From NCBI GenBank assembly GCA_028684915.1, contig JAQUEZ010000018.1:1-58984 (forward strand): a DNA stretch of 58,984 nucleotides. The letters are read 5' to 3'. Under the pieces are notes generated by a model. It made no database searches and was not told the DNA's origin. It was given only the letters and a program-made list of their open reading frames with translations. The position numbers and the translations under genes are program-made. The stretch comes from Desulfobulbus sp. Lineage in GTDB: Bacteria; Desulfobacterota; Desulfobulbia; Desulfobulbales; Desulfobulbaceae. Position 1 is the first letter of the stretch; each line of letters begins with the position of its first letter. This document shows positions 1-58,984 of the stretch, piece after piece.

Positions 1-3000
1 ACGCCGGTGGATGCCATCCCCGATTTATCGGATGTACAGGTGATCGTTTTCACCAAATATCCGGGGCAGGCGCCGCAGGTGGTGGAAGATCAGGTCACCT
101 ATCCCCTGGCCACGCGCATGCTCTCCGTGCCCGGGGCCAAGGTGGTGCGCGGCTATTCCTTTTTCGGTTCTTCCTTTGTCTACATCATCTTTGAAGATGG
201 CACCGACATCTATTGGGCCCGATCCCGGGTGCTCGAATATTTGAGTGCCAGTTCTGCCCAGTTACCCCAAGGGGTGACGCCCACCCTAGGGCCCGATGCC
301 ACCGGAGTGGGCTGGATCTTCCAGTATACCCTGGAAAGCCAGAACCATAGCCTGCAGGAGCTGCGATCTTTGCAGGATTGGTATCTGCGCTATGAGCTGA
401 CCTCGGTGGAAGGCGTGTCCGAGGTCGCCAGCATCGGCGGCTTTGTCAAGCAGTACCAGGTGGCGGTGGATCCCAACAAATTGGTGGCCTACAATATCCC
501 CATAACCCAATTGATGCAGGCCATTAAGCGGGCCAACCTCGATGTCGGCGGTGGGGCCATTGAGAGCGGCGAGACCGAGTTCATGGTCCGCAGTCGGGGC
601 TATGTACAATCCTTGGCTGATCTCTCCGATATTGTGGTCCGAGCCAGCGGTGATGGCACGCCGGTGCTGGTGCGGGATTTGGCCGAGGTGCGGTTTGGGC
701 CGGAGATGCGGCGCGGGGTGGCTGAATCGGACGGGCAGGGCGAGACCGTTGGCGGTATCGTGGTCATGCGCTTTGGCGAGAATGCCCTGGAGACGATCAA
801 GCGGGTCAAGGCCAAGCTGGAAAGCTTGAAGGCCGGACTCCCCGAAGGGGTGAGCATCAAAACCGCCTACGACCGCTCCGGTCTGATCGAACGGGCTGTG
901 GCCACGCTGAAGGAAAAACTGCTTGAGGAATCCTTGGTGGTCGCGGTGGTGACGCTGCTCTTCCTCGGTCACCTGCCCAGTGCCCTGGTGGCGATCTGCA
1001 CCCTGCCGGTGGCCATTTTGCTTGCCTTTTCGATCATGCATGCCCAGGGAATCAATGCCAATATCATGAGCCTTGGAGGTATTGCCATTGCCATCGGTGC
1101 AATGATCGATGCGGCCATCATCATGATCGAGAATGCGCATAAGCATCTGGAGCGGGATCGTGGTCGCAAGCCCCATTGGCAGATCATCCTTAATGCCGCC
1201 AGCGAGGTCGGACCGACCCTGTTTTTCTCCCTTTTGGTGATCACGGTCTCCTTTGCACCGGTGTTCACCCTTACCGAACAATCCGGGCGACTGTTCAAGC
1301 CCCTGGCCTTCACCAAAACCTATGCCATGGGCGCGGCAGCCCTGCTCTCCATTACCCTGGTGCCGGTGTTGATGGGCTGGTTTATCCGCGGCAAAATCAA
1401 GGATGAGCAGGAAAACCCCCTTAACCGGCTCTTGATCCGCATCTATCATCCGGTGGTGGATTGGGTGCTCAGATGGCGCAAGCTTACCCTGATCTTGACC
1501 GGGCTTGCCATGCTGTCCATGGCCTGGCCGATCACCCACATCGGCTCGGAATTCATGCCGCCGCTCTACGAAGGTGATTTGCTCTACATGCCCACTACCT
1601 TGCCGGGTATTTCGGTGACCAAGGCCAAGGAGATCCTGCAGCAGACCGATCGTATCATTCGCCAGTTTCCAGAGGTGGCCCATGTGTTCGGCAAGGTTGG
1701 CCGGGCCGAAACCGCTACTGACCCGGCGCCGATGATGATGCTCGAGACCACGATCATGCTTAAGGACGAGAGCGATTGGCGCAAAGTGCCGACGATGCGT
1801 TTTTACTCCAACTGGCCGGAGTTGGTCGCGCCGGTGAAGTCACTCTTGCGCACGATCTTTCCGGAAGAGAAAACCATGAGCGTTGACCAACTGATCGAGC
1901 GGCTCAATAACTCGATCCAGTTTCCCGGGCTGACCAACGCCTGGACCATGCCGATCAAGACCCGGATCGACATGCTTTCCACCGGCATCAAGACCCCGGT
2001 GGGGATCAAGGTCATGGGTAACGATTTGAGAATCCTCAGCCGGATCGGTGAGCAACTCGAGGCGGTGATGAGCACCGTACCCGGAACGCTCAGTGCCATT
2101 TCCGAGCGGCCTCTGGGGGGGAACTACCTCGATATCCGCATCGATCGCCAGCGGGCGGCCCGTTACGGGATCAATGTCGGCGTGATTCAGGAGGTCATTC
2201 AGGCGGCGGTGGGCGGGATGCCGATTGCAGAAACGGTCGAGGGGCTTGAACGCTACACGATCAACGTTCGCTATGATCGCGATTTCCGCAGCGACATCGA
2301 CGCCATCAAACGGGTGCTGGTGCCCGGTCCGGGAGGGCGGCAGATCCCGCTGGCGCAGCTGGCGGAGATCGGCCTCAGTCATGGCCCGGACGCAATCAAG
2401 AGCGAAAACGGACGCCGCACGGTTTGGGTCTACGTGGACATCCAGGGCGTGGATATCGGCACCTTTGTGGCCGATGCCCGCAAGGCGGTTGAGGCACACA
2501 TCCAATTGCCGCCGGGCTACAATCTCGTTTGGAGTGGTCAGTTCGAGTACATGGAAAAGGCCCGTGCGCGGCTGATGGTGATTATTCCGCTGACTGTACT
2601 CATCATCTTTGTCATCATCTATCTCAGCACCAAGAGCCTGCTCAAGACCGTGATCGTCTTCCTTGCGGTGCCCTTTTCCCTGGTCGGTGCCTTTTGGCTG
2701 CTTTATCTGCTCGATTACCATTCCTCGATTGCTGTCTGGGTGGGGATTATTGCTCTAGCGGGGCTGGACGCGGAAACTGGCGTGGTGATGCTGCTCTATC
2801 TCGATCTGGCCTACAAACGCTGGCTGGATCGGGGCGAGATGCGCACTCGTGCCGATCTGGTGCAAGCGATCCATTTTGGCGCGGTAAAACGGATTCGGCC
2901 CAAGGTGATGACCATTGCGGTGATCATCGCCGGTCTGTTGCCGATCATGTGGAGTCACGGTGCCGGAGCCGATGTGATGAAGCGGATTGCCGCACCCATG

Positions 3001-3141
3001 GTTGGCGGCGTCATGACCTCGGGAATCATGGAACTGTTAGTGTATCCTGTTATTTTTTATCTCTGGCGCAGTCGGATACTTGGCATCCGCCCGACGGCCG
3101 GAAAAACCGAGCCTCTGTTGGAGGGAACCCACAACGTCTAA
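1..3141 (+). CDS. cusA: CusA/CzcA-type heavy-metal RND efflux pump, 5' end missing
   Basis: Inner-membrane proton-driven pump that exports metal ions through a tripartite CusCBA-type complex. The frame is open from base 1, which encodes TPVDAIPDLSDVQ, so the true start and about 35 residues with most of the first membrane helix lie upstream of the window. Visible family hallmarks are PGQAPQVVEDQVTYPL, GPDATGVGWIFQY, the TM4 proton-relay segment GAMIDAAIIMIENAHK, RIDMLSTGIK and the C-terminal AVIIAGLLPIMW. From memory of E. coli CusA, three methionines line the periplasmic Cu/Ag site. Two look kept (in PMMMLETT and RIDMLST), but the third position reads RYGI instead of RYGM, so Cu/Ag specificity is likely but not certain. 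The membrane-fusion and outer-membrane partners are not in the window and presumably lie upstream. Confidence 0.9.
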   Translation, partial: TPVDAIPDLSDVQVIVFTKYPGQAPQVVEDQVTYPLATRMLSVPGAKVVRGYSFFGSSFVYIIFEDGTDIYWARSRVLEYLSASSAQLPQGVTPTLGPDATGVGWIFQYTLESQNHSLQELRSLQDWYLRYELTSVEGVSEVASIGGFVKQYQVAVDPNKLVAYNIPITQLMQAIKRANLDVGGGAIESGETEFMVRSRGYVQSLADLSDIVVRASGDGTPVLVRDLAEVRFGPEMRRGVAESDGQGETVGGIVVMRFGENALETIKRVKAKLESLKAGLPEGVSIKTAYDRSGLIERAVATLKEKLLEESLVVAVVTLLFLGHLPSALVAICTLPVAILLAFSIMHAQGINANIMSLGGIAIAIGAMIDAAIIMIENAHKHLERDRGRKPHWQIILNAASEVGPTLFFSLLVITVSFAPVFTLTEQSGRLFKPLAFTKTYAMGAAALLSITLVPVLMGWFIRGKIKDEQENPLNRLLIRIYHPVVDWVLRWRKLTLILTGLAMLSMAWPITHIGSEFMPPLYEGDLLYMPTTLPGISVTKAKEILQQTDRIIRQFPEVAHVFGKVGRAETATDPAPMMMLETTIMLKDESDWRKVPTMRFYSNWPELVAPVKSLLRTIFPEEKTMSVDQLIERLNNSIQFPGLTNAWTMPIKTRIDMLSTGIKTPVGIKVMGNDLRILSRIGEQLEAVMSTVPGTLSAISERPLGGNYLDIRIDRQRAARYGINVGVIQEVIQAAVGGMPIAETVEGLERYTINVRYDRDFRSDIDAIKRVLVPGPGGRQIPLAQLAEIGLSHGPDAIKSENGRRTVWVYVDIQGVDIGTFVADARKAVEAHIQLPPGYNLVWSGQFEYMEKARARLMVIIPLTVLIIFVIIYLSTKSLLKTVIVFLAVPFSLVGAFWLLYLLDYHSSIAVWVGIIALAGLDAETGVVMLLYLDLAYKRWLDRGEMRTRADLVQAIHFGAVKRIRPKVMTIAVIIAGLLPIMWSHGAGADVMKRIAAPMVGGVMTSGIMELLVYPVIFYLWRSRILGIRPTAGKTEPLLEGTHNV

Positions 3142-3178
3142 TGCTCCCTTGGGGAGCGCATTCAATAGGAGAATACTT

Positions 3179-3655
3179 ATGAAACGTAGCCTGATGACTC
3201 TGACCTGTTGTTCTATGCTGGCCTTGCCTTTCAGCGCATTTTCCGCAGAACATGCTGCTCATTCCATGGATACAGGCAGCCATGCTGCCATGGAGATGAT
3301 GAATGGCGACTCGATCATGCTGGGTGAGCAGAGCGTGGATGGTGTCAAGGCCATGGCCCATCTCAACGATGTCGGCGAGGTCATGGCCAAGATGGGCAAA
3401 AAGGAGAATTATCACTTTATGGTGATGTTCAGCGATGCCCAAACCGGAACTGCCCTTGATCAAGGGACCGTGGCGGTGAAAATCACCGATCCGGCCACCG
3501 GTCAGAACGGTGCGGCCATCCCGCTCATGGGCATGGGCGGGCATTTTGGAGCCGATGTCGCCCTGAGCGCCAAAGGGGAATATCATTTTGTGGTGGGGAG
3601 CAAGCTTGCCGACGGCAAAAAGCGCCAGTATTCCTTTAGTTACACTGTAAAATAA
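3179..3655 (+). CDS. Small exported Met/His-rich protein of the metal efflux operon
   Basis: A 158-residue protein with a clear signal peptide (MKRSLMTLTCCSMLALPFSAFSA). The mature N-terminus is rich in Met and His (HAAHSMDTGSHAAMEMMNGD), followed by a region that looks like a small beta-sandwich ending in QYSFSYTV. It starts 37 bp after the RND pump stop, with a TAGGAGAA ribosome site, and is followed by a terminator, so it is the last gene of the efflux operon. The Met/His cluster and the position suggest periplasmic binding or delivery of copper or silver, analogous to CusF in role but not in sequence. The specific function is not established. Confidence 0.75.
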   Translation: MKRSLMTLTCCSMLALPFSAFSAEHAAHSMDTGSHAAMEMMNGDSIMLGEQSVDGVKAMAHLNDVGEVMAKMGKKENYHFMVMFSDAQTGTALDQGTVAVKITDPATGQNGAAIPLMGMGGHFGADVALSAKGEYHFVVGSKLADGKKRQYSFSYTVK

Positions 3656-3673
3656 CTGCCACGTTCCTGGCCG

Positions 3674-3706
3674 GGCCGCATCCTTCTGGATGCGGCCTTT
3701 TCTTTT
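3674..3706 (+). terminator. Rho-independent terminator after the efflux operon
   Basis: A 10-bp perfect stem GGCCGCATCC / GGATGCGGCC with a 4-base loop is followed by TTTTCTTTT. It sits 18 bp after the stop of the Met/His-rich protein gene. Confidence 0.9.
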
Positions 3707-3742
3707 GCCGCACCAGAATTTGGTTTCAACTTCCCCAAATTT

Positions 3743-3826
3743 TGATGGCGTCGTAAAAATTTCGATCTACTGCGTCGCAGCGTTTTTCTCGACACTCGAC
3801 ATACCTGATCCCTGCCTTCGCGTCGA
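3743..3826 (-). repeat. Decayed copy A of the short dispersed element (MITE-like)
   Basis: Matches the reverse complement of the complete copy at 52009-52169 from TGATGGCGTCGTAAAAA through TTCGATCT-CTGCGTCGCAGC and CACTCGACATACCTGA to GCCTTCGCG. It then diverges, so the other terminus is lost. A short open frame running through it (3690-3893) is not credible as a gene. Confidence 0.75.
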
Positions 3827-3937
3827 GACCATCATCTCTATCCTCCCTATAACTCGTCTTTATCTGTTCTTTACACAACTGCTTTACTGTTGAGGCAAGG
3901 AAACAGAAAAAACGAAACAACCACAATGGGGGATATC

Positions 3938-4042
3938 ATGAAACCATTGACCTCGATCATAATCGCCACAACAGTATTACTTACTCTCACTGCTGCCTGT
4001 TCCCATGAGCCAATGATGGAGAAGTCTGCGGATCAGATGTGA
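3938..4042 (+). CDS. Putative 34-residue lipoprotein
   Basis: A very short frame starting MKPLTSIIIATTVLL and ending SADQM. It has a charged start, a hydrophobic stretch and a lipobox-like LTAAC followed by SHEPMM, the layout of a small entericidin-like lipoprotein. It precedes the msrAB gene by 73 bp. There is no family match I can name and no strong ribosome site (GGGGGATATC is upstream), so it may be a remnant. Confidence 0.4.
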   Translation: MKPLTSIIIATTVLLTLTAACSHEPMMEKSADQM

Positions 4043-4115
4043 ATAGAGCAGAAGCCAAGCAACATCCTCAGCACAACTTATCGCAAAGGGAGTCAGAGAC
4101 TTCCCGGGAGGCGTT

Positions 4116-5192
4116 ATGAATTCGTTTCAATTAGTTACGTTGGCAACCGTTGCCGTGGGGTTGGTTTCAATCTGGGCAATCTCGGATCATAAGGCGGTGG
4201 CTACAATGGAAAAACCGGCAACCATAACCGCCAATACCCAACAGGCCATCTTTGCCGGAGGCTGTTTCTGGTGCATGGAAAAACCCTTTGAGCAGCTCGA
4301 TGGCGTGGTTTCGGTGGAATCCGGGTATTCCGGGGGCACCACTGCCAATCCCACCTATGAAAATTATTCCCGCGGTGGCCATATTGAAGTGGTCCGGATC
4401 ACCTATGATCCCAAGCTGATCAGCTATAAAAAACTGCTCGATACCTACTGGCACCAGGTCAATCCCACCGATGCCGGTGGCCAGTTTGTCGACCGTGGCC
4501 ATGCCTACACCTCAGCAATCTTTTATGGAGATGAGGCGCAGCGGCAAGAGGCAGAGGCCTCCAAGGAGGCACTGGCCAAAAGCGGGGTCTTTACCAGTCC
4601 CATCGTCACCCCAATCGTGCCGGCAGCCACCTTTTATCCGGCCGAGGAGTATCACCAGGATTATTACAGCAAGAACCCGATCCGCTATCATTTCTACCGT
4701 TCCCAATCGGGGCGAGATGATTTCCTTGAAAAGACTTGGAAAGACGTCAAACCGCTCGGTGGAAATAAGGCTGATTTGAAATCGCGATTAACACCCCTGC
4801 AATATAAGGTGACCCAGGAAGAGGGAACAGAACCGCCTTTTAACAACCTCTACTGGGATAACAAAAAAGCGGGTGTTTATGTGGATGTCGTCTCCGGCGA
4901 ACCATTGTTCAGTTCTACCGACAAGTTTGATTCCGGCACCGGTTGGCCGAGCTTTACCCGGCCGCTTGTCCCCGGTAATATTGTTGAACGGGAGGATCGT
5001 AGCCTGTTCTCCGTCCGGACGGAGGTGCGGAGCAAACAGGGTGGTTCCCACCTTGGCCATGTGTTTAATGATGGCCCCGCTCCCACCGGTCTACGCTACT
5101 GCATGAATTCTGCGGCCTTGCGCTTTGTACCGGTGGCGGATCTGGAGAAGGAGGGCTTGGGCGAGTTTCGCAAACTTTTTGACAAACCCTGA
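4116..5192 (+). CDS. msrAB: Fused peptide methionine sulfoxide reductase MsrA-MsrB
   Basis: Repairs both stereoisomers of methionine sulfoxide in proteins. Residues 1-25 form a hydrophobic signal or anchor segment, so the enzyme likely works outside the cytoplasm. The MsrA domain (about 40-200) carries GGCFWCME with the nucleophile Cys50 and Cys53, and the end motif EEYHQDYY. The MsrB domain (about 215-355) has [19 protein letters not shown] and the catalytic Cys329 in RYCMNSA. The CxxC zinc sites of many MsrB proteins are absent ([12 protein letters not shown]), as in other metal-free fused enzymes. A GGGAGG ribosome site precedes the ATG. It lies 14 bp upstream of the flavoprotein gene and probably shares its operon. 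Confidence 0.93.
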
Positions 5193-5206
5193 ACCCGGGA
5201 GAAGCT

Positions 5207-6736
5207 ATGAATCAACCACTCTGGCCCGAAGATGCACATAATGCCGAACTCTTAGCCCAGGTGCACCCCCCGGATTGGGTCAATCCTAAACCCGAGGGGC
5301 GCTATAACCTGGTGGTGATTGGTGGCGGCACCGCTGGTTTAGTGACTGCCGCAGGGGCGGCCGGGTTAGGCGCCAAGGTGGCCTTGGTCGAGCACCACCT
5401 CCTCGGTGGGGACTGTCTGAACACCGGATGTGTGCCCTCCAAGGCGCTCTTGCGGGCGGCCCGGGCCGTCTTCGATGCCCGACAGGCTGAGCAGTACGGC
5501 GTAAAAGGGCTTGACGCGATCGAACTTGATTTCGGCGCGGTGATGGAGCGGATGCGAAGGCTGAGAGCCGGGATAAGCCGCCACGATTCGGCATTACGGT
5601 TTCGTGACCAACTGGGCGTGGATGTGTATCTTGGTCAGGCGCACTTCGTTGATGGCGAGTCGATCGAGGTTGGCGGAAACAAATTGGCCTTTGATCGGGC
5701 CGCAATCTGTACCGGCGCGCGGGCTGCGCTGCCAAAGGTTCCCGGATTGGGGGATGCCGGTTTTCTCACCAATGAAACCGTGTTCAACCTTACCGAATTG
5801 CCGCAACGGCTAGCGGTGATCGGTGCCGGCCCCATCGGCTGTGAGCTGGCCCAGGCTTTTGCCCGATTCGGCAGCCATGTGACCCTGATCCAGCGTGGGC
5901 CGCAACTCCTGCCCCGTGAGGATCGGGACGCCGCTACCCTGTTGCAGTCGGCCCTGCTGCGCGAAGGGATCGAGCTCCTGATGGAAACCAGAGTGGAGAG
6001 CGTGGCCCGGGTTGAAAATACGGATGGTGGCAAACGGCTAAACCTTTTATGGAAGGATACACCGCTTGCCCTTGAAGTGGATGCGATCCTGGTCGGCGTG
6101 GGGCGAGCGCCCAATGTCGAAGGGCTTCATCTGGAAAAGGCCGGCGTGGCCTTTGATCAGCGCGGCATCAAGGTGGATGAGCGGCTCCGCACCACCAATG
6201 CACGCATCTTTGCCGCAGGTGATGTTTGCTCCGCGCGTAAATTCACCCATCTGGCCGAGGCTCAAGCCAGGATTCTTCTCGCCAATGCCCTCTTTTTCAC
6301 TCGGCAAAAGGTCTCGGATCTGATTGTGCCCCGTTGCACCTACACCGACCCGGAGATCGCCCAGGTGGGGATGAGCGCAAACGAGGCCGAGCAGCAGGGA
6401 ATCGCGGTGGATACCTTTACTGTTTCCCTGGAGGAGGTGGATCGGGCGGTGCTCGATAGCGAGACCGAGGGCTTTGCCCGGGTGCATGTGCGCAAGGGGA
6501 CGGATATACTCCTCGGCGCTACCCTGGTTGGTCGCCATGCCGGTGAAATGATCAGTGAGTTGACCCTGGCCATGACCAGCGGGCAGGGACTCTCCGCTCT
6601 CGGTCGAACCATTCATCCCTATCCGACGCAGGCCGAGGCGATCCGCAAACTGGCCGATGCCTACAACCGTACCCGTCTTACTGGGCCGGTGAAAAAGCTC
6701 ATGGGCTTGTGGTTGCGTTGGCGGAGGCAAAGATGA
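5207..6736 (+). CDS. MerA-like FAD-dependent disulfide oxidoreductase
   Basis: A class I pyridine nucleotide-disulfide oxidoreductase of 509 residues. It has an FAD-binding GGGTAG near residue 40, the redox-active pair Cys70/Cys75 in GGDCLNTGCVPSK, a NAD(P)H Rossmann motif GAGPIGCE, the second FAD contact AAGDV, and HPYPTQAE in the dimerisation domain. It has a ~30-residue N-terminal extension but neither the N-terminal HMA metal-binding domain nor the C-terminal vicinal cysteines of true mercuric reductases, so mercury reduction is not supported. The stop overlaps the start of a TVP38-type gene. This pairing recurs in bacteria, sometimes as a fusion (recollection), which suggests a membrane-associated redox role with unknown substrate. 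Confidence 0.85.
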   Translation: MNQPLWPEDAHNAELLAQVHPPDWVNPKPEGRYNLVVIGGGTAGLVTAAGAAGLGAKVALVEHHLLGGDCLNTGCVPSKALLRAARAVFDARQAEQYGVKGLDAIELDFGAVMERMRRLRAGISRHDSALRFRDQLGVDVYLGQAHFVDGESIEVGGNKLAFDRAAICTGARAALPKVPGLGDAGFLTNETVFNLTELPQRLAVIGAGPIGCELAQAFARFGSHVTLIQRGPQLLPREDRDAATLLQSALLREGIELLMETRVESVARVENTDGGKRLNLLWKDTPLALEVDAILVGVGRAPNVEGLHLEKAGVAFDQRGIKVDERLRTTNARIFAAGDVCSARKFTHLAEAQARILLANALFFTRQKVSDLIVPRCTYTDPEIAQVGMSANEAEQQGIAVDTFTVSLEEVDRAVLDSETEGFARVHVRKGTDILLGATLVGRHAGEMISELTLAMTSGQGLSALGRTIHPYPTQAEAIRKLADAYNRTRLTGPVKKLMGLWLRWRRQR

Positions 6737-7407
6737 ACCGGGAGAAATTTTTTTTGTTAGCATTTGCCGCCCTGGCCATCCTGCTATTTTTTCTTCTCGA
6801 TCTTGACCGGTTTTTGACCCTGGAATCGCTCAAGGAGCACCGTCAAGTGTTACAGCAGACGGCCAACGACGCCCCGCAGATGAGTGCGCTCGTTTTTATG
6901 GCGATCTATATCATTCAGACCGCTCTCTCCCTCCCGGGGGCGACCATCCTGTCGCTTGGTGCCGGGGTGCTGTTCGGATCAATTCTGGGCACGGTCTATG
7001 CGGTGGTGGCGGCCACCATTGGCGCAACCCTGGCTTGTCTCGTCAGCCGCTATCTACTTCATGACACGGTGCAACGCCGATTTGGGGCGCGGCTCGAGGG
7101 CATCAACCAAGAGCTTGGCGAGCGAGGCTTCAACTACCTGCTTTTTTTACGGCTGGTGCCCCTGTTTCCTTTCTTTTTAATCAATCTTGCCGCGGGATTA
7201 ACCCGATTACCATTGCGGACCTTTGTCCTGGCCACTATGTTGGGCATCATTCCCGGCGGCTTTGTCTATGTCAATGCCGGTGCCGGTCTGGCCGCCATCA
7301 ACAGCCTGGGGGATGTGGCCTCGCCCCGGGTGCTGGGTTCATTTGCCCTTTTGGGCCTTTTTGCCCTGGTGCCGGTTGCCTGGCACAAATGGAGCACGAG
7401 AAAGTGA
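6733..7407 (+). CDS. TVP38/TMEM64 (VTT/SNARE-associated) family membrane protein
   Basis: A 224-residue multi-spanning membrane protein with the VTT-domain features SLPGATILSLGAGVLFG, a central FLRLVPLFPF-type segment (seen as LRLVPLFPFFLINLAAGLT) and GIIPGGFVYVNAG. The chosen ATG lies in an ATGA overlap with the flavoprotein stop and is preceded by GGAGG, which beats an in-frame upstream start. The family includes DedA-related proteins linked to lipid or ion homeostasis. The overlap predicts translational coupling and joint function with the oxidoreductase. Confidence 0.85.
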   Translation: MNREKFFLLAFAALAILLFFLLDLDRFLTLESLKEHRQVLQQTANDAPQMSALVFMAIYIIQTALSLPGATILSLGAGVLFGSILGTVYAVVAATIGATLACLVSRYLLHDTVQRRFGARLEGINQELGERGFNYLLFLRLVPLFPFFLINLAAGLTRLPLRTFVLATMLGIIPGGFVYVNAGAGLAAINSLGDVASPRVLGSFALLGLFALVPVAWHKWSTRK

Positions 7408-7521
7408 GAAACAATGAGATATCTCACCTGCAAGTATCTGAGTTCCTGCCGTTCTGCCCCAGGCAATGACCGGAGTTGAGCTCCAACGAGACCCTTTTGC
7501 CAACCCTAAGGAGAAGCGTGT

Positions 7522-8520
7522 ATGGCGTGGACGATAGCCCCAACGATTGAGGAGATATTGAGTAAAGGTCGCGACGGCGTCCCCTTGGAGCGAGAGGAGG
7601 CTTTGGCTCTGGCCCATCTGGAGCTGGAGAGCCGGGAAACCTACGCCCTGATGGAGAGCGCCAATTATCTTTCCCGCAGCCAGTTTGGCCAAAAGGGAGA
7701 GCGCCACTTCCATATCGGCCTCAATGTCGAGCCGTGCCCCATGGACTGTCTCTTCTGTTCGCTGACCCGCAAGGCCGGGTTGTTCACCGAGAAATTTGAA
7801 TATTCAACGGATGAGGTCGTGGCCTGGGCCAAGCAGGGCGAGGCTGAAGGTGCAGATGCGCTCAACCTGATGAGCACCGGTACCTATCCTTTCTCCCGCC
7901 TGCTCGAGCTCGGCCGTCGCTTGAGACGCGAGGTACGGGTCCCCCTGGTGGCCAACGCCCGGGATATCAACCATGCCGAGGGCGAGCAGCTGCTCGATGC
8001 CGGTTTTGTCGGCTTTTACCATGCAGTCCGCCTTGGGGAAGGCATCGACACCCCCTTTGATCCCAAACGAAGGATCCAGACCATTCGCGTGCTCCACGAT
8101 GTCGGCCTTCAATGGATGAACTGTGTCGAACCGGTCGGTCCTGAGCACAGTGCCGAAGAGATCGTCGATTTGATGCTGCTCGCCCGGCGGGAAAAGGCCA
8201 CCTACAGCGGCATTATGCGCAGAATCAATTTTCCGGGCTCGCCCAAAGAACCCCAGGGAATGATCAGCGAGCGGCGCATGGCTCAATTGGTGGCGGTCAG
8301 CCGTCTGGTGATGGGCGATACGGTCAAGGCCCACTGCACCCACGAACCGCACAGCCTCTCCCTGATAGCCGGGGCCAACCTATTCTTTCCCGAGGTTGGC
8401 TCCAGTCCGCGCGACGGCCAGGCCGATACCGGCAAGGGCCGGGGCAGCTCGATTGCGCACTGTTCGGCTCTCTTGCGTGAGATGGAGTGGAACCCAGATC
8501 TGCCCTCCAACTGTTTTTAA
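7522..8520 (+). CDS. BioB-like radical SAM protein of unknown substrate
   Basis: A 332-residue radical SAM enzyme with the cluster-binding cysteines Cys72, Cys76 and Cys79 in PCPMDCLFC. They are followed by a biotin-synthase-like barrel (NLMSTGTYPF, NCVEPVGPEHSAEEIVD) and a C-terminal region with HCTHEPHSL, GANLFFPEVGSSPRD and GKGRG. It resembles biotin synthase relatives rather than BioB itself. No bio genes are nearby. The gene is followed at 26 bp by an SsuABC-type importer, so the enzyme probably makes or modifies a small cofactor or sulfur compound related to the imported ligand. This is not ArsS, although glycosyltransferases often linked to ArsS lie downstream. Confidence 0.8.
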   Translation: MAWTIAPTIEEILSKGRDGVPLEREEALALAHLELESRETYALMESANYLSRSQFGQKGERHFHIGLNVEPCPMDCLFCSLTRKAGLFTEKFEYSTDEVVAWAKQGEAEGADALNLMSTGTYPFSRLLELGRRLRREVRVPLVANARDINHAEGEQLLDAGFVGFYHAVRLGEGIDTPFDPKRRIQTIRVLHDVGLQWMNCVEPVGPEHSAEEIVDLMLLARREKATYSGIMRRINFPGSPKEPQGMISERRMAQLVAVSRLVMGDTVKAHCTHEPHSLSLIAGANLFFPEVGSSPRDGQADTGKGRGSSIAHCSALLREMEWNPDLPSNCF

Positions 8521-8546
8521 GTTTCCTGTTACCGACTGGAGAAATC

Positions 8547-9500
8547 ATGCGCAGAAGAATCTCGGCTCTTTTCAGCTACACCCTGCTCTTGCTGATCGCG
8601 GGGCAATCCATGCTTTGTGCCGCTGACTTCCGGGTCGGGACCTGGAAAACCGCGCAAACCATCCAGCCCTTTTTTTATCAGGATTTCCTTGCCAAGGGCG
8701 ATACGGTGCAGGTCTTTGCCTTCACCAATCCGGCAGATCAGAAGACTGCTTTGCTCGCCGGCAGCCTTGATATGGCCGGGACCACCTTGGCCCACGCCAT
8801 CCAGTCAGCGGTCATGGGACAGCCGGTGGTGGTGGTCGCGGCGCTGTGCAACAAATGCTCGGCCCTGGTGGTGCGCAAGAATGGGCCGGTGGAGCAGGTT
8901 GCCGATCTCAAAGGGAAAAAAATCGGCTATGTGCCTGGGACCATGCATGAGATCCTCCTACGTGAGGCCCTGACCCGTAACGGTCTCTCGCCGCTACGCG
9001 ATGTGCAATTGGTGCGAGTCGATTTTTTCGACATGGGCACGGCCCTGGCCAAGGGCTCAATCGATGGTTTTCTCTCCGGCGAGCCCTTTCCTACCATAGC
9101 GGTGGTTAAGGGCTATGGCCGTATCCTCTCCTCTCCCTACTCCGGAGAATCGGTGGGGACGATCAATGCGGGGATGCTGGTGAGCCGCGATCTGATCAAT
9201 AAAAACCCTGAAGCCGTGCAGCAGCTGGTCAATGCCCATGCCCGGTCCACCGAGGCCCTCAACCGGGATCGCGCTCGCTGGCTGGACCGCGCCGAAACAT
9301 TCGGTACCCCGCGTGTCATCCTTGAGCAGGCTGCCGACAATATGGAGCTTGCCTGGTCCATGGATGCCGCCTTTGTCAATCGTGCCAAGGCCTTGGGCGC
9401 GCGGATGCAGGCCCTGGGGATGATCGCCCACCAGCCCGACTATGATCAGCTCTTTGATCTGCGCTTTGTCCGCCAGGTGCAGCTGGACGCCGGTCGCTGA
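8547..9500 (+). CDS. ABC importer periplasmic binding protein (SsuA/NMT1-like)
   Basis: A 317-residue protein with an N-terminal signal peptide cut near LCAADF. The fold markers are of the NitT/TauT/SsuA group: GTWKTAQTIQPFF, NPADQKTALLAGSLDMAGTTLAH, LKGKKIGYVPGT and LAKGSIDGFLSGEP. An unusual CNKCSALVVRKNG replaces the usual middle strand, with two cysteines close to the ligand cleft. The ATG was chosen because the signal peptide begins there and GGAG precedes it. The ligand is unknown. Homologues bind sulfonates, thiamine precursors or nitrate. Confidence 0.82.
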   Translation: MRRRISALFSYTLLLLIAGQSMLCAADFRVGTWKTAQTIQPFFYQDFLAKGDTVQVFAFTNPADQKTALLAGSLDMAGTTLAHAIQSAVMGQPVVVVAALCNKCSALVVRKNGPVEQVADLKGKKIGYVPGTMHEILLREALTRNGLSPLRDVQLVRVDFFDMGTALAKGSIDGFLSGEPFPTIAVVKGYGRILSSPYSGESVGTINAGMLVSRDLINKNPEAVQQLVNAHARSTEALNRDRARWLDRAETFGTPRVILEQAADNMELAWSMDAAFVNRAKALGARMQALGMIAHQPDYDQLFDLRFVRQVQLDAGR

Positions 9501-9512
9501 GGTGGACAACTG

Positions 9513-10319
9513 ATGGGAGGCGAGCCCCTCGCACCGAAAAAAACATCCGCACCGTTTCTTTTGGGGCTGATTCTGCCGATGGGGTTGCTGCTCGTCTGGT
9601 TTGTGGTCAGCCGATGTGCTTTTGTGCCTGAATATCTGCTGCCTTCCCCCGGCCAGGTGCTCCTGACCGGGCAGGGATATATTTTCGGATTTCCCGGAGC
9701 AGGACCGTACAGCGGTCGTTTTTTTGGGGATCTTACCGCCTCATTGGGTCGGGTGTTGAGCGGGTTTTCCCTGGCCGCGCTTTTCGCCATTCCCCTGGGC
9801 ATCTGCTCCGGGCGACTCTGCCTGGTGCATAACCTGCTTGGCACCCTGGTCAACGGTCTGCGCGCGGTGCCCGGGATCTGCTGGTTGCCGTTGGCCATGA
9901 TCTGGTTCGGTATCGGCCTTAAAACCACGGTTTTTCTCGTGGCACTGGCCGCCTTTTTTCCCATCTATCAAAACGCCCTCACCGGTGCCCGGCTGGTGGC
10001 GCCGATTTATCTTCAGGCCGGGGCTATGCTCGGGGTTTCGCGCCTCAAAAGCGTGTTCACCATCCTGCTTCCCCTCTCCATGCCCAATATCCTGGCTGGC
10101 CTGCGCCTCGGCATGGGGATCTCCTGGGCCTATCTGGTCCTGGGCGAGTTAACCGGGGTACCAGGCGGGCTCGGCGCGGTGATCATGGATGCGCGTATGC
10201 TCGGCCAGACTGATCTCATTGTGGTGGGCATCCTCCTCATTGCCCTGGTCGGTAAACTCTGCGATTCTCTTTTGGTGCTGCTGATGCGGCTGGCCTTTAA
10301 AAGTGCCCGACGGCAATGA
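9513..10319 (+). CDS. ABC importer permease (SsuC/TauC-like)
   Basis: A 268-residue inner-membrane permease with about six helices. The family EAA-like coupling loop is seen in the stretch LVAPIYLQAGAMLGVSR, and the GMGISWAYLVLGELTG motif is typical of NitT/TauT permeases. It starts 12 bp after the binding-protein gene and its stop overlaps the ATPase start, so the three transporter genes are translationally coupled. Confidence 0.88.
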   Translation: MGGEPLAPKKTSAPFLLGLILPMGLLLVWFVVSRCAFVPEYLLPSPGQVLLTGQGYIFGFPGAGPYSGRFFGDLTASLGRVLSGFSLAALFAIPLGICSGRLCLVHNLLGTLVNGLRAVPGICWLPLAMIWFGIGLKTTVFLVALAAFFPIYQNALTGARLVAPIYLQAGAMLGVSRLKSVFTILLPLSMPNILAGLRLGMGISWAYLVLGELTGVPGGLGAVIMDARMLGQTDLIVVGILLIALVGKLCDSLLVLLMRLAFKSARRQ

Positions 10320-11086
10320 AAAATAGCGTGCCCATGGAGATAAAACAGCCCCTGTTGCATATTCTTGACCTTGGCCACCGGTATTCCCCTGGCGAACAGG
10401 AGAAAACGGTGTTGCGTGGTCTCCATGGCAGGGTCTACCAGGGGGAGCTGGTCTGCCTCATCGGCCGGTCCGGTTGCGGCAAATCGACCCTGCTCAAGAT
10501 TCTTGCCGGTTTCTTCCCCCCCAGTGAAGGACAGTGCCTTCTGGGCGGTAAACCCATCACTCGACCTGGGCCGGATCGTGGCGTGGTTTTTCAAGAGGAC
10601 GCACTCTTTCCCTGGCTGACGGTACGAGAAAACATCACCTTTGGTCTGAAGAATAGCGGGACGTTGGCACAATCGGTTATGGATATGCTCGAACAGGTCG
10701 GGCTGCAAGATTACGGCGAGCATCTGCCGCGGGCCCTGTCCGGAGGGATGAAACAGCGGGTGGCCCTGGCGCGGGTACTGATCCGCTCACCGCGCATTCT
10801 GTTGATGGATGAGCCCTTTGGTGCCCTGGATGCCCAGACCCGAGAGGAGATGCAGGAGTTACTCTTGCGCCTGATGCAGGATCGGCAGCAGACCGTGATT
10901 TTTGTCACCCATGATGTCCAGGAGGCCGTCACCCTGGCCGACCGCGTTTGGCTGATGGATAGGGGGGACGGGGCTATCAGCCGCGACCTTGCGGTGTCCC
11001 TGCCGCGTCCGCGTGATCCTGGCCTGGCTCAATTCCAGGACCATTGCCGACAACTCCATTACTGGCTGCGCCAACATCCTCTATGA
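10316..11086 (+). CDS. ABC importer ATPase (SsuB/TauB-like)
   Basis: A 256-residue ATP-binding subunit: Walker A GRSGCGKST, Q-loop VVFQEDALFPW, signature LSGGMKQRVALAR, Walker B ILLMDEPFGALD and the switch His in FVTHDVQEA. It begins in an ATGA overlap with the permease stop. It powers the importer encoded by the two preceding genes, and its own stop overlaps the next gene. Confidence 0.92.
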   Translation: MKNSVPMEIKQPLLHILDLGHRYSPGEQEKTVLRGLHGRVYQGELVCLIGRSGCGKSTLLKILAGFFPPSEGQCLLGGKPITRPGPDRGVVFQEDALFPWLTVRENITFGLKNSGTLAQSVMDMLEQVGLQDYGEHLPRALSGGMKQRVALARVLIRSPRILLMDEPFGALDAQTREEMQELLLRLMQDRQQTVIFVTHDVQEAVTLADRVWLMDRGDGAISRDLAVSLPRPRDPGLAQFQDHCRQLHYWLRQHPL

Positions 11087-12159
11087 GCCCCTCTGCACAC
11101 CCGCTGTTAAGCATCATTATTCCCACCCTCAATGAGGAGCTGTTTCTACCGCTCTTGCTCGGTGATGTCTGGGCGCAACGTGGGGTAACCCTAGAGGTTA
11201 TTGTCGGAGATGGTGGCTCAGCCGATGCGACGGAGGCCGCGGCAAAAAACGGAGGAGCACGTTTCGTCGGAGCCCGTAGGGGACGGGGCGCGCAGATGAA
11301 CGAGGCCGCCCGTTTGGCGCGCGGGGTGTATCTGCTCTTTCTTCATGCCGATTCTCGGCTGGAGGATCCGTATCTGCTCTCCGCTGCGTTGCAAACCCTC
11401 CGTGAAGCCACGTGGTCGCATGCCAAGGTGGCTGGTCATTTTGGGCTCCGTTTCCAGCGTGCCACGTTGGAGAACCATCTGTCTTACCGTTATCTAGAGG
11501 CCAAGGCTCGCCTCAACCGAATTAACACTACCAATGGTGATCAGGGGTTTCTTCTTTCCCGGCAATGGTTTGATGCACTCGGTGGTTTTAGCGAGCGTTT
11601 CCCTTTTCTTGAAGATCAGCAATTGGCAGAGCGAATTCGCAACCAAGGCCGTTGGATTACCCTGCCCGGCGAACTGACCACCTCGGCCAGGCGTTTTGAA
11701 ACCGAGGGCTTCCCGCAACGATATCTGAGCATGGGGGTGATCATGGTTGCCTTCAACACCGGACTCGAGGGCTTTTTCAGCCGTCTGCCCGGATTGTACC
11801 GGCTCCACCACCACTGCGGCCGATTGCTTCTGGCCCCGATCCTGATCGGCTTTTTTGCGACTCTTTTTACCGGTGCTCAATGGCGGGAAATTGGCCAACG
11901 GGTTCGGCGAATCGGCAGATATTTAGGGGAAAACACCTGGCAACCTTTTTTCTTTATCGATGTCTGTCTGCAGACTGTGTTGAGGCCATCCCAGTTTACC
12001 TTGCTCTTTTGCTATGATAAGTGGCTTGGCCGAGCCTTCAAGGTTCGACTGGTAGAGATGCTGATTGGCTGGGGGGCAGTGCTGCTCTTTGCCGGTTTGG
12101 TGACACCGATGGTTTGGATTGTGGAGTGGTGGCAGCGGCGAAGGCGATGGGACCCATGA
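11083..12159 (+). CDS. TIGR04283-type family 2 glycosyltransferase
   Basis: A 358-residue GT-A glycosyltransferase that opens LLSIIIPTLNEE and has GDGGSADAT, GRGAQMNEAA and FLHADSRL (metal-binding DxD variant), then DQGFLLSRQWFDALGGF and EDQQLAERI. A longer C-terminal part adds membrane-associated segments (LLLAPILIGFFATLF and a final hydrophobic helix). The ATG overlaps the ABC ATPase stop (ATGA). The TIGR04283/TIGR04282 pair is annotated as arsenosugar-related when next to ArsS. No arsM or arsS lies here, so that role is only a possibility. Confidence 0.82.
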   Translation: MSPSAHPLLSIIIPTLNEELFLPLLLGDVWAQRGVTLEVIVGDGGSADATEAAAKNGGARFVGARRGRGAQMNEAARLARGVYLLFLHADSRLEDPYLLSAALQTLREATWSHAKVAGHFGLRFQRATLENHLSYRYLEAKARLNRINTTNGDQGFLLSRQWFDALGGFSERFPFLEDQQLAERIRNQGRWITLPGELTTSARRFETEGFPQRYLSMGVIMVAFNTGLEGFFSRLPGLYRLHHHCGRLLLAPILIGFFATLFTGAQWREIGQRVRRIGRYLGENTWQPFFFIDVCLQTVLRPSQFTLLFCYDKWLGRAFKVRLVEMLIGWGAVLLFAGLVTPMVWIVEWWQRRRRWDP

Positions 12160-12815
12160 TGAAGGAAGAGATCGCCATCATGGTGCGGGTGCCGGTCGCA
12201 GGGCAGGTCAAGACCCGGCTTATTGCCGCTGTGGGTGGCGAAGGTGCGTGTAGCCTCTACCGGGCGATGGTTGGTGATCTCCTGGGGCAAGCCAAGGCAA
12301 CCGGGCTACCGATCCATCTTTTTTTCACCGGCGGAACAAAGGCCCAGCTACCGCGCGCCTGGCAACAGAGCGCCAATCAAATATCTCTGCAGCAGGGGGA
12401 CGATTTAGGCGCCCGGATGGCTCATGCCTTGGCCACCTGTTTTAAGGAGGCCGGGCGGGTCGTGTTGATCGGCAGCGATATCCCGGCTCTGCGCACGGAT
12501 ATTTTATTGCATGCCTTTGAAGCCCTTGCCACGCATGCAGTGGTCCTTAACCCGGCCATGGACGGGGGCTACTGTTTGCTGGGACTTAATCGAGGAGTGG
12601 ATGTGTCGAGGATCTTGTGCGATATGCCCTGGAGTACGGATCAAGTGTTAACCATTACTTGCCAGCGGCTGGCAGAACTCGGTCATTGTCTCTTTTTGCT
12701 GCCACCACTTGGTGATATCGATACTGCGGAGGACCTCCGCACCTACCAAAAACAACCCAATCCATTGGCCCACCAGTTCAACCAGGCACTGACCAAGCTT
12801 ACATCCCATCCTTGA
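12156..12815 (+). CDS. DUF2064 / TIGR04282-type nucleotidyl- or glycosyltransferase-like protein
   Basis: A 220-residue GT-A-like protein with VRVPVAGQVKTRL near the start, VVLIGSDIPAL, and the family motif DGGYCLLGL followed by PWSTDQVL. It begins in an ATGA overlap with the preceding glycosyltransferase, its usual partner. It is the last gene of the run starting at the radical SAM gene. The natural substrate of this family is poorly known. Confidence 0.82.
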   Translation: MMKEEIAIMVRVPVAGQVKTRLIAAVGGEGACSLYRAMVGDLLGQAKATGLPIHLFFTGGTKAQLPRAWQQSANQISLQQGDDLGARMAHALATCFKEAGRVVLIGSDIPALRTDILLHAFEALATHAVVLNPAMDGGYCLLGLNRGVDVSRILCDMPWSTDQVLTITCQRLAELGHCLFLLPPLGDIDTAEDLRTYQKQPNPLAHQFNQALTKLTSHP

Positions 12816-13443
12816 ATTTTTCAAAACAAGCCGGGCTGCAGCCGTGGGAAATGGCTGTGCCGCTTTTGTGGTAGAGAAACTCCTCCATCTGCATCCAGGG
12901 GGCTTTGCCCAGTTTGCCTGAGTTTGCGTATCTCACGTACCCCGAGCTTTTTGCCTATCAGGGTACCGAACATTCGGCCAGCCGCATCGGTGCTCAATCT
13001 GACCCGATATCAGGCAGATCAGGATCAACCGGACGGTTCGCCATGAAAAATGGTTAGTGATCCATGGCATTCACCTTGACGCAGAAAACCGATGTTCTGG
13101 TTGAGGTGATACCTTAACGGAAACAAGGGGATTTGGAGCTGGGGCATGGCAGGTGTTCTGGGGGGAATTCGTGGGGATCATGTTTTTCGCGTATCGAAAT
13201 CCGAAGCTCTCGTAAACTTGTAGAGCAAAAAACGAGAGTTTTGCTAAACATCTATTTATATTTCAGTTGGTTAAACGTCTTGATCCGTATCGGCAGAAAT
13301 TGTTGATGTCAGGAGATCTTTGAGGATCCTGTTTGACAAAGCGGGGAAAATAAACAACCATGAACAATGCCCTAAGAGCCCTTTTGTCAGGGAGTCTGAG
13401 TAATTCGGAAGAGCGGGAAAGAGGGGGAAAGAGGGGGAAAACT
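12816..13443. other. 628-bp intergenic stretch, no gene recognised
   Basis: No convincing coding region on either strand. The first ~220 bp encode a low-quality open stretch (PEFAYLTYPELFAYQG...) without start or ribosome site, which could be a worn-out gene. Near 13420-13440 the unit GGGGGAAAGA is repeated in tandem two to three times. The stretch separates the plus-strand transporter run from the minus-strand chemosensory cluster. Confidence 0.5.
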
Positions 13444-13466
13444 AAAAAGGGGGCAATGATGCCCCC
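13444..13466 (-). terminator. Rho-independent terminator closing the chemosensory cluster
   Basis: Read on the minus strand, GGGGGCA/TGCCCCC forms a 7-bp stem with a 4-base loop followed by TTTTTAGTTTT. It lies 31 bp after the stop of the binding-protein gene. Confidence 0.88.
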
Positions 13467-13497
13467 GAAACGTTGACGATGAGAAGAAAGTACAGCT

Positions 13498-14670
13498 TTA
13501 TGGGCAAAATTTTTCGGCATTCGTAAAGATACCAGTCTCATCAATTTTGATGATGACCGCACATTTTGCCGGATCGCCGTTTCCTTGGTAAGAAAGGGCG
13601 CCGGTAACACCCATAAAATTTTTCGTCACTGCAAGTTGTTTCTGGAGCCTGGCCCGATCCTCTACAATATTGCCAGTCAGACCCCCTGTTTTTTGTAAAG
13701 CCCCTGCAATAAGGTTGACTGCATCGTAGGTTAATGCCGCCGGTTCGTCAGGTAACTTGTTATATGTTTTCTGGTATCTTTCGACAAACGCCTTGGCAAT
13801 TCCAACCGTGCCCCCAGGCGCAAAATTTCCTGTAAAATAAAGGCCTTTGCAGTCGTCTCCACATTTGCCCATTAAGTCCCCGCCTGCCCAGGAGTTGGAT
13901 CCTGTTATCGGTTTCTTCCACCCCATTTTTTTGGCCTGACGGACAATCAACGGTACTTCCTCATAATGTTGCGGAGTATAGAGAAAGTCAGCTCCGGAGT
14001 TCAGGATTGCTGATAATTGTTTGGAGAAATCCGTTTGCCCCGTTCTGAATGTTTCAAAAGCCACCACAGAGCCTGGGCCATTGACCGTCTCAAAGTGCTC
14101 CTTGAAGGATTTCGCCATACCTGTTGGATAGGGGCTCACTTCATCGTACAGCACCGCAGCTTTGGTCGCCTTCCATTCCTTGGAGGCGAATTTGGTCATG
14201 GCTACGGCTTGAATCGCAAGCATAATCGGCATTCTGAAAACATAGGGTCGATTCAGAGTCGTCAACGGAGAAGACGACCAGGGGGAGACCATTGGGGTTT
14301 TAAAAGCGTTGGCCACCTCGCCCACAGGGATAGCCCGGTCACTGCTCATTGGGCCAACAATGGCGATAATCTGCTGTTGGCCAATTAACTTGAGCACGTT
14401 GGCTGATGCCTGAGAGCTATTTGACCCATTATCCACGTAGATAGGCTCGATGCTGTATGTCTGCTCTCCGATTTTTAGCCCCCCCGCTGCTTCAAGGTCC
14501 TTTTGGGCTAGCTCAATAGCACTTTTTACACTCGCGCCTACAGAGGAGAAACTGCCGCTTGTACTGGTGCTCACCCCCAGCTTGATGGCGCTTTCAGCCG
14601 CACGGAGACCGGAAGCGGGAAGAGCTGCTAAGAAAAAAAATAGAAAAAGGCTTATCGTTTGTCGTTTCAT
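13498..14670 (-). CDS. LIV-type (branched-chain amino acid-like) periplasmic binding protein
   Basis: A 390-residue type 1 periplasmic binding protein (LivJ/LivK, Peripla_BP_6) with a signal peptide ending GLRAAES. The fold marks are IKLGVSTSTSGSF, PIYVDNGSNSSQA, AIVGPMSSDRAIPV and ALTYDAVNLIAGALQ. No ABC permease or ATPase genes accompany it. Instead it lies 52 bp downstream of an MCP gene on the same strand and ahead of a terminator. Reasonable readings are a ligand receptor presenting an amino acid or small amide to that MCP, or an orphan transport component. The ligand is not predictable. Confidence 0.85.
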   Translation of the reverse strand: MKRQTISLFLFFFLAALPASGLRAAESAIKLGVSTSTSGSFSSVGASVKSAIELAQKDLEAAGGLKIGEQTYSIEPIYVDNGSNSSQASANVLKLIGQQQIIAIVGPMSSDRAIPVGEVANAFKTPMVSPWSSSPLTTLNRPYVFRMPIMLAIQAVAMTKFASKEWKATKAAVLYDEVSPYPTGMAKSFKEHFETVNGPGSVVAFETFRTGQTDFSKQLSAILNSGADFLYTPQHYEEVPLIVRQAKKMGWKKPITGSNSWAGGDLMGKCGDDCKGLYFTGNFAPGGTVGIAKAFVERYQKTYNKLPDEPAALTYDAVNLIAGALQKTGGLTGNIVEDRARLQKQLAVTKNFMGVTGALSYQGNGDPAKCAVIIKIDETGIFTNAEKFCP

Positions 14671-14722
14671 GCTTCTCTCCCTGAGAGACGGCGTATACGC
14701 CGGATCGATTAAGACGGTAATG

Positions 14723-16882
14723 TTATGCTGCGGTAACGGCCTCGATCTTGAACACCTCGACCGCCTCGTTTAACTGGTGGGCCGTCTTGTTCAAGGTGTT
14801 CATCAACAGTGCTGTATCCTGTGAAATCTTCGAAGTCTCGTTACTCACGTTTCCAACGGTCAACATGTTTTCAACAACGTCTTCCGACAGCTGTACCTGC
14901 TCGGTTGCCGCTTGGGTAATAGAATCGATCAGGTTCGCCAGTTGGTTAGAAACCGATTCGATTTCCTGGAGCTTCCCATACGCGCCATCGGCAAGTTGCG
15001 ACCCCTGAACAACCTTGCTGATACTTTCGTCCATACGGTTGCTAACATCTTTAATTTCGGACTGAATACTCTTGACCAGCGCCTCAATTTGTTTGGTTGA
15101 GTTGGTCGAGCTTTCCGCCAGGCGTTGCACCTCCTCCGCAACGACGGCGAAACCATGTCCTGCGTCACCAGCCATCGCAGCCTGGATGGAGGCGTTGAGG
15201 GCAAGAATGGATGTTCTGTCGGCAATATTGTTGATGATTTCGACAACGTTTCCGATCTCCATGGAGCTTTCTCCAAGCCGTTTAATGGAGCGAGCCGTTT
15301 CATTGATCTGTTCGCGAATCTCATCCATGGCCAAATTCGTTTTTTCTACTGCTTCCGCGCCTTCACGAGCATTGGACCGTGAGGCATGGGATACCTTGGC
15401 CGATTCGCCCGCATTTTTAGAGACTTGTCGGATCGATTCAGCGATGGAGTTAATGACCTGAATCGCAGTGTTGACCTGTTGAGTCTGATCAATGTTTTTC
15501 TGCGCCAGATCAGCCGTCAGTTGGGTAACGTCTGCGGATGTTTTGTCAACAGCCTGGGTGGCGCTTTTTACCTGGCGAACGATTCCGCCAAACTGTTCGG
15601 CCATGGTATTGAAGGAGTCGGCGATGGCGCCGGTAAGATCCTCGGTAACCTCAGCCCGCGCGGTCAGGTCGCCTTCGGTCAGGTCACTGATCTCGCCCAT
15701 CAGTTTCATGATGGATTCCTGGATGGCGTCGCGCTCATCTTGGCTTTGAATAAGGAGGGTAATATTGTCGAGCATCGCGTTCAGGGCGGTCGCCATCTGC
15801 CCCAACTCGTCATTACTGACAACCTCGGTTCGAGCGCTGAAGTCGCCCATACCCATGGCGCCAAGCAGGTCCATGATGTGGTTGACTTGGCTGGTCAGAT
15901 TCTTCGCTAGAGCAAATGCGATGATTACACCGAGCAAAACTGCCGCAATACCTGCGCCAATAACGGTTTTTTGAACCATAGCGGCCATGCTCTCCATGCG
16001 GGAAGTGGCCTTGGACTCATTGGCAATAGCACTATTGAGGAATGAAGCGATTACCGGGTCAGCTTCACGCACCGCCTCCTGGTATTCGGCGATCCTTTTC
16101 CTAATTGTTTGGTCGGTCTTGGTAACGTCGTTAAACCATTTTGAAAATTCGCCCAGTTGCGCCAAAAGTGTGGAGGTTACCCCGCCGCTTTCCTGGCCGG
16201 ACTTGAGGTTATCGCCCAGCATTTTTGAATTTGCCAGAACCTTATCCCCCATCTGTGGGCTGGGATGCTGCATGTACTGCTGCATTTGGTAGAGAAGATC
16301 GCCGACGAGGATCTGCGTTTTAGAGGACTCCAGGGAACTTGCGGTTTTTCGCAAGCCGTCAACGACCTGTTGCAATTTGGTCAACTCGCCGAAGTCCGGA
16401 TTGACCCGAAGCTCCAGGATGTTCACTGTGGAAATAAACGCGGCCATATAGTTGTTGATTGCATCTATGGCCTTTTGCGCGGCATCCTTTCCCTGCTGAT
16501 TGGCGGCAATTTGCTGGATGTCGAAAAGTTTTTGATAGGCGTCACCACCAGTTGCGATAAATGGCCCCAGATAGCGTTTTTTCGCTTCTTGGATGCCGAT
16601 ATCGGAATAATTAAGGAGCAGATCTTTTTCAAAGCCATACATGACTTGCAGCGTTTTAGCGGTATCAAGACTCAATCGAGCGATGCGGCCGTGAATGAGC
16701 GTCAATTCATCAATGGTTCTTTTTGCGCTACGCTCCGAAAAACTCGTGATGACGATGACTGCCAAGGTCAATGCGATCATGACTGAAAACGCCAGCATCA
16801 ATTTACCACGAATGCCAAAGTGTTCTGGGAACACCGAGAAAAGGGCACGAACCCTTCCTGGCTGTTTGCCTTGCTCTTCCAT
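14723..16882 (-). CDS. Methyl-accepting chemotaxis protein (large periplasmic sensor)
   Basis: A 719-residue transmembrane chemoreceptor. TM1 is near residues 27-48 (LMLAFSVMIALTLAVIVI). A ~260-residue helical periplasmic sensor resembles the long HBM/four-helix type, TM2 is near 306-326 (VIGAGIAAVLLGVIIAFALA), and HAMP follows. A second HAMP-like segment leads into the coiled-coil signalling domain, whose tip reads VVAEEVQRLAESS. It likely feeds the CheA of the same cluster through one of the CheW proteins. No CheR or CheB lies in the window, so adaptation enzymes must be elsewhere or absent for this pathway. Confidence 0.92.
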   Translation of the reverse strand: MEEQGKQPGRVRALFSVFPEHFGIRGKLMLAFSVMIALTLAVIVITSFSERSAKRTIDELTLIHGRIARLSLDTAKTLQVMYGFEKDLLLNYSDIGIQEAKKRYLGPFIATGGDAYQKLFDIQQIAANQQGKDAAQKAIDAINNYMAAFISTVNILELRVNPDFGELTKLQQVVDGLRKTASSLESSKTQILVGDLLYQMQQYMQHPSPQMGDKVLANSKMLGDNLKSGQESGGVTSTLLAQLGEFSKWFNDVTKTDQTIRKRIAEYQEAVREADPVIASFLNSAIANESKATSRMESMAAMVQKTVIGAGIAAVLLGVIIAFALAKNLTSQVNHIMDLLGAMGMGDFSARTEVVSNDELGQMATALNAMLDNITLLIQSQDERDAIQESIMKLMGEISDLTEGDLTARAEVTEDLTGAIADSFNTMAEQFGGIVRQVKSATQAVDKTSADVTQLTADLAQKNIDQTQQVNTAIQVINSIAESIRQVSKNAGESAKVSHASRSNAREGAEAVEKTNLAMDEIREQINETARSIKRLGESSMEIGNVVEIINNIADRTSILALNASIQAAMAGDAGHGFAVVAEEVQRLAESSTNSTKQIEALVKSIQSEIKDVSNRMDESISKVVQGSQLADGAYGKLQEIESVSNQLANLIDSITQAATEQVQLSEDVVENMLTVGNVSNETSKISQDTALLMNTLNKTAHQLNEAVEVFKIEAVTAA

Positions 16883-16942
16883 TCTGCCTCCGAGATTACT
16901 CGATCAAGATAGTCTGATATGCGTTAACGCCTTGTTATTGAA

Positions 16943-16972
16943 CCGTTTTCTCCTTGAGTAAAGAGAAAACGG
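16943..16972. other. Perfect 10-bp inverted repeat upstream of the MCP gene
   Basis: CCGTTTTCTC and GAGAAAACGG flank a 10-base centre. There is no T-run after it on the minus strand, so it is a weak terminator or mRNA-stabilising hairpin between the small gene and the MCP gene. The ~190 bp between 16883 and 17075 otherwise hold nothing I recognise. Confidence 0.5.
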
Positions 16973-17075
16973 GAAATATATCGCTTCTTACGGCAAAACC
17001 TTCTACGCACACGTCGAGCGAAATTGATTATTATAGTTCTATCAGCTAATCAACAGATAGAGCATATTTGAAAAT

Positions 17076-17231
17076 TTATTTTTTCAAAAATTGATCAACC
17101 CCTTCTTCTTTCCATACTTTGAGGGTTTTTTCATCTTTCGGATTGATCTTTACGCCAATAGCATTCACAGGAACAGTGTTTTTTTTCTGAATTTCAATCC
17201 AATTTTTCTTGATTAGGCTATCAATAGGCAT
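17076..17231 (-). CDS. 51-residue protein of unknown function in the chemosensory operon
   Basis: A short gene of high coding quality: ATG preceded by GAGGAA at 7 bp, 25 bp downstream of the M16 peptidase stop. The protein runs from MPIDSLIKKNWIEIQKK through VPVNAIGVKINPKDEKTL to EGVDQFLKK. It is basic, has no signal peptide or membrane helix, and looks like a small folded alpha/beta piece. I do not recognise a family. Its position directly after a peptidase raises the idea of a substrate, inhibitor or adaptor of that peptidase or of the signalling array. Confidence 0.7.
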   Translation of the reverse strand: MPIDSLIKKNWIEIQKKNTVPVNAIGVKINPKDEKTLKVWKEEGVDQFLKK

Positions 17232-17256
17232 GATTCGTTCCTCAGTCTTTGTATTT

Positions 17257-18552
17257 CTAAATTTTGTTTAATTCTTTGAGTATTTTATCAAGTGAATCTG
17301 TATTGCAAACAGATTCACACGATGGGCCAACGATGGTTACAGCCGGATTTTCCAGTCCTTTTAGAAGAAAATTCGATGCAATTGCATTGATTTGTTTGAT
17401 ATCCACCCCCTCGATTTGTGAACAAATTTGTTCTGATTCTATAAATTTGCCAAAATAAAACGTTTGTGTGGCCAGACTACTCATACAGGTGTGGGAATTT
17501 TCCTGAGAGATAAGATGACGTCCTTTCAATTGCATTTTGGCGGTCCATAACTCCTCCGCATCTACGGGTAACATCCCCAAAGCAAGTCCATGTACTTCAA
17601 TCATAATATGAGAAAGAACCGAATGGAGTAATTCCGGTGTTGTCGAACCTTCAATAACAATGACGCCATCATCCCTATACGCTTGGTATTCAGCGCCAAT
17701 TTCGTAGACCATTCCCACTTCTTGCCGCAATTTTCTAAAAAGCCTGGAGCTTAAACCGCTGCCAAGAATGGTTGTTAGTAAATGAATCAAATACCGTTCT
17801 GGAGCGGCGAACGGAGCGGCTTTGATACCGATGGAAAAATAGACATGGGAGACCCCTTTGCATTCGACCGAAATCCCGCCGTGAAATACCGGCGGTGCGG
17901 GAGTAACATTTTTTTTGCCATCATCAAGCATATTCCAGAAGGCGTCGGCGACATTGCCAACCACATCCTGATGATTGACGTTACCCGCTGCGGCAATAAT
18001 GAGCCGACGGGGCTGATAGTGTGTGGTGAAAAAATCGACCACATCCTGCCGTTGCAAACGAGCCACTGAAGCAATGGTTCCGCCAATTGCCCTGCCCAAG
18101 GGGTGCCCCCGCCAAATATGGGATTTCATCCGTTCGTGCGCGCAAACGTCCGCTCGGTCGAGTTGGGCGCTCAGTTCTCTGATGATGGTATCCTTCTCCT
18201 GGTGAACCGCATATTCGGCAAATTGGGAGTTGATAAGAATGTCTCCCATTAAGTCGATAAGATAGGTCCGGTAATCATCGAGAACCGTGGTGGTGAAACA
18301 GGTGTAATCCCTTGACGTGAATCCACCGACCTGTCCACCCGTGGCGTCCATCATCCGGGCGATAGCCCCGTCATCGCGCGTTTGCGTTCCGCCAAACATA
18401 AGATGCTCCGTGAGATGGGCCACGCCGCTTTGTTCTTCCGGTTCATCCATGGGCCCCGAGGTCATAAGAAACCCCAGTGAAATGGATCGAACCCCTTCAA
18501 GGCGTTTGGTGACGACTCGGATCCGGTTCTCTAAAACGCTTTGTTCGATCAT
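17257..18552 (-). CDS. M16-family zinc peptidase in the chemosensory operon
   Basis: A 431-residue M16B-type metallopeptidase of single-subunit length with the inverted zinc motif His46-Leu-Thr-Glu49-His50 (GVAHLTEHLMFGGT). The third zinc ligand is most likely the Glu of TIIRELSAQ some 75 residues later. The C-terminal half contains the usual SRLFRKLRQEVGMVYEIGA stretch. It has no signal peptide, so it is cytoplasmic. Its start overlaps the stop of the upstream cheW gene (4 bp), tying it to the chemosensory operon. Family members cut peptides or act as peptide-maturation proteases (PqqF-like). A peptidase here is unexpected. Confidence 0.9.
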   Translation of the reverse strand: MIEQSVLENRIRVVTKRLEGVRSISLGFLMTSGPMDEPEEQSGVAHLTEHLMFGGTQTRDDGAIARMMDATGGQVGGFTSRDYTCFTTTVLDDYRTYLIDLMGDILINSQFAEYAVHQEKDTIIRELSAQLDRADVCAHERMKSHIWRGHPLGRAIGGTIASVARLQRQDVVDFFTTHYQPRRLIIAAAGNVNHQDVVGNVADAFWNMLDDGKKNVTPAPPVFHGGISVECKGVSHVYFSIGIKAAPFAAPERYLIHLLTTILGSGLSSRLFRKLRQEVGMVYEIGAEYQAYRDDGVIVIEGSTTPELLHSVLSHIMIEVHGLALGMLPVDAEELWTAKMQLKGRHLISQENSHTCMSSLATQTFYFGKFIESEQICSQIEGVDIKQINAIASNFLLKGLENPAVTIVGPSCESVCNTDSLDKILKELNKI

Positions 18553-19082
18553 TCGCGACCAATACCTTCCGGAGAAGGCGCATCGTTGCCTAAGGAGACA
18601 TTATTGAGTTGCATCAGCGCAACGCATTCATCTTGCCATTGGAAGAAACCTCGTAATCCGATCGATGCCGTGAGCCAATCGGGGGCTTGCTTTTGAATAA
18701 AGCTGTTGACCAAGGCCTGCGACGAAAGCTTAAGGATTCGTATTGCCGCGTTTGTCGCCAAGGCGACTTTCAGTGGTTCTCCGGAATCGGGGTCAGAAAC
18801 GCCGGTTCGCACAACCATGAGCTGTTTGTATCGAATGCGACCTACCTCCGACGCGCGACCGCAGAGGTCGGGTAAACTGATTACCGGTAACAACCGCCCC
18901 TGATAGGCAATGATGCCGAGCAAATGTCGAGGGCTGAACGGTATTTTCTGAATCGGCCGGTTACCGAGGATTTCAACAACCTGAGTTTGGCTAAAAAGAA
19001 AACTTATATTCTGTGCACATTCTAGGCCCTCCATCGGCATGAGGAAGACTCTGGTGTCTTGGTGTCGTTGTTGTGATGCCAT
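18549..19082 (-). CDS. cheW: CheW-like coupling protein
   Basis: A 177-residue protein with a CheW fold: SQTQVVEILGNRPIQKIPFSPRHLLGIIAYQGRLLPVISLPDLCG, then ALATNAAIRILKLSS and a short C-terminal strand. It bridges chemoreceptor and CheA. It starts at the last base of the preceding stop codon (TAATG) and its own end overlaps the M16 peptidase start. Confidence 0.85.
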   Translation of the reverse strand: MASQQRHQDTRVFLMPMEGLECAQNISFLFSQTQVVEILGNRPIQKIPFSPRHLLGIIAYQGRLLPVISLPDLCGRASEVGRIRYKQLMVVRTGVSDPDSGEPLKVALATNAAIRILKLSSQALVNSFIQKQAPDWLTASIGLRGFFQWQDECVALMQLNNVSLGNDAPSPEGIGRE

Positions 19083-19570
19083 TATTCCTCAATCTTACAC
19101 GTTGGTTGATGGGCTGAGGATAGTTGCGAATCATAGCTGCTTTCCGCTGCCGCGGTCCTGAGCAAAGCGTCCATATCCGGCAACAGAATGATGTCATTGC
19201 CATTAAGGATGATCCTTGGAATCAACTCCTTTGCACGTTTCGTAAAGGCCGGCGGCAATGTCGCAGTTGTCGGCTCTGTCACGCTAACCCATTGTCCCCG
19301 CCCATGAATGGGTATTGCAGTGTAACGGTCTTTGTAGTGGAGGATGAGATAGTATTTAAGCGGTTCCCGTTTCGCGTTAAACGTGTTCTCGAAAAGACCC
19401 TGGAAATCGAAGATGAGTGCCCGTTCTCCGCTCGGCAATCGCAGGTATTTTTGATCGTTGATTACCGCCGATTGATTTGGGTCGACCTTGCATGCTCCCA
19501 CGCCGGAAACCCACTCTTTATCGATGCCGATGAGTTGTCCCTTGATAGGGGCGAGAAAAAGCGAGGTCAT
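19082..19570 (-). CDS. Divergent CheW-like protein
   Basis: A 162-residue protein with a CheW-like strand pattern. It starts FLAPIKGQLIGIDKEWVSGV, has a central RLPSGERALIFDFQGLFE in place of the usual RG-rich coupling loop, and then RYTAIPIHGRGQWVSVTEP. The key GxxxxRGxxxxVxDL pattern of true CheW is largely missing. It overlaps the CheA gene by 4 bp and the following CheW by one base. It may be an accessory coupling protein or a CheW that has lost receptor contact. Assignment rests mostly on position and weak pattern. Confidence 0.6.
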   Translation of the reverse strand: MTSLFLAPIKGQLIGIDKEWVSGVGACKVDPNQSAVINDQKYLRLPSGERALIFDFQGLFENTFNAKREPLKYYLILHYKDRYTAIPIHGRGQWVSVTEPTTATLPPAFTKRAKELIPRIILNGNDIILLPDMDALLRTAAAESSYDSQLSSAHQPTCKIEE

Positions 19571-22500
19571 ATCGCCACCTCGTCATACAAGGGGGCTTGA
19601 GTGAGTCGGGTCACGGTGTCAACAAACTCCTCGTCTTTGCACGGTTTATTGAGGAACGCCTTGGCTCCGAGCTGAAAGGCTTTCTCCCGGTGCTTGTCGG
19701 ACGTCCTTGAAGTCAGCATGATCACCGGAATGGAATCTCCTCCGGCGATATTGGGTAATTTCGTTAGAAACTCAAAACCGTTCATGTTCGGCATCTCGAT
19801 GTCCAAAAGGATGCAGTCGGGTTTTTCCGTCATGGCTTCAAGTTTTCCAAAGGCGTCCTGGCCGTCTTTTGCTTCAACCGGATTCCATCCGCTTGCGGTG
19901 ACCAACCGGCTCATGACACGACGGATGGAAATGGAATCGTCGACAATGAGGATGGTTTTGGTTCGATCTTCGATGGGTTGTTGTTGGAAGAATGTCGAAT
20001 GAACAAAAGATTCTTGTTCCGCCGCCTGGATGAGATCCGGAATATCGAGAACCGGGACGATACTCCCGTCGCCCATGACAGCGGCTCCGGAAACACCGGG
20101 AACCGTTTTTAAATGGCTTCCCAGCCCCTTGACAACGATTTCCTTTTGGCCGCTTATTTGGGGAACGGAAAGGGCAATCATCCGTCCTTCGGACTTGATG
20201 GTTAGAGCCAGAGGAGCAGTGTTTCCCCCCGGTTCTTCGCTTACGCCGAGAAGGGTTGGAAGCGCATACAGATTTACCGTGGCTCCGGATATCGTGCAGA
20301 GCCCTTTTTCCGGAAAAACATCCCTGCTGTCGAGGCGTTGGATATCAAGGATGTCGTTGAGCGGAATACCGTAGGTGATCTCGCCGATCTTGACCAGAAG
20401 GGCGCGAACAATACCCAATGTCAAAGGAATTCGCAGAACGAAGGCTGTACCCTTTCCCGGAAACGTTTCAGTGATGATTGAGCCCTGGAGTTCCTTGACG
20501 CTTTCCCTAACGACATCCATGCCAACTCCCCGTCCAGAGATTTCGCTGATCGTTTTGGTGCTAAACCCCGGGTAAAAAATCAACTCGACCAGTTGCCGTT
20601 CGTCCATATGGTCGACCTTTGCGCCCAAACCGAACTTTCTGGCCTTTGCCTTGATCGCTTCAAAATCAAGGCCCTGACCATCATCGCTGAACCGCAAGAC
20701 GATATGGTTGCGTTCCCGATGCGCGCTTAACATGATGGAGGCGGTGGTGGGCTTGTTCAGAGCTAATCGCCTTTCTTTTGATTCAACACCGTGATGCACT
20801 GCGTTACGAATAAGGTGCATCAAAGGATCGGCCAACTTTTCCCAGACCGTTCGATCCAACTCGACCCGCTCTCCTTCCATGACAAGACGGACGGGTTTTC
20901 CAAGGCGCGAGGCAACGTCGCGCACGGTGCGATGCAGTCGCGATGACAACGTCGACAAGGGGCTCATCCTCGCCCGCATCATGTGTACCTGCAATTCGCG
21001 GATAACTCGGTGCTGGCGACTGATATCGCCGTTGATGCCGCTGAAGATTCCACCAAGGTTGCTGTGGATGGCTGACACATCAATGGTTGATTCATTTAAA
21101 GAGCGAATAATCAGGTTGAGCTGAGTGTACCTATCCAATTCAAGTGCATCGAATTCTGCAAAACTTTGCCCCGATTTGATCTGGGTAAAGGTCTCATTCA
21201 GATGGGTAAACCGCTCTGAAAGTCGATCTAGCGCCTTTACCTCGAATTTTGTTTCAAGCTCCAATGCGATATCTTTGAGCCGGCGTGTTGTCAGATCCAA
21301 TTCATTAAGGGCGTTGTTGAACTGTTCCATATCTTGATCGAAACCGCTGACGCCAACCAGCAATTCATTGGTCAGGTTGATCAGGGTATCCAATTGCCCC
21401 TGGTTGATACGGATGGTTTTTGCGGTTTCAGTGGCAACAGCAGGCGTTGGCGTCTGCTTCTGTTCGGGAACAAGTACTTTTTCAACCGGAATCAATGTCT
21501 CGGAAAATATCAGAGATTGATCGGCTTCCACACCCGTTTGTTCGGGTGATTCGAGGGGAAGTTGTTCCGCCTCGGGCTGAGGCTGAGGTTCTGTCTCGAT
21601 CAGGGCTTCAAGGCGTCGATGTACATCCTTAAGGCGTTCGGAGGGGATCGTCTCCGGGGCTTCAACGAGTAAACCAAGCAGGTCCAGGGCTTCGGCCAAG
21701 GTGTTGAGCATGGTCGGATCAATGAAACGAGCGCCTTCGAAAAGCCAATCGAGGCAATCCTCCACGCCATGGGCATAGCTGGCAATCTCCTGGAGACCGA
21801 TGACGGAAGAAGCGCCTTTGATCGTGTGGACAGAACGGCTGATAGTGCGGATTTCTTCCCTGTGTTCCGTTGAAATTTCGGTCGTGAAATGGATCTCGCG
21901 TTCAAGCCTCTCCATAGACTGGTGGAGCTGTTGCAGATGCTCTTTCGCCTCCTCCCGAAACCCGTCTCTGAGCATGAGCAATTCTTCATCGCTGAAGAGA
22001 TTGGTTGACGGTGATTGCACAATGGGGGCTTTGGAGTGGGGGGGGGATTGTTTGTTGGTCGCGCTTTGTGTTGCGGAAGGAGGCGTCTGTTCGGGTTTCG
22101 TCTCGATCAGGGCTTCAAGGCGTCGATGTATATCCTTGAGGCGTTCGGAGGGGATCGTCTCCGGGGCTTCAACGAGTAAACCAAGCAGGTCCAAGGCTTC
22201 GGCCAAGGTATTGAGCATGGTCGGATCAATGAAACGAGCGTCTTCAAAAAGCCAATCGAGGAAATCCTCCACACCATGGGCATAGCTAGCAATCTCCTGG
22301 AGTCCGATGACGGAGGAAGCGCCTTTGATTGTGTGGATAGAACGGCGAATAGTGCGGATTCCTTCCCGGTGTTCCGCTGAAATTTCGGTTGTGGAATGGA
22401 TCTCGCGTTCTAGGCTTTCCAGGGAAAGGTGGAACTGTTGCAGATGCTCTTCCGCCTCCTCCCGAAACCCGTCTCTGAGCATGAGCAATTCTTCATCGCT

Positions 22501-23493
22501 GAAGAGATTGGTTGACGGTGATTGCACAATGGGGGCTGTGGAAGGGGGGATGGGCTGTTTATTGATCGAGCTTTTCGCTTCGGAAGGAGGCGGCTGTGGA
22601 GTGAATTGTTGTTGATCCTGCTCAGGATCGTTCATGCAAAGGCTTAATTGTCCAAACGTATCCTCTGCAGCCTGTTCGTCAAAGGCGTCAGGTTCCATGA
22701 TGAGTTTGGCAAGAGAATCAATGGACGCCGACAGAAGGTGGATGTGCCGCGGATCAAGGGTAATGGCGGATTCGCAGAACCAGTCCATGATGTCTTCGAC
22801 CAAGTGCGCATACGCGGAAATATCGGGAAGACCGAGAACCGCTGAAGCCCCTTTCAAGGTGTGGACGGAACGGCGGATTGTATTGAGGGGCGACCGCACG
22901 GTATCATCAACCGAAGTCGGTCCGATCACGGCTATATGGAGCTTGTCGATCGCCTGTTCCAAGATAGCAAAATGCTGTTCCGACTCGGCCTGAAACTCAT
23001 TGAGTAATGAGGTTTCCAGGTCGGAAGGCGCTGGATCTGTCGCCAACAATTCCTCGGAGTCGATGAGTCCGTCCATTTCCATGGAGAACATCGCCTCGCT
23101 CTCGTCGGCACAGATATTCGCAAAGTATTGTTGCGTCTGGTCGAAGAGTTGTGCATCGTCGAGAGGGGATCCCTGTTGCAGGCCCTGGCAATACTGTTCA
23201 AAAAGAAGCGTAGTCGAGTGCATGGCGTCGAGGACTGCAGACGAGAGCGGGACACGCCTTTCCTGGATCTCGTCAAGCACGGATTCCGTGTGTCCGGCAA
23301 TCCGGCTCAACCCCTGAATGCCGACCATGGAAGAGGCACCTTTAATAATATGTACCAACCGATAGAGTTCCGTGAAACTTTCCGAATGATTCGGGTTCGT
23401 GCGCAGTTCGTCTATATGCTGATGAATGATGGGAATATAGCTCTTCACTTCTTCGAGATATCCCGCAAAAAGAGCCTTCCTGTCTTGCGCCAT
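19567..23493 (-). CDS. cheA: Hybrid CheA histidine kinase with four HPt domains and a receiver
   Basis: A 1308-residue CheA-REC hybrid. Four HPt domains carry their phosphorylatable His at residue 48 (RLVHIIKGASS), 211 (SVHTLKGASA), 387 (SIHTIKGASS) and 556 (SVHTIKGASS). These are followed by a proline/glutamine-rich linker, the dimerisation helices, the HATPase domain (HLIRNAVHHGVES, GRGVGMDVV), the CheW-like regulatory domain and a C-terminal receiver (ILIVDDSISIRR, CILLDIEMP). The layout matches ChpA/PilL/PixL-type kinases that control type IV pili or similar outputs more than flagellar CheA. HPt3 and HPt4 are near-identical and come from a tandem duplication. It is flanked by CheW genes in one operon. 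Confidence 0.93.
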   Translation of the reverse strand: MAQDRKALFAGYLEEVKSYIPIIHQHIDELRTNPNHSESFTELYRLVHIIKGASSMVGIQGLSRIAGHTESVLDEIQERRVPLSSAVLDAMHSTTLLFEQYCQGLQQGSPLDDAQLFDQTQQYFANICADESEAMFSMEMDGLIDSEELLATDPAPSDLETSLLNEFQAESEQHFAILEQAIDKLHIAVIGPTSVDDTVRSPLNTIRRSVHTLKGASAVLGLPDISAYAHLVEDIMDWFCESAITLDPRHIHLLSASIDSLAKLIMEPDAFDEQAAEDTFGQLSLCMNDPEQDQQQFTPQPPPSEAKSSINKQPIPPSTAPIVQSPSTNLFSDEELLMLRDGFREEAEEHLQQFHLSLESLEREIHSTTEISAEHREGIRTIRRSIHTIKGASSVIGLQEIASYAHGVEDFLDWLFEDARFIDPTMLNTLAEALDLLGLLVEAPETIPSERLKDIHRRLEALIETKPEQTPPSATQSATNKQSPPHSKAPIVQSPSTNLFSDEELLMLRDGFREEAKEHLQQLHQSMERLEREIHFTTEISTEHREEIRTISRSVHTIKGASSVIGLQEIASYAHGVEDCLDWLFEGARFIDPTMLNTLAEALDLLGLLVEAPETIPSERLKDVHRRLEALIETEPQPQPEAEQLPLESPEQTGVEADQSLIFSETLIPVEKVLVPEQKQTPTPAVATETAKTIRINQGQLDTLINLTNELLVGVSGFDQDMEQFNNALNELDLTTRRLKDIALELETKFEVKALDRLSERFTHLNETFTQIKSGQSFAEFDALELDRYTQLNLIIRSLNESTIDVSAIHSNLGGIFSGINGDISRQHRVIRELQVHMMRARMSPLSTLSSRLHRTVRDVASRLGKPVRLVMEGERVELDRTVWEKLADPLMHLIRNAVHHGVESKERRLALNKPTTASIMLSAHRERNHIVLRFSDDGQGLDFEAIKAKARKFGLGAKVDHMDERQLVELIFYPGFSTKTISEISGRGVGMDVVRESVKELQGSIITETFPGKGTAFVLRIPLTLGIVRALLVKIGEITYGIPLNDILDIQRLDSRDVFPEKGLCTISGATVNLYALPTLLGVSEEPGGNTAPLALTIKSEGRMIALSVPQISGQKEIVVKGLGSHLKTVPGVSGAAVMGDGSIVPVLDIPDLIQAAEQESFVHSTFFQQQPIEDRTKTILIVDDSISIRRVMSRLVTASGWNPVEAKDGQDAFGKLEAMTEKPDCILLDIEMPNMNGFEFLTKLPNIAGGDSIPVIMLTSRTSDKHREKAFQLGAKAFLNKPCKDEEFVDTVTRLTQAPLYDEVAI
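21594..22548. repeat. In-frame tandem duplication inside cheA (507-bp period)
   Basis: Two direct copies, about 21594-22041 and 22101-22548, offset by exactly 507 bp (169 codons). Long stretches are identical, such as the part encoding SPSTNLFSDEELLMLRDGF and the part encoding DLLGLLVEAPETIPSERLKD. They encode HPt3 and HPt4 plus linker. The high DNA identity, including synonymous positions, implies recent duplication or ongoing gene conversion. Confidence 0.9.
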
Positions 23494-23539
23494 GAGTTGA
23501 CCTGTTTAAATTTATTCTTTTATCAGAAAATGCGACTGG

Positions 23540-24133
23540 TTAACGCCATTTCCGCAATAAAGGTGCCTGGCCAATTTTTTCGCTGTCCAGAACGTGGATC
23601 ATTCGGTGTTCCGGTTGAAACGCGCCTAACAGAAGGTCAGACAGGGGGGAAAGGGAGCTCCCTTGCTGCATGTTGTGTTTCTCAAGGTGATCAAGCTTCC
23701 TGTCGATGTGGACAACTCCGGTAATTTTGTCGACAATCAGGCAGCATTTGAAATCATGGTAGGCAAACAGCACGTAGGGTTTCTTCACCCTGGATTGGTT
23801 CCTGTGGGCAAGGTCAAAGAGCGTCACGAAATCAACCACTGAAAGCACCTCTCCACGAATTTGGGTGATGCCGCGAATCCAGGGAGGGAGATTGGGTAAG
23901 CGTGTGACAGGAGGGAGTTCGCCGAGTTCCAGTATGGAGCCGATATCAAGAGCTAATTCATCGTTTCCGAGAAGAAAGGAAATAAATGGCGTTCGTTTAC
24001 GGATTGAACGATGGGCGTTCGCCCTTGTTTGTTCAAGGTCCCATTGAAGGACGGGGGTGACTTCCTCGTCTATAGCGCCTAAAAGTTCCGCCAGGGATCC
24101 CGCCCGGGTATCAGCTACTTTTTCATGCATCAT
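23540..24133 (-). CDS. cheW: CheW-type coupling protein
   Basis: A CheW domain of about 198 residues after a ~45-residue N-terminal lead. ISFLLGNDELALDIGSILEL is followed by the coupling loop LPPWIRGITQIRGEVLSVVDFVTLF, then YHDFKCCLIVDKITGVVHID. This is the most canonical CheW of the cluster (IRG..RGEVLSVVD). I took the ATG at 24133. A GTG two codons upstream is possible, and neither has a strong ribosome site. It lies between cheY and cheA. Confidence 0.87.
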   Translation of the reverse strand: MMHEKVADTRAGSLAELLGAIDEEVTPVLQWDLEQTRANAHRSIRKRTPFISFLLGNDELALDIGSILELGELPPVTRLPNLPPWIRGITQIRGEVLSVVDFVTLFDLAHRNQSRVKKPYVLFAYHDFKCCLIVDKITGVVHIDRKLDHLEKHNMQQGSSLSPLSDLLLGAFQPEHRMIHVLDSEKIGQAPLLRKWR

Positions 24134-24186
24134 GATCACAAATTCAAAGAAGATTGTCCGTATTCAATCATGGCCTCTGATACCTA

Positions 24187-24549
24187 TCAGGACATCAGGC
24201 GTATGGCCTCTTCAAAAAGCTCTTTGTTTTCAAACGGTTTGGTCATGTACGCATCGGCCCCTTGTTTCTTTCCCCAGAATTCGTCACTTTTCTGATTTTT
24301 TGAAGTGAGGAGGATGACGGGCAGGTCCTGTTTGATCGACTTGATTTTACGGCAGGCTTGAAAGCCATTGAGTTTCGGCATGATCACATCCAATACGACC
24401 AACATCAGATCTTCAGACTCCACAAGCGCCAAGGCTTCCTCTCCGTCACTGGCCGTGATCACCTGGAAACCGTTTTCTTCAAAAGGAGCCCTCATTAAGT
24501 TGAGTTGGGTGGGGCTATCGTCAACTACGAGAATTTTACCTTTGGCCAT
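24187..24549 (-). CDS. cheY: CheY-like single-domain response regulator
   Basis: A 120-residue receiver only: acidic pair in ILVVDDSPTQ, phosphoacceptor Asp in LVVLDVIMPKLNG, the Thr/Ser switch in VILLTSK and Lys in MTKPFENKEL. There is no output domain. CAGGAG precedes the ATG. Likely a phosphate-accepting partner of the four-HPt CheA, as PilG/PixH-type CheY proteins are. Confidence 0.92.
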   Translation of the reverse strand: MAKGKILVVDDSPTQLNLMRAPFEENGFQVITASDGEEALALVESEDLMLVVLDVIMPKLNGFQACRKIKSIKQDLPVILLTSKNQKSDEFWGKKQGADAYMTKPFENKELFEEAIRLMS

Positions 24550-24593
24550 GTTCGTTCTCCTGTCTGCTGATTTTTCGCCTTGGCGATACGGCG

Positions 24594-25946
24594 TTAAATA
24601 TGTTTTTGGATCTCAGTAATCATCTTGTCGGGATCAAAAGGTTTGGTCAAATACGCTGCTGAACCCGCCATTTTCCCTTTTATTTTATTGATAAATCCAT
24701 CTTTGCTGGTGAGCATGATCACCGGGATTTCCTTAAATTCTTTATTCCCCTTGACGATGGATAAAATTTTATAGCCGTCCATTTTCGGCAAAATGACGTC
24801 CAGCATGATCAAATCGGGGCGTTCCTCGCTGATTTTACTGAGCGCTTCAAGTCCATCCGCGGCTTCATTGACCCGGTATCCGCTTCGACTCAAAGTAATG
24901 GCGATCACCTTCCTCGTGGTCGAACTATCCTCGACCACGAGAATAAGTTTTTTACCGCTTTGGGTTGACTCATTTTCCGGTTCTGCCACAATAGTCTCAT
25001 TTGAGTGCGCAATGGTTTCGGTAGAGGACCGCTTGGCCAAATGATTGAGCAGAATTTTAAGTTGGTTGGCGAAAAAATCCTTTGCCGGAGCCATTTTCGT
25101 CGCCTTGTCCAGATATCCGAGCGCCTCTTGGAAATTGTTGCTGTTCATGTGGATGAGGGCCAGACAATAAGTGGCGACAAGATTTCGCGGAGATTTTTTG
25201 AGGATACGAAGATATGTGTCTCTTGCTTGCTCGAGATAATGGGAATCCATCTCTGTTGATCCGGTAAGACCATTTTCGCTAATGGTCAGGCGACCATGGC
25301 AATAATGGCAAACCGTTTCTTGCTTATTGAGAGGGGCCCAACAAAAATAGCATTTGCGGGCTACATCTCCGGTCAGGTAGGGGGCGACAGTTGTGATTTT
25401 TTTTTGTTCTTCTTGGACAAAAGAGTCCTCTGGAGCAATCGCTTGAGCCATTCTCAAGGCTTTTTTCATAATTCTGACGTTGCCTTGAATACGTGAATAC
25501 CAAATCCAGCCGGAGGCGTCGTTACGATTAATTTTTATATATTGGGCAAGGTCGTTGTACGCTTCTTTTATTTGTTGCATCTCCGCTTTTTCAATGGCGG
25601 AAACAAGCAAGTGACGTCCTGATGAATATTGTTTGTTTTTTTCTTCGTCTTTAAATTTTGAAGCTTCCATTAAAATATTCATCAGAGAACGGTTAATTGT
25701 TCTCTGACAATTTCTAAAAGGCAACAATTCTACTTGGATGTCTTCCCACGAAAGTATTTCTATGGAGACATCAACCCCTTGTTCATTATTTATTTCAGCG
25801 TTTATTAATTCTCCGTTTTCAATGTCAATAAACCCTTTCTTCTCATCATGCTTGACCAATAGGGTTTGAGTCTTTTTTTCCAGAGAGAAAATCTGCAAAA
25901 TATTTTCGAGCGAGAAGCCGTCAATTTTCTTTGTTGCTGTTATCAT
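24594..25946 (-). CDS. DUF4388 - zinc ribbon/TPR - receiver protein
   Basis: A 450-residue multidomain protein and the first gene of the chemosensory operon. The N-terminal ~100 residues look like a PatA-type DUF4388 domain (KIDGFSLENILQIFSLEKKT, GFIDIENGELINAE). Then comes a helical TPR-like region, a small zinc ribbon (CYFCWAPL...CHYCHG), further TPR helices (ARDTYLRILKKSPRNLVATY) and a C-terminal receiver (LILVVEDSSTTRKV, LIMLDVILPKMDG, TKPFDPDKM). DUF4388-receiver proteins are the PixG/PilG-like partners in cyanobacterial phototaxis clusters, which supports a type IV pilus- or surface-related output. The inserted zinc ribbon is unusual. Confidence 0.82.
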   Translation of the reverse strand: MITATKKIDGFSLENILQIFSLEKKTQTLLVKHDEKKGFIDIENGELINAEINNEQGVDVSIEILSWEDIQVELLPFRNCQRTINRSLMNILMEASKFKDEEKNKQYSSGRHLLVSAIEKAEMQQIKEAYNDLAQYIKINRNDASGWIWYSRIQGNVRIMKKALRMAQAIAPEDSFVQEEQKKITTVAPYLTGDVARKCYFCWAPLNKQETVCHYCHGRLTISENGLTGSTEMDSHYLEQARDTYLRILKKSPRNLVATYCLALIHMNSNNFQEALGYLDKATKMAPAKDFFANQLKILLNHLAKRSSTETIAHSNETIVAEPENESTQSGKKLILVVEDSSTTRKVIAITLSRSGYRVNEAADGLEALSKISEERPDLIMLDVILPKMDGYKILSIVKGNKEFKEIPVIMLTSKDGFINKIKGKMAGSAAYLTKPFDPDKMITEIQKHI

Positions 25947-26546
25947 TTATTTTTTCCTGAAAGACACAACTAAAAAATTCGATTTTCATTGCTCTGCTTC
26001 AGCACGATTTGATTATACTCTCCCATAAAGAAACAATACCAGTATTTAGCAACACCTGAACATCATTTTAAGAGTTTCATATGGTAATCGTTCCACGGAT
26101 AATCAAATGCTTTTATATTTGCAAAATTTGATCCAAAATTTGAGAAATATCGAAATATCAAGGTGAATATTAGTATTTTATTGTGATATATCTTCTTCTA
26201 TATTCGATGTTAAGCTTCGTAAATGACGGGATAAAATTGGTAAGTAATAAGGACTCCAGGTAATCAATCTGGGCAAATTTGCCCAAGAAGGAATTGATTG
26301 ATCGGATAATGATCGGTGCCTGCTGTGTATAATGGTGAAATATTTATAGATTAAATAAATTACAGGCTAAATTAACCCGAATTTCCGTAGGGCAACTGAA
26401 ACGATCTGTATAATTATCAATTGTGACTTTATTAAATTATTGGGCCTCTATACTGACAAATTCTGTCACAGCTGACATTCTACGTCATATCCATTTGTCG
26501 GTTACAGACCTGGCTGCAAAGAACCAATACAAAGCTGCGTTCAGAT
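25947..26546. other. AT-rich leader of the chemosensory operon
   Basis: About 600 bp with no gene. It should hold the minus-strand promoter of the chemosensory operon. A small perfect inverted repeat GGGCAAATTTGCCC lies at 26272-26285 and could be an operator. I cannot place a confident -10/-35 pair. Confidence 0.45.
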
Positions 26547-26890
26547 TTGGGGCCTTTCGCCGAAATTCAGCCCTCTCCTGGCCCCGACGTGACCAATGGA
26601 GGGATCCTGATCGGATTGCCTGCACTCCTGAGCATGGAGTTGTTGACCCATCTGGAATATTCCGGTCCTACCAGATGGATATTACCGTCTGGACTCCATA
26701 TTGCTGCTACTCGTCTTGAATGTGTTGTCTTTGCTCAGGGCCATTGAGCCCTTGCGATACTGTCCTCCTGGAGAGTGGGGTGAGAAAATAGGCTGCCCAA
26801 CTGACACGGATACGGGCGATATTTGGAGAGTGCACGGACAATCCCATGGAGAATCAACCCTTTATGCATGTCGATCCCGTGAGTAAATGT
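26547..26890 (+). pseudogene. Transposase fragment with frameshift
   Basis: Reading from AEIQPSPGPDVTNGGILIGLPALL through YSGPTRWILPSGLH and, after a shift near 26695, LLLVLNVLSLLRAIEPLRYCPPGEWGEKIG gives the N-terminal part of a transposase family common in Deltaproteobacteria (recalled pattern: NGG-L-ALPALL ... IE-LRY-PPGEWGKLLGLDR). The homology stops after the GEWG motif and no C-terminal half follows, so it is a dead remnant. Neither frame has a credible start. Confidence 0.7.
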
Positions 26891-27210
26891 ACTTAATGAG
26901 TCTGGATAGAGCCTTTGCAAGATGCAATGGCTGGTGCGCCTAAGGCGCCGAGTTGTTGATGGCCTTTTGATCCAAGGGTCGGGGAAAGAAAAAAGTATTC
27001 GAATAATGCGCCGGATTTCGGTTCGGATATAAGGCGTTTTAACTGGTGAATATCAAGCATATTCGCTAGTTAAAGTAACGACGTAGCCGGGCCGAAAGAC
27101 AAGCAGAATTGGATAATTATTTTTTTTCGCGACCCTAAAGGCGTTGGAAATAAAGGGAAGAACAGGAAAAGGACAGGACGCGATGGGGGGAAGAAGAAGG
27201 GCGGGGCAAC
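26891..27210. other. Intergenic stretch between the transposase relic and pstB
   Basis: No gene recognised. It contains a GGCGCC-centred small palindrome near 26937-26951 and an AT-rich run near 27112-27126. It may include more decayed transposon sequence. Confidence 0.4.
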
Positions 27211-27235
27211 CTCTCCAGCCTGGGTAGCTGGAGAG
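27211..27235 (-). terminator. Hairpin after pstB, probable operon end
   Basis: Stem CTCTCCAGC/GCTGGAGAG with a 7-base loop, 26 bp downstream of the pstB stop. The following minus-strand sequence is pyrimidine-rich but not a clean T-run, so termination strength is uncertain. Confidence 0.5.
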
Positions 27236-27261
27236 AGGCAGAGCGGATGTTCAGCAAAGAA

Positions 27262-28152
27262 TCAACCGAAACGACCGGTGATATAGTCTTCGGTCAGTTG
27301 GTGGCGGGGGTTGGTGAAGATGCGGTCGGTGGGGCCGACCTCGACCAGGTCACCGAGATGAAAGTACGCGGTCCGTTGGGAAACACGGGCCGCCTGCTGC
27401 ATATTATGGGTCACGATGACAATGGTATACTGTTCCTTGAGCTCGGTAATCAGGTCTTCAACTGTGGCGGTGGCAATGGGATCAAGAGCAGAGCAGGGTT
27501 CGTCCATAAGGATAACCTCCGGACGCACGGCAATGGCCCGGGCAATACAGAGACGCTGCTGCTGGCCACCGGAGAGTCCGGTACCCGGCTGATCAAGACG
27601 ATCATGGACCTCCTTCCACAGACCGGCTTTTTTGAGCGAGTCCTCGACAATGTCAGCCAGTTCGGACTTGTTGTTTACCAAACCGTGAATTTTAGGCCCG
27701 TAGGCAACGTTCTCGAAAATGGTTTTGGGAAAAGGATTGGGCTTTTGGAAGACCATGCCCACTTGGGCTCGTAAGGGGACCACATCGACTTTTTTATCGT
27801 AGATGTCGAGTTCGTCGAGCAAGATTTGTCCGGTTACCCGGCAACTGGCCACGGTGTCGTTCATCCTGTTGAGGCAGCGAAGAAAGGTCGACTTGCCGCA
27901 CCCGGATGGGCCGATCATGGCCAGAACTTCGTTCTTGCCGACGTCGATGCTCACATCCTGGATGGCATGTTTTTCCCCGTAGTACACGTTGACTTCCCGA
28001 CAGATCATACGCGGTTCTTCAACAAAGGGAACACCAACGGTCTGGCGGAGGTCTCGGTCGACCTTGCGCGCCTTGGTTGTCACGGCCTCTCCCTCATTCT
28101 TTTCCACGAGTGCATCACGCATGTCTAAAACCGTGTCGATTGCAGCTGTCAT
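27262..28152 (-). CDS. pstB: Phosphate ABC transporter ATPase PstB
   Basis: Cytoplasmic ATPase of the high-affinity phosphate importer. Walker [10 protein letters not shown], PstB-typical [10 protein letters not shown] and [19 protein letters not shown], signature [13 protein letters not shown], Walker [14 protein letters not shown] and [12 protein letters not shown]. The family normally starts ~30 residues before the first strand. I chose the ATG at 28152 (296 aa, GGGAG before it) over an in-frame ATG 72 bp upstream because the longer version would read through the pstS-pstB hairpin and add a low-complexity tail. It is the last gene of pstCASB. Confidence 0.93.
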
Positions 28153-28168
28153 CTGTTGACTCCCAGCC

Positions 28169-28194
28169 CCGGAAGGCCGCATCGGACCTTCCGG
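28169..28194 (-). other. pstS-pstB intercistronic hairpin
   Basis: Perfect 8-bp stem CCGGAAGG/CCTTCCGG (extendable by inner pairs) lying 42 bp after pstS and just before the pstB ribosome site. There is no T-run on the minus strand. A stabilising or partial-termination hairpin here would explain higher output of the binding protein than of the ATPase. This is inference. Confidence 0.55.
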
Positions 28195-28236
28195 AGTTTT
28201 TCTTTGACGCTTTGAGTATGCCACTCAACCTCTTGA

Positions 28237-29289
28237 TCAGTCAATGTTGACCGGGGTCAATGCCTTGGCGATACCAGCATATTGGGCCCGCTCTGCTTTA
28301 GGCGCAGGAATCAAGCCCTTCTCGGCCAGGTAACCTTCATCGCCCCAGGAACGCTCGCTGGTGTACTCGGAGAGATACTCTTTGATGCCGGGGATAACAC
28401 CGACATGAGCGTTCTTGACATAAATGAACAGCGGTCGGGAAACGACGTATTTGCCGGAAGCGATGTTCTCGAAGGTCGGGGCCTCTCCGTCAATAACAGA
28501 ACCCTGGATTTTGTCGCCGTTCTGATCAAGGAAGCTGAAACCGAAAATACCCAGGCTTTTGGAGTTGGCCTCGAGTTTCTGCACGATCAGGTTATCGTTC
28601 TCACCGGCCTCAATGTAGGCGCCATCCTCACGAACAGTCTGGCAGACAGCCTTGAATTTTTTCTTGTCCGTCTCTTTCAGGGCCTTGATAACGGGAAATT
28701 CGGTACAGCCCTCATCCATAACCAGCTCAACAAAGGCGTCGCGAGTCCCGGAGGTAGGCGGAGGTCCAAGAACCTCGATCTTGTTTGCCGGCAGGCTCTT
28801 GTTGACGTCTTTCCAGGTCTTGTACGGGTTGGCAACCAGTTTGTCGCCACCATCCGGGCTGGGGACTTCCTTGGCCAGGGCCAGGTAGAGATCTTTACGG
28901 GAGACGTTGAACTGCTCAGCCTTCTTGCTGTTGGCAACAACAATGCCGTCATATCCCACCTTGATTTCCGTCACTTCTTTCACACCGTTCTTCTGGCAGG
29001 TCTCCAGCTCGGATTTTTTCATCCGGCGGGAAGCATTGGTGAGATCCGGAGTATCAACACCGGCACCGGCGCAGAACAGTTTCATACCGCCACCGGTTCC
29101 AGTGGACTCGATTTTCGGGGTTTTGAATTTGGTGGTTTTACCGAATTGCTCGGCAACTGAGGTGCTGAACGGATACACGGTAGAGGAACCTACCATGGCG
29201 ATGTAATCACGTCCTTCAGCAGCAGGGGCGGTGGTTGCAGCGGCAACCAGCAGGGTGGCCGCAGCCAGGGTTAAGCCAAATTTTCGCAT
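28237..29289 (-). CDS. pstS: Phosphate-binding protein PstS
   Basis: A 350-residue periplasmic phosphate receptor with a signal peptide ending TAPAAEG, the phosphate-contact segment GSSTVYPFSTSVAE and STGTGGGMKLFCAG, and PPPTSGTRDAFVELV in the second lobe. GGAGATATTCCC precedes the ATG. In this operon pstS comes third, after both permease genes, whereas in E. coli it is first. Confidence 0.95.
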   Translation of the reverse strand: MRKFGLTLAAATLLVAAATTAPAAEGRDYIAMVGSSTVYPFSTSVAEQFGKTTKFKTPKIESTGTGGGMKLFCAGAGVDTPDLTNASRRMKKSELETCQKNGVKEVTEIKVGYDGIVVANSKKAEQFNVSRKDLYLALAKEVPSPDGGDKLVANPYKTWKDVNKSLPANKIEVLGPPPTSGTRDAFVELVMDEGCTEFPVIKALKETDKKKFKAVCQTVREDGAYIEAGENDNLIVQKLEANSKSLGIFGFSFLDQNGDKIQGSVIDGEAPTFENIASGKYVVSRPLFIYVKNAHVGVIPGIKEYLSEYTSERSWGDEGYLAEKGLIPAPKAERAQYAGIAKALTPVNID

Positions 29290-29383
29290 GGGAATATCTC
29301 CTTTTAAGATTCATTGTAGAGTTGATGGCAATAACTGTAACGGGTGTGCATTTAGTTTGTGTTAGCAAAATATTCTAATTGCA

Positions 29384-30658
29384 TTACCAGCGACGTTCAA
29401 ATTTGTTGCGGAGAATAACCGCCGTGGCATTCATGGCTAAAAGGAGGAAAAGCAACACCATGATGGCCGCAGACGTCCGTTCGACAAAGGCACGTTCCGG
29501 CGAATCGGCCCAGAGAAAAATCTGTACCGGCAAAACCGTGGCCGGGTCGGAAAAACCATGGGGTACGTCGACGATAAAGGCGACCATGCCGATCATCAAT
29601 AGCGGCGCGGTTTCACCGAGCGCACGAGCCATGCCAATGATCGCCCCGGTGAGCATGCCCGGCATGGCCAGGGGGAGAATATGGTGGCTGATGGTCTGCA
29701 TCTTCGAGGCCCCGACGCCTAAGGCGGCCTCACGAATAGAGGGGGGAACCGATTTGAGCGAGGCCCGGCTGGCAATGATGATGGTGGGTAGGGTCATCAG
29801 TGTCAGGACAAAACCACCAACCATGGATGAGGAGCGCGGCAGATGCAAGAAGTTGAGGAAGACCGCAAGCCCCAGCAAGCCAAAGACAATCGAGGGGATG
29901 GCCGCCAAGTTGTTGATATTGACTTCAATGAGGTCGGTCCAACGATTTTTGGGCGCAAATTCCTCCAGGTAGACCGCAGCGGCAACTCCGATGGGGAAAC
30001 TTAGCAACAGGGTCACCATGAGGGTGTAGAGTGAGCCCATGGTCGCACCCCGGATACCGGCAAGTTCCGGCTCCCGCGAGTCTCCGGCATTAAAAAAGAT
30101 AGTGTTGAACGATTTCTTCAGGCGTCCGGCCGTCATCAATTGGTCGATCCAGCCGATTTCCTTATCGCTGATTCGTCGCTCGGACTCCGGAGCATTACGG
30201 GGAATATGCCCTTTGACGAACATATCCACCTCATCATCGGCAGGTACCCATAAGGGCAGCGTTGTGCCGATCAGTTCGGGGTTGCTCATCACCAGTCGCT
30301 GGAGCTGGAAAGAGGCACCAGTGCTGATCAGTTTGCTCACTGCCCTTTTATCTGAACGTCCCTGGACCTGGGGGAATATTTCCAAGGTTGCCTGGCGGAT
30401 TAGTGCGGCATAGTTGGCTGTGGCCAGGTTGTTGACATCCAACACCTGGGGATCAAGGTGGATATCAAGCAAGATCTCGGACTGGAGAAAAGCTGTGTAT
30501 CCCTTGGCGGTAATGGCGCCAAGCAACAGGACTAAAAACAGCAGGCTCATTGCAATCGCCGCAAGTCCGAAAAACTTGAATCGTTTTTCCTTGCGGTAGC
30601 GGGCTGCCAAGCCGAGGCTGACCCGCTCCATGGTACTCATCGTTTGGGAATCGTTCAT
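29384..30658 (-). CDS. pstA: Phosphate ABC permease PstA
   Basis: A 424-residue inner-membrane permease, longer than E. coli PstA (about 300) because of a ~150-residue periplasmic insert after TM1 (from DIHLDPQVLDVNN to about residue 200). The conserved core follows: FPIGVAAAVYLEEFAP, NNLAAIPSIVFGLLGLAVF, TLPTIIIASRASLKSVPPSIREAALGVGASK and GMARALGETAPLLMIG. It shares the operon with pstC, pstS and pstB. Confidence 0.92.
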   Translation of the reverse strand: MNDSQTMSTMERVSLGLAARYRKEKRFKFFGLAAIAMSLLFLVLLLGAITAKGYTAFLQSEILLDIHLDPQVLDVNNLATANYAALIRQATLEIFPQVQGRSDKRAVSKLISTGASFQLQRLVMSNPELIGTTLPLWVPADDEVDMFVKGHIPRNAPESERRISDKEIGWIDQLMTAGRLKKSFNTIFFNAGDSREPELAGIRGATMGSLYTLMVTLLLSFPIGVAAAVYLEEFAPKNRWTDLIEVNINNLAAIPSIVFGLLGLAVFLNFLHLPRSSSMVGGFVLTLMTLPTIIIASRASLKSVPPSIREAALGVGASKMQTISHHILPLAMPGMLTGAIIGMARALGETAPLLMIGMVAFIVDVPHGFSDPATVLPVQIFLWADSPERAFVERTSAAIMVLLFLLLAMNATAVILRNKFERRW

Positions 30659-30763
30659 CGCCCCTCTCCGTTATTGTCCTTGGTGCAAAAAGCCTCGGGG
30701 ACAAGGTTGTGTACTTGGTTGATCTGTGTTTTCATGCGTCCTTTTCTCTGGACGAGGTCCGTA

Positions 30764-32149
30764 TTATTCGTATTCTTCACGGTATTTACGCACCACGTAG
30801 AGAGCGATGACATTAAGCGCCAGCGTGACGACGAACAGCAGCAGGCCCAGGGCAAAGGCCACCAGGGTCTTGGGGCTATCAAACTCTTGGTCGCCGACCA
30901 GCAGGGTGACAATCTGCACGGTAACCGTGGTCACCGCCTGCAGCGGGTTGAGGGTGAGATTGGCGGCAAGGCCGGCGGCCATGACCACGATCATGGTCTC
31001 ACCGATAGCACGGGAAACCGCCAGGAGCACCGAGCCGACAATGCCCGGCAGGGCTGCCGGAATAATGACCAGTTTAATGGTCTCGCTCTTGGTCGCGCCC
31101 AGGCCGTAGGAACCGTCACGCAGCGATTGGGGCACGGCATTGATGACGTCGTCGGAGAGCGAGGACACAAAGGGGATGATCATGATTCCCATGACCAGGC
31201 CAGCGGCAAGGGCACTTTCCGAACTTACTGTAAGTCCAAGAGAAAAACCCATATCGCGTATAAAGGGGGCGACGACCAGGGCGGCAAAAAAACCGTAAAC
31301 AACCGTGGGGACACCGGCAAGGATTTCCAAGAGCGGCTTAACCGTGGCTCGGAACTTCGGTCCGGCATATTCGGAGAGATAGATCGCCGACATCAGGCCA
31401 AAGGGCACGGCGATGGCCATGGCGATACCGGAGATGAGAAAGGTACCGGCGAGCACCGGAATGGCACCGAAGCTGCCGGAGCTTCCGGCCTGATCGGCGC
31501 GGATAGCCATCTGCGGGCTCCATTTGAGGCCAAAGAGAAAATCATAAAAGGGAACTTGCTGGAAAAAGCGGATCGACTCGAACAGCACCGAAAGGACAAT
31601 GCCGATGGTGATGAAAATGGCAAAGGTGGAGCAGAGAGTGAGCAGGATTTCAACGGCCAGTTCCACCTGATTCCGAGCCCGTAGGGTGGGCTTAATCCGT
31701 GAGTAGGCAAAGTAGGCAGCTACCAGGGCAGTGCTTAAGGCAAGTACCGCCATGGCCATATTGCCGATGTGCCTCATGCCCAGATAGCGATCAGCCGCCG
31801 CCTGCAGCACCGGGTCGACGTTGTGGCTGTACACACTGCCCGAGACCAGGTTGCGCACATCGTTGACCATCAGATTTAACTGGTCCGGAGTGAGGGCACC
31901 TTTGGCCTCACGCACCCCGTCCATGACGATGCGAGTGAGCAGCGGATCAGTCGCTGTCTGCCAGATGATGACGATGATCAGTGCCGGCACTGCACACCAT
32001 AAGGCGGTGAGCATGCCGTAATACCCTGGCCGCGAGTGCATTCTGGTGGTGGCCACCCGGCGGGACAGGGCAAAGGCCCGGCGTTTTCCCTGCCAGAAAG
32101 CCAGGGCCGACAGGGCAAGGACAACGGTGATAAGCAGCATGGGGGGCAT
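30764..32149 (-). CDS. pstC: Phosphate ABC permease PstC
   Basis: A 461-residue permease, again longer than the E. coli protein. The N-terminal region adds two helices and a periplasmic domain before the PstC core (FGAIPVLAGTFLISGIAMAIA, YLSEYAGPKFR, EILAGVPTVVYGFFAALVV, PQSLRDGSYGLGATKSE, AVSRAIGETMIVVMAAG). It is the first gene of the pst operon. The leader upstream carries 11-bp repeats typical in spacing of PhoB sites. Confidence 0.92.
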   Translation of the reverse strand: MPPMLLITVVLALSALAFWQGKRRAFALSRRVATTRMHSRPGYYGMLTALWCAVPALIIVIIWQTATDPLLTRIVMDGVREAKGALTPDQLNLMVNDVRNLVSGSVYSHNVDPVLQAAADRYLGMRHIGNMAMAVLALSTALVAAYFAYSRIKPTLRARNQVELAVEILLTLCSTFAIFITIGIVLSVLFESIRFFQQVPFYDFLFGLKWSPQMAIRADQAGSSGSFGAIPVLAGTFLISGIAMAIAVPFGLMSAIYLSEYAGPKFRATVKPLLEILAGVPTVVYGFFAALVVAPFIRDMGFSLGLTVSSESALAAGLVMGIMIIPFVSSLSDDVINAVPQSLRDGSYGLGATKSETIKLVIIPAALPGIVGSVLLAVSRAIGETMIVVMAAGLAANLTLNPLQAVTTVTVQIVTLLVGDQEFDSPKTLVAFALGLLLFVVTLALNVIALYVVRKYREEYE

Positions 32150-32228
32150 GTGGACTCCATTAATGAGTTGGGCGAGACGATCACACCCAAACTAGAGCCA
32201 TAAAGTAGCTGTGCTTTATTAAGGCGGG

Positions 32229-32261
32229 ATTTGACCCCTATTAGGATTCCGTTAGGATTCT
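32229..32261. promoter_or_regulatory. Putative Pho box between pstC and the NRAMP gene
   Basis: Three tandem 11-mers, ATTTGACCCCT, ATTAGGATTCC and GTTAGGATTCT. The last two are close matches at exact 11-bp spacing. PhoB is known to bind tandem 11-bp direct repeats. A matching 11-bp series lies upstream of phoB at 35786. The site lies 80 bp upstream of pstC (minus strand) and 45 bp before the NRAMP start, so it could serve either or both. Confidence 0.6.
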
Positions 32262-32305
32262 TGCGCCCCCTGGGGCATTATGGTTAACAAAGAACTGCGA
32301 AAGCC

Positions 32306-33670
32306 ATGGGCGGAACACTGCCTCTGCAAAATTGTTTGTTCAGGCACGATCCCACAGGATTTCGAGGCGTTGAGCAATATCAAACTGGAGATAACATCAT
32401 TTTGAATCTGTTACAGTTTATTAAAGACCTTCGTCGTCGGGATCATAAACCGGCCTTTGGTGCCCTGCAGATTTTTCGCTATATCGGTCCGGGGCTCCTG
32501 GTCACGGTCGGTTTCATTGACCCCGGTAACTGGGCCTCCAATATTGCTGCCGGTGCCGGTTACGGCTATACCCTGCTGTGGATGGTCACCCTTTCCACCC
32601 TGATGCTGATCGTGCTTCAGCATAATGTCGCCCATTTGGGAATTGTCAGCGGGCTCTGTCTTTCAGAGGCAGCAACCTTACATACGCCCAATTGGGTCAG
32701 CCGACCAGTGCTCGGCTCTGCCATGTTGGCCTCGATTTCCACCTCTCTGGCGGAGATACTCGGTGGTGCCATTGCCCTGCAGATGCTTTTTGATGTCCCC
32801 CTTCCTGCGGGGGCCCTGCTGGTGGTCCTTTTTGTTTCTGTGATGCTGTTTACCAACTCCTACCGGGCAGTAGAAAAGATCATCATCGGCTTTGTTTCGG
32901 TGATCGGTCTGAGTTTTCTCTATGAGTTGACCCTGGTGGATATCGATTGGGCCCAGGCCGGAGTTGCCTGGGTGCGGCCAAGTCTTCCCGAGGGCAGTAT
33001 CATGATCGTCATGAGCGTGCTCGGCGCGGTGGTCATGCCCCATAACCTCTTTCTCCACAGCGAGATCATTCAGAGCCGTCAATGGAATCTGGAAAATGAG
33101 GCGGTGATCAAAAAACAACTCGATTATGAATTGTTTGATACTCTGTTCAGCATGCTCATCGGCTGGGCCATCAACAGCGCCATGATTCTGTTGGCCGCTG
33201 CCACCTTTTTCACGCACGGCACCATGGTCGACGAGTTGCCTCAGGCCCAGAGTCTGTTGGTACCTCTCTTGGGGAGCAATGCGGCCGATGTTTTTGCCAT
33301 TGCCCTGCTGTTTGCCGGTCTGGCCTCCACCATCACTTCAGCCATCGCCGGTGGCTCCATATTTGCCGGAATCTTCAACGAGCCCTATGATATCAAAGAC
33401 AGTCACTCCAGGTTGGGGATATTTATTTCCCTGGTGGGCGGCTATTTACTGTTGCTTCTGGTGAACGATGCCTTTAAGGCGCTGATCGTCTCCCAGATGG
33501 TGCTGAGCATTCAACTTCCCTTGACCATTGTTTTGCAGGTGTATCTGACCTCCTCGGCCAAGGTTATGGGCAAGCACGCCAACCCGTTAGGCACCAAACT
33601 CATGCTTTGGGCCATAACCGCGATAGTTTCCGGGTTAAATGTGATTCTTTTGCTCAGTTTTTTGAAGTGA
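32306..33670 (+). CDS. NRAMP-family divalent metal ion transporter
   Basis: A 454-residue inner-membrane H+-coupled Mn2+/Fe2+ transporter with the two metal-site helices intact: DPGN in TM1 (GFIDPGNWASN) and MPHN in TM6 (VVMPHNLFLHS). This predicts transport of transition metals. About eleven helices are visible. The first ~30 residues are not typical and a start at the TTG near 32402 (after GGAGATAAC) is possible. It lies divergent from the pst operon across a putative Pho box, so phosphate control is possible. Confidence 0.88.
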   Translation: MGGTLPLQNCLFRHDPTGFRGVEQYQTGDNIILNLLQFIKDLRRRDHKPAFGALQIFRYIGPGLLVTVGFIDPGNWASNIAAGAGYGYTLLWMVTLSTLMLIVLQHNVAHLGIVSGLCLSEAATLHTPNWVSRPVLGSAMLASISTSLAEILGGAIALQMLFDVPLPAGALLVVLFVSVMLFTNSYRAVEKIIIGFVSVIGLSFLYELTLVDIDWAQAGVAWVRPSLPEGSIMIVMSVLGAVVMPHNLFLHSEIIQSRQWNLENEAVIKKQLDYELFDTLFSMLIGWAINSAMILLAAATFFTHGTMVDELPQAQSLLVPLLGSNAADVFAIALLFAGLASTITSAIAGGSIFAGIFNEPYDIKDSHSRLGIFISLVGGYLLLLLVNDAFKALIVSQMVLSIQLPLTIVLQVYLTSSAKVMGKHANPLGTKLMLWAITAIVSGLNVILLLSFLK

Positions 33671-33680
33671 GGCGCGAGGG

Positions 33681-33757
33681 AAAATACTGTTCCTTGTATA
33701 TCTTTGTTTTTACGTAACCATCTCTTAGCGTGTGATGGACTGTTTACGAGTCCATCA
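33681..33757 (-). repeat. Partial copy of the short dispersed element
   Basis: Begins directly after the NRAMP stop and matches the reverse complement of the 52009-52169 copy over TTCCTTGTATATCTTTG, CCATCTCTTAG and the terminal hairpin TGATGGACT...GAGTCCATCA. The other terminus is missing. The hairpin may act as the 3' end of the NRAMP transcript. Confidence 0.8.
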
Positions 33758-33792
33758 AGGATAAAAGAATAAAAAAGCTCCCAGGAGGTACC

Positions 33793-34929
33793 ATGGGAAA
33801 ATGTATAGGTGTCTTGACTGCCGGTGGCGATAGCCCCGGTCTCAATGCCGCGCTCCGCGCCATCGGCAAGAGCGCACTTAATGCCTACGATATGCAGGTA
33901 ATCGGCTTTCGTGATGGTTTCCGGGGGCTGATGGAAAATCGAACCATTCACCTTGACGGAGAGAACCTCTCCGGAATCCTCACCCTTGGGGGAACTATCC
34001 TCGGCACCAGCCGTGATAAACCGCATAAAATGCCGGTGGGGTCCAAGGTTCAGGATATGACCGAGGTCATGATCGACAACTACCATCGCCACAACCTCGA
34101 GGCCCTGATTTGCATTGGCGGCGGTGGAACCCAGAAAAATGCCTATCGATTGGCCCAGGCCGGGGTCAATGTGCTCACCTTGCCCAAGACCATCGATAAC
34201 GATGTGGCCATGACCGATGTCACTTTTGGTTTCGACACCGCCCTGTCGATCGCGACCGATGCCATTGATCGCCTCCATTCCACTGCCCACAGCCACCACC
34301 GGATTATCGTGGTCGAGATCATGGGGCACAATACCGGCTGGCTTGGCCTGGGGGCCGGTCTGGCCAGTGGGGCGGATGTCATTCTCATTCCCGAAATTCC
34401 CTACGATGTTGATCAGGTGGCCGAGGCTATCCGCCGCCGTCGTCATCGAGGCAAGAATTTCAGTATTGTCGCCGTCTCCGAAGGCGCTTTATCCAAAAAG
34501 GACGCCAAGGAACTGGCTACCCTTAAGGAGAAAAAACAGTCGACCAAGGACGAGAAAAAACAGAAAAAAGTCTCTGCCGCACTGGAGGCTTTTCAGACCA
34601 ATCATACCAGTAACACCCTGCGCCTCTCTGCCGAGTTAGAGGCGCTCACCGGGCTTGAGAGTCGGGTCACCATACTTGGCCACCTCCAGCGCGGAGGCAC
34701 CCCGACCGCGGCGGACCGCATCCTTGCCACCCGCCTTGGCACGGCCTGTACTGCCGCGGTTGCCCATGGTGATTTTGGCAAGATGGTCGCGGTCAAGGGA
34801 GAGTCGACCGAACTGGTGGAACTGGCCGAGGTCGTGGGGAAGCGTAAGTTGGTCCCCCTGGATTATCCCTGGATCAGTGCCGCCCAGCAAACAGGGGCCT
34901 GTCTGGGCAACAACAGCCTCGTTGGTTAA
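33793..34929 (+). CDS. pfkA: 6-phosphofructokinase (ATP or PPi donor unclear)
   Basis: A 378-residue PFKA-superfamily enzyme of glycolysis: [17 protein letters not shown] at the nucleotide-binding start, LPKTIDNDV at the catalytic loop, and [11 protein letters not shown] at the sugar site. The phosphoryl-donor signature reads IGGGGTQ. The usual GGDGS (ATP) or GGDD (PPi) is absent, while the Lys before TIDND is typical of PPi-linked forms, so donor choice cannot be settled by motif. A charged Lys/Gln-rich insert (residues ~240-265) is also visible. AGGAGG sits before the ATG. It is followed by the converging phoU terminator. Confidence 0.87.
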
Positions 34930-34930
34930 G

Positions 34931-34968
34931 CAAATAAAAAGGGCTGCATCCTCCAAGCGGTGCAGCCC
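34931..34968 (-). terminator. Rho-independent terminator of phoU
   Basis: Read on the minus strand, GGGCTGCA/TGCAGCCC with a short inner pairing is followed by TTTTTATTTG. It lies 62 bp past the phoU stop and only 11 bp after the pfkA stop on the other strand. Confidence 0.8.
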
Positions 34969-35030
34969 TGCAATAGAAGGTCGAAGAGACGAGAGAAGGG
35001 GCTAAGGAAAACCGGTTTGGTTTAGGGAAA

Positions 35031-35705
35031 TTAATGTGGGTCGCTGCTGCTGCGGACGATCTCGCCCTCAACCAGGTAAATGACCTCTTCGGCAATATTT
35101 TTGGCCCGATCCCCGATCCGCTCCAGGTGGCGAGCGATCAGGTACAGATTAATCAGGCAGGCAGCCTGCTCCGAATGGTTGCCGATTTCACCCACCACAA
35201 CCTTGTAGGCGTTGTTGCGCTCCTGGTCCACTTCGTCATCCATGAGAAAGACCTTACGTGCCATGGCCGTATTCTCGGTGACTAGGGCATCAAGGGCGGT
35301 TTTGACCATCTCCAGTGCCTTGGTGGCCATAGGGCGATAGTCCAGGGTAAAGGTGTAGTCCACCTGCTTGGTTTTGTTGATGGTGATGATACGCTTGGCG
35401 ATATTGACCGCGATATCGGCAATACGCTCCAGTTCGCTGTTGATTTTGATAACCGAGACAATCAGGCGCAGGTCGCGGGCCACCGGTTGATGGAGGGCAA
35501 GAATTTTGAGACACTCCTCCTCCACGCGAATTTCCATGTCATCGATTTCCCAGTCTCCGGTCATCAATGCCTGCGCTTCTTCGTTGTCGCCGGATTCGAG
35601 AATGGCGCTTGCTCGGCGCAACCGGTCTTCTGCCAAGGTGCCCAGTTCAAGGATCATTTTTTTCAGATGGTCGATTTCCCGATGGAAATACATATGTCTA
35701 CTCAC
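35031..35705 (-). CDS. phoU: PhoU phosphate-signalling regulator
   Basis: A 224-residue, all-helical PhoU with the two repeated metal-binding three-helix bundles (ERIADIAVNIAKRI and ERIGDRAKNIAEEVIYLVEG). It links PstSCAB activity to the PhoR kinase and represses the Pho response when phosphate is sufficient. I chose a GTG start (VSRHMYFHREID) because GGAGGAG lies 6 bp before it. An in-frame ATG further upstream has no ribosome site. It is transcribed away from phoB with a shared 189-bp spacer and is separated from the pst operon. Confidence 0.92.
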   Translation of the reverse strand: MSRHMYFHREIDHLKKMILELGTLAEDRLRRASAILESGDNEEAQALMTGDWEIDDMEIRVEEECLKILALHQPVARDLRLIVSVIKINSELERIADIAVNIAKRIITINKTKQVDYTFTLDYRPMATKALEMVKTALDALVTENTAMARKVFLMDDEVDQERNNAYKVVVGEIGNHSEQAACLINLYLIARHLERIGDRAKNIAEEVIYLVEGEIVRSSSDPH

Positions 35706-35785
35706 GGTTTCTCCTCCGTAAAGGGCTCTGGATTGATGGAACAAATTAATCAGATTACTCTTTAGTTTATGACCATTTTCACTGG

Positions 35786-35818
35786 GTTAGAAACCGGTTA
35801 GGATAGCGTTAGCATGTT
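35786..35818 (+). promoter_or_regulatory. Putative Pho box upstream of phoB
   Basis: Three tandem 11-mers, GTTAGAAACCG, GTTAGGATAGC and GTTAGCATGTT, with GTTAG at exact 11-bp spacing (35786, 35797, 35808). This is the spacing of known PhoB half-sites. It is 77 bp upstream of the phoB GTG and in the phoU-phoB divergent region, which fits autoregulation. The same GTTAGGAT core appears in the pstC leader. Confidence 0.68.
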
Positions 35819-35894
35819 TCTTTTTTCTTGCAAGCAGGCTTGTGCTGCATAACAGTAGCATGCAAATTACCAAGGTTTTGTACAGGAGCTCAAT

Positions 35895-36590
35895 GTGAAA
35901 AAACCAAGCATCCTGGTTGTCGAAGACGACACCGACATCCAACAGCTTGTCAGCTACAATCTCATTAAGGCCGGTTTCAACGTCACCTGCGCCGACACCG
36001 GTGAGGAGGCACTGCAATTGCTCAACCGGGAAACCTTTGATGCTATGGTGCTTGATTTGATGCTTCCGGGCAAGGACGGCAACGAGGTCTGCCGGGTTGT
36101 CCGTTCGCAGGAGCAGATCAAAGGCCTGCCGATTGTCATGCTGACGGCAAAAAGCGAAGAGGACGACATCGTCTGCGGCCTGGAATGCGGGGCCGATGAT
36201 TATGTCACCAAACCTTTCAGTCCCCGCGTACTGATTGCTCGACTCGAGGCCTCCCTGCGCCGCAAGCCCGAACAGGGGGCCGCAGACGATGAGCAGGCAG
36301 CTTTGATCAGCCGCCATGGTATGGAGATTCATTCCGGCCGCCATGAGGTGCGGGTCAACGGTGAAGAGGTCCACTTGACCGCCTCCGAATTTACTATCTT
36401 GGAATTGATGGCCGCGCGTCCTGGCTGGGTTTTTTCTCGACAGCATATCATCGATCAGGTGCGTGGTTACGACTACAGTATCACTCCTCGAGCCGTCGAT
36501 GTCCAGATCTTCGGGCTGCGGAAGAAACTCGGCCAATCCGGGGCCTGCATCGAGACCGTGCGCGGAATCGGGTATCGGATCCGGGAATAA
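35895..36590 (+). CDS. phoB: PhoB phosphate-response regulator
   Basis: A 231-residue OmpR-family regulator. Receiver: ILVVEDDTDIQQL, AMVLDLMLPGKDG and TKPFSPRVL. Winged-helix DNA-binding domain: RPGWVFSRQHIIDQVRGYDYSITPRAVDVQI ending VRGIGYRIRE. The start is GTG with AGGAG 6 bp before. An ATG two bases upstream is out of frame. It activates Pho genes when phosphorylated by PhoR, encoded next. Confidence 0.92.
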   Translation: MKKPSILVVEDDTDIQQLVSYNLIKAGFNVTCADTGEEALQLLNRETFDAMVLDLMLPGKDGNEVCRVVRSQEQIKGLPIVMLTAKSEEDDIVCGLECGADDYVTKPFSPRVLIARLEASLRRKPEQGAADDEQAALISRHGMEIHSGRHEVRVNGEEVHLTASEFTILELMAARPGWVFSRQHIIDQVRGYDYSITPRAVDVQIFGLRKKLGQSGACIETVRGIGYRIRE

Positions 36591-36668
36591 TCAGGGGCGG
36601 CTGGCACCTCGCTTTTTTTTGTCTGCTCCGTTTTTCAGGGGCACAATTGCAATCCAATAGAGATCCCC

Positions 36669-38507
36669 ATGCGTAACGTCCGTCTTTTCTGGCAAATATT
36701 TCCCTCCTCCGCAGGAATTATCATCATAACCATGGCCCTGGCGGCCTGGTTGGCCACCTCCACCGGGCATGATTTTTTCCTTAATCATCTCAAGAAGGAT
36801 ATTGCTGAACGGGCCATGCTGATCGAGTCCACGATCAGCCGTTTGAGCAAGGGAGACGATGCAGCCTTCCAGGATTTCGTCCGCCAGAACGGGCGAAGGG
36901 CCGGAACAAGAATTACGGTGATCGACGGTGATGGCGTGGTCCTGGCCGACTCCAACGAAGACTACCATTTAATGGAGAATCATAGCAAGCGACCGGAGGT
37001 CCTTTCGGCCCTGAGCGGTGAAACCGGCTATTCCATTCGGCTGAGCCATACCCTGGGCGAGACCATGCTCTATTCGGCCATCCCTCTCCAGTTGGGGCAT
37101 GACGGGCATCAAGGTGTGCTGCGTCTGGCCTTGGCGGTCACTCCGATTGAGACCATGCTTGGCGGGTTCCAGCAACGGATGCTGGGCATGGCCTTGGGCG
37201 TGGTTTTATTGGCGATGTTGCTCTCGTTGTATGCGGCTAAGCGGATCAGCCGGCCGTTGGAGAAGATGAAACAGGGGGCAGAGCAGCTAACCAAGGGACG
37301 GATCGATCAGTTGGTGAAGATCGACAGCGAACATATGTCGATGGAGATGGCTGGCCTGGCGAACTCGATCAACCAGATGGCCGACCAGATCAATCGCCGG
37401 GTGCGGATCATCATCCAGCAACGCAATGAGCTGGAGGCGGTCTTTTCCAGTATGGCCGATGCGGTGGTGGCCATTGATGCCGAGAAAAATATCATCCGTA
37501 TGAATCAGGCGGCAGCCGCTCTTTTTGCCCTGCCTTCGGACGTGGTCAAGGGAAAGGCTGTGCAGGGCGTGATCCGCAACCCTTACATCCTTGAAATGAT
37601 CAATTTCACCCTGACCCACAACAGCCAGCAGGAGCAGAAGGTGACCCTGTTCAGCGGCTCGGAAACGATTATGCTGGAAACCCATTCGGTGCCCCTGCGT
37701 GACGAGGCCGACAAGAGCATGGGCGTGCTTTTGGTGATGAACGACCTGACCAAGCTCAACCGGTTGGAAAACATTCGCCAGGATTTTGTCGCCAATGTCT
37801 CCCATGAGCTGAAAACTCCGATCACCGCCATTAAAGGGTATGTCGAGACCCTGCTCGACGGGGCCATGGAAGATGAGGACAATGCCCGTCGTTTCCTCAA
37901 TATCGTGGTGCGGCAGGCCAACCGATTGGATGCGATTGTTGATGACCTGTTGATATTGTCCCGGATTGAAGATCGGGAGAACAAGGAAGATATTACCCTG
38001 ACGGTGCGCGAAGTCGGGCCGGTGCTGGAAAGTGTGCTCCAGACTTGTGCGGTCAATGCCGATGAGAAGGATATCGTGATCGAGGTGGAATACGACGAGG
38101 AGTTGTATGCGGCTATCAACCAGCCGCTCTTGGAACAGGCGGTGATCAATCTGCTCAATAATGCCATTGCCTACAGTCCCCACGGCACGCGTATTACCCT
38201 GAGTTGTCAGGGCAGCCGTACCGTCCATGGGGAGCCGCTGGTCCATTTGAGTGTCGCTGATAACGGACCTGGCATTGCTAAGGAACATCTGCCACGATTG
38301 TTTGAGCGGTTTTACCGTTGCGATAAGGCCCGTTCTCGCGATCAGGGCGGCACCGGCCTGGGGCTGGCTATCGTTAAGCACATTGCCCATGCCCATCAGG
38401 GCACGGTGGAGGTGGAGAGCACACCCGGCAAGGGTTCAGCCTTCACTCTCAGCCTACCCGGTATAATACCTCCCGGAGGGGTTCAGGAGGATGCGGACGA
38501 GCTCTGA
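36669..38507 (+). CDS. phoR: PhoR-type sensor histidine kinase
   Basis: A 612-residue membrane kinase. TM1 is near residues 14-32, a ~140-residue extracytoplasmic domain follows, and TM2 is near 170-190. Then come HAMP (KRISRPLEKMKQGAEQLTKG), a PAS domain (about 255-360) and HisKA with the phospho-His in FVANVSHELKTPITAIKGYVETLL. The ATPase domain shows QAVINLLNNAIAYSP, DNGPGIAKEHLPRLFERFYR and GGTGLGLAIVKHI. Larger than E. coli PhoR, which lacks the periplasmic domain, but typical of anaerobic Gram-negatives and firmicutes. It lies 78 bp after phoB and is convergent with the next gene. Confidence 0.9.
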   Translation: MRNVRLFWQIFPSSAGIIIITMALAAWLATSTGHDFFLNHLKKDIAERAMLIESTISRLSKGDDAAFQDFVRQNGRRAGTRITVIDGDGVVLADSNEDYHLMENHSKRPEVLSALSGETGYSIRLSHTLGETMLYSAIPLQLGHDGHQGVLRLALAVTPIETMLGGFQQRMLGMALGVVLLAMLLSLYAAKRISRPLEKMKQGAEQLTKGRIDQLVKIDSEHMSMEMAGLANSINQMADQINRRVRIIIQQRNELEAVFSSMADAVVAIDAEKNIIRMNQAAAALFALPSDVVKGKAVQGVIRNPYILEMINFTLTHNSQQEQKVTLFSGSETIMLETHSVPLRDEADKSMGVLLVMNDLTKLNRLENIRQDFVANVSHELKTPITAIKGYVETLLDGAMEDEDNARRFLNIVVRQANRLDAIVDDLLILSRIEDRENKEDITLTVREVGPVLESVLQTCAVNADEKDIVIEVEYDEELYAAINQPLLEQAVINLLNNAIAYSPHGTRITLSCQGSRTVHGEPLVHLSVADNGPGIAKEHLPRLFERFYRCDKARSRDQGGTGLGLAIVKHIAHAHQGTVEVESTPGKGSAFTLSLPGIIPPGGVQEDADEL

Positions 38508-38529
38508 GAGCGAGAGCCGATGTCCCCGA

Positions 38530-40965
38530 TCAACCAAGGACCTCTGCAACCGCCCTGGCCAACCCCGCCAGGGTATAAGGTTTTTTAAGATAACTTTGGG
38601 CGCCTAAGGCCATTGCCTTGCTCACCCGCTCGGTCTGGGCATAGCCGCTCACCAGGATCGCGCGTTGTCCGGGGTGGAGTTTGAGGATCCGCTGGTAGGT
38701 TTCCAGGCCGTCGATTCCCGGATGCATAATCATATCCAACAGCACCAGTTCAAAGGGCTGCTCGCTGAGCCGTTCAAGAGCCTGCTCGCCACCTGAAGCG
38801 GTGACCACCTCATACCCCAGGTTTTTTAGCATATTGGCCGCGAGAAGACGCTGCTCCTCAAGATCGTCCACCACTAACAGTCGTTGTCCCGTGCCGCGAG
38901 AAAGCGGCAAATCCGCATCCGGCTGCGCCGTGATCAGTTCTTGGGTTGCTGGGAAATAGAGGCTGAATTCCGCCCCCTGTCCCTCAGCCGAGCTCACGTT
39001 GATATAGCCGTCGTGATCCTCAACTGTTCCCCACACCACGGTCATGCCTAAACCGGTTCCGCTGCGCCCTAGGTTTTTCTTCGAGAAAAACGGTTCAAAG
39101 ATCCGTTCCAGATCCTTCTGCGCGATTCCAATCCCCTGATCCTTGACCTGGAGGAGCACATAATTCCCTTCCCGTATCTGGTCATAGCCAGAGAGAGGTT
39201 TATCCAGGTAACAGTTTGCAGTGAGTACGCTGATTTTACCACCCGTCGGTTGGGCTTCAGCCGCATTGACGATCAAGTTCATCACTGTCTTTTGCAGGTG
39301 CACGCGGGAACCCTTGATATGGAGCAGGTCAGGGGCAAGATCGGTTGCAATGATGATTTGCGGATTTTCGATTTGCGTCCGGATCCATTCCGGGGTGGTA
39401 AAATATGTCCGGATCAGATGGTTGAGATCAACCACCACCGGTTGGATCACCCCGCGTCTGGCCAGGGTCAGCAGATCCTGAACGATTTCAGCCGCCTTGA
39501 GTCCGGAGTCGCGAATAGCCTCGATGGCACGACGCTGGGGATGATCCTTGGACAGTGAAGCCAACAGCATATCCGGATAGCCAACCACGGCCGAGAGCAC
39601 ATTGTTGAGATCGTGGGCAACGCCTCCGGCCAGCACGCCCAGCGCTTCCATTTTGCGACTACGGATGAGTTGTTCCTGGAGTTCAGCAACCGCCTCCTCG
39701 GCCTCCATTCGTTGGATAACCATTTGATTGGCGGCTTGGGCAAGTTGCTGAAATTCAGTGAAATGGACCGATTGGTCATCAATCTGCTCGTTGCCGGAGG
39801 CGGCGCGTTCAAAAAAAGCGGCAAAACCCTGGATGTTGGCGATGATGCGGGCGGTGATCAGGCGGGAGACGAAAGCAACGCCCACCAGGCTGAATAAAAG
39901 AATGATGGCAATCACCCCGAGATCTCGCCTGATTTTGGTCCCCAGGGCAGCCCTTTTCTCGGCGATAACGGGGTTGATTTCATCCATATAGACCCCGGTG
40001 CCGACCATCCACTGCCAGGGGGCAATCGCCCTGGCATAGGCTAATTTGGGGGCGGGAAGTCCGGTGGCCGGGCGAATGGTGCCCACATAGTCCAGGAAGA
40101 TGCCTTTCTCCTGTCGGCAGCCGCGGATCAGTTCTTGGAGCACCGGCACCCCGTTTGAATCGCGGAATTCCCACTGGTTCACCCCCAGGTTTTCCGGCTT
40201 GTAATGAGCCAGGGTGTTGGCCTTGAAATCGTAGACAAAGATATACCCGTCCTTGGCGTAACGAATGGTGTTGATCCGTGCCAGGGTCTGGGCCTGGATT
40301 TTGCGTTCCACATCCTCAATGTAGGCGCCGGTACCGATCCACCAGTTAAAAGGGGCAAAGACACGGCTGTACCCGATTTTTTCCGACATGCGGGTGGTCT
40401 CACCGGGCTTGTACCAGTGCCAACGGAGGTAGCCCTGGTTCTGCTGCTGCATGAGAGCTATAAAACGGCGTATGGTATACAATCCTTCGCTGTCGCGTAA
40501 ATCCAGCAGGTTACGTCCTTCAAGCTCAGGGCTGAAGGGGAGGAGGATGTTGGTACCCTGCATGTCGTAGATAAAAAAATAGCCACGTTCCTGGTCAAAA
40601 CGGACTCCGCGCAGGGTCTCGCGAATCATGGTCTGGATTTCTATGGAACTTTTCTTTCCCTGATAGGTCTTGTACAGGGTGTTGGCGATGGTCCAGGCCT
40701 GATCCACGCGATCTTTGATGGTGGCTTTGAGCGCAGTCTCGGTGGTGGATCGTTGGTATTGAATGTAATCGACCACCCGATTGACTTCTTGCCGGATAAG
40801 TGTCTTTTGTTGATCAAGAAAAATGCTGCGTAGGTGCTCGGCCTCGTCTTCAAACTTGCTGTACTCCTGGCTGATCCACAACGAACCCACCAGGCCTACG
40901 GCCAAGAAAGCCATGAGGAGCATGCTGAGTGTCATTGTGTTGCGAAGACTGTTTAAAGGCCGCAT
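38530..40965 (-). CDS. Hybrid histidine kinase with two Cache sensor domains
   Basis: An 811-residue membrane sensor. TM1 is near residues 13-31, followed by two consecutive extracytoplasmic Cache_2-type domains. The first shows GYFFIYDMQGTNILLPFSPELEG and FNWWIGTGAYIEDVE. The second shows GYIFVYDFKANTLAHYKPENLG and WQWMVGTGVYMDEI. TM2 is near 345-365, then comes a HAMP-like linker. The kinase core has GGVAHDLNNVLSAVVGYPDML and GTGLGMTVVWGTVEDHDGYI, and the C-terminal receiver LVVDDLEEQRLL/ELVLLDMIMHPGIDG. Cache_2 domains usually bind small organic acids. No cognate regulator is adjacent, and it ends 22 bp from the convergent phoR. Confidence 0.9.
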   Translation of the reverse strand: MRPLNSLRNTMTLSMLLMAFLAVGLVGSLWISQEYSKFEDEAEHLRSIFLDQQKTLIRQEVNRVVDYIQYQRSTTETALKATIKDRVDQAWTIANTLYKTYQGKKSSIEIQTMIRETLRGVRFDQERGYFFIYDMQGTNILLPFSPELEGRNLLDLRDSEGLYTIRRFIALMQQQNQGYLRWHWYKPGETTRMSEKIGYSRVFAPFNWWIGTGAYIEDVERKIQAQTLARINTIRYAKDGYIFVYDFKANTLAHYKPENLGVNQWEFRDSNGVPVLQELIRGCRQEKGIFLDYVGTIRPATGLPAPKLAYARAIAPWQWMVGTGVYMDEINPVIAEKRAALGTKIRRDLGVIAIILLFSLVGVAFVSRLITARIIANIQGFAAFFERAASGNEQIDDQSVHFTEFQQLAQAANQMVIQRMEAEEAVAELQEQLIRSRKMEALGVLAGGVAHDLNNVLSAVVGYPDMLLASLSKDHPQRRAIEAIRDSGLKAAEIVQDLLTLARRGVIQPVVVDLNHLIRTYFTTPEWIRTQIENPQIIIATDLAPDLLHIKGSRVHLQKTVMNLIVNAAEAQPTGGKISVLTANCYLDKPLSGYDQIREGNYVLLQVKDQGIGIAQKDLERIFEPFFSKKNLGRSGTGLGMTVVWGTVEDHDGYINVSSAEGQGAEFSLYFPATQELITAQPDADLPLSRGTGQRLLVVDDLEEQRLLAANMLKNLGYEVVTASGGEQALERLSEQPFELVLLDMIMHPGIDGLETYQRILKLHPGQRAILVSGYAQTERVSKAMALGAQSYLKKPYTLAGLARAVAEVLG

Positions 40966-41188
40966 GCTTTAAAATCCCACTTGGCTATTGAGGGTTGGTC
41001 CCCTGGGAGTTTCCGAGAGAAAATGACGCTGGTAGTGTGCTTCTCTATCTATTAGAGGGTCGATGGGCGGGTGGCGTCAACTCATTTTTCCAGGCATTGA
41101 GAAGGAGGGAAGGGGATGGGCAGGATCCTGATAAATTGGGTTGCAGTGGTTCTCGTCGCAAACCACGAAAAAGGGAAAATTATGTTTT

Positions 41189-42166
41189 TTACGAATGCAT
41201 CCATAGGCGCAGGGCAATAGCTGCCTGCCAGGCAAGCAGGCAGCCGAGGAGCGAAGTGATACGCATTAGTCGGCAGGCTCGCGGAATATGCTCCAGGGTT
41301 ACCCGGCCCAGGCCAAGGCCGATGTAGGGTTTTTCGACCAGCTTGCCATGATAATAGTTGGGACCACCCATCTGCACCCCTAAGGCCCCGGCAAAGGCCG
41401 CCTCCGGATAGCCGGCATTGGGACTGGCGTGGTTTTTTCCTTCTGCCCATGCTGTTTTCAGGGCGAGGCCACTGGAGGTGTTTGTGACCAGGCGGCTGGC
41501 CAGGGCAATGAGCATCACCGAGAACCGTGCTGGGAGAGCGTTGGCTAGATCGTCGATGCGTGCGGCAATACGGCCAAAGAGGAGATAGCGCGGATTTTTA
41601 TAGCCCACCATCGAATCCAGGGTGTTGACCATCTTGTACGCCAGTGCCAGGGGCGCCCCTCCGAGCGCGGCAAAAAATAGGGGCGAGATCACCCCGTCTA
41701 CCGCGTTTTCCGCCACAGTTTCCACGGTGGCCCGGGCAATGTCATCACTCTGGTACCGTTCAACATCGCGGCCGACAATCATTGCCACCTGGGAGCGAGC
41801 AGTGTCGACGTGGCCTGCACCGAGGGAAACATAAATTTCCATGGCGGCCTGGGAGAGCGAGCGGGCGGAAAAACAGTAAAAGAGCAGTACCGTTTCCACG
41901 AGAAATCCAGCCAGGCTATGCGCCCGGTACGCCAGACTGACCACCAGGGCGGAGAGGCCCCAGCAGCCAAGAATAAGGGTGAACGCAAAAAGACCTCCGG
42001 CCACAAGTTCATTAGCAAACCACCGGCGAAACCGGGGTTCGGCCACTTCGATAGCCTTACCCATCCAGCGGATCGGGTGGGGCAACCATCGTGGGTCACC
42101 CAGGAGGCTATCAAGGGCAAAGGCTGCGGGCAGGGCAAGCCAGGGCAGGAGTTGGCTGAATGTCAT
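41189..42166 (-). CDS. cbiB: Adenosylcobinamide-phosphate synthase CbiB
   Basis: A 325-residue inner-membrane enzyme that attaches aminopropanol phosphate (or aminopropanol) to adenosylcobyric acid. Family marks are ALDSLLGDPRWLPHPIRWMGKAIE, ETVAENAVDGVISPLFFAALGG, KMVNTLDSMVGYKNPRY, HASPNAGYPEAAFAGALGVQ and GGPNYYHGK. Four to five membrane segments are visible. It starts 3 bp after the cobD stop, so it is the end of a cobQ-cobD-cbiB operon. The 222 bp between its stop and the hybrid kinase gene hold nothing I recognise. Confidence 0.93.
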   Translation of the reverse strand: MTFSQLLPWLALPAAFALDSLLGDPRWLPHPIRWMGKAIEVAEPRFRRWFANELVAGGLFAFTLILGCWGLSALVVSLAYRAHSLAGFLVETVLLFYCFSARSLSQAAMEIYVSLGAGHVDTARSQVAMIVGRDVERYQSDDIARATVETVAENAVDGVISPLFFAALGGAPLALAYKMVNTLDSMVGYKNPRYLLFGRIAARIDDLANALPARFSVMLIALASRLVTNTSSGLALKTAWAEGKNHASPNAGYPEAAFAGALGVQMGGPNYYHGKLVEKPYIGLGLGRVTLEHIPRACRLMRITSLLGCLLAWQAAIALRLWMHS

Positions 42167-42169
42167 GGT

Positions 42170-43255
42170 TCAACCCTCACGCGTGCCGACAGCGGTGCGC
42201 AGGTGGCGGCAGACTGCCTCGTTGGTGGCCGAATCCTTGAGGGCAATCCGAATAAAGCGTTCATCCAGGCCGTGGAAATTGGCACAGTTGCGGATCAAAA
42301 AACGCTGACGCCCAAGGAGCGCACAGACCTCGGTCGCTGAGGTGTGTTCACCAAGCTGCATGAGGTAATAGGAGGTCATGGAGGGGAAAAGGGTCAGGCG
42401 GGCGTCCCCGAGACGTTTGTTCAACAGAACGCTTTCTCTGGCCAGAAAAGCCCTGGTCTGATCGATAAAAGCCGAAACCTCTGCAAGGTGATCACCGAGA
42501 AAGCAGACCGCTTCTTGGGCCAGACTGTTGACGCACCAAGGCTGCATATATCGGGAAAACCGCTCAACTACCCCCTGATTGGCGACCAGGAAACCGGCCC
42601 GAAGGCCAGGCATGCCGAAAATTTTGGAAACCGACCAGAGCACAATCACATTGTCCAGGCCACAGCTGGTCATGCTTTGGGTTTGATCGACTGGGGCAAA
42701 GGGGAGGTAAGATTCGTCGATGATGAAGCGGACCTGTGGGTGAGCCGTGCAGAGTGCACGCAGCGTCTGGTGATCAATGAGTTGGCCGGTGGGATTGTTG
42801 GGGTTGCAGAGAAAAACAGTATCCACCTGGGCCAGTGCCTGGCGCAGCCGCTCCATCTGCGGAAGAAAATTGTCTCCTGCCTTGGATATAAAAAACTCCG
42901 GTTCAATCCCGTGCACCCGGCATCCGTCGGTATAATCGGCATAGGTGGGGCCAAGAATGAGGACCCGTTTTGCCTGTAGCGCAGCACAGGCGGTGTAGAT
43001 GAACTGGGTCGTGCCGCCGCCGGCCAGAATCCGTTCCGGAGCGACATCAAGCAGCTTGGCAATGGCACGGATGGAGGCGCGGGCATCGACCTCGGGCAGA
43101 ACCCGAATCCGGTTTAAACGTTCTTTAATGTGCGCAATTAATCCGGGCATTGTGCCCAACGGATTGATATTGCTGCTCATATCGGTAATGTCCTCGGCCG
43201 GACAGCCCAACGCCTCGGCCAGGGCAAAAACATTACCGCCATGTCCCTGAATCAT
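42170..43255 (-). CDS. cobD: L-threonine-O-3-phosphate decarboxylase CobD-like
   Basis: A 361-residue fold-type I PLP enzyme that makes the aminopropanol phosphate linker of cobalamin. GHGGNVFALAEALG and DMSSNINPLG open the protein. CNPNNPTGQLID and FIIDESYLPFAP are visible, and the PLP-binding Lys lies in SVSKIFGMPGLRAGFL. It resembles histidinol-phosphate aminotransferases, but the neighbours (cobQ, cbiB) settle the role. A lone N-terminal HGGN motif is typical of CobD/CobC. Confidence 0.9.
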   Translation of the reverse strand: MIQGHGGNVFALAEALGCPAEDITDMSSNINPLGTMPGLIAHIKERLNRIRVLPEVDARASIRAIAKLLDVAPERILAGGGTTQFIYTACAALQAKRVLILGPTYADYTDGCRVHGIEPEFFISKAGDNFLPQMERLRQALAQVDTVFLCNPNNPTGQLIDHQTLRALCTAHPQVRFIIDESYLPFAPVDQTQSMTSCGLDNVIVLWSVSKIFGMPGLRAGFLVANQGVVERFSRYMQPWCVNSLAQEAVCFLGDHLAEVSAFIDQTRAFLARESVLLNKRLGDARLTLFPSMTSYYLMQLGEHTSATEVCALLGRQRFLIRNCANFHGLDERFIRIALKDSATNEAVCRHLRTAVGTREG

Positions 43256-43380
43256 GAATCCCCCGAAATAGCCCTAGATGTCAGAAAATAAATACTAGAA
43301 AAACAATATGTTATGGAAGTCGGCGTTTTCGTGGAAAGTCGCGAGAACGTTGTTCACATGTTGCTCTAGGAGAACGCCCC

Positions 43381-44892
43381 TCAGCGAATTCGTTGCTGCA
43401 ACTCTTTAGGGAGAAGGGCAATAATTGCCTGCAGATCAAGATGCTTGGCCGCATGTTCGGCAAGCTGTTCGTATGCCTGATCCCGCGCGGCCGGGCCGTG
43501 AAGGGTGTCGACCGTAATAGAGTCCAGGCCAATGGTGTTGAGCCAGTGGGCGGTAATGGCCGGGGTGTCGAATAGACCATGCATGTAGGTGCCCAGCACC
43601 CGGCCATCCAGGCTTCGGCACCCGTCGAAATCATCGCAATCCGCCCCGTTGCGGCGGTCCACAGCCACCAGGCTAAGCTCCTTGGGTGGATCGGTGCGAC
43701 CCATGTGTATTTCATAGCCCCTGCCACCAATCTCTTGCCACCGGAAATCGGTCAGGGTGGTGGTTTTAGGCGCCTTAAGCACGGTCTCCACCGGCAATAA
43801 CCCCAGGCCTTCAGTGGAGCCGGGCGCGCCTTCGATACCGTCGGGGTCGCGGACCCAGGTGCCCAGCATCTGGTAGCCGCCACAGATGCCGAGTATGTGG
43901 CCGCCTCCTTCTCTATAGCGGATCAGTTGTTCCCGCCAGCCGCTTTCAAGGAGCCACTGGAGATCGGAACAGGTGCTTTTGGAACCGGGGAGGATAACCG
44001 CAGCCATCCGGCTTAGATCCTGCGGTTGCTGGAGATAGACCAGACGGCAGCCCGGCAGTTCGCTTAAGGGCTCGAAATCGGTGAAGTTGGAAATATGGGG
44101 CAGGCGGATAACACCGATAGTGGGTTCTGCATCTGCTGACGGGTTAAAACGGGGAGCGTTTTCAATCACCACCGCATCCTCGGCTTCGATGCGGAAATGT
44201 TTAAACCAGGGCAGCACGCCGAAGACCGGTTTACCGGTACGTTGTTCGATCCAGTCGATGCCCTTGTGAAAGAGGGCAATATCGCCACGGAATCGGTTGA
44301 TAACAACGCCGCTGATCATTGTTTGTTGCTCAGGTGAGACGCAGGCTAAGGTGCCGACAATCTGGGCAAAGACGCCGCCTCGGTCGATATCGGCCACGAG
44401 AATGACCGGGGCTTCTGCCTGGGCGGCCATGCGGAGGTTGACGATATCGTTCTCCATCAGGTTGACCTCGGCGCAAGAACCGGCCCCCTCCATGATGATG
44501 AGATCATTCTCGGCCCGTAATCGTTCAAGAGCCGCAATGCTTTGGGCGAACAGGAAATCTTTTTTGGTGTAGTAATCCTGGGAAGAAGCGTCGATCCAAG
44601 CAACACCGTTGAGCACCACCTGGGAACCGACATCGCTGACCGGTTTCAAGAGAACCGGATTCATATCGCAGTGGGGGGCGATCCGGGCGGCCTCGGCCTG
44701 GACGATCTGGGCCCGGCCCATCTCCATACCCTCCGGGGTGACGCCGGAGTTGTTGGACATGTTTTGGGCCTTGTACGGGGCGACTTTCAGGCCGTGGTTG
44801 GCAAAAATGCGGCAGAGCGCGGTGGTAACGATGCTTTTGCCCACGTCCGACCCGGTACCAAGAACGGCCAGACAGGCTGCTTTGTTCGACAT
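43381..44892 (-). CDS. cobQ: Cobyric acid synthase CobQ/CbiP
   Basis: A 503-residue glutamine-dependent amidase that amidates four side chains of the corrin ring. The synthetase domain shows the P-loop LGTGSDVGKS and KAQNMSNNSGVTPEG. The class I amidotransferase domain shows GICGGYQMLG with the nucleophile Cys and a later THGL-like GTYMHGLFD. I chose the ATG at 44892 (MSNKAACLAVLG) with GGAGGAAGC just before it. The frame is open for another 65 codons upstream but that part has no family similarity. It heads the cobQ-cobD-cbiB group, with 125 bp to cobD. Confidence 0.94.
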   Translation of the reverse strand: MSNKAACLAVLGTGSDVGKSIVTTALCRIFANHGLKVAPYKAQNMSNNSGVTPEGMEMGRAQIVQAEAARIAPHCDMNPVLLKPVSDVGSQVVLNGVAWIDASSQDYYTKKDFLFAQSIAALERLRAENDLIIMEGAGSCAEVNLMENDIVNLRMAAQAEAPVILVADIDRGGVFAQIVGTLACVSPEQQTMISGVVINRFRGDIALFHKGIDWIEQRTGKPVFGVLPWFKHFRIEAEDAVVIENAPRFNPSADAEPTIGVIRLPHISNFTDFEPLSELPGCRLVYLQQPQDLSRMAAVILPGSKSTCSDLQWLLESGWREQLIRYREGGGHILGICGGYQMLGTWVRDPDGIEGAPGSTEGLGLLPVETVLKAPKTTTLTDFRWQEIGGRGYEIHMGRTDPPKELSLVAVDRRNGADCDDFDGCRSLDGRVLGTYMHGLFDTPAITAHWLNTIGLDSITVDTLHGPAARDQAYEQLAEHAAKHLDLQAIIALLPKELQQRIR

Positions 44893-45306
44893 GCTTCCTC
44901 CACTTCCGGCAGCTGCAGTACTTCCCGGCCGGGGTTGGTCCTTTCGGGATGGAGAGCCTCTGCTGCCGGTTTGTGGTGATCCTGGCGGATTTCTGCAGGT
45001 TTGCATGCAACCAAGTTCAGGCAGAGGGGCCCTAGATAACATTCTGAAATGGAAATAAATGTTGAGTAATAGAGAATCAGGGCGCAACAGTCAACTGCTT
45101 TCTCGGACTGCAGGGAAACCGGGGCCGTGCCCTTACCCTGCATCCGGAAAATGTCCGGTCCTGGCGACAGTCTGCTTTTGTTGATGACGGGAAAGACGGA
45201 AAAAGTGTTTTTGTTTTATTTTTAGTAGGTTATTAGTGATTATCTCCTTGAAAGTTAGCAGGAAAAGTGTTCAGCTCCCTAGCCGCGTACAAGGTGGCAT
45301 TTGCCA
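44893..45306. other. cobQ leader region
   Basis: About 400 bp with no gene, expected to hold the cobQ promoter on the minus strand. It is rich in short inverted repeats (for example CCGGACATTTTCCGG at 45148-45162) and has fragments reminiscent of a cobalamin riboswitch (AGTCCGA, CCAGGACC). I could not assemble the conserved B12-box with its paired elements, so I do not call a riboswitch. Confidence 0.4.
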
Positions 45307-45311
45307 ATTAT

Positions 45312-45400
45312 GATGGCGTCGTAAAAACACTATTCCTTGTATATCTGTGTTTTTACTTAGCCATCTCTTAGAGTGTGATGGACTTTTTACGAGTCCATCA
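45312..45400 (-). repeat. Internally deleted copy B of the short dispersed element, with 5-bp flanking repeats
   Basis: 89 bp with both termini (GATGGCGTCGTAAAAA on the left, hairpin GATGGACT-TTTTACG-AGTCCATC on the right). It is flanked by ATTAT at 45307-45311 and 45401-45405. Relative to the ~161-bp copies it lacks the middle ~73 bp. The junction falls where AAAAAC occurs on both sides of the missing part. It ends 14 bp before the ribosome site of the next gene. Confidence 0.88.
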
Positions 45401-45425
45401 ATTATCTGTATATAAGGAGAACCCG

Positions 45426-46067
45426 ATGCACCCCTTTCCATCTTTCCAACACTCCCTTAGACCGATCATCCAGACCGCTGGTTTGGTCCTGATCTGTATA
45501 TCTTCTGTACAGACCGCTCTGGCTGAAGATGAAATCCGGGCTGGAGCTGTTATTCAGATTCCCTTTACTTTTGGTGGATCCTCGGGTTCACCTGTTGACT
45601 TTTCCGGTTTCCGCGTTGGGCTGACCTGTCAGTACGCCGAAGTGGAAGAGGATATAATCACCAGCACCCACCATGTGACAAATACCTATCTTGATGGATC
45701 GCTGATCGATACAACGGAAAACACCTCGATAACCGGGAAAGATGAAGGAAATCGAGCCTATGGAGTTGAAGGGAATATATTTTTTGATATTCTCGACGGT
45801 TTTACTCCCTCTGCGGAGGTGCTTGGTTTTTATGGAACCAACGAGGTACAGGGCGCTATCGGGGGCGGATATGATTTCTCCAGTGACTTCTTTCTTGATG
45901 CCAAGGTGATGTTTCCTTACTCGGAAATAGGGGTACGCTTTCCCGGTCAGGTGGAGATCTACGGTGGACTTAAAACGCTCGGAAGCTTTAACCCGAAAAA
46001 GGAGCACCGCTTAAATGAGGAGGTCACTGATACCAACACCTATACCCCCCCTCCCCCTGTGCTGTAA
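45426..46067 (+). CDS. Exported protein of unknown function, probable outer-membrane beta-barrel
   Basis: A 213-residue protein with a signal peptide (to about SVQTALAED) and then alternating strands with Gly and aromatic residues (GFRVGLTCQYAEVEED, GAIGGGYDFSSDFFLDAKVMFPYSEIGVRF, VEIYGGLKTLGSF), the look of a small outer-membrane barrel. It ends in a polar Pro-rich tail (TYTPPPPVL), so the C-terminal strand is not the classical final Phe. AAGGAGAA precedes the ATG. It is a single gene with its own strong terminator. No family recognised. Confidence 0.65.
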   Translation: MHPFPSFQHSLRPIIQTAGLVLICISSVQTALAEDEIRAGAVIQIPFTFGGSSGSPVDFSGFRVGLTCQYAEVEEDIITSTHHVTNTYLDGSLIDTTENTSITGKDEGNRAYGVEGNIFFDILDGFTPSAEVLGFYGTNEVQGAIGGGYDFSSDFFLDAKVMFPYSEIGVRFPGQVEIYGGLKTLGSFNPKKEHRLNEEVTDTNTYTPPPPVL

Positions 46068-46091
46068 CTCTCCATACTTTCCGTATCAACG

Positions 46092-46128
46092 GCCCAAGTA
46101 CCTTGTAAGGTGCTTGGGCTTTTTTTTT
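46092..46128 (+). terminator. Strong rho-independent terminator
   Basis: GCCCAAGTACCTT / AAGGTGCTTGGGC stem with a minimal loop followed by nine T, 25 bp after the stop of the exported protein. Confidence 0.95.
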
Positions 46129-46177
46129 GTCAATAAGGTCCGTTGGCTTTTACCGTTCTTGTCGTTTTCTACAACGT

Positions 46178-46339
46178 GATGGACTCAGAAAAAGTCCATC
46201 ACACTCTAAAATATGGCTCAGTAAAAACACAGATATTCAAGGAGTAGTGTTGTTTCGGCGCGAAGGCATACATCGGGTATGTCGAGTGCCCGGAAAAACG
46301 CTGTGATACGGTAGATCGAAGTTTCTACGACGACATCAT
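46178..46339 (+). repeat. Full-length copy C of the short dispersed element
   Basis: 162 bp from GATGGACTCAGAAAAAGTCCATC to CTACGACGACATCAT, flanked by AACGT at 46173-46177 and 46340-46344. It is the same orientation as the 52009 copy and aligns along its length (AACACAGATAT-CAAGGAGTAGTGTT, CGGCGCGAAGGCATAC, ATGTCGAGTGCCCGGAAAAA, GATCGAAGTTT). It lies between the terminator above and the dnaA leader. Confidence 0.9.
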
Positions 46340-46344
46340 AACGT

Positions 46345-46956
46345 GGCCGCGTATCAATTTAACGTGCCATATTTCTTCGCCTTTTCTTGGGGCCTTTTGC
46401 AGCACCCGCAAAAGATCGGGATCTTTTTGGTAACAACTGTTTGCAAATGGCCGACAATGCGTGGGTTAGTAAAAGGTGTGAGTTTAATATGCTGGAATTA
46501 TTGTAAAAAATTTTGTGGAAAAATATAAAGATTTTTTTCCTGCTCTTCAAGCCGCTGAAACCATGGAGTGTAAAGGGCTTAGAGGATTCTGGCGTCTCTT
46601 AAGCTGAAAATGGCGTATTATGGAGTTAAATAGAGCATTGTTGAGCTATGGTGAGTTACCATTTTGTTGAAAAGCTGTTGAAAACGTTTTGGGTTAATTG
46701 TTAATTGCCTGGAATTGCTAGATAAATTGTTAAATTGTGCAAAACTCACGCTGCCAGTAGCTTTTGCGCCGATCCTTTCACGTAAAGTCTAATGGCTCCA
46801 AGGGAATTTGAATTGTTTACAATCTTCGCGTTTGTATTCTGAAATCGACGTAAACCGCTTTTGACCGCTAACAGGATATTCTGTAGATCACCGCTAATCA
46901 ACACGGCCAACTTCGGCTGTTGGGAATGTTTTCAACAATACTGGACAGGATAGTTT
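46345..46956. other. dnaA leader, candidate replication origin
   Basis: About 610 bp, AT-rich, without a gene. It holds TGTTGAAAA twice 11 bp apart (46665-46673, 46676-46684) and its complement TTTTCAACA at 46929-46937 just before dnaA, plus TGTGGAAAA at 46514-46522 (complement TTTTCCACA, one base from the TTATCCACA DnaA box). The stretch 46690-46735 (GTTAATTGTTAATTG, GATAAATTGTTAAATTG) could be an unwinding element. Either an origin or an autoregulatory dnaA leader would fit. dnaN is not nearby. Confidence 0.45.
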
Positions 46957-48276
46957 ATGCTCTGGAACACGATTAGAACCTCTCTACACGCTAGCTTACC
47001 GGAAAGCGAATTCGGTCTGTGGATCAAACCGTTGGAGTGTCGGCGGCAAGACAATCAGGTATTGGAACTCGCCGGACCGGACCGCTTTTTTTGTGCCTGG
47101 GTAGAGGATCGCTATCTTGAGCTTATTCGTACCAAGGCACAGGAATTGGGAGCTATTGCCAATGTCCGTTTGCAAGTGGCAGAGCAGCCGCCACTGCAAT
47201 GTGAGAGCGATAAAGGGGGACAGTTGCGTCTACCCGGTATGACCAATACCGCCCCGCGCTATCGTTCGCTGCACCCCGCCTACACCTTTGACCAGTTCAT
47301 GGTCGGCGAGTCCAACATCCTCGCTCGTTCTGCCTGCCATGCCTTGGCTACCGGCGATTCTACCTTTGGTCATTGCCTTTTTGTCAACAGCACCACCGGC
47401 TTGGGGAAAAGTCATCTGACCCAGGCGGTTGTGCATCAGGTGCTGCGATCTGCCCCTTCCACCCGTCTGCAATATTTGACGGCCCAGCAGTTTTCTGCGG
47501 AAATGGTAAAGTCCATCCGTTCAAACCGCATGGAGCAGTTTTCCAAGAGATACATCAACGACTGCGATATGCTCCTGGTCGAAGATGTTCATACGCTCAC
47601 CGGCAAGAACAAAACCCAGGAAGAACTCAACACTATTCTTGATTATCTGATCAAATCCGGGCGGCGGGTCATCCTGACCTCGGCTGTAGCTCCGACCAAA
47701 CTCGCCGGGCTGGACGAAGATTTCCGCAGCCGTATGACCTCAGGTCTGGTCACCGGTATTCAGTGTCCTGATTACGAAACCAGGGCGCGGATTATTCGTC
47801 ACAAGATGCAGGCTCATGGCCTGGGTACGGATGAAGATTTGGTGGGATTTATGGCGGAGACCCTGCAAGGCGATATCCGTCGTATGGAGAGTGCCATCAT
47901 GGGCATCAAGGCCAAATCCTGCCTGCATCAGGCACCGCCGGATTTGGGTATGGTTCGTGAGGTGATCTACAGTCTGATCGGGAATTCGGTGGATGTTACT
48001 GGTGAGACTATTCGCGAGTTGATCGGACGGCAGTTTCGCGTCAGTGTTGAGGATTTGCGTTCACGCTCCCGTAAACGTTCGATCACCTTTCCCCGTCAGG
48101 TGGGTATGTACCTTACCCGTAAGTACACCGATAAGTCTTTGGCGGATATCGGCAGCATGTACAACCGGGATCACTCCACCGTGCTCTACGCGATCAAAGC
48201 CATCACCAAAGATATGTCCCAGCAGACGACTGTGCGCGAACAGGTTGAGCTGCTCTGTAATAAGTTGAAAAATTAG
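46957..48276 (+). CDS. dnaA: Chromosomal replication initiator DnaA, divergent
   Basis: A 439-residue DnaA. Domain I opens LWNTIRTSLHASLPESEFGLW. Domain III starts YTFDQFMVGESN. The P-loop reads NSTTGLGKSH, with Ser where DnaA normally has the first Gly. Walker B is MLLVEDVH (Glu-Asp for Asp-Asp), sensor 1 is VILTSA and the arginine-finger segment is FRSRM. Domain IV carries FPRQVGMYLTRKYTDKSL and the box-recognition motif YNRDHSTVLYAI. Domain II is very short. Lys and Asp needed for ATP binding are kept, so it is likely functional. It is a lone gene rather than dnaA-dnaN-recF; the downstream neighbour is convergent hemG. Confidence 0.9.
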   Translation: MLWNTIRTSLHASLPESEFGLWIKPLECRRQDNQVLELAGPDRFFCAWVEDRYLELIRTKAQELGAIANVRLQVAEQPPLQCESDKGGQLRLPGMTNTAPRYRSLHPAYTFDQFMVGESNILARSACHALATGDSTFGHCLFVNSTTGLGKSHLTQAVVHQVLRSAPSTRLQYLTAQQFSAEMVKSIRSNRMEQFSKRYINDCDMLLVEDVHTLTGKNKTQEELNTILDYLIKSGRRVILTSAVAPTKLAGLDEDFRSRMTSGLVTGIQCPDYETRARIIRHKMQAHGLGTDEDLVGFMAETLQGDIRRMESAIMGIKAKSCLHQAPPDLGMVREVIYSLIGNSVDVTGETIRELIGRQFRVSVEDLRSRSRKRSITFPRQVGMYLTRKYTDKSLADIGSMYNRDHSTVLYAIKAITKDMSQQTTVREQVELLCNKLKN

Positions 48277-48285
48277 GGTGGAACC

Positions 48286-48378
48286 GGCGGGTGAGCTGCA
48301 GAAGCACTGACCCGCCTAGCCCCCCTCACTTCTCATGGGGATGTTGGCAACGAGGAGAGCCTGCTTTCACTCGTTGCC
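48286..48378. terminator. Two inverted repeats between convergent dnaA and hemG
   Basis: GGCGGGT/ACCCGCC at 48286-48316 and GGCAACGAG/CTCGTTGCC at 48346-48378 are perfect stems with 15- to 17-base centres. No clean T-run follows, so they are plausible but unproven transcription ends for the two convergent genes. Confidence 0.45.
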
Positions 48379-48437
48379 CAATGCGTTGCCTCTGTTGCCG
48401 TCTGGATTGATGAGAAGTCCGGTCGAGCAAAAGCCTC

Positions 48438-49841
48438 TTAGAAATAGACGCCCTTGACCTCAGGGCCTTCAGCAGCTCGTTGTACTGAGCTCACTCGGTC
48501 AGCCATTTTGCGGGCCTCCTTGACCATGTCGTTAATGCCGATACCCTGCCAGCCAAACCCACAAAGATGCAGGTTGGGATGCCTCCGGTGGAGATCCTCA
48601 CGCCAGGCGAGCAATCGGGTATAGCCGTCCTCCAATTGGGGAATGGCAGCATTGGGTCGCAACACTTTGGTGTAGATGGGGGCGGGTAAGTCCATTAGCT
48701 TGCTGAGATCCTGGTAGACCTGCTCGATGAGGGCCTCGTCGCTCAGCTCCAGTCGATCAGGATGGCGTCTGCCCCCCACTAGGGCCTCAAGCAACTGGCA
48801 TCCCTGCGGGGCCCGTCCAGGAAACATGTGCGAAGAGAAAAGGGCCCCCAGGGCAAAGCGCTGTTCTTTTTCCGGTGCGAGATAGCCAAAACCAAAGGGG
48901 ATTTGGGCGCGGGCGTCAAAGCCCAGCAGCACCGAGAGGATCCGGGTCTCTGGAATAACGGTCTGTGGAGGTGGTTGCGAGGGGAGGGCGGAGGTAATCA
49001 GGCTCAAGCTCCGGTTAACCGGCAGGGCCAGAACCAGGTGACGGCATTCAATCGCCTCTCCATCGGTGAGCACCCGCCAGCCGCTCTCCAACTGTTCCAG
49101 GGCGGTTACCGTGCATGAGGTGCGCAGTATCCCCTCGGCGTCCAGATCTGCAGCCAGCCGATCCGGCAGCATGGTCATGCCTTGGGTGAAACTGGTCATG
49201 GCCGGTAATGCCTTTTTCTTGGTCTTGCCGCCTTTCTTCCCGCTTCGCACCTTTGCCACCAGACCTCGGATCACCGAACCGTGGTGTTTTTCCAGCTCCC
49301 GCACGCCCGGCATTACCGCATCGATCTTCAGCTGTTCAATATCGCCGGCATAGGTTCCGGTGAACACCGCATCGGCAAAAGGCACCAGGGCAGGGCCGAA
49401 ACGATGCGCCACCCATTGGGCCACCGACGGCTCGTTGTCCAGCGGCTCTTGCCACAGCTCAGCCAATACCCGCAGCTTTGCTCCCCAGGAAACCAACGGG
49501 GCACGCAGGATTTTCAGCGGCGACTGCGGGATGCACTGCAGGCGGCCATCCAAGCAGAGGTAACGGACAAAGTCACTCAAAGGGGCAATGGTGACCTCGG
49601 AGCGCAAGCCAGCCAGATTGATCAGCTCCCGGCTCTCGGCACAGTTGTCGAGAAAGCCATGGGGTCCCCATTCGGCCTGAAAGCCCTGGTCGCTGAAACT
49701 GGCCATGGCGCCACCGGCGCGGTCTTCCTGTTCCAGGATAAGGAGTCGGAGTTCGGGATACTGGTGGCGAAGAAAAGCCGCAGTGCTCAGACCGGAGAGG
49801 CCGGCACCGACAATACAGACATCAAGGTGAGACGCATTCAT
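48438..49841 (-). CDS. hemG: Protoporphyrinogen oxidase (HemY/HemG FAD type)
   Basis: A 467-residue flavin amine oxidase-like enzyme that oxidises protoporphyrinogen IX (or coproporphyrinogen III) in haem synthesis. FAD-binding DVCIVGAGLSGLSTAAFLR, EQEDRAGGAMASF, WGPHGFLDN, central RAPQGCQLLEALVGG and the C-terminal FAD motif LHLCGFGWQGIGINDMV. No other haem genes are close. Its start is divergent from htpG. Confidence 0.88.
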   Translation of the reverse strand: MNASHLDVCIVGAGLSGLSTAAFLRHQYPELRLLILEQEDRAGGAMASFSDQGFQAEWGPHGFLDNCAESRELINLAGLRSEVTIAPLSDFVRYLCLDGRLQCIPQSPLKILRAPLVSWGAKLRVLAELWQEPLDNEPSVAQWVAHRFGPALVPFADAVFTGTYAGDIEQLKIDAVMPGVRELEKHHGSVIRGLVAKVRSGKKGGKTKKKALPAMTSFTQGMTMLPDRLAADLDAEGILRTSCTVTALEQLESGWRVLTDGEAIECRHLVLALPVNRSLSLITSALPSQPPPQTVIPETRILSVLLGFDARAQIPFGFGYLAPEKEQRFALGALFSSHMFPGRAPQGCQLLEALVGGRRHPDRLELSDEALIEQVYQDLSKLMDLPAPIYTKVLRPNAAIPQLEDGYTRLLAWREDLHRRHPNLHLCGFGWQGIGINDMVKEARKMADRVSSVQRAAEGPEVKGVYF

Positions 49842-49887
49842 GGATCGGGTGTGAAAATCGACTTGTTATGTGGATTCGGCAGTTATC

Positions 49888-49915
49888 TTGACAGTGATTT
49901 AATCGTGCTTACCAT
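49888..49915 (+). promoter_or_regulatory. Candidate promoter of htpG
   Basis: TTGACA (49888-49893), a 16-base spacer and TACCAT (49910-49915), about 110 bp before the htpG ATG. A CTTGAC...ACCAT reading would also resemble a heat-shock sigma site. Sequence alone cannot separate the two. Confidence 0.35.
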
Positions 49916-50023
49916 GTTGGCCGAATAAAAGGAAGAGCCTTTATCTCCTTGGTATTGTCAGGAAAAAGCTCGTTCCAGGTCAAAAAAACTATTCCAACCC
50001 CAGCCTTTAGAGGAAAAGTCACC

Positions 50024-51907
50024 ATGACAGAAGCACAGGTTGAAACCAAGCAGTTTCAGGCGGAGACCAGAAAGGTCCTGGATATCGTCATCAACTCTCT
50101 GTACACCGAGCGGGACATTTTTGTGCGCGAGCTCGTTTCCAACGCAGCAGACGCATTGGAAAAATTTCGCCATCAGAGCTTGGTTGAAAAGGTCGAATTC
50201 GATGCCCACGTACCCCTGGAAATCACCATCGACTGCGATGACAAGAATCATACCCTGACCATTGCCGACTCCGGTATCGGTATGACCCGTGAGGAACTCG
50301 AAACCAACCTCGGCACCATTGCCCACTCCGGCTCCAAACATTTTTTTGAACAGTTGGCCGAGGCGGCGCAGAAGGATGTCAGCCTTATCGGACAGTTTGG
50401 TGTCGGTTTTTATTCCGCGTTCATGGCTGCCAAAACGGTTCGGGTGCAGACTCGTTCCTGGGACGGCGGCGATGGCTGGGAGTGGGCATCCGACGGCGGC
50501 GGCACTTATACCATCAGCCCCTGCCCAGGTCTTCATCGCGGCACCAAAATCACCCTTGAGCTCAAGGATGATGCCCATGATTATGCTTCCAAGTTCTCCA
50601 TCGAGCGTATTATCCAGCAGTACTCCACCTTTGTCCCTTTCCCGGTCAAGGTCGAGGGCAAGAAGGTCAACACGGTGCAGGCGATTTGGAGTCGCTCCAA
50701 AAACGAGATAACCGAAGAGGAGTACACTGAATTTTATAAATTCATTGCCACCGCAGGGGATGATCCCCTATATCGGCTCCACTTTTCCGCGGATGCGCCG
50801 CTGGCGATCAATGCCCTGGTCTACGTCCCCAAGGAGAATTTCGAGGTCCTGGGTATGGGGCGGATGCAGCCCGGAGTCAATCTCTATTGCCAAAAGGTAC
50901 TGATTGATCAGCATAGCGAAAATATCCTGCCGGAGTGGCTCCGTTTCCTCAAAGGTGTGGTTGATTCCGAAGACCTGCCGCTGAATATCTCACGCCAGTC
51001 GTTGCAGGATAATGCCATGGTCGGCAAACTGCGCCGGGTGGTCACCAAGCGGGTGATCAAATTCCTCAACGAGGAGGCGGGCCGCGACAGCGATAAGTAC
51101 CTAGAATTTTGGAAAACTTTTGGTATTTTCCTCAAAGAGGGCGTGACCTCGGATTTCGAGCATCGTACCGACCTGGCCAAACTGCTGCGCTTTGAGTCCT
51201 CGGCCAGTGAGTCCGGTAAGATGATCTCGCTTGAGGAGTATGTCGGCCGCATGCGCGAAGGCCAGGACAAGATCTATTACATCAATGGTCCCAATCGGGC
51301 GGCAATCGAGTACGGTCCCTACGTGGAGATGTTCAAGAAGCGGGGTGTGGAGATCTTTTACACCTTGGAGCCGATCGATGACTTTGTGCTCAACCATCTT
51401 GGCGAGTACGACGGCAAGAAACTCGTCTCTGCCGATCGCGCCGACCTGGCCCTGCCGGAAACCGGAGAAACCACACCTGAACCGGAAGCCAAGGAGAGCG
51501 GAGAGCCTTTGGACAGCAAGAGTCTTGAGGGGCTGTGCAAATGGATGAAGGAGGTTCTGGGTGAGCGAATCCAGGAGGTGAAGGATTCCAACCGGTTGGT
51601 GGACAGCCCGGCGATGATCGTCAATGTCGACGGCTACATGACCTCTTCCATGGAGCGCGTACTCAAGGCATCCGGCCAGAACGAGGCCTTCGGTATGGGG
51701 AGCAAAAAGGACATGGAAATCAACGTCAAAAGTCCACTGATCAAGCAGTTGGCCGCACTGAAAGAGAGTGATGCCGGCTTTGCCCAGGACGTGGTCGAGC
51801 AGCTTTATGACAACGCCATGATCCAGGCGGGCCTCATGGTCGACCCCATGGCCATGGTCCAGCGCAACTACCGCATCCTTGAGCGGGCCGCCGGCGGGAA
51901 GGCCTGA
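50024..51907 (+). CDS. htpG: Molecular chaperone HtpG (Hsp90)
   Basis: A 627-residue bacterial Hsp90. The N-terminal ATP site shows ELVSNAADALEKFRH, IADSGIGMTREEL and IGQFGVGFYSAFM. The middle domain shows the catalytic-loop NISRQSLQ and the conserved LYCQKVLIDQHSENILPEWLRF. The C-terminal dimerisation domain ends with QLYDNAMIQAGLM. I chose the ATG at 50024 (MTEAQVETKQF) with GAGGAAAA before it over an in-frame upstream ATG without ribosome site. Single gene. Confidence 0.95.
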   Translation: MTEAQVETKQFQAETRKVLDIVINSLYTERDIFVRELVSNAADALEKFRHQSLVEKVEFDAHVPLEITIDCDDKNHTLTIADSGIGMTREELETNLGTIAHSGSKHFFEQLAEAAQKDVSLIGQFGVGFYSAFMAAKTVRVQTRSWDGGDGWEWASDGGGTYTISPCPGLHRGTKITLELKDDAHDYASKFSIERIIQQYSTFVPFPVKVEGKKVNTVQAIWSRSKNEITEEEYTEFYKFIATAGDDPLYRLHFSADAPLAINALVYVPKENFEVLGMGRMQPGVNLYCQKVLIDQHSENILPEWLRFLKGVVDSEDLPLNISRQSLQDNAMVGKLRRVVTKRVIKFLNEEAGRDSDKYLEFWKTFGIFLKEGVTSDFEHRTDLAKLLRFESSASESGKMISLEEYVGRMREGQDKIYYINGPNRAAIEYGPYVEMFKKRGVEIFYTLEPIDDFVLNHLGEYDGKKLVSADRADLALPETGETTPEPEAKESGEPLDSKSLEGLCKWMKEVLGERIQEVKDSNRLVDSPAMIVNVDGYMTSSMERVLKASGQNEAFGMGSKKDMEINVKSPLIKQLAALKESDAGFAQDVVEQLYDNAMIQAGLMVDPMAMVQRNYRILERAAGGKA

Positions 51908-52008
51908 TTTGGGACACCTTTTGGGGTGAGTACACGGCCTGAAAGCTTATCTGCAGTGTAACACGCCGGTATTTGGTGAGAGTTCTTTGGCTATCAGCGT
52001 CTAACCTT

Positions 52009-52169
52009 GATGGACTCGTAAAAAGTCCATCACACTCTAAGAGATGGCTCAGTAAAAACACAGATATACAAGGAGTAGTGTTTTTTCGGCGCGAAGGCAT
52101 ACCTCAGGTATGTCGAGTGCCCGGAAAAATGCTGCGACGCAGGAGATCGAAGTTTTTACGACGCCATCA
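52009..52169 (+). repeat. Full-length copy D of the short dispersed element
   Basis: 161 bp. Left end GATGGACTCGTAAAAA, right end TTTTTACGACGCCATCA (inverted relative to the left end with two mismatches). A subterminal hairpin GATGGACT-CGTAAAA-AGTCCATC occupies the left 23 bp. Flanked by ACCTT at 52004-52008 and 52170-52174. No coding capacity. It sits between htpG and the terminator at 52176. Confidence 0.92.
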
Positions 52170-52175
52170 ACCTTG

Positions 52176-52216
52176 AAAAAAGGTTGTGTTCACGATATAT
52201 GAACACAACCTTTTTT
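52176..52216. terminator. Bidirectional rho-independent terminator
   Basis: A 17-bp perfect stem, AAAAAAGGTTGTGTTCA and its complement, around a 7-base loop, with A-tract on one side and T-tract on the other. It can end transcription from both strands and separates htpG from the lipoprotein-pcm operon. The element D insertion lies between it and htpG. Confidence 0.93.
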
Positions 52217-52248
52217 ATTTTGAGCGGATTGTTCCTGGAGGAATTTTA

Positions 52249-52626
52249 ATGCGACCGACCCTGTTCATACTCTTGTTTGTTGCCCTGTTACTCGGCGGTT
52301 GCCATTCCAAACAGGTACGACATCTTGCCTCCGACGCCTCGTTAATTAAACCGGGACAGTCAACCCTGCAGGATGTACAGAGATACCTGGGCGAGCCCAA
52401 TGGTCGTCGTGAAGTCGGCCCCGGAGTGAGTGAATATGTCTACTACGAGGACCGGCCGGGTATGTTTGGTAACATGCCGCTCGTCGGTTCCATGGTCGAC
52501 CCCTCTGGCTATGAGATGATCGTTGTTACGGTGAAAAACGATGTGGTCGTTAACTGCGAATTTCGGAATTATAGTGAGTCTGATCGGCAGTGGGCTAAAG
52601 ATTATACCTGGGAAGAGGTCAAGTGA
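52249..52626 (+). CDS. BamE/OmlA-like small lipoprotein
   Basis: A 125-residue lipoprotein with a signal peptide and lipobox LLGGC (Cys21), then a BamE/SmpA-type fold hint: LIKPGQSTLQDVQRYLGEPNGRRE followed by strands VYYEDRPGMF and IVVTVKNDVVVNCEF. GGAGGAATTTTA precedes the ATG. It overlaps pcm by 4 bp (GTGA), so the two are co-translated. A role in outer-membrane assembly is inferred only from the fold-like pattern. Confidence 0.72.
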   Translation: MRPTLFILLFVALLLGGCHSKQVRHLASDASLIKPGQSTLQDVQRYLGEPNGRREVGPGVSEYVYYEDRPGMFGNMPLVGSMVDPSGYEMIVVTVKNDVVVNCEFRNYSESDRQWAKDYTWEEVK

Positions 52627-53276
52627 GTCCACCCTCGAGTTTTGATATCAACCGTGAGCGGATGATTGAAGAGCAGTTGGTGGCGCGTGGCATTACCGAC
52701 CAGAGAGTGCTTGACGCTATGCGAGCCGTGCCCAGACATCTTTTTGTCGAAGATGCTATGCAGGCCCATGCCTATGGTGATTTCCCCCTGCCCATCGGCA
52801 GCGGCCAAACCATCTCGCAGCCGTATATTGTCGCTTTGATGACTCTGGCGCTGCACCTCACCGGCGAGGAGCGTATCCTCGAGATCGGGACCGGATCCGG
52901 CTATCACGCGGCCATCCTCTCCCGTCTTTGCCAAAAGGTGTTTACTGTGGAACGCCTTGATGGCCTGGTCAGCCGGGCCCGTAAGGTCTTTGATAAGCTC
53001 CGCTACTATAATATTGTCTCCCGTATCGATGACGGCACCGTGGGCTGGTCTTCCGAGGCCCCCTTTGATTGCATCATCGTTACCGCTGGTGGGCCGCAGA
53101 TCCCGGAGCCGTTGCTCGAACAGCTCGCCGACCCGGGGCGGATGGTGATGCCCGTTGGCGGTCAGACGGTACAGGACCTTAAATTGGTGGAAAAACGTGG
53201 GGGCAACGTCGTTGTTTCCACCCTGGAACAGGTCCGCTTTGTCGATCTGATCGGCGCCCACGGCTGGCAGAACTAA
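52623..53276 (+). CDS. pcm: Protein-L-isoaspartate O-methyltransferase
   Basis: A 217-residue SAM-dependent enzyme repairing isoaspartyl damage in proteins: VPRHLFVEDAM, the catalytic-region IGSGQTISQPYIVALMT, motif I ILEIGTGSGYHAAIL, ERLDGL, and IIVTAGGPQIPEPLLEQLADPGRMVMPVGG. The start is GTG overlapping the lipoprotein stop. It likely depends on that gene's ribosome traffic. Confidence 0.93.
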   Translation: MSPPSSFDINRERMIEEQLVARGITDQRVLDAMRAVPRHLFVEDAMQAHAYGDFPLPIGSGQTISQPYIVALMTLALHLTGEERILEIGTGSGYHAAILSRLCQKVFTVERLDGLVSRARKVFDKLRYYNIVSRIDDGTVGWSSEAPFDCIIVTAGGPQIPEPLLEQLADPGRMVMPVGGQTVQDLKLVEKRGGNVVVSTLEQVRFVDLIGAHGWQN

Positions 53277-53442
53277 ACGGCTTTATCGACTGCTCTCGGT
53301 CGTTTTCTACGGCCGAAATCTTTTTTGCCCATTGTCCCTCGGGCAACGTTTATCTTATAAATTGCTTGCCTAACCAGATGGCGCTTGCGACAATATCGCT
53401 ACGCGTCTCCTGCCTTGCTTCGTTAACCGACAGTTGGAAACC

Positions 53443-55272
53443 ATGCCATTTCTTAACAGCGAATCTCTGCTCGACCTTCTAGTGAAAGAACAGGTGCTGT
53501 CTCCTGACCAGCGCCAATTGGTTATTTTGCATAAGGGCAAGCAGCGGCAGAAACTACTCAAGCAGTTTGGTGGCCGCCGCCACGACGAGGATTTTCATAC
53601 GGGCAAGGGCTTTCCGGACCTGGTGGATATTGTAGCCTCTATGGGGCTGGAGAGCCCTGGTCCCGGCAGTCAGCAGGTGACCGACGAGGTGATCATGCGT
53701 GCGGTCAGTCATGGGCTCAAAATTCCCTATAAGAAGCTCGATCCCTTGGATCTTGACATGGGGACGGTAACCAAAACCATCCCCCGATCCTTTGCGGTCA
53801 ACCATCTTATTCTGCCGTTCGAGTTACTAGACGGTGTGCTCAGCGTGGTCACCTATCATCCCGATAATCGGCATGCGCTGGAGGATATTGAAAAGGCCAA
53901 TCAGGTACAGGTGAAACCCTTCCTCTCCACCCGGAGCGATATCACCAAGATTCAGGCCGAGTTTTTCGGCTTCCAGCGATCGATTACCGCAGCGGAGTCG
54001 CAGTTTGGCGGCAGCGGCACCTCAACCACGGTAGATATCGGCAACCTTGAACAGTATGTACGCCTAACCTCCTCTCGCGAACTGAGCTCCACCGATCAAC
54101 ATATCAAGGCTGCGGTCAACCACCTGTTCAGCTATGCCCTAGAGCAGCGGGCCAGTGATATTCACATTGAGCCCAAGCGTGATATCTGCCTGGTACGTTT
54201 TCGCATCGACGGCATCCTCCACACCATTTACAAGTTGCCCAAGGCGGTGCATTCCGCCATTACCTCGCGGATTAAAAGCCTGGGTCGGCTCGATATTGCC
54301 GAAAAGCGGCGCCCTCAGGATGGACGTATCAAGATCGGTCGTCGTTCGGAAGACGCGGAGGCGGAAATCCGGGTGTCGACCATTCCCGTGGCTTTCGGCG
54401 AGAAGACGGTCATGCGTATCCTCAATCCGGATGTTATTTTTCAGGATCTCGATTCCCTCGGTTTTTCTCGGCGGGATCGGGTGGTCTACAACAGTTTCAT
54501 GTCCTCGGCCCACGGGATTGTGCTGGTTACCGGCCCCACTGGTAGCGGTAAGTCGACCACTCTCTATTCGACGCTTAAGCAGATTGCTTCCCCGGAGAAA
54601 AACATCATCACTGTTGAGGATCCGGTGGAGATGGTCTACGAGGAGTTCAATCAGATTGCGGTCCAGCCATTGATTGACGTCACCTTTTCCACTATCCTGC
54701 GTAATATACTGCGCCAGGATCCGGATGTGATCATGATCGGTGAGATTCGCGATTTGGAAACCGCCACCCATGCGGTCCAGGCCGCTCTGACCGGCCATCT
54801 GGTCTTTTCCACCCTCCATACCAATGATGCGGTTTCCACCATCATTCGCCTGGAAGATCTGGGCCTGGAACCCTTTCTCATCGCCTCCACCATGCTCGGT
54901 GCCCTGGCGCAACGTCTGGTCCGGCGGATATGTCCGCATTGCTCCGAACCTTACCGCGTCGACGGTGCCAGTCTGCGCAAGCTTGGGTTCCCGGTGAACA
55001 CGCAGGAAACGGTAGAATTGAAACGGGGCAAGGGCTGTTTGCAATGCCGCAATACCGGCTACCTGGGGCGGTTGGGTATTTTTGAGATTTTCCCTATGTC
55101 CGATCAGCTGAAAAAACTGATCAGCGCCAAGGCCCACGACTCCGAACTCCGCCAAACCGCTATCCGCGAGGGGATGACCACCCTGCGCGAGGATGCCTGG
55201 CGTAAGGTCCTCGCCGGCATGACCACCGTGGAAGAGGCCCTGCGGGTTACCGGAGAAATGGATAATGGTTGA
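53443..55272 (+). CDS. Type II secretion / type IV pilus assembly ATPase (GspE/PilB)
   Basis: A 609-residue traffic ATPase. The N-terminal MshEN/GSPII_E domain (to about 170) contains KIPYKKLDPLDLDM. Then come a linker, RASDIHIEP, the Walker A GPTGSGKST, Asp/His boxes (LRQDPDVIMIGEIRD, GHLVFSTLHTNDA), Walker B, and a zinc site with CPHC and CLQC in the C-terminal region. It is a lone gene in this window, with no pilC, pilT or gsp partners. It could power the pilus or secretion system whose signalling cluster lies at 13.5-26 kb, but that is only inference. The ATG has a weak GGAAA ribosome site. Confidence 0.9.
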   Translation: MPFLNSESLLDLLVKEQVLSPDQRQLVILHKGKQRQKLLKQFGGRRHDEDFHTGKGFPDLVDIVASMGLESPGPGSQQVTDEVIMRAVSHGLKIPYKKLDPLDLDMGTVTKTIPRSFAVNHLILPFELLDGVLSVVTYHPDNRHALEDIEKANQVQVKPFLSTRSDITKIQAEFFGFQRSITAAESQFGGSGTSTTVDIGNLEQYVRLTSSRELSSTDQHIKAAVNHLFSYALEQRASDIHIEPKRDICLVRFRIDGILHTIYKLPKAVHSAITSRIKSLGRLDIAEKRRPQDGRIKIGRRSEDAEAEIRVSTIPVAFGEKTVMRILNPDVIFQDLDSLGFSRRDRVVYNSFMSSAHGIVLVTGPTGSGKSTTLYSTLKQIASPEKNIITVEDPVEMVYEEFNQIAVQPLIDVTFSTILRNILRQDPDVIMIGEIRDLETATHAVQAALTGHLVFSTLHTNDAVSTIIRLEDLGLEPFLIASTMLGALAQRLVRRICPHCSEPYRVDGASLRKLGFPVNTQETVELKRGKGCLQCRNTGYLGRLGIFEIFPMSDQLKKLISAKAHDSELRQTAIREGMTTLREDAWRKVLAGMTTVEEALRVTGEMDNG

Positions 55273-55348
55273 ATTTTTTCATGGCGTTTAAGCCAACAGG
55301 ACCTATATTGGAGCGCAACGCCAGTACGTAGCAACACGGTTAGGAGCC

Positions 55349-55804
55349 ATGGGACAGAAAATAGTCAGTAAAAATAAAAAAGCCTTTCACGATTATTACA
55401 TCGATCAGATCCTTGAGGCCGGTATTGTCCTCAGTGGGTCGGAGGTGAAGTCGCTGCGGGCCTCCAAGGTGAATCTTAAAGATGGCTATGCCCTGGTGAA
55501 AGACGGTGAGGTCTTTCTCTATAATGTGCATATCTCGCCGTATTCGTTCACCACCTACGCCAAGCAGGAACCTCTGCGGGTTCGCAAGCTGCTGTTGCAT
55601 AGGCGGGAGATTCGTAAGCTGATCGGCAAGTTGCACGAGAAAGGCATTGCGCTTATCCCACTCAAGATTTACTTTATTGAAAACGGTAAGGCTAAGGTAG
55701 AATTGGGTCTTGCCCGCGGTAAAAAACTCTACGATAAACGGGCATCTCTTAAGGAGAAGGAATCCAACCGCGAAATGGAACGCACTATGCGTCGCGGTGA
55801 TTGA
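55349..55804 (+). CDS. smpB: SsrA-binding protein SmpB
   Basis: A 151-residue tmRNA partner required for trans-translation: [61 protein letters not shown] and the basic C-terminal tail [24 protein letters not shown]. It lies 40 bp before the tmRNA gene, a functional pairing. Confidence 0.96.
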
Positions 55805-55844
55805 CCAACTCAAAGAGATCCACACTTCTCCAAGATAGACTTTT

Positions 55845-56202
55845 GGGGGCGAAACGGATTCGACGGGGATATTGAAGCTTACTGTTGCATGCCGAGTTTC
55901 TGTCAGCTCGTAAAAATGGCGGAAATAAATATAATCGCAGACGATTATAACTACGCACTGGCAGCGTAAGCTGCTGTGCCGTTCCACCGGTCTTAGCCTG
56001 TAAGGCCGGATTCGGGGCGTCGACTCAACGGGCTGGTTGTTCGTGCACGCCTGAGGCGCGAACAATAAGACTTTTCAGGCTGGCATTCGAGTATCCCGGT
56101 TCCGGGTGAGAGACGAATGCGAGATCTAATCCTGGAACTAAGCATGTAGATACAGAAGGGGAGAATTTTCGGACCCGGGTTCAACTCCCGGCGCCTCCAC
56201 CA
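55845..56202 (+). ncRNA. ssrA: tmRNA
   Basis: A one-piece tmRNA of 358 nt. Its 5' end GGGGGCGAAACGGATTCGACGG pairs through GGGGGCG with CGCCTCC at the 3' end, where the gene itself encodes the terminal CCA. The T-arm GGGTTCAACTCCC is intact. The resume frame at 55937-55969 reads ADDYNYALAA then TAA, a typical proteobacterial degradation tag. It rescues stalled ribosomes with SmpB. The 3' end is a usual integration target, and accessory DNA follows it. Confidence 0.95.
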
Positions 56203-56241
56203 AATTATTGAAATAATTAGAGAAATTTATTTTCTTTACCT

Positions 56242-56309
56242 AAAGGCCCATTTGTATCCACTTTTGTTATCCAATGATAGCAAAAGAGAAGGTTACGAAT
56301 GGGCTTTTC
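56242..56309 (+). terminator. Long imperfect hairpin after ssrA
   Basis: AAAGGCCCATTTGTATCC pairs imperfectly (about 15 of 18) with GGTTACGAATGGGCTTTT. The 31-base centre has a further inner stem CTTTTG/CAAAAG. TTTTCTGTTT ends it. This is a likely terminator for tmRNA or the trace of a small mobile sequence. The stretch from 56310 to 56489 holds no gene I recognise. Confidence 0.6.
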
Positions 56310-56489
56310 TGTTTGCACGTGTGCGTCTCGCGCCAGGCATTCCACGCCGCATATGTACCAATCCCTATCCGGGTACATCTTCCGTCTTAAAATTCTATAT
56401 GATCTCAAGGTGATGGTCGGGAAAGGTGAGTTCCGGTATTCTCTCCAGACCGGTTCGCTGCGTCCACCCTTCCTACACATTAAAAGAGG

Positions 56490-56535
56490 TTGACATTCGA
56501 CCCATAGTAAGTACCATCACCATATTGAGTACCAT
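56490..56535 (+). promoter_or_regulatory. Candidate promoter/operator of the toxin-antitoxin pair
   Basis: TTGACA at 56490-56495 and two direct copies of GTACCAT (56511-56517 and 56529-56535) 18 bp apart, just upstream of the antitoxin ATG. Type II antitoxins repress their own promoter by binding repeats here. A matching -10 box is not clear. Confidence 0.45.
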
Positions 56536-56555
56536 AAAAGGTTCGAGGTGAAATT

Positions 56556-56828
56556 ATGAACATATCAAGTGACATTAGGCCGGTAACTTATCTGAAATCC
56601 AGAGCTGCAGATTTGCTCAAACAAATTAATGACACGCATCGACCTGTTATTATAACACAAAATGGTGAGCCTAGAGCAGTTATTCAAGATCCACAAAGTT
56701 TCGAAGATATGAGAAATGCCATCGGAATCTTGAAGCTGATTTCCATGGGGGAAGAAGACGTAAAGAGTGGAAACATCCTGGAGCAAGAAGCCGTTTTCGC
56801 AAATATTGAAGAGAAAATGAAAAAATAA
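56556..56828 (+). CDS. Phd/YefM-type antitoxin
   Basis: A 90-residue antitoxin with the N-terminal DNA-binding Phd/YefM fold (RPVTYLKSRAADLLKQIN, RPVIITQNGEPRAVI) and a charged C-terminal tail (about 60-90) that would wrap the toxin. GAGGTG precedes the ATG. The toxin starts at the last base of its stop codon (TAATG), so the pair is translationally coupled. Confidence 0.88.
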   Translation: MNISSDIRPVTYLKSRAADLLKQINDTHRPVIITQNGEPRAVIQDPQSFEDMRNAIGILKLISMGEEDVKSGNILEQEAVFANIEEKMKK

Positions 56829-57163
56829 TGGAGCAAGACTTCAAAGTTATTTGGGCCGGCTCTGCTGTACAGGATCTTGAAAGTATAATTGCCTATATCG
56901 TTAAAGATAGCCCTGCTCATGCCAGGAAAATACTGTCTAAAATAAAAATTACAGTATCTGAGCTCTATCACTCTCCGCATCGCGGTCGCTTCGTACCAGA
57001 GCTTCAAAGTCAAGGAATTCTGCTCTATCGAGAACTTGTCATTGCTCCCTGGAGGGTCATGTACAAGGTTTCAGAAAATACTGTATTGGTATTGTCAGTT
57101 TTCGATTCTCGGCAAAATATCGAAGATATCTTGCTTAAAAAATTATTAAATCTGAAAATATAA
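56828..57163 (+). CDS. RelE/ParE-family toxin
   Basis: A 111-residue toxin with the ParE/RelE fold: FKVIWAGSAVQDLESIIAYI, then SPHRGRFVPELQ, a loop before the final strands YRELVIAPWRVMYKVSE and VLVLSVFDSRQN. The ParE-like features suggest gyrase poisoning rather than mRNA cleavage, but family members differ. It works as a pair with the preceding antitoxin. It lies in the accessory strip after ssrA. Confidence 0.87.
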   Translation: MEQDFKVIWAGSAVQDLESIIAYIVKDSPAHARKILSKIKITVSELYHSPHRGRFVPELQSQGILLYRELVIAPWRVMYKVSENTVLVLSVFDSRQNIEDILLKKLLNLKI

Positions 57164-57176
57164 ACGGCCAATCGAG

Positions 57177-57405
57177 TAAGGGCGGGTTTCCCGCCCGGCC
57201 CGCAGGTACGCGCCGACCAGTTTGAGGAACGGCTTGTCACGGACCTTGTTGCTGACCCGACACATGTGTACGTCATCATCCACGGTATCGAATAAATTCG
57301 ACAGGTCAGGAACACCACGGCCACGCGGTATCCTTGGCAGATACAATCGCGGACTCGATTGACAGCGTCCTGAGCCGAACGTCCCGGCGCTCCACCATTT
57401 CGAAA
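57177..57405 (-). pseudogene. Fragment of a group II intron-type reverse transcriptase
   Basis: On the minus strand one frame reads GRSAQDAVNRVRDCICQGYRVAV and, after a one-base shift, DLSNLFDTVDDDVHMCR followed by KVRDKPFLKLVGAYLRAG. These align by eye to the RT0-RT2 region of group II intron/retron-like reverse transcriptases (GRSAHDAV...GY--VDLD----FFDTVNHD--M-RV). The catalytic YADD, the maturase part and the flanking RNA core are missing, so it is a dead fragment. It lies right after the toxin gene. Confidence 0.72.
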
Positions 57406-57702
57406 AGCAGTATCATCCAGTGCTGTTCATAAGGACCTGAAAAATCAAGCCTTTTATCTTTTCAGTTGCCCGGTGACATCCTAAAGGTTTGGGGGCTGTT
57501 TTCGGTTAATAGCCTCATGCCGCTCAAAAACATCGTCGAATTTTGCATTGTATTTGGCACTGCGCAGGTTGAGAACGTTATTGGCATGGTCAATTTTCCA
57601 CCAAGCCCCCGAACGCTTCAGTCGTACGTGACAGATAAATTTATTGGCGTTCTATTGGTTATTTTTGTTCGAACCAGAACAGTCCCTGCACTTCATTATT
57701 AA
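57406..57702. other. Intergenic stretch between RT relic and YgjP-like gene
   Basis: About 300 bp with no gene I can support. A plus-strand frame (57466-57702) has no family similarity, no ribosome site and odd composition, and is taken as chance. It may contain more decayed DNA. Confidence 0.4.
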
Positions 57703-58419
57703 TCATTCCTTCCACACCTCCGCTGTCAGCGGCAGCTCGTTCAGCTCGGCGCGGGCTTCTCGCCATGTCGGGTAATGTTCTTCAAGGATGGCGATGAACC
57801 GGTCATTATGGGTCGGCTCGATCAGATGTGCCATCTCATGGACAATCACGTATTCGAGCAGATCCTTGGGCTTCTTCACCAGCTCGGTGTTGAGGCGGAT
57901 GTGTCTGGCCCGGTGGTTGCAGCTCCCCCACTTGGTTTTCATCCGTTGCAGAAAGTAGTCGCGTACTGCAACCTTCAGTTTTTGCTGCCATTTCTCGATG
58001 AGCGGCGGCACGGCCAAGTGGAGCAGCATTTTATGCCACGAATGCATCACCTCGGCGCGCTTGGCCGCATCACTGCCTGGGCGTACCGTAAGGGTAATGC
58101 GTCTGTGGTCGAGTGAAACCGAAGGTTTCACCTCCCGTTGCACGACCGTCATCAGAGAACGCCTTCCCCAGAGAGAATGACTCTCGCGGTTGATAAATTG
58201 CCGGGGCGTTTCCCGTACCTGCTTCGCCAGCCTCCGCTGCTGTTCACGTATCCAGCCGAGCTTGGAAATCGCGTACGCCCGCGCCACCTCCAAACGTGTT
58301 GCTCTTGGGGCTGACAGGGTCACCCTGCCATCGGGTGGATGCACAGAGAGGTGGACTTTATTGATGTCCTTGCGCTGCACTTCAATGGCTATCTCGCCAA
58401 GTGTGATCTTCTCGGTCAT
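57703..58419 (-). CDS. YgjP-like (DUF45/M48-type) metallopeptidase
   Basis: A 238-residue SprT/YgjP-like zinc metallopeptidase with the intact HEMAH motif (YVIVHEMAHLIEPTHNDRF) and the family-specific KTKWGSCNHRARHIRLNTEL ahead of it. Genes of this family frequently follow hsdR of type I restriction systems (recollection). Here the start overlaps the stop of an hsdR remnant, which fits. Its substrate is unknown. Confidence 0.88.
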   Translation of the reverse strand: MTEKITLGEIAIEVQRKDINKVHLSVHPPDGRVTLSAPRATRLEVARAYAISKLGWIREQQRRLAKQVRETPRQFINRESHSLWGRRSLMTVVQREVKPSVSLDHRRITLTVRPGSDAAKRAEVMHSWHKMLLHLAVPPLIEKWQQKLKVAVRDYFLQRMKTKWGSCNHRARHIRLNTELVKKPKDLLEYVIVHEMAHLIEPTHNDRFIAILEEHYPTWREARAELNELPLTAEVWKE

Positions 58420-58553
58420 CAGTATCCCGGCAGGTTTTTGACAATTGCAAACAATGCCAGCGTGGCTTTGCGATTACGGCCAAGGATCGGGAACAAGGCA
58501 TTGAGCACCTGCGCCTCGCGGGCTTGGTCTCCCTTCAGAACTCCTGATCTCGA
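58419..58553 (-). pseudogene. hsdR: C-terminal tail of a type I restriction enzyme HsdR
   Basis: A minus-strand frame ending just at the YgjP-like start (TGATG overlap) reads GVLKGDQAREAQVLNALFP and then ILGRNRKATLALFAIVKNLPGY. This matches by eye the extreme C-terminus of HsdR proteins (E-QVLNALFPLLG-DREAT-A-FEI-KN-PGY). Nothing upstream of it continues the frame, since transposase sequence begins at 58563. Type I restriction genes once stood here and were truncated. Confidence 0.65.
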
Positions 58554-58562
58554 GAGATTTTG

Positions 58563-58984
58563 CTACGATACCAATTCGTAAAACAGGCGGAGGTCGGTGC
58601 CTGGAAACGTCGTTCGCGTTGCGTTCAATTCCTCGAGAAGATGCAGAATCGTTGCACTAGTGCAATGATTAGGAGCCATTACGAAATAACATGGTCATTT
58701 ATCACCATGTCGTTACGGCTATATAGCTGTTCAAAACAATTTCCAAGCCAAGTTATTGTTTGACAACTCCTTAGCCGGTTGGTGCAGGCGGACGGTGAGT
58801 TTATTTACGCTATGATCAGGCAGGATGTCTGCCTCTGTCGCATAAAGGCTGCGGAGCAGCAGGCTTCGGGCGTCGTCCTGGCGGCGCATAGCCTGCCGGA
58901 CTCTATTCACCATAGCCGTCTCGGCACGGTAGGCGATGAGCTTAATGGTGTCGATGAAGTATTTCCCCTTCATACTCAGCATCT
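58563..58984 (-). pseudogene. Transposase C-terminus, interrupted, 5' end beyond the window
   Basis: The minus-strand frame from the window edge reads MKGKYFIDTIKLIAYRAETAM, then SLYATEADILPDHSVNKLTVRLHQPAKELSNN, and reaches a stop at 58731. After roughly 100 bp the same reading resumes with ILHLLEELNATRTTFPGTD and LRLFYELVS and ends at 58563. Both pieces fit one transposase family common in Desulfobacterota. The gap contains several stops and a palindrome (ACATGGT/ACCATGT), so a short insertion broke the gene. Confidence 0.68.

Follow-up and report, generated by a model that had tools for sequence, protein, structure and literature searches.

Five related short repeats lie scattered over a 58,984-nucleotide stretch of Desulfobulbus sp. 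DNA (hereafter the window, meaning that whole stretch), a chromosomal segment carrying dnaA, htpG, a phosphofructokinase gene, a pst gene and a tmRNA, and the question that they raise is what kind of element they represent and what has moved them. Alignment of one copy (E) to the window bore out the five places proposed for the family in the original prediction: E itself at 52009..52168 and D at 46178..46337 on the forward strand, and C at 45312..45399, B at 33681..33756 and A at 3744..3826 on the reverse strand. E is 90% identical to D over 161 nt and 95% to C over 84; identities to the partial copies are 87% over 84 nt for A and 88% over 76 for B. The density of one copy per 12 kb given for the family holds for the window, and in 100 shuffles of its sequence the number of end matches observed there was never reached. 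Both ends are present in three of the five copies (E, D and C), the element boundaries GATGG...CCATC enclosing 160 bp in E and D and 88 bp in C, and E is delimited both by its sequence and by the empty site in relatives described below. Copy C looks like an E-like copy that has lost 72 bp by an internal deletion at a GTTTTT run. The partial copies keep one clear end each: the truncated B, recognised by alignment and end match, has the hairpin end, and the decayed A, recognised by alignment, the non-hairpin end, while the CCATC at 3829-3833 may be the outer end of A, with no clear duplication beside it.

All five copies sit between recognised genes of the window and were correctly described as having no coding capacity, being too short for a transposase gene. 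A mechanically called ORF (45375-46067) begins within copy C and extends into the next gene; its genuine start is probably the ATG at 45426, preceded by AAGGAG, which would place C directly before its ribosome-binding site. The following ATG lies 36 bases from B, 26 from C and 80 from E. Elsewhere in the window, a 300-nt direct repeat (21587-21886 and 22094-22393, 93% identical) was noted inside a 1308-aa ORF (19567-23493, minus strand).

The inverted ends claimed for the element are indeed there (GATGGACTCGTAAAAAG against GATGGCGTCGTAAAAAC) and the hairpin at one of them is real, with a fold z-score of -5.35 as DNA and -8.27 as RNA. In E this terminal 23-nt hairpin, GATGGACTCGTAAAAAGTCCATC, occupies 52009..52031 on the forward strand, as defined by fold prediction and end comparison, and its first 18 nt agree at every position with the 3' end of a remnant IS in Desulfogranum marinum (genome G001). 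An inner end-like sequence, GATGGCTCAGTAAAAAC, begins 34 nt into E (52043..52059, forward strand) and in the predicted fold pairs with the right terminus to form a second stem; that terminus, GATGGCGTCGTAAAAAC read inward, was placed by end comparison at 52152..52168 on the reverse strand. Rfam, at gathering thresholds, returned the tmRNA and no other match. Just to the right of E lies a perfect palindrome (52176-52216, AAAAAAGGTTGTGTTCA-cgatata-TGAACACAACCTTTTTT), whose left arm is found at 12 of 12 loci of relatives and both of whose arms are exact in seven of these 12; it is perhaps a terminator, or a site for a regulator, ahead of a small lipoprotein-like gene.

Perfect 5-bp direct repeats (ATTAT, AACGT and ACCTT) had been proposed to flank the three complete copies; these letters do stand there, but the duplication is longer than they suggest, at 6-7 bp. 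E lies between two exact 6-bp copies of AACCTT (52003..52008 and 52169..52174), C between two exact 6-bp copies of AATTAT (45306..45311 and 45400..45405), and D between ACAACGT (46171..46177) and ATAACGT (46338..46344), 7 bp with one mismatch of which the inner 5 bp, AACGT, are exact. For random 88- or 160-bp stretches of the window, the chance of an exact 6-bp flanking repeat is 0.0003. The flanks of other genomic copies, suggested beforehand as a check, likewise confirmed duplications, mostly of 6-7 bp and not of 5: beyond the window, 334 end pairs of MITE size included 69 with exact flanks of 6 bp and 10 with exact flanks of 7 bp, as against 0.96 and 0.13 expected from shuffled flanks. The remaining pairs showed 5 bp (six) or no duplication (249), and many of the latter are probably false pairings of ends. 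With A at base 1 and T at base 6 in nearly every case, duplications of 4, 5 and 6 bp look alike. Where an outer base departs from this pattern, the duplication still includes it at L092, L111, L119 and L128 (L128 and L061 being one site) and, in L116, at position 6; sites at odds with 6 bp are L010, L017, L029, L103 and position 1 of L116, and these are cases of 5 bp, of mutation or of false pairing. Our reading of 6 bp as the rule is based on the IS described below, which shows 6 and 7 bp, and not on agreement of every site.

Empty sites, a further check put forward with the prediction, were found for copy E. Relatives were ranked by htpG, for which 193 genomes were searched and 183 matched, the closest of the 193 being G160 with 85% DNA identity, and the best 12 loci were fetched. 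The site of E is uninterrupted at 12 of these 12 loci (the best 12 of the 183 matching genomes), and at each of them the right junction of E, CTTGAAAAAAGGTTGTG, continues leftwards without the element, as exemplified by G160 (GTCTGACCTTGAAAAAAGG). Thus, either E inserted in the lineage of the window or it was cleanly lost in all 12 relatives, which is the less simple account. The base-exact empty site was obtained for E alone; the stretches around C, D and B were too diverged to align well enough with G160, and copy A had no match within the G160 stretch compared. An nhmmer search of 17 stretches from relatives, among them 60 kb of G160 with most of the gene order of the window, revealed no MITE of the window's type and recovered its positive controls, the window and L123.

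Ends and hairpins of this kind extend well beyond the window. The exact 23-nt hairpin occurs in at least 119 stretches of GTDB contigs and, at two mismatches or fewer, in 27 of the 146 genomes of the order of G001 (control, 0), whereas ends of the form GATGGNNTCGTAAAAAG, at one mismatch or fewer, occur in 125 of the 146 genomes, with ten or more ends in 57, adding up to 2,721, compared with about 32 when the reversed control was used. Copy E matches all 23 genomes selected by the hairpin, as the selection dictates; the match has an E-value below 1e-10 in eight of them and in the other 15 is little longer than the hairpin. The interiors of the MITEs differ among genomes, in a sample biased by the exact-hairpin selection. 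A different interior (AACAGGCCGAGGGCGG... or similar) with the same 23-nt hairpin end was observed at L004, L021, L027, L031 and others, in MAGs labelled Deltaproteobacteria or Desulfobacteraceae. Copy E gave no match to phages and plasmids at an E-value of 1e-5 or below, and the exact hairpin none in IMG/VR. In the literature searched (titles and abstracts of the matches listed, with few subscription journals) there was no family name describing these repeats, and the papers retrieved with the end strings were unrelated by title and abstract.

The proposed search for a full IS with matching ends met with success in G160, G133 and G022, with truncated or remnant copies in G001 and G002. The route to this IS was a search for PF01609 (DDE_Tnp_1) in 10 genomes, giving 33 matches, 30 of them with loci, a single one of which (L180, a truncated IS copy in G002) had an end at three mismatches or fewer. 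The protein piece encoded at L180 has homologues in five of 47 genomes: 19 matches in G160, seven in G133 and one each in G022, G001 (a remnant) and G002 (L180 itself). The IS is 1,867-1,893 bp long, about 1.89 kb, with ends such as GATGGCGTCGTAAAAAGT (5') and GATGACCTCGTAAAAAGTC (3') in G160. Both ends are present in 25 copies (17 in G160, seven in G133, one in G022), a count that leaves out 18 other IS-size end pairs judged to be chance pairings, and the 25 carry exact duplications of 6 bp (17 copies) or 7 bp (six), a 6-bp duplication with one mismatch (L217) or none (L213). The 12 of the 17 G160 copies that were compared are at least 99.58% identical, 23 of the 66 pairs being fully so, and this near-identity points to recent activity. 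G160 also harbours a second type of MITE, about 100 bp long and exactly 6 bp from the IS, at L219 (1263-3369) and at L224, L227 and L228. When ends were paired within the window and the 119 pattern loci, no full IS emerged, just one 397-bp pair, and inspection by eye of the ends in seven genomes (for G014, among the matches listed) showed no IS-size pair; the IS of G133 was missed by that end listing, its 3' ends lying outside the pattern.

The IS codes for a 584-aa DDE-type transposase in which DUF772 and DDE_Tnp_1_6 exceed the Pfam cut-off in three of three full-length proteins (the fourth, a fragment, has DDE_Tnp_1_6 only) and which carries DDE_Tnp_1 also. These domains, a related transposase and inverted-repeat ends are shared with the IS1182 family (NCBIfam NF033551, including IS1272). 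The full-length proteins reach 158.7, 144.1 and 182.5 bits against this profile (a range of 144-183) and the fragment 105.2, all below the curated cut-off of 270, so the transposase is termed here IS1182-related and not a family member. Its relatives at an E-value of 1e-20 or below number 4,126 among 7,999 scored. Residues D157, D362 and E487 are conserved in 35 of 35 transposases, as are D287 and D294, and from their place in a structure model (mean pLDDT 70.8) the first three would form the DDE triad. The best PDB structure matches of the model are retroviral integrase cores, with E-values of about 0.1 or worse and probabilities up to 0.96, a likeness that is supportive only; the fold search gave no match at an E-value of 0.001 or below, and no sequence relative of the transposase was found in the PDB at 0.1 or below.

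The sequence likeness of the IS to the MITEs is confined to about the outer 18 nt, where a MITE end matches an IS end at best in 17-18 of 18 positions. The non-hairpin terminus of E shares 17 of its first 18 nt with the 5' end of the G160 IS, while the hairpin end, set against the G160 IS alone, agrees in 16 of 18 with the 5' end and in 16 of 18 with the 3' end; because it fits both equally, the descent of each MITE end from one IS end is only suggested by the comparison. The MITE target is A-N4-T, with T-C as its commonest neighbour before and G-A after, and the preference of the IS equals it: an A in first and a T in sixth position were found in 97% of 71 MITE sites and 100% of 21 IS-size sites, in frequencies that were symmetrised over sites selected for an exact 6-bp repeat, with four of the 21 IS-size sites spanning nested IS/MITE arrays. 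Without symmetrisation, C stands before the target in 52 of 99 sites and G after it in 42 of 99. We consider it highly probable that the five copies are gene-less MITEs that owe their movement in trans to the DDE-type transposase encoded by this IS1182-related, about 1.89-kb IS. The transposase would bind the approximately 18-nt ends of a MITE or of the IS and join them to the target with a 6- or 7-bp stagger, in the usual staggered-cut DDE chemistry. Like the MITEs, the IS, whose GATGGNNTCGTAAAAAGT ends are of the same kind, inserts at A-N4-T or A-N5-T, usually within TCA...TGA, and duplicates 6 or 7 bp. The original idea of a non-autonomous transposon moved in trans thus gains support from the dispersed duplicated copies, the empty site of E and the matching IS. 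Whereas the ends, the duplications, that empty site, the shared target preference and the IS in relatives are direct observations, we infer that this transposase, or a close homologue present now or once in the genome of the window, moved the copies in the window.

The distribution of the transposase is where an alternative finds its footing, namely that one or several different transposases, unrelated to the IS1182-type one, moved the MITEs by using similar ends. Genomes with a transposase match (eight of 146) do contain more ends than the others (medians 32.5 and 5.5, Mann-Whitney p 0.003, kinship uncorrected), the eight including G137 with a short remnant, G148 with a distant relative that has no such ends, and G001 with remnants. 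Nonetheless, a profile of 35 transposase sequences found no homologue at an E-value of 1e-6 or below in 16 of 17 MITE-rich genomes and, in the remaining one, a truncated copy at a contig end; DDE_Tnp_1 had no match in G126 and one weak match in G007, and PF13751 matched in four of 12 genomes, at eight loci without an end at three mismatches or fewer. Therefore, most MITE-rich genomes examined show no driver in their assemblies. Six of the 17 are MAGs and others are multi-contig where their place is shown, but to appeal to such assemblies for the loss of a multi-copy IS would be an excuse and not a test. Against a different transposase stand the IS itself, which combines matching ends with the A-N4/5-T target and the 6-7 bp duplication of the MITEs, and the outcome for other candidates: among the 30 DDE_Tnp_1 loci only L180, of the same IS type, and among eight further DDE_Tnp_1_6 loci not one, had an end at three mismatches or fewer, and the more distant DDE_Tnp_1_6 transposases at the G148 loci were likewise without ends at that threshold. 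On balance we regard this alternative as improbable.

Less probable still, and by a small degree, is that the 23-bp hairpin itself is what moves, the larger MITEs being composites that arose when it inserted beside older elements. It would account for the 23-bp hairpin of L095 (4676, reverse strand), which stands bare between two ATGTAT repeats in a Desulfocapsa sp. MC-05 MAG, and for the inner end-like sequence that, 34 nt into E, pairs with the right end in the fold; the bare hairpin is equally explained, however, by deletion between two CCATC repeats, and when mobility of the hairpin was tested the signal was weak, flanks agreeing at five or six of six positions in three of 119 hairpins against 0.69 by chance, with 25 of 1000 shuffles reaching three, in a sample biased by the exact-match hairpin search. 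That the copies are structured repeats passed on by vertical descent (regulatory RNA, or palindromes like REP/BIME) and that their flanking duplications arose by chance, as their strong predicted folds and the ATGs 36, 26 and 80 bases beyond B, C and E might suggest, is very unlikely and already contradicted by the empty site and the duplications, with exact 6-bp flanks at both E and C (a chance of 0.0003 each), 12 of 12 relatives' loci lacking E, dozens of flanked copies in other genomes and the tmRNA as the sole Rfam match at gathering thresholds.

Bacterial MITEs are short, non-coding and IS-driven, with inverted ends, target duplications and many copies, general features that the window copies have in common with Correia elements and MITEAba12. 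The copies of the window are short and lack a transposase gene, have inverted ends and duplications, and are accompanied by the empty site of E and an autonomous element in relatives; beyond the window, exact 6-7 bp duplications flank 79 of 334 end pairs as opposed to about one after shuffling. Other bacterial MITEs such as the Correia elements have different ends and a different target, and unlike bacterial MITEs in general the present ones have a perfect hairpin at one end and an inner end-like repeat that makes a second stem. REP elements moved by RAYT are similar in being short intergenic palindromes with many copies but are not known to cause a target duplication, whereas 6-7 bp are duplicated here, and we rejected this assignment; so too for the Tn3-derived TIME, which have GGGG ends and a 5-bp duplication, against ends of GATGG and duplications mostly of 6-7 bp in our case. 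The ISDol1 group of ISNCY, named after a Desulfococcus IS, has 6-7 bp duplications and would in that respect fit the present IS; the passage of PMC8147514 that names ISDol1 gives neither its ends nor its duplications. According to a passage of PMC5678879, some members of the IS1182 family are said to target palindromes, and IS1272, named as an element of that family, is reported to replace a stem-loop without leaving a duplication, in contrast to the 6-7 bp duplicated by the IS and MITEs described here.

The fullest form of the target, TCA-N4-TGA, corresponds to the element's own ends set 6 bp apart (CCATC-A-N4-T-GATGG), and ends exactly 6 bp apart were found at four of six G160 loci (L219, L224, L227 and L228, but not L225 and L207). 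Because of this likeness to the preferred target, a copy's adjoining duplication would itself be a favoured site. It is tempting to speculate, though we hold it rather doubtful, that the element favours the duplications beside its existing copies and so grows 6-bp-spaced arrays, in which case this IS1182-related group would target sites adjacent to itself and duplicate them, where IS1272 is reported to replace a stem-loop. Among related transposases, a 6-7 bp target that is duplicated and a stem-loop that is replaced offer a testable contrast.

Taken as a whole, the repeats constitute a real and new MITE family with a likely autonomous partner, of a known kind and largely ordinary mobile DNA. 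The many MITEs in genomes where no transposase turned up pose the question whether the driver was lost or dropped in assembly. Widespread small repeats of Desulfobulbales-like bacteria are linked here to a specific transposase and a target preference, which makes intergenic repeats, represented by 2,721 end matches in 146 genomes, annotatable.
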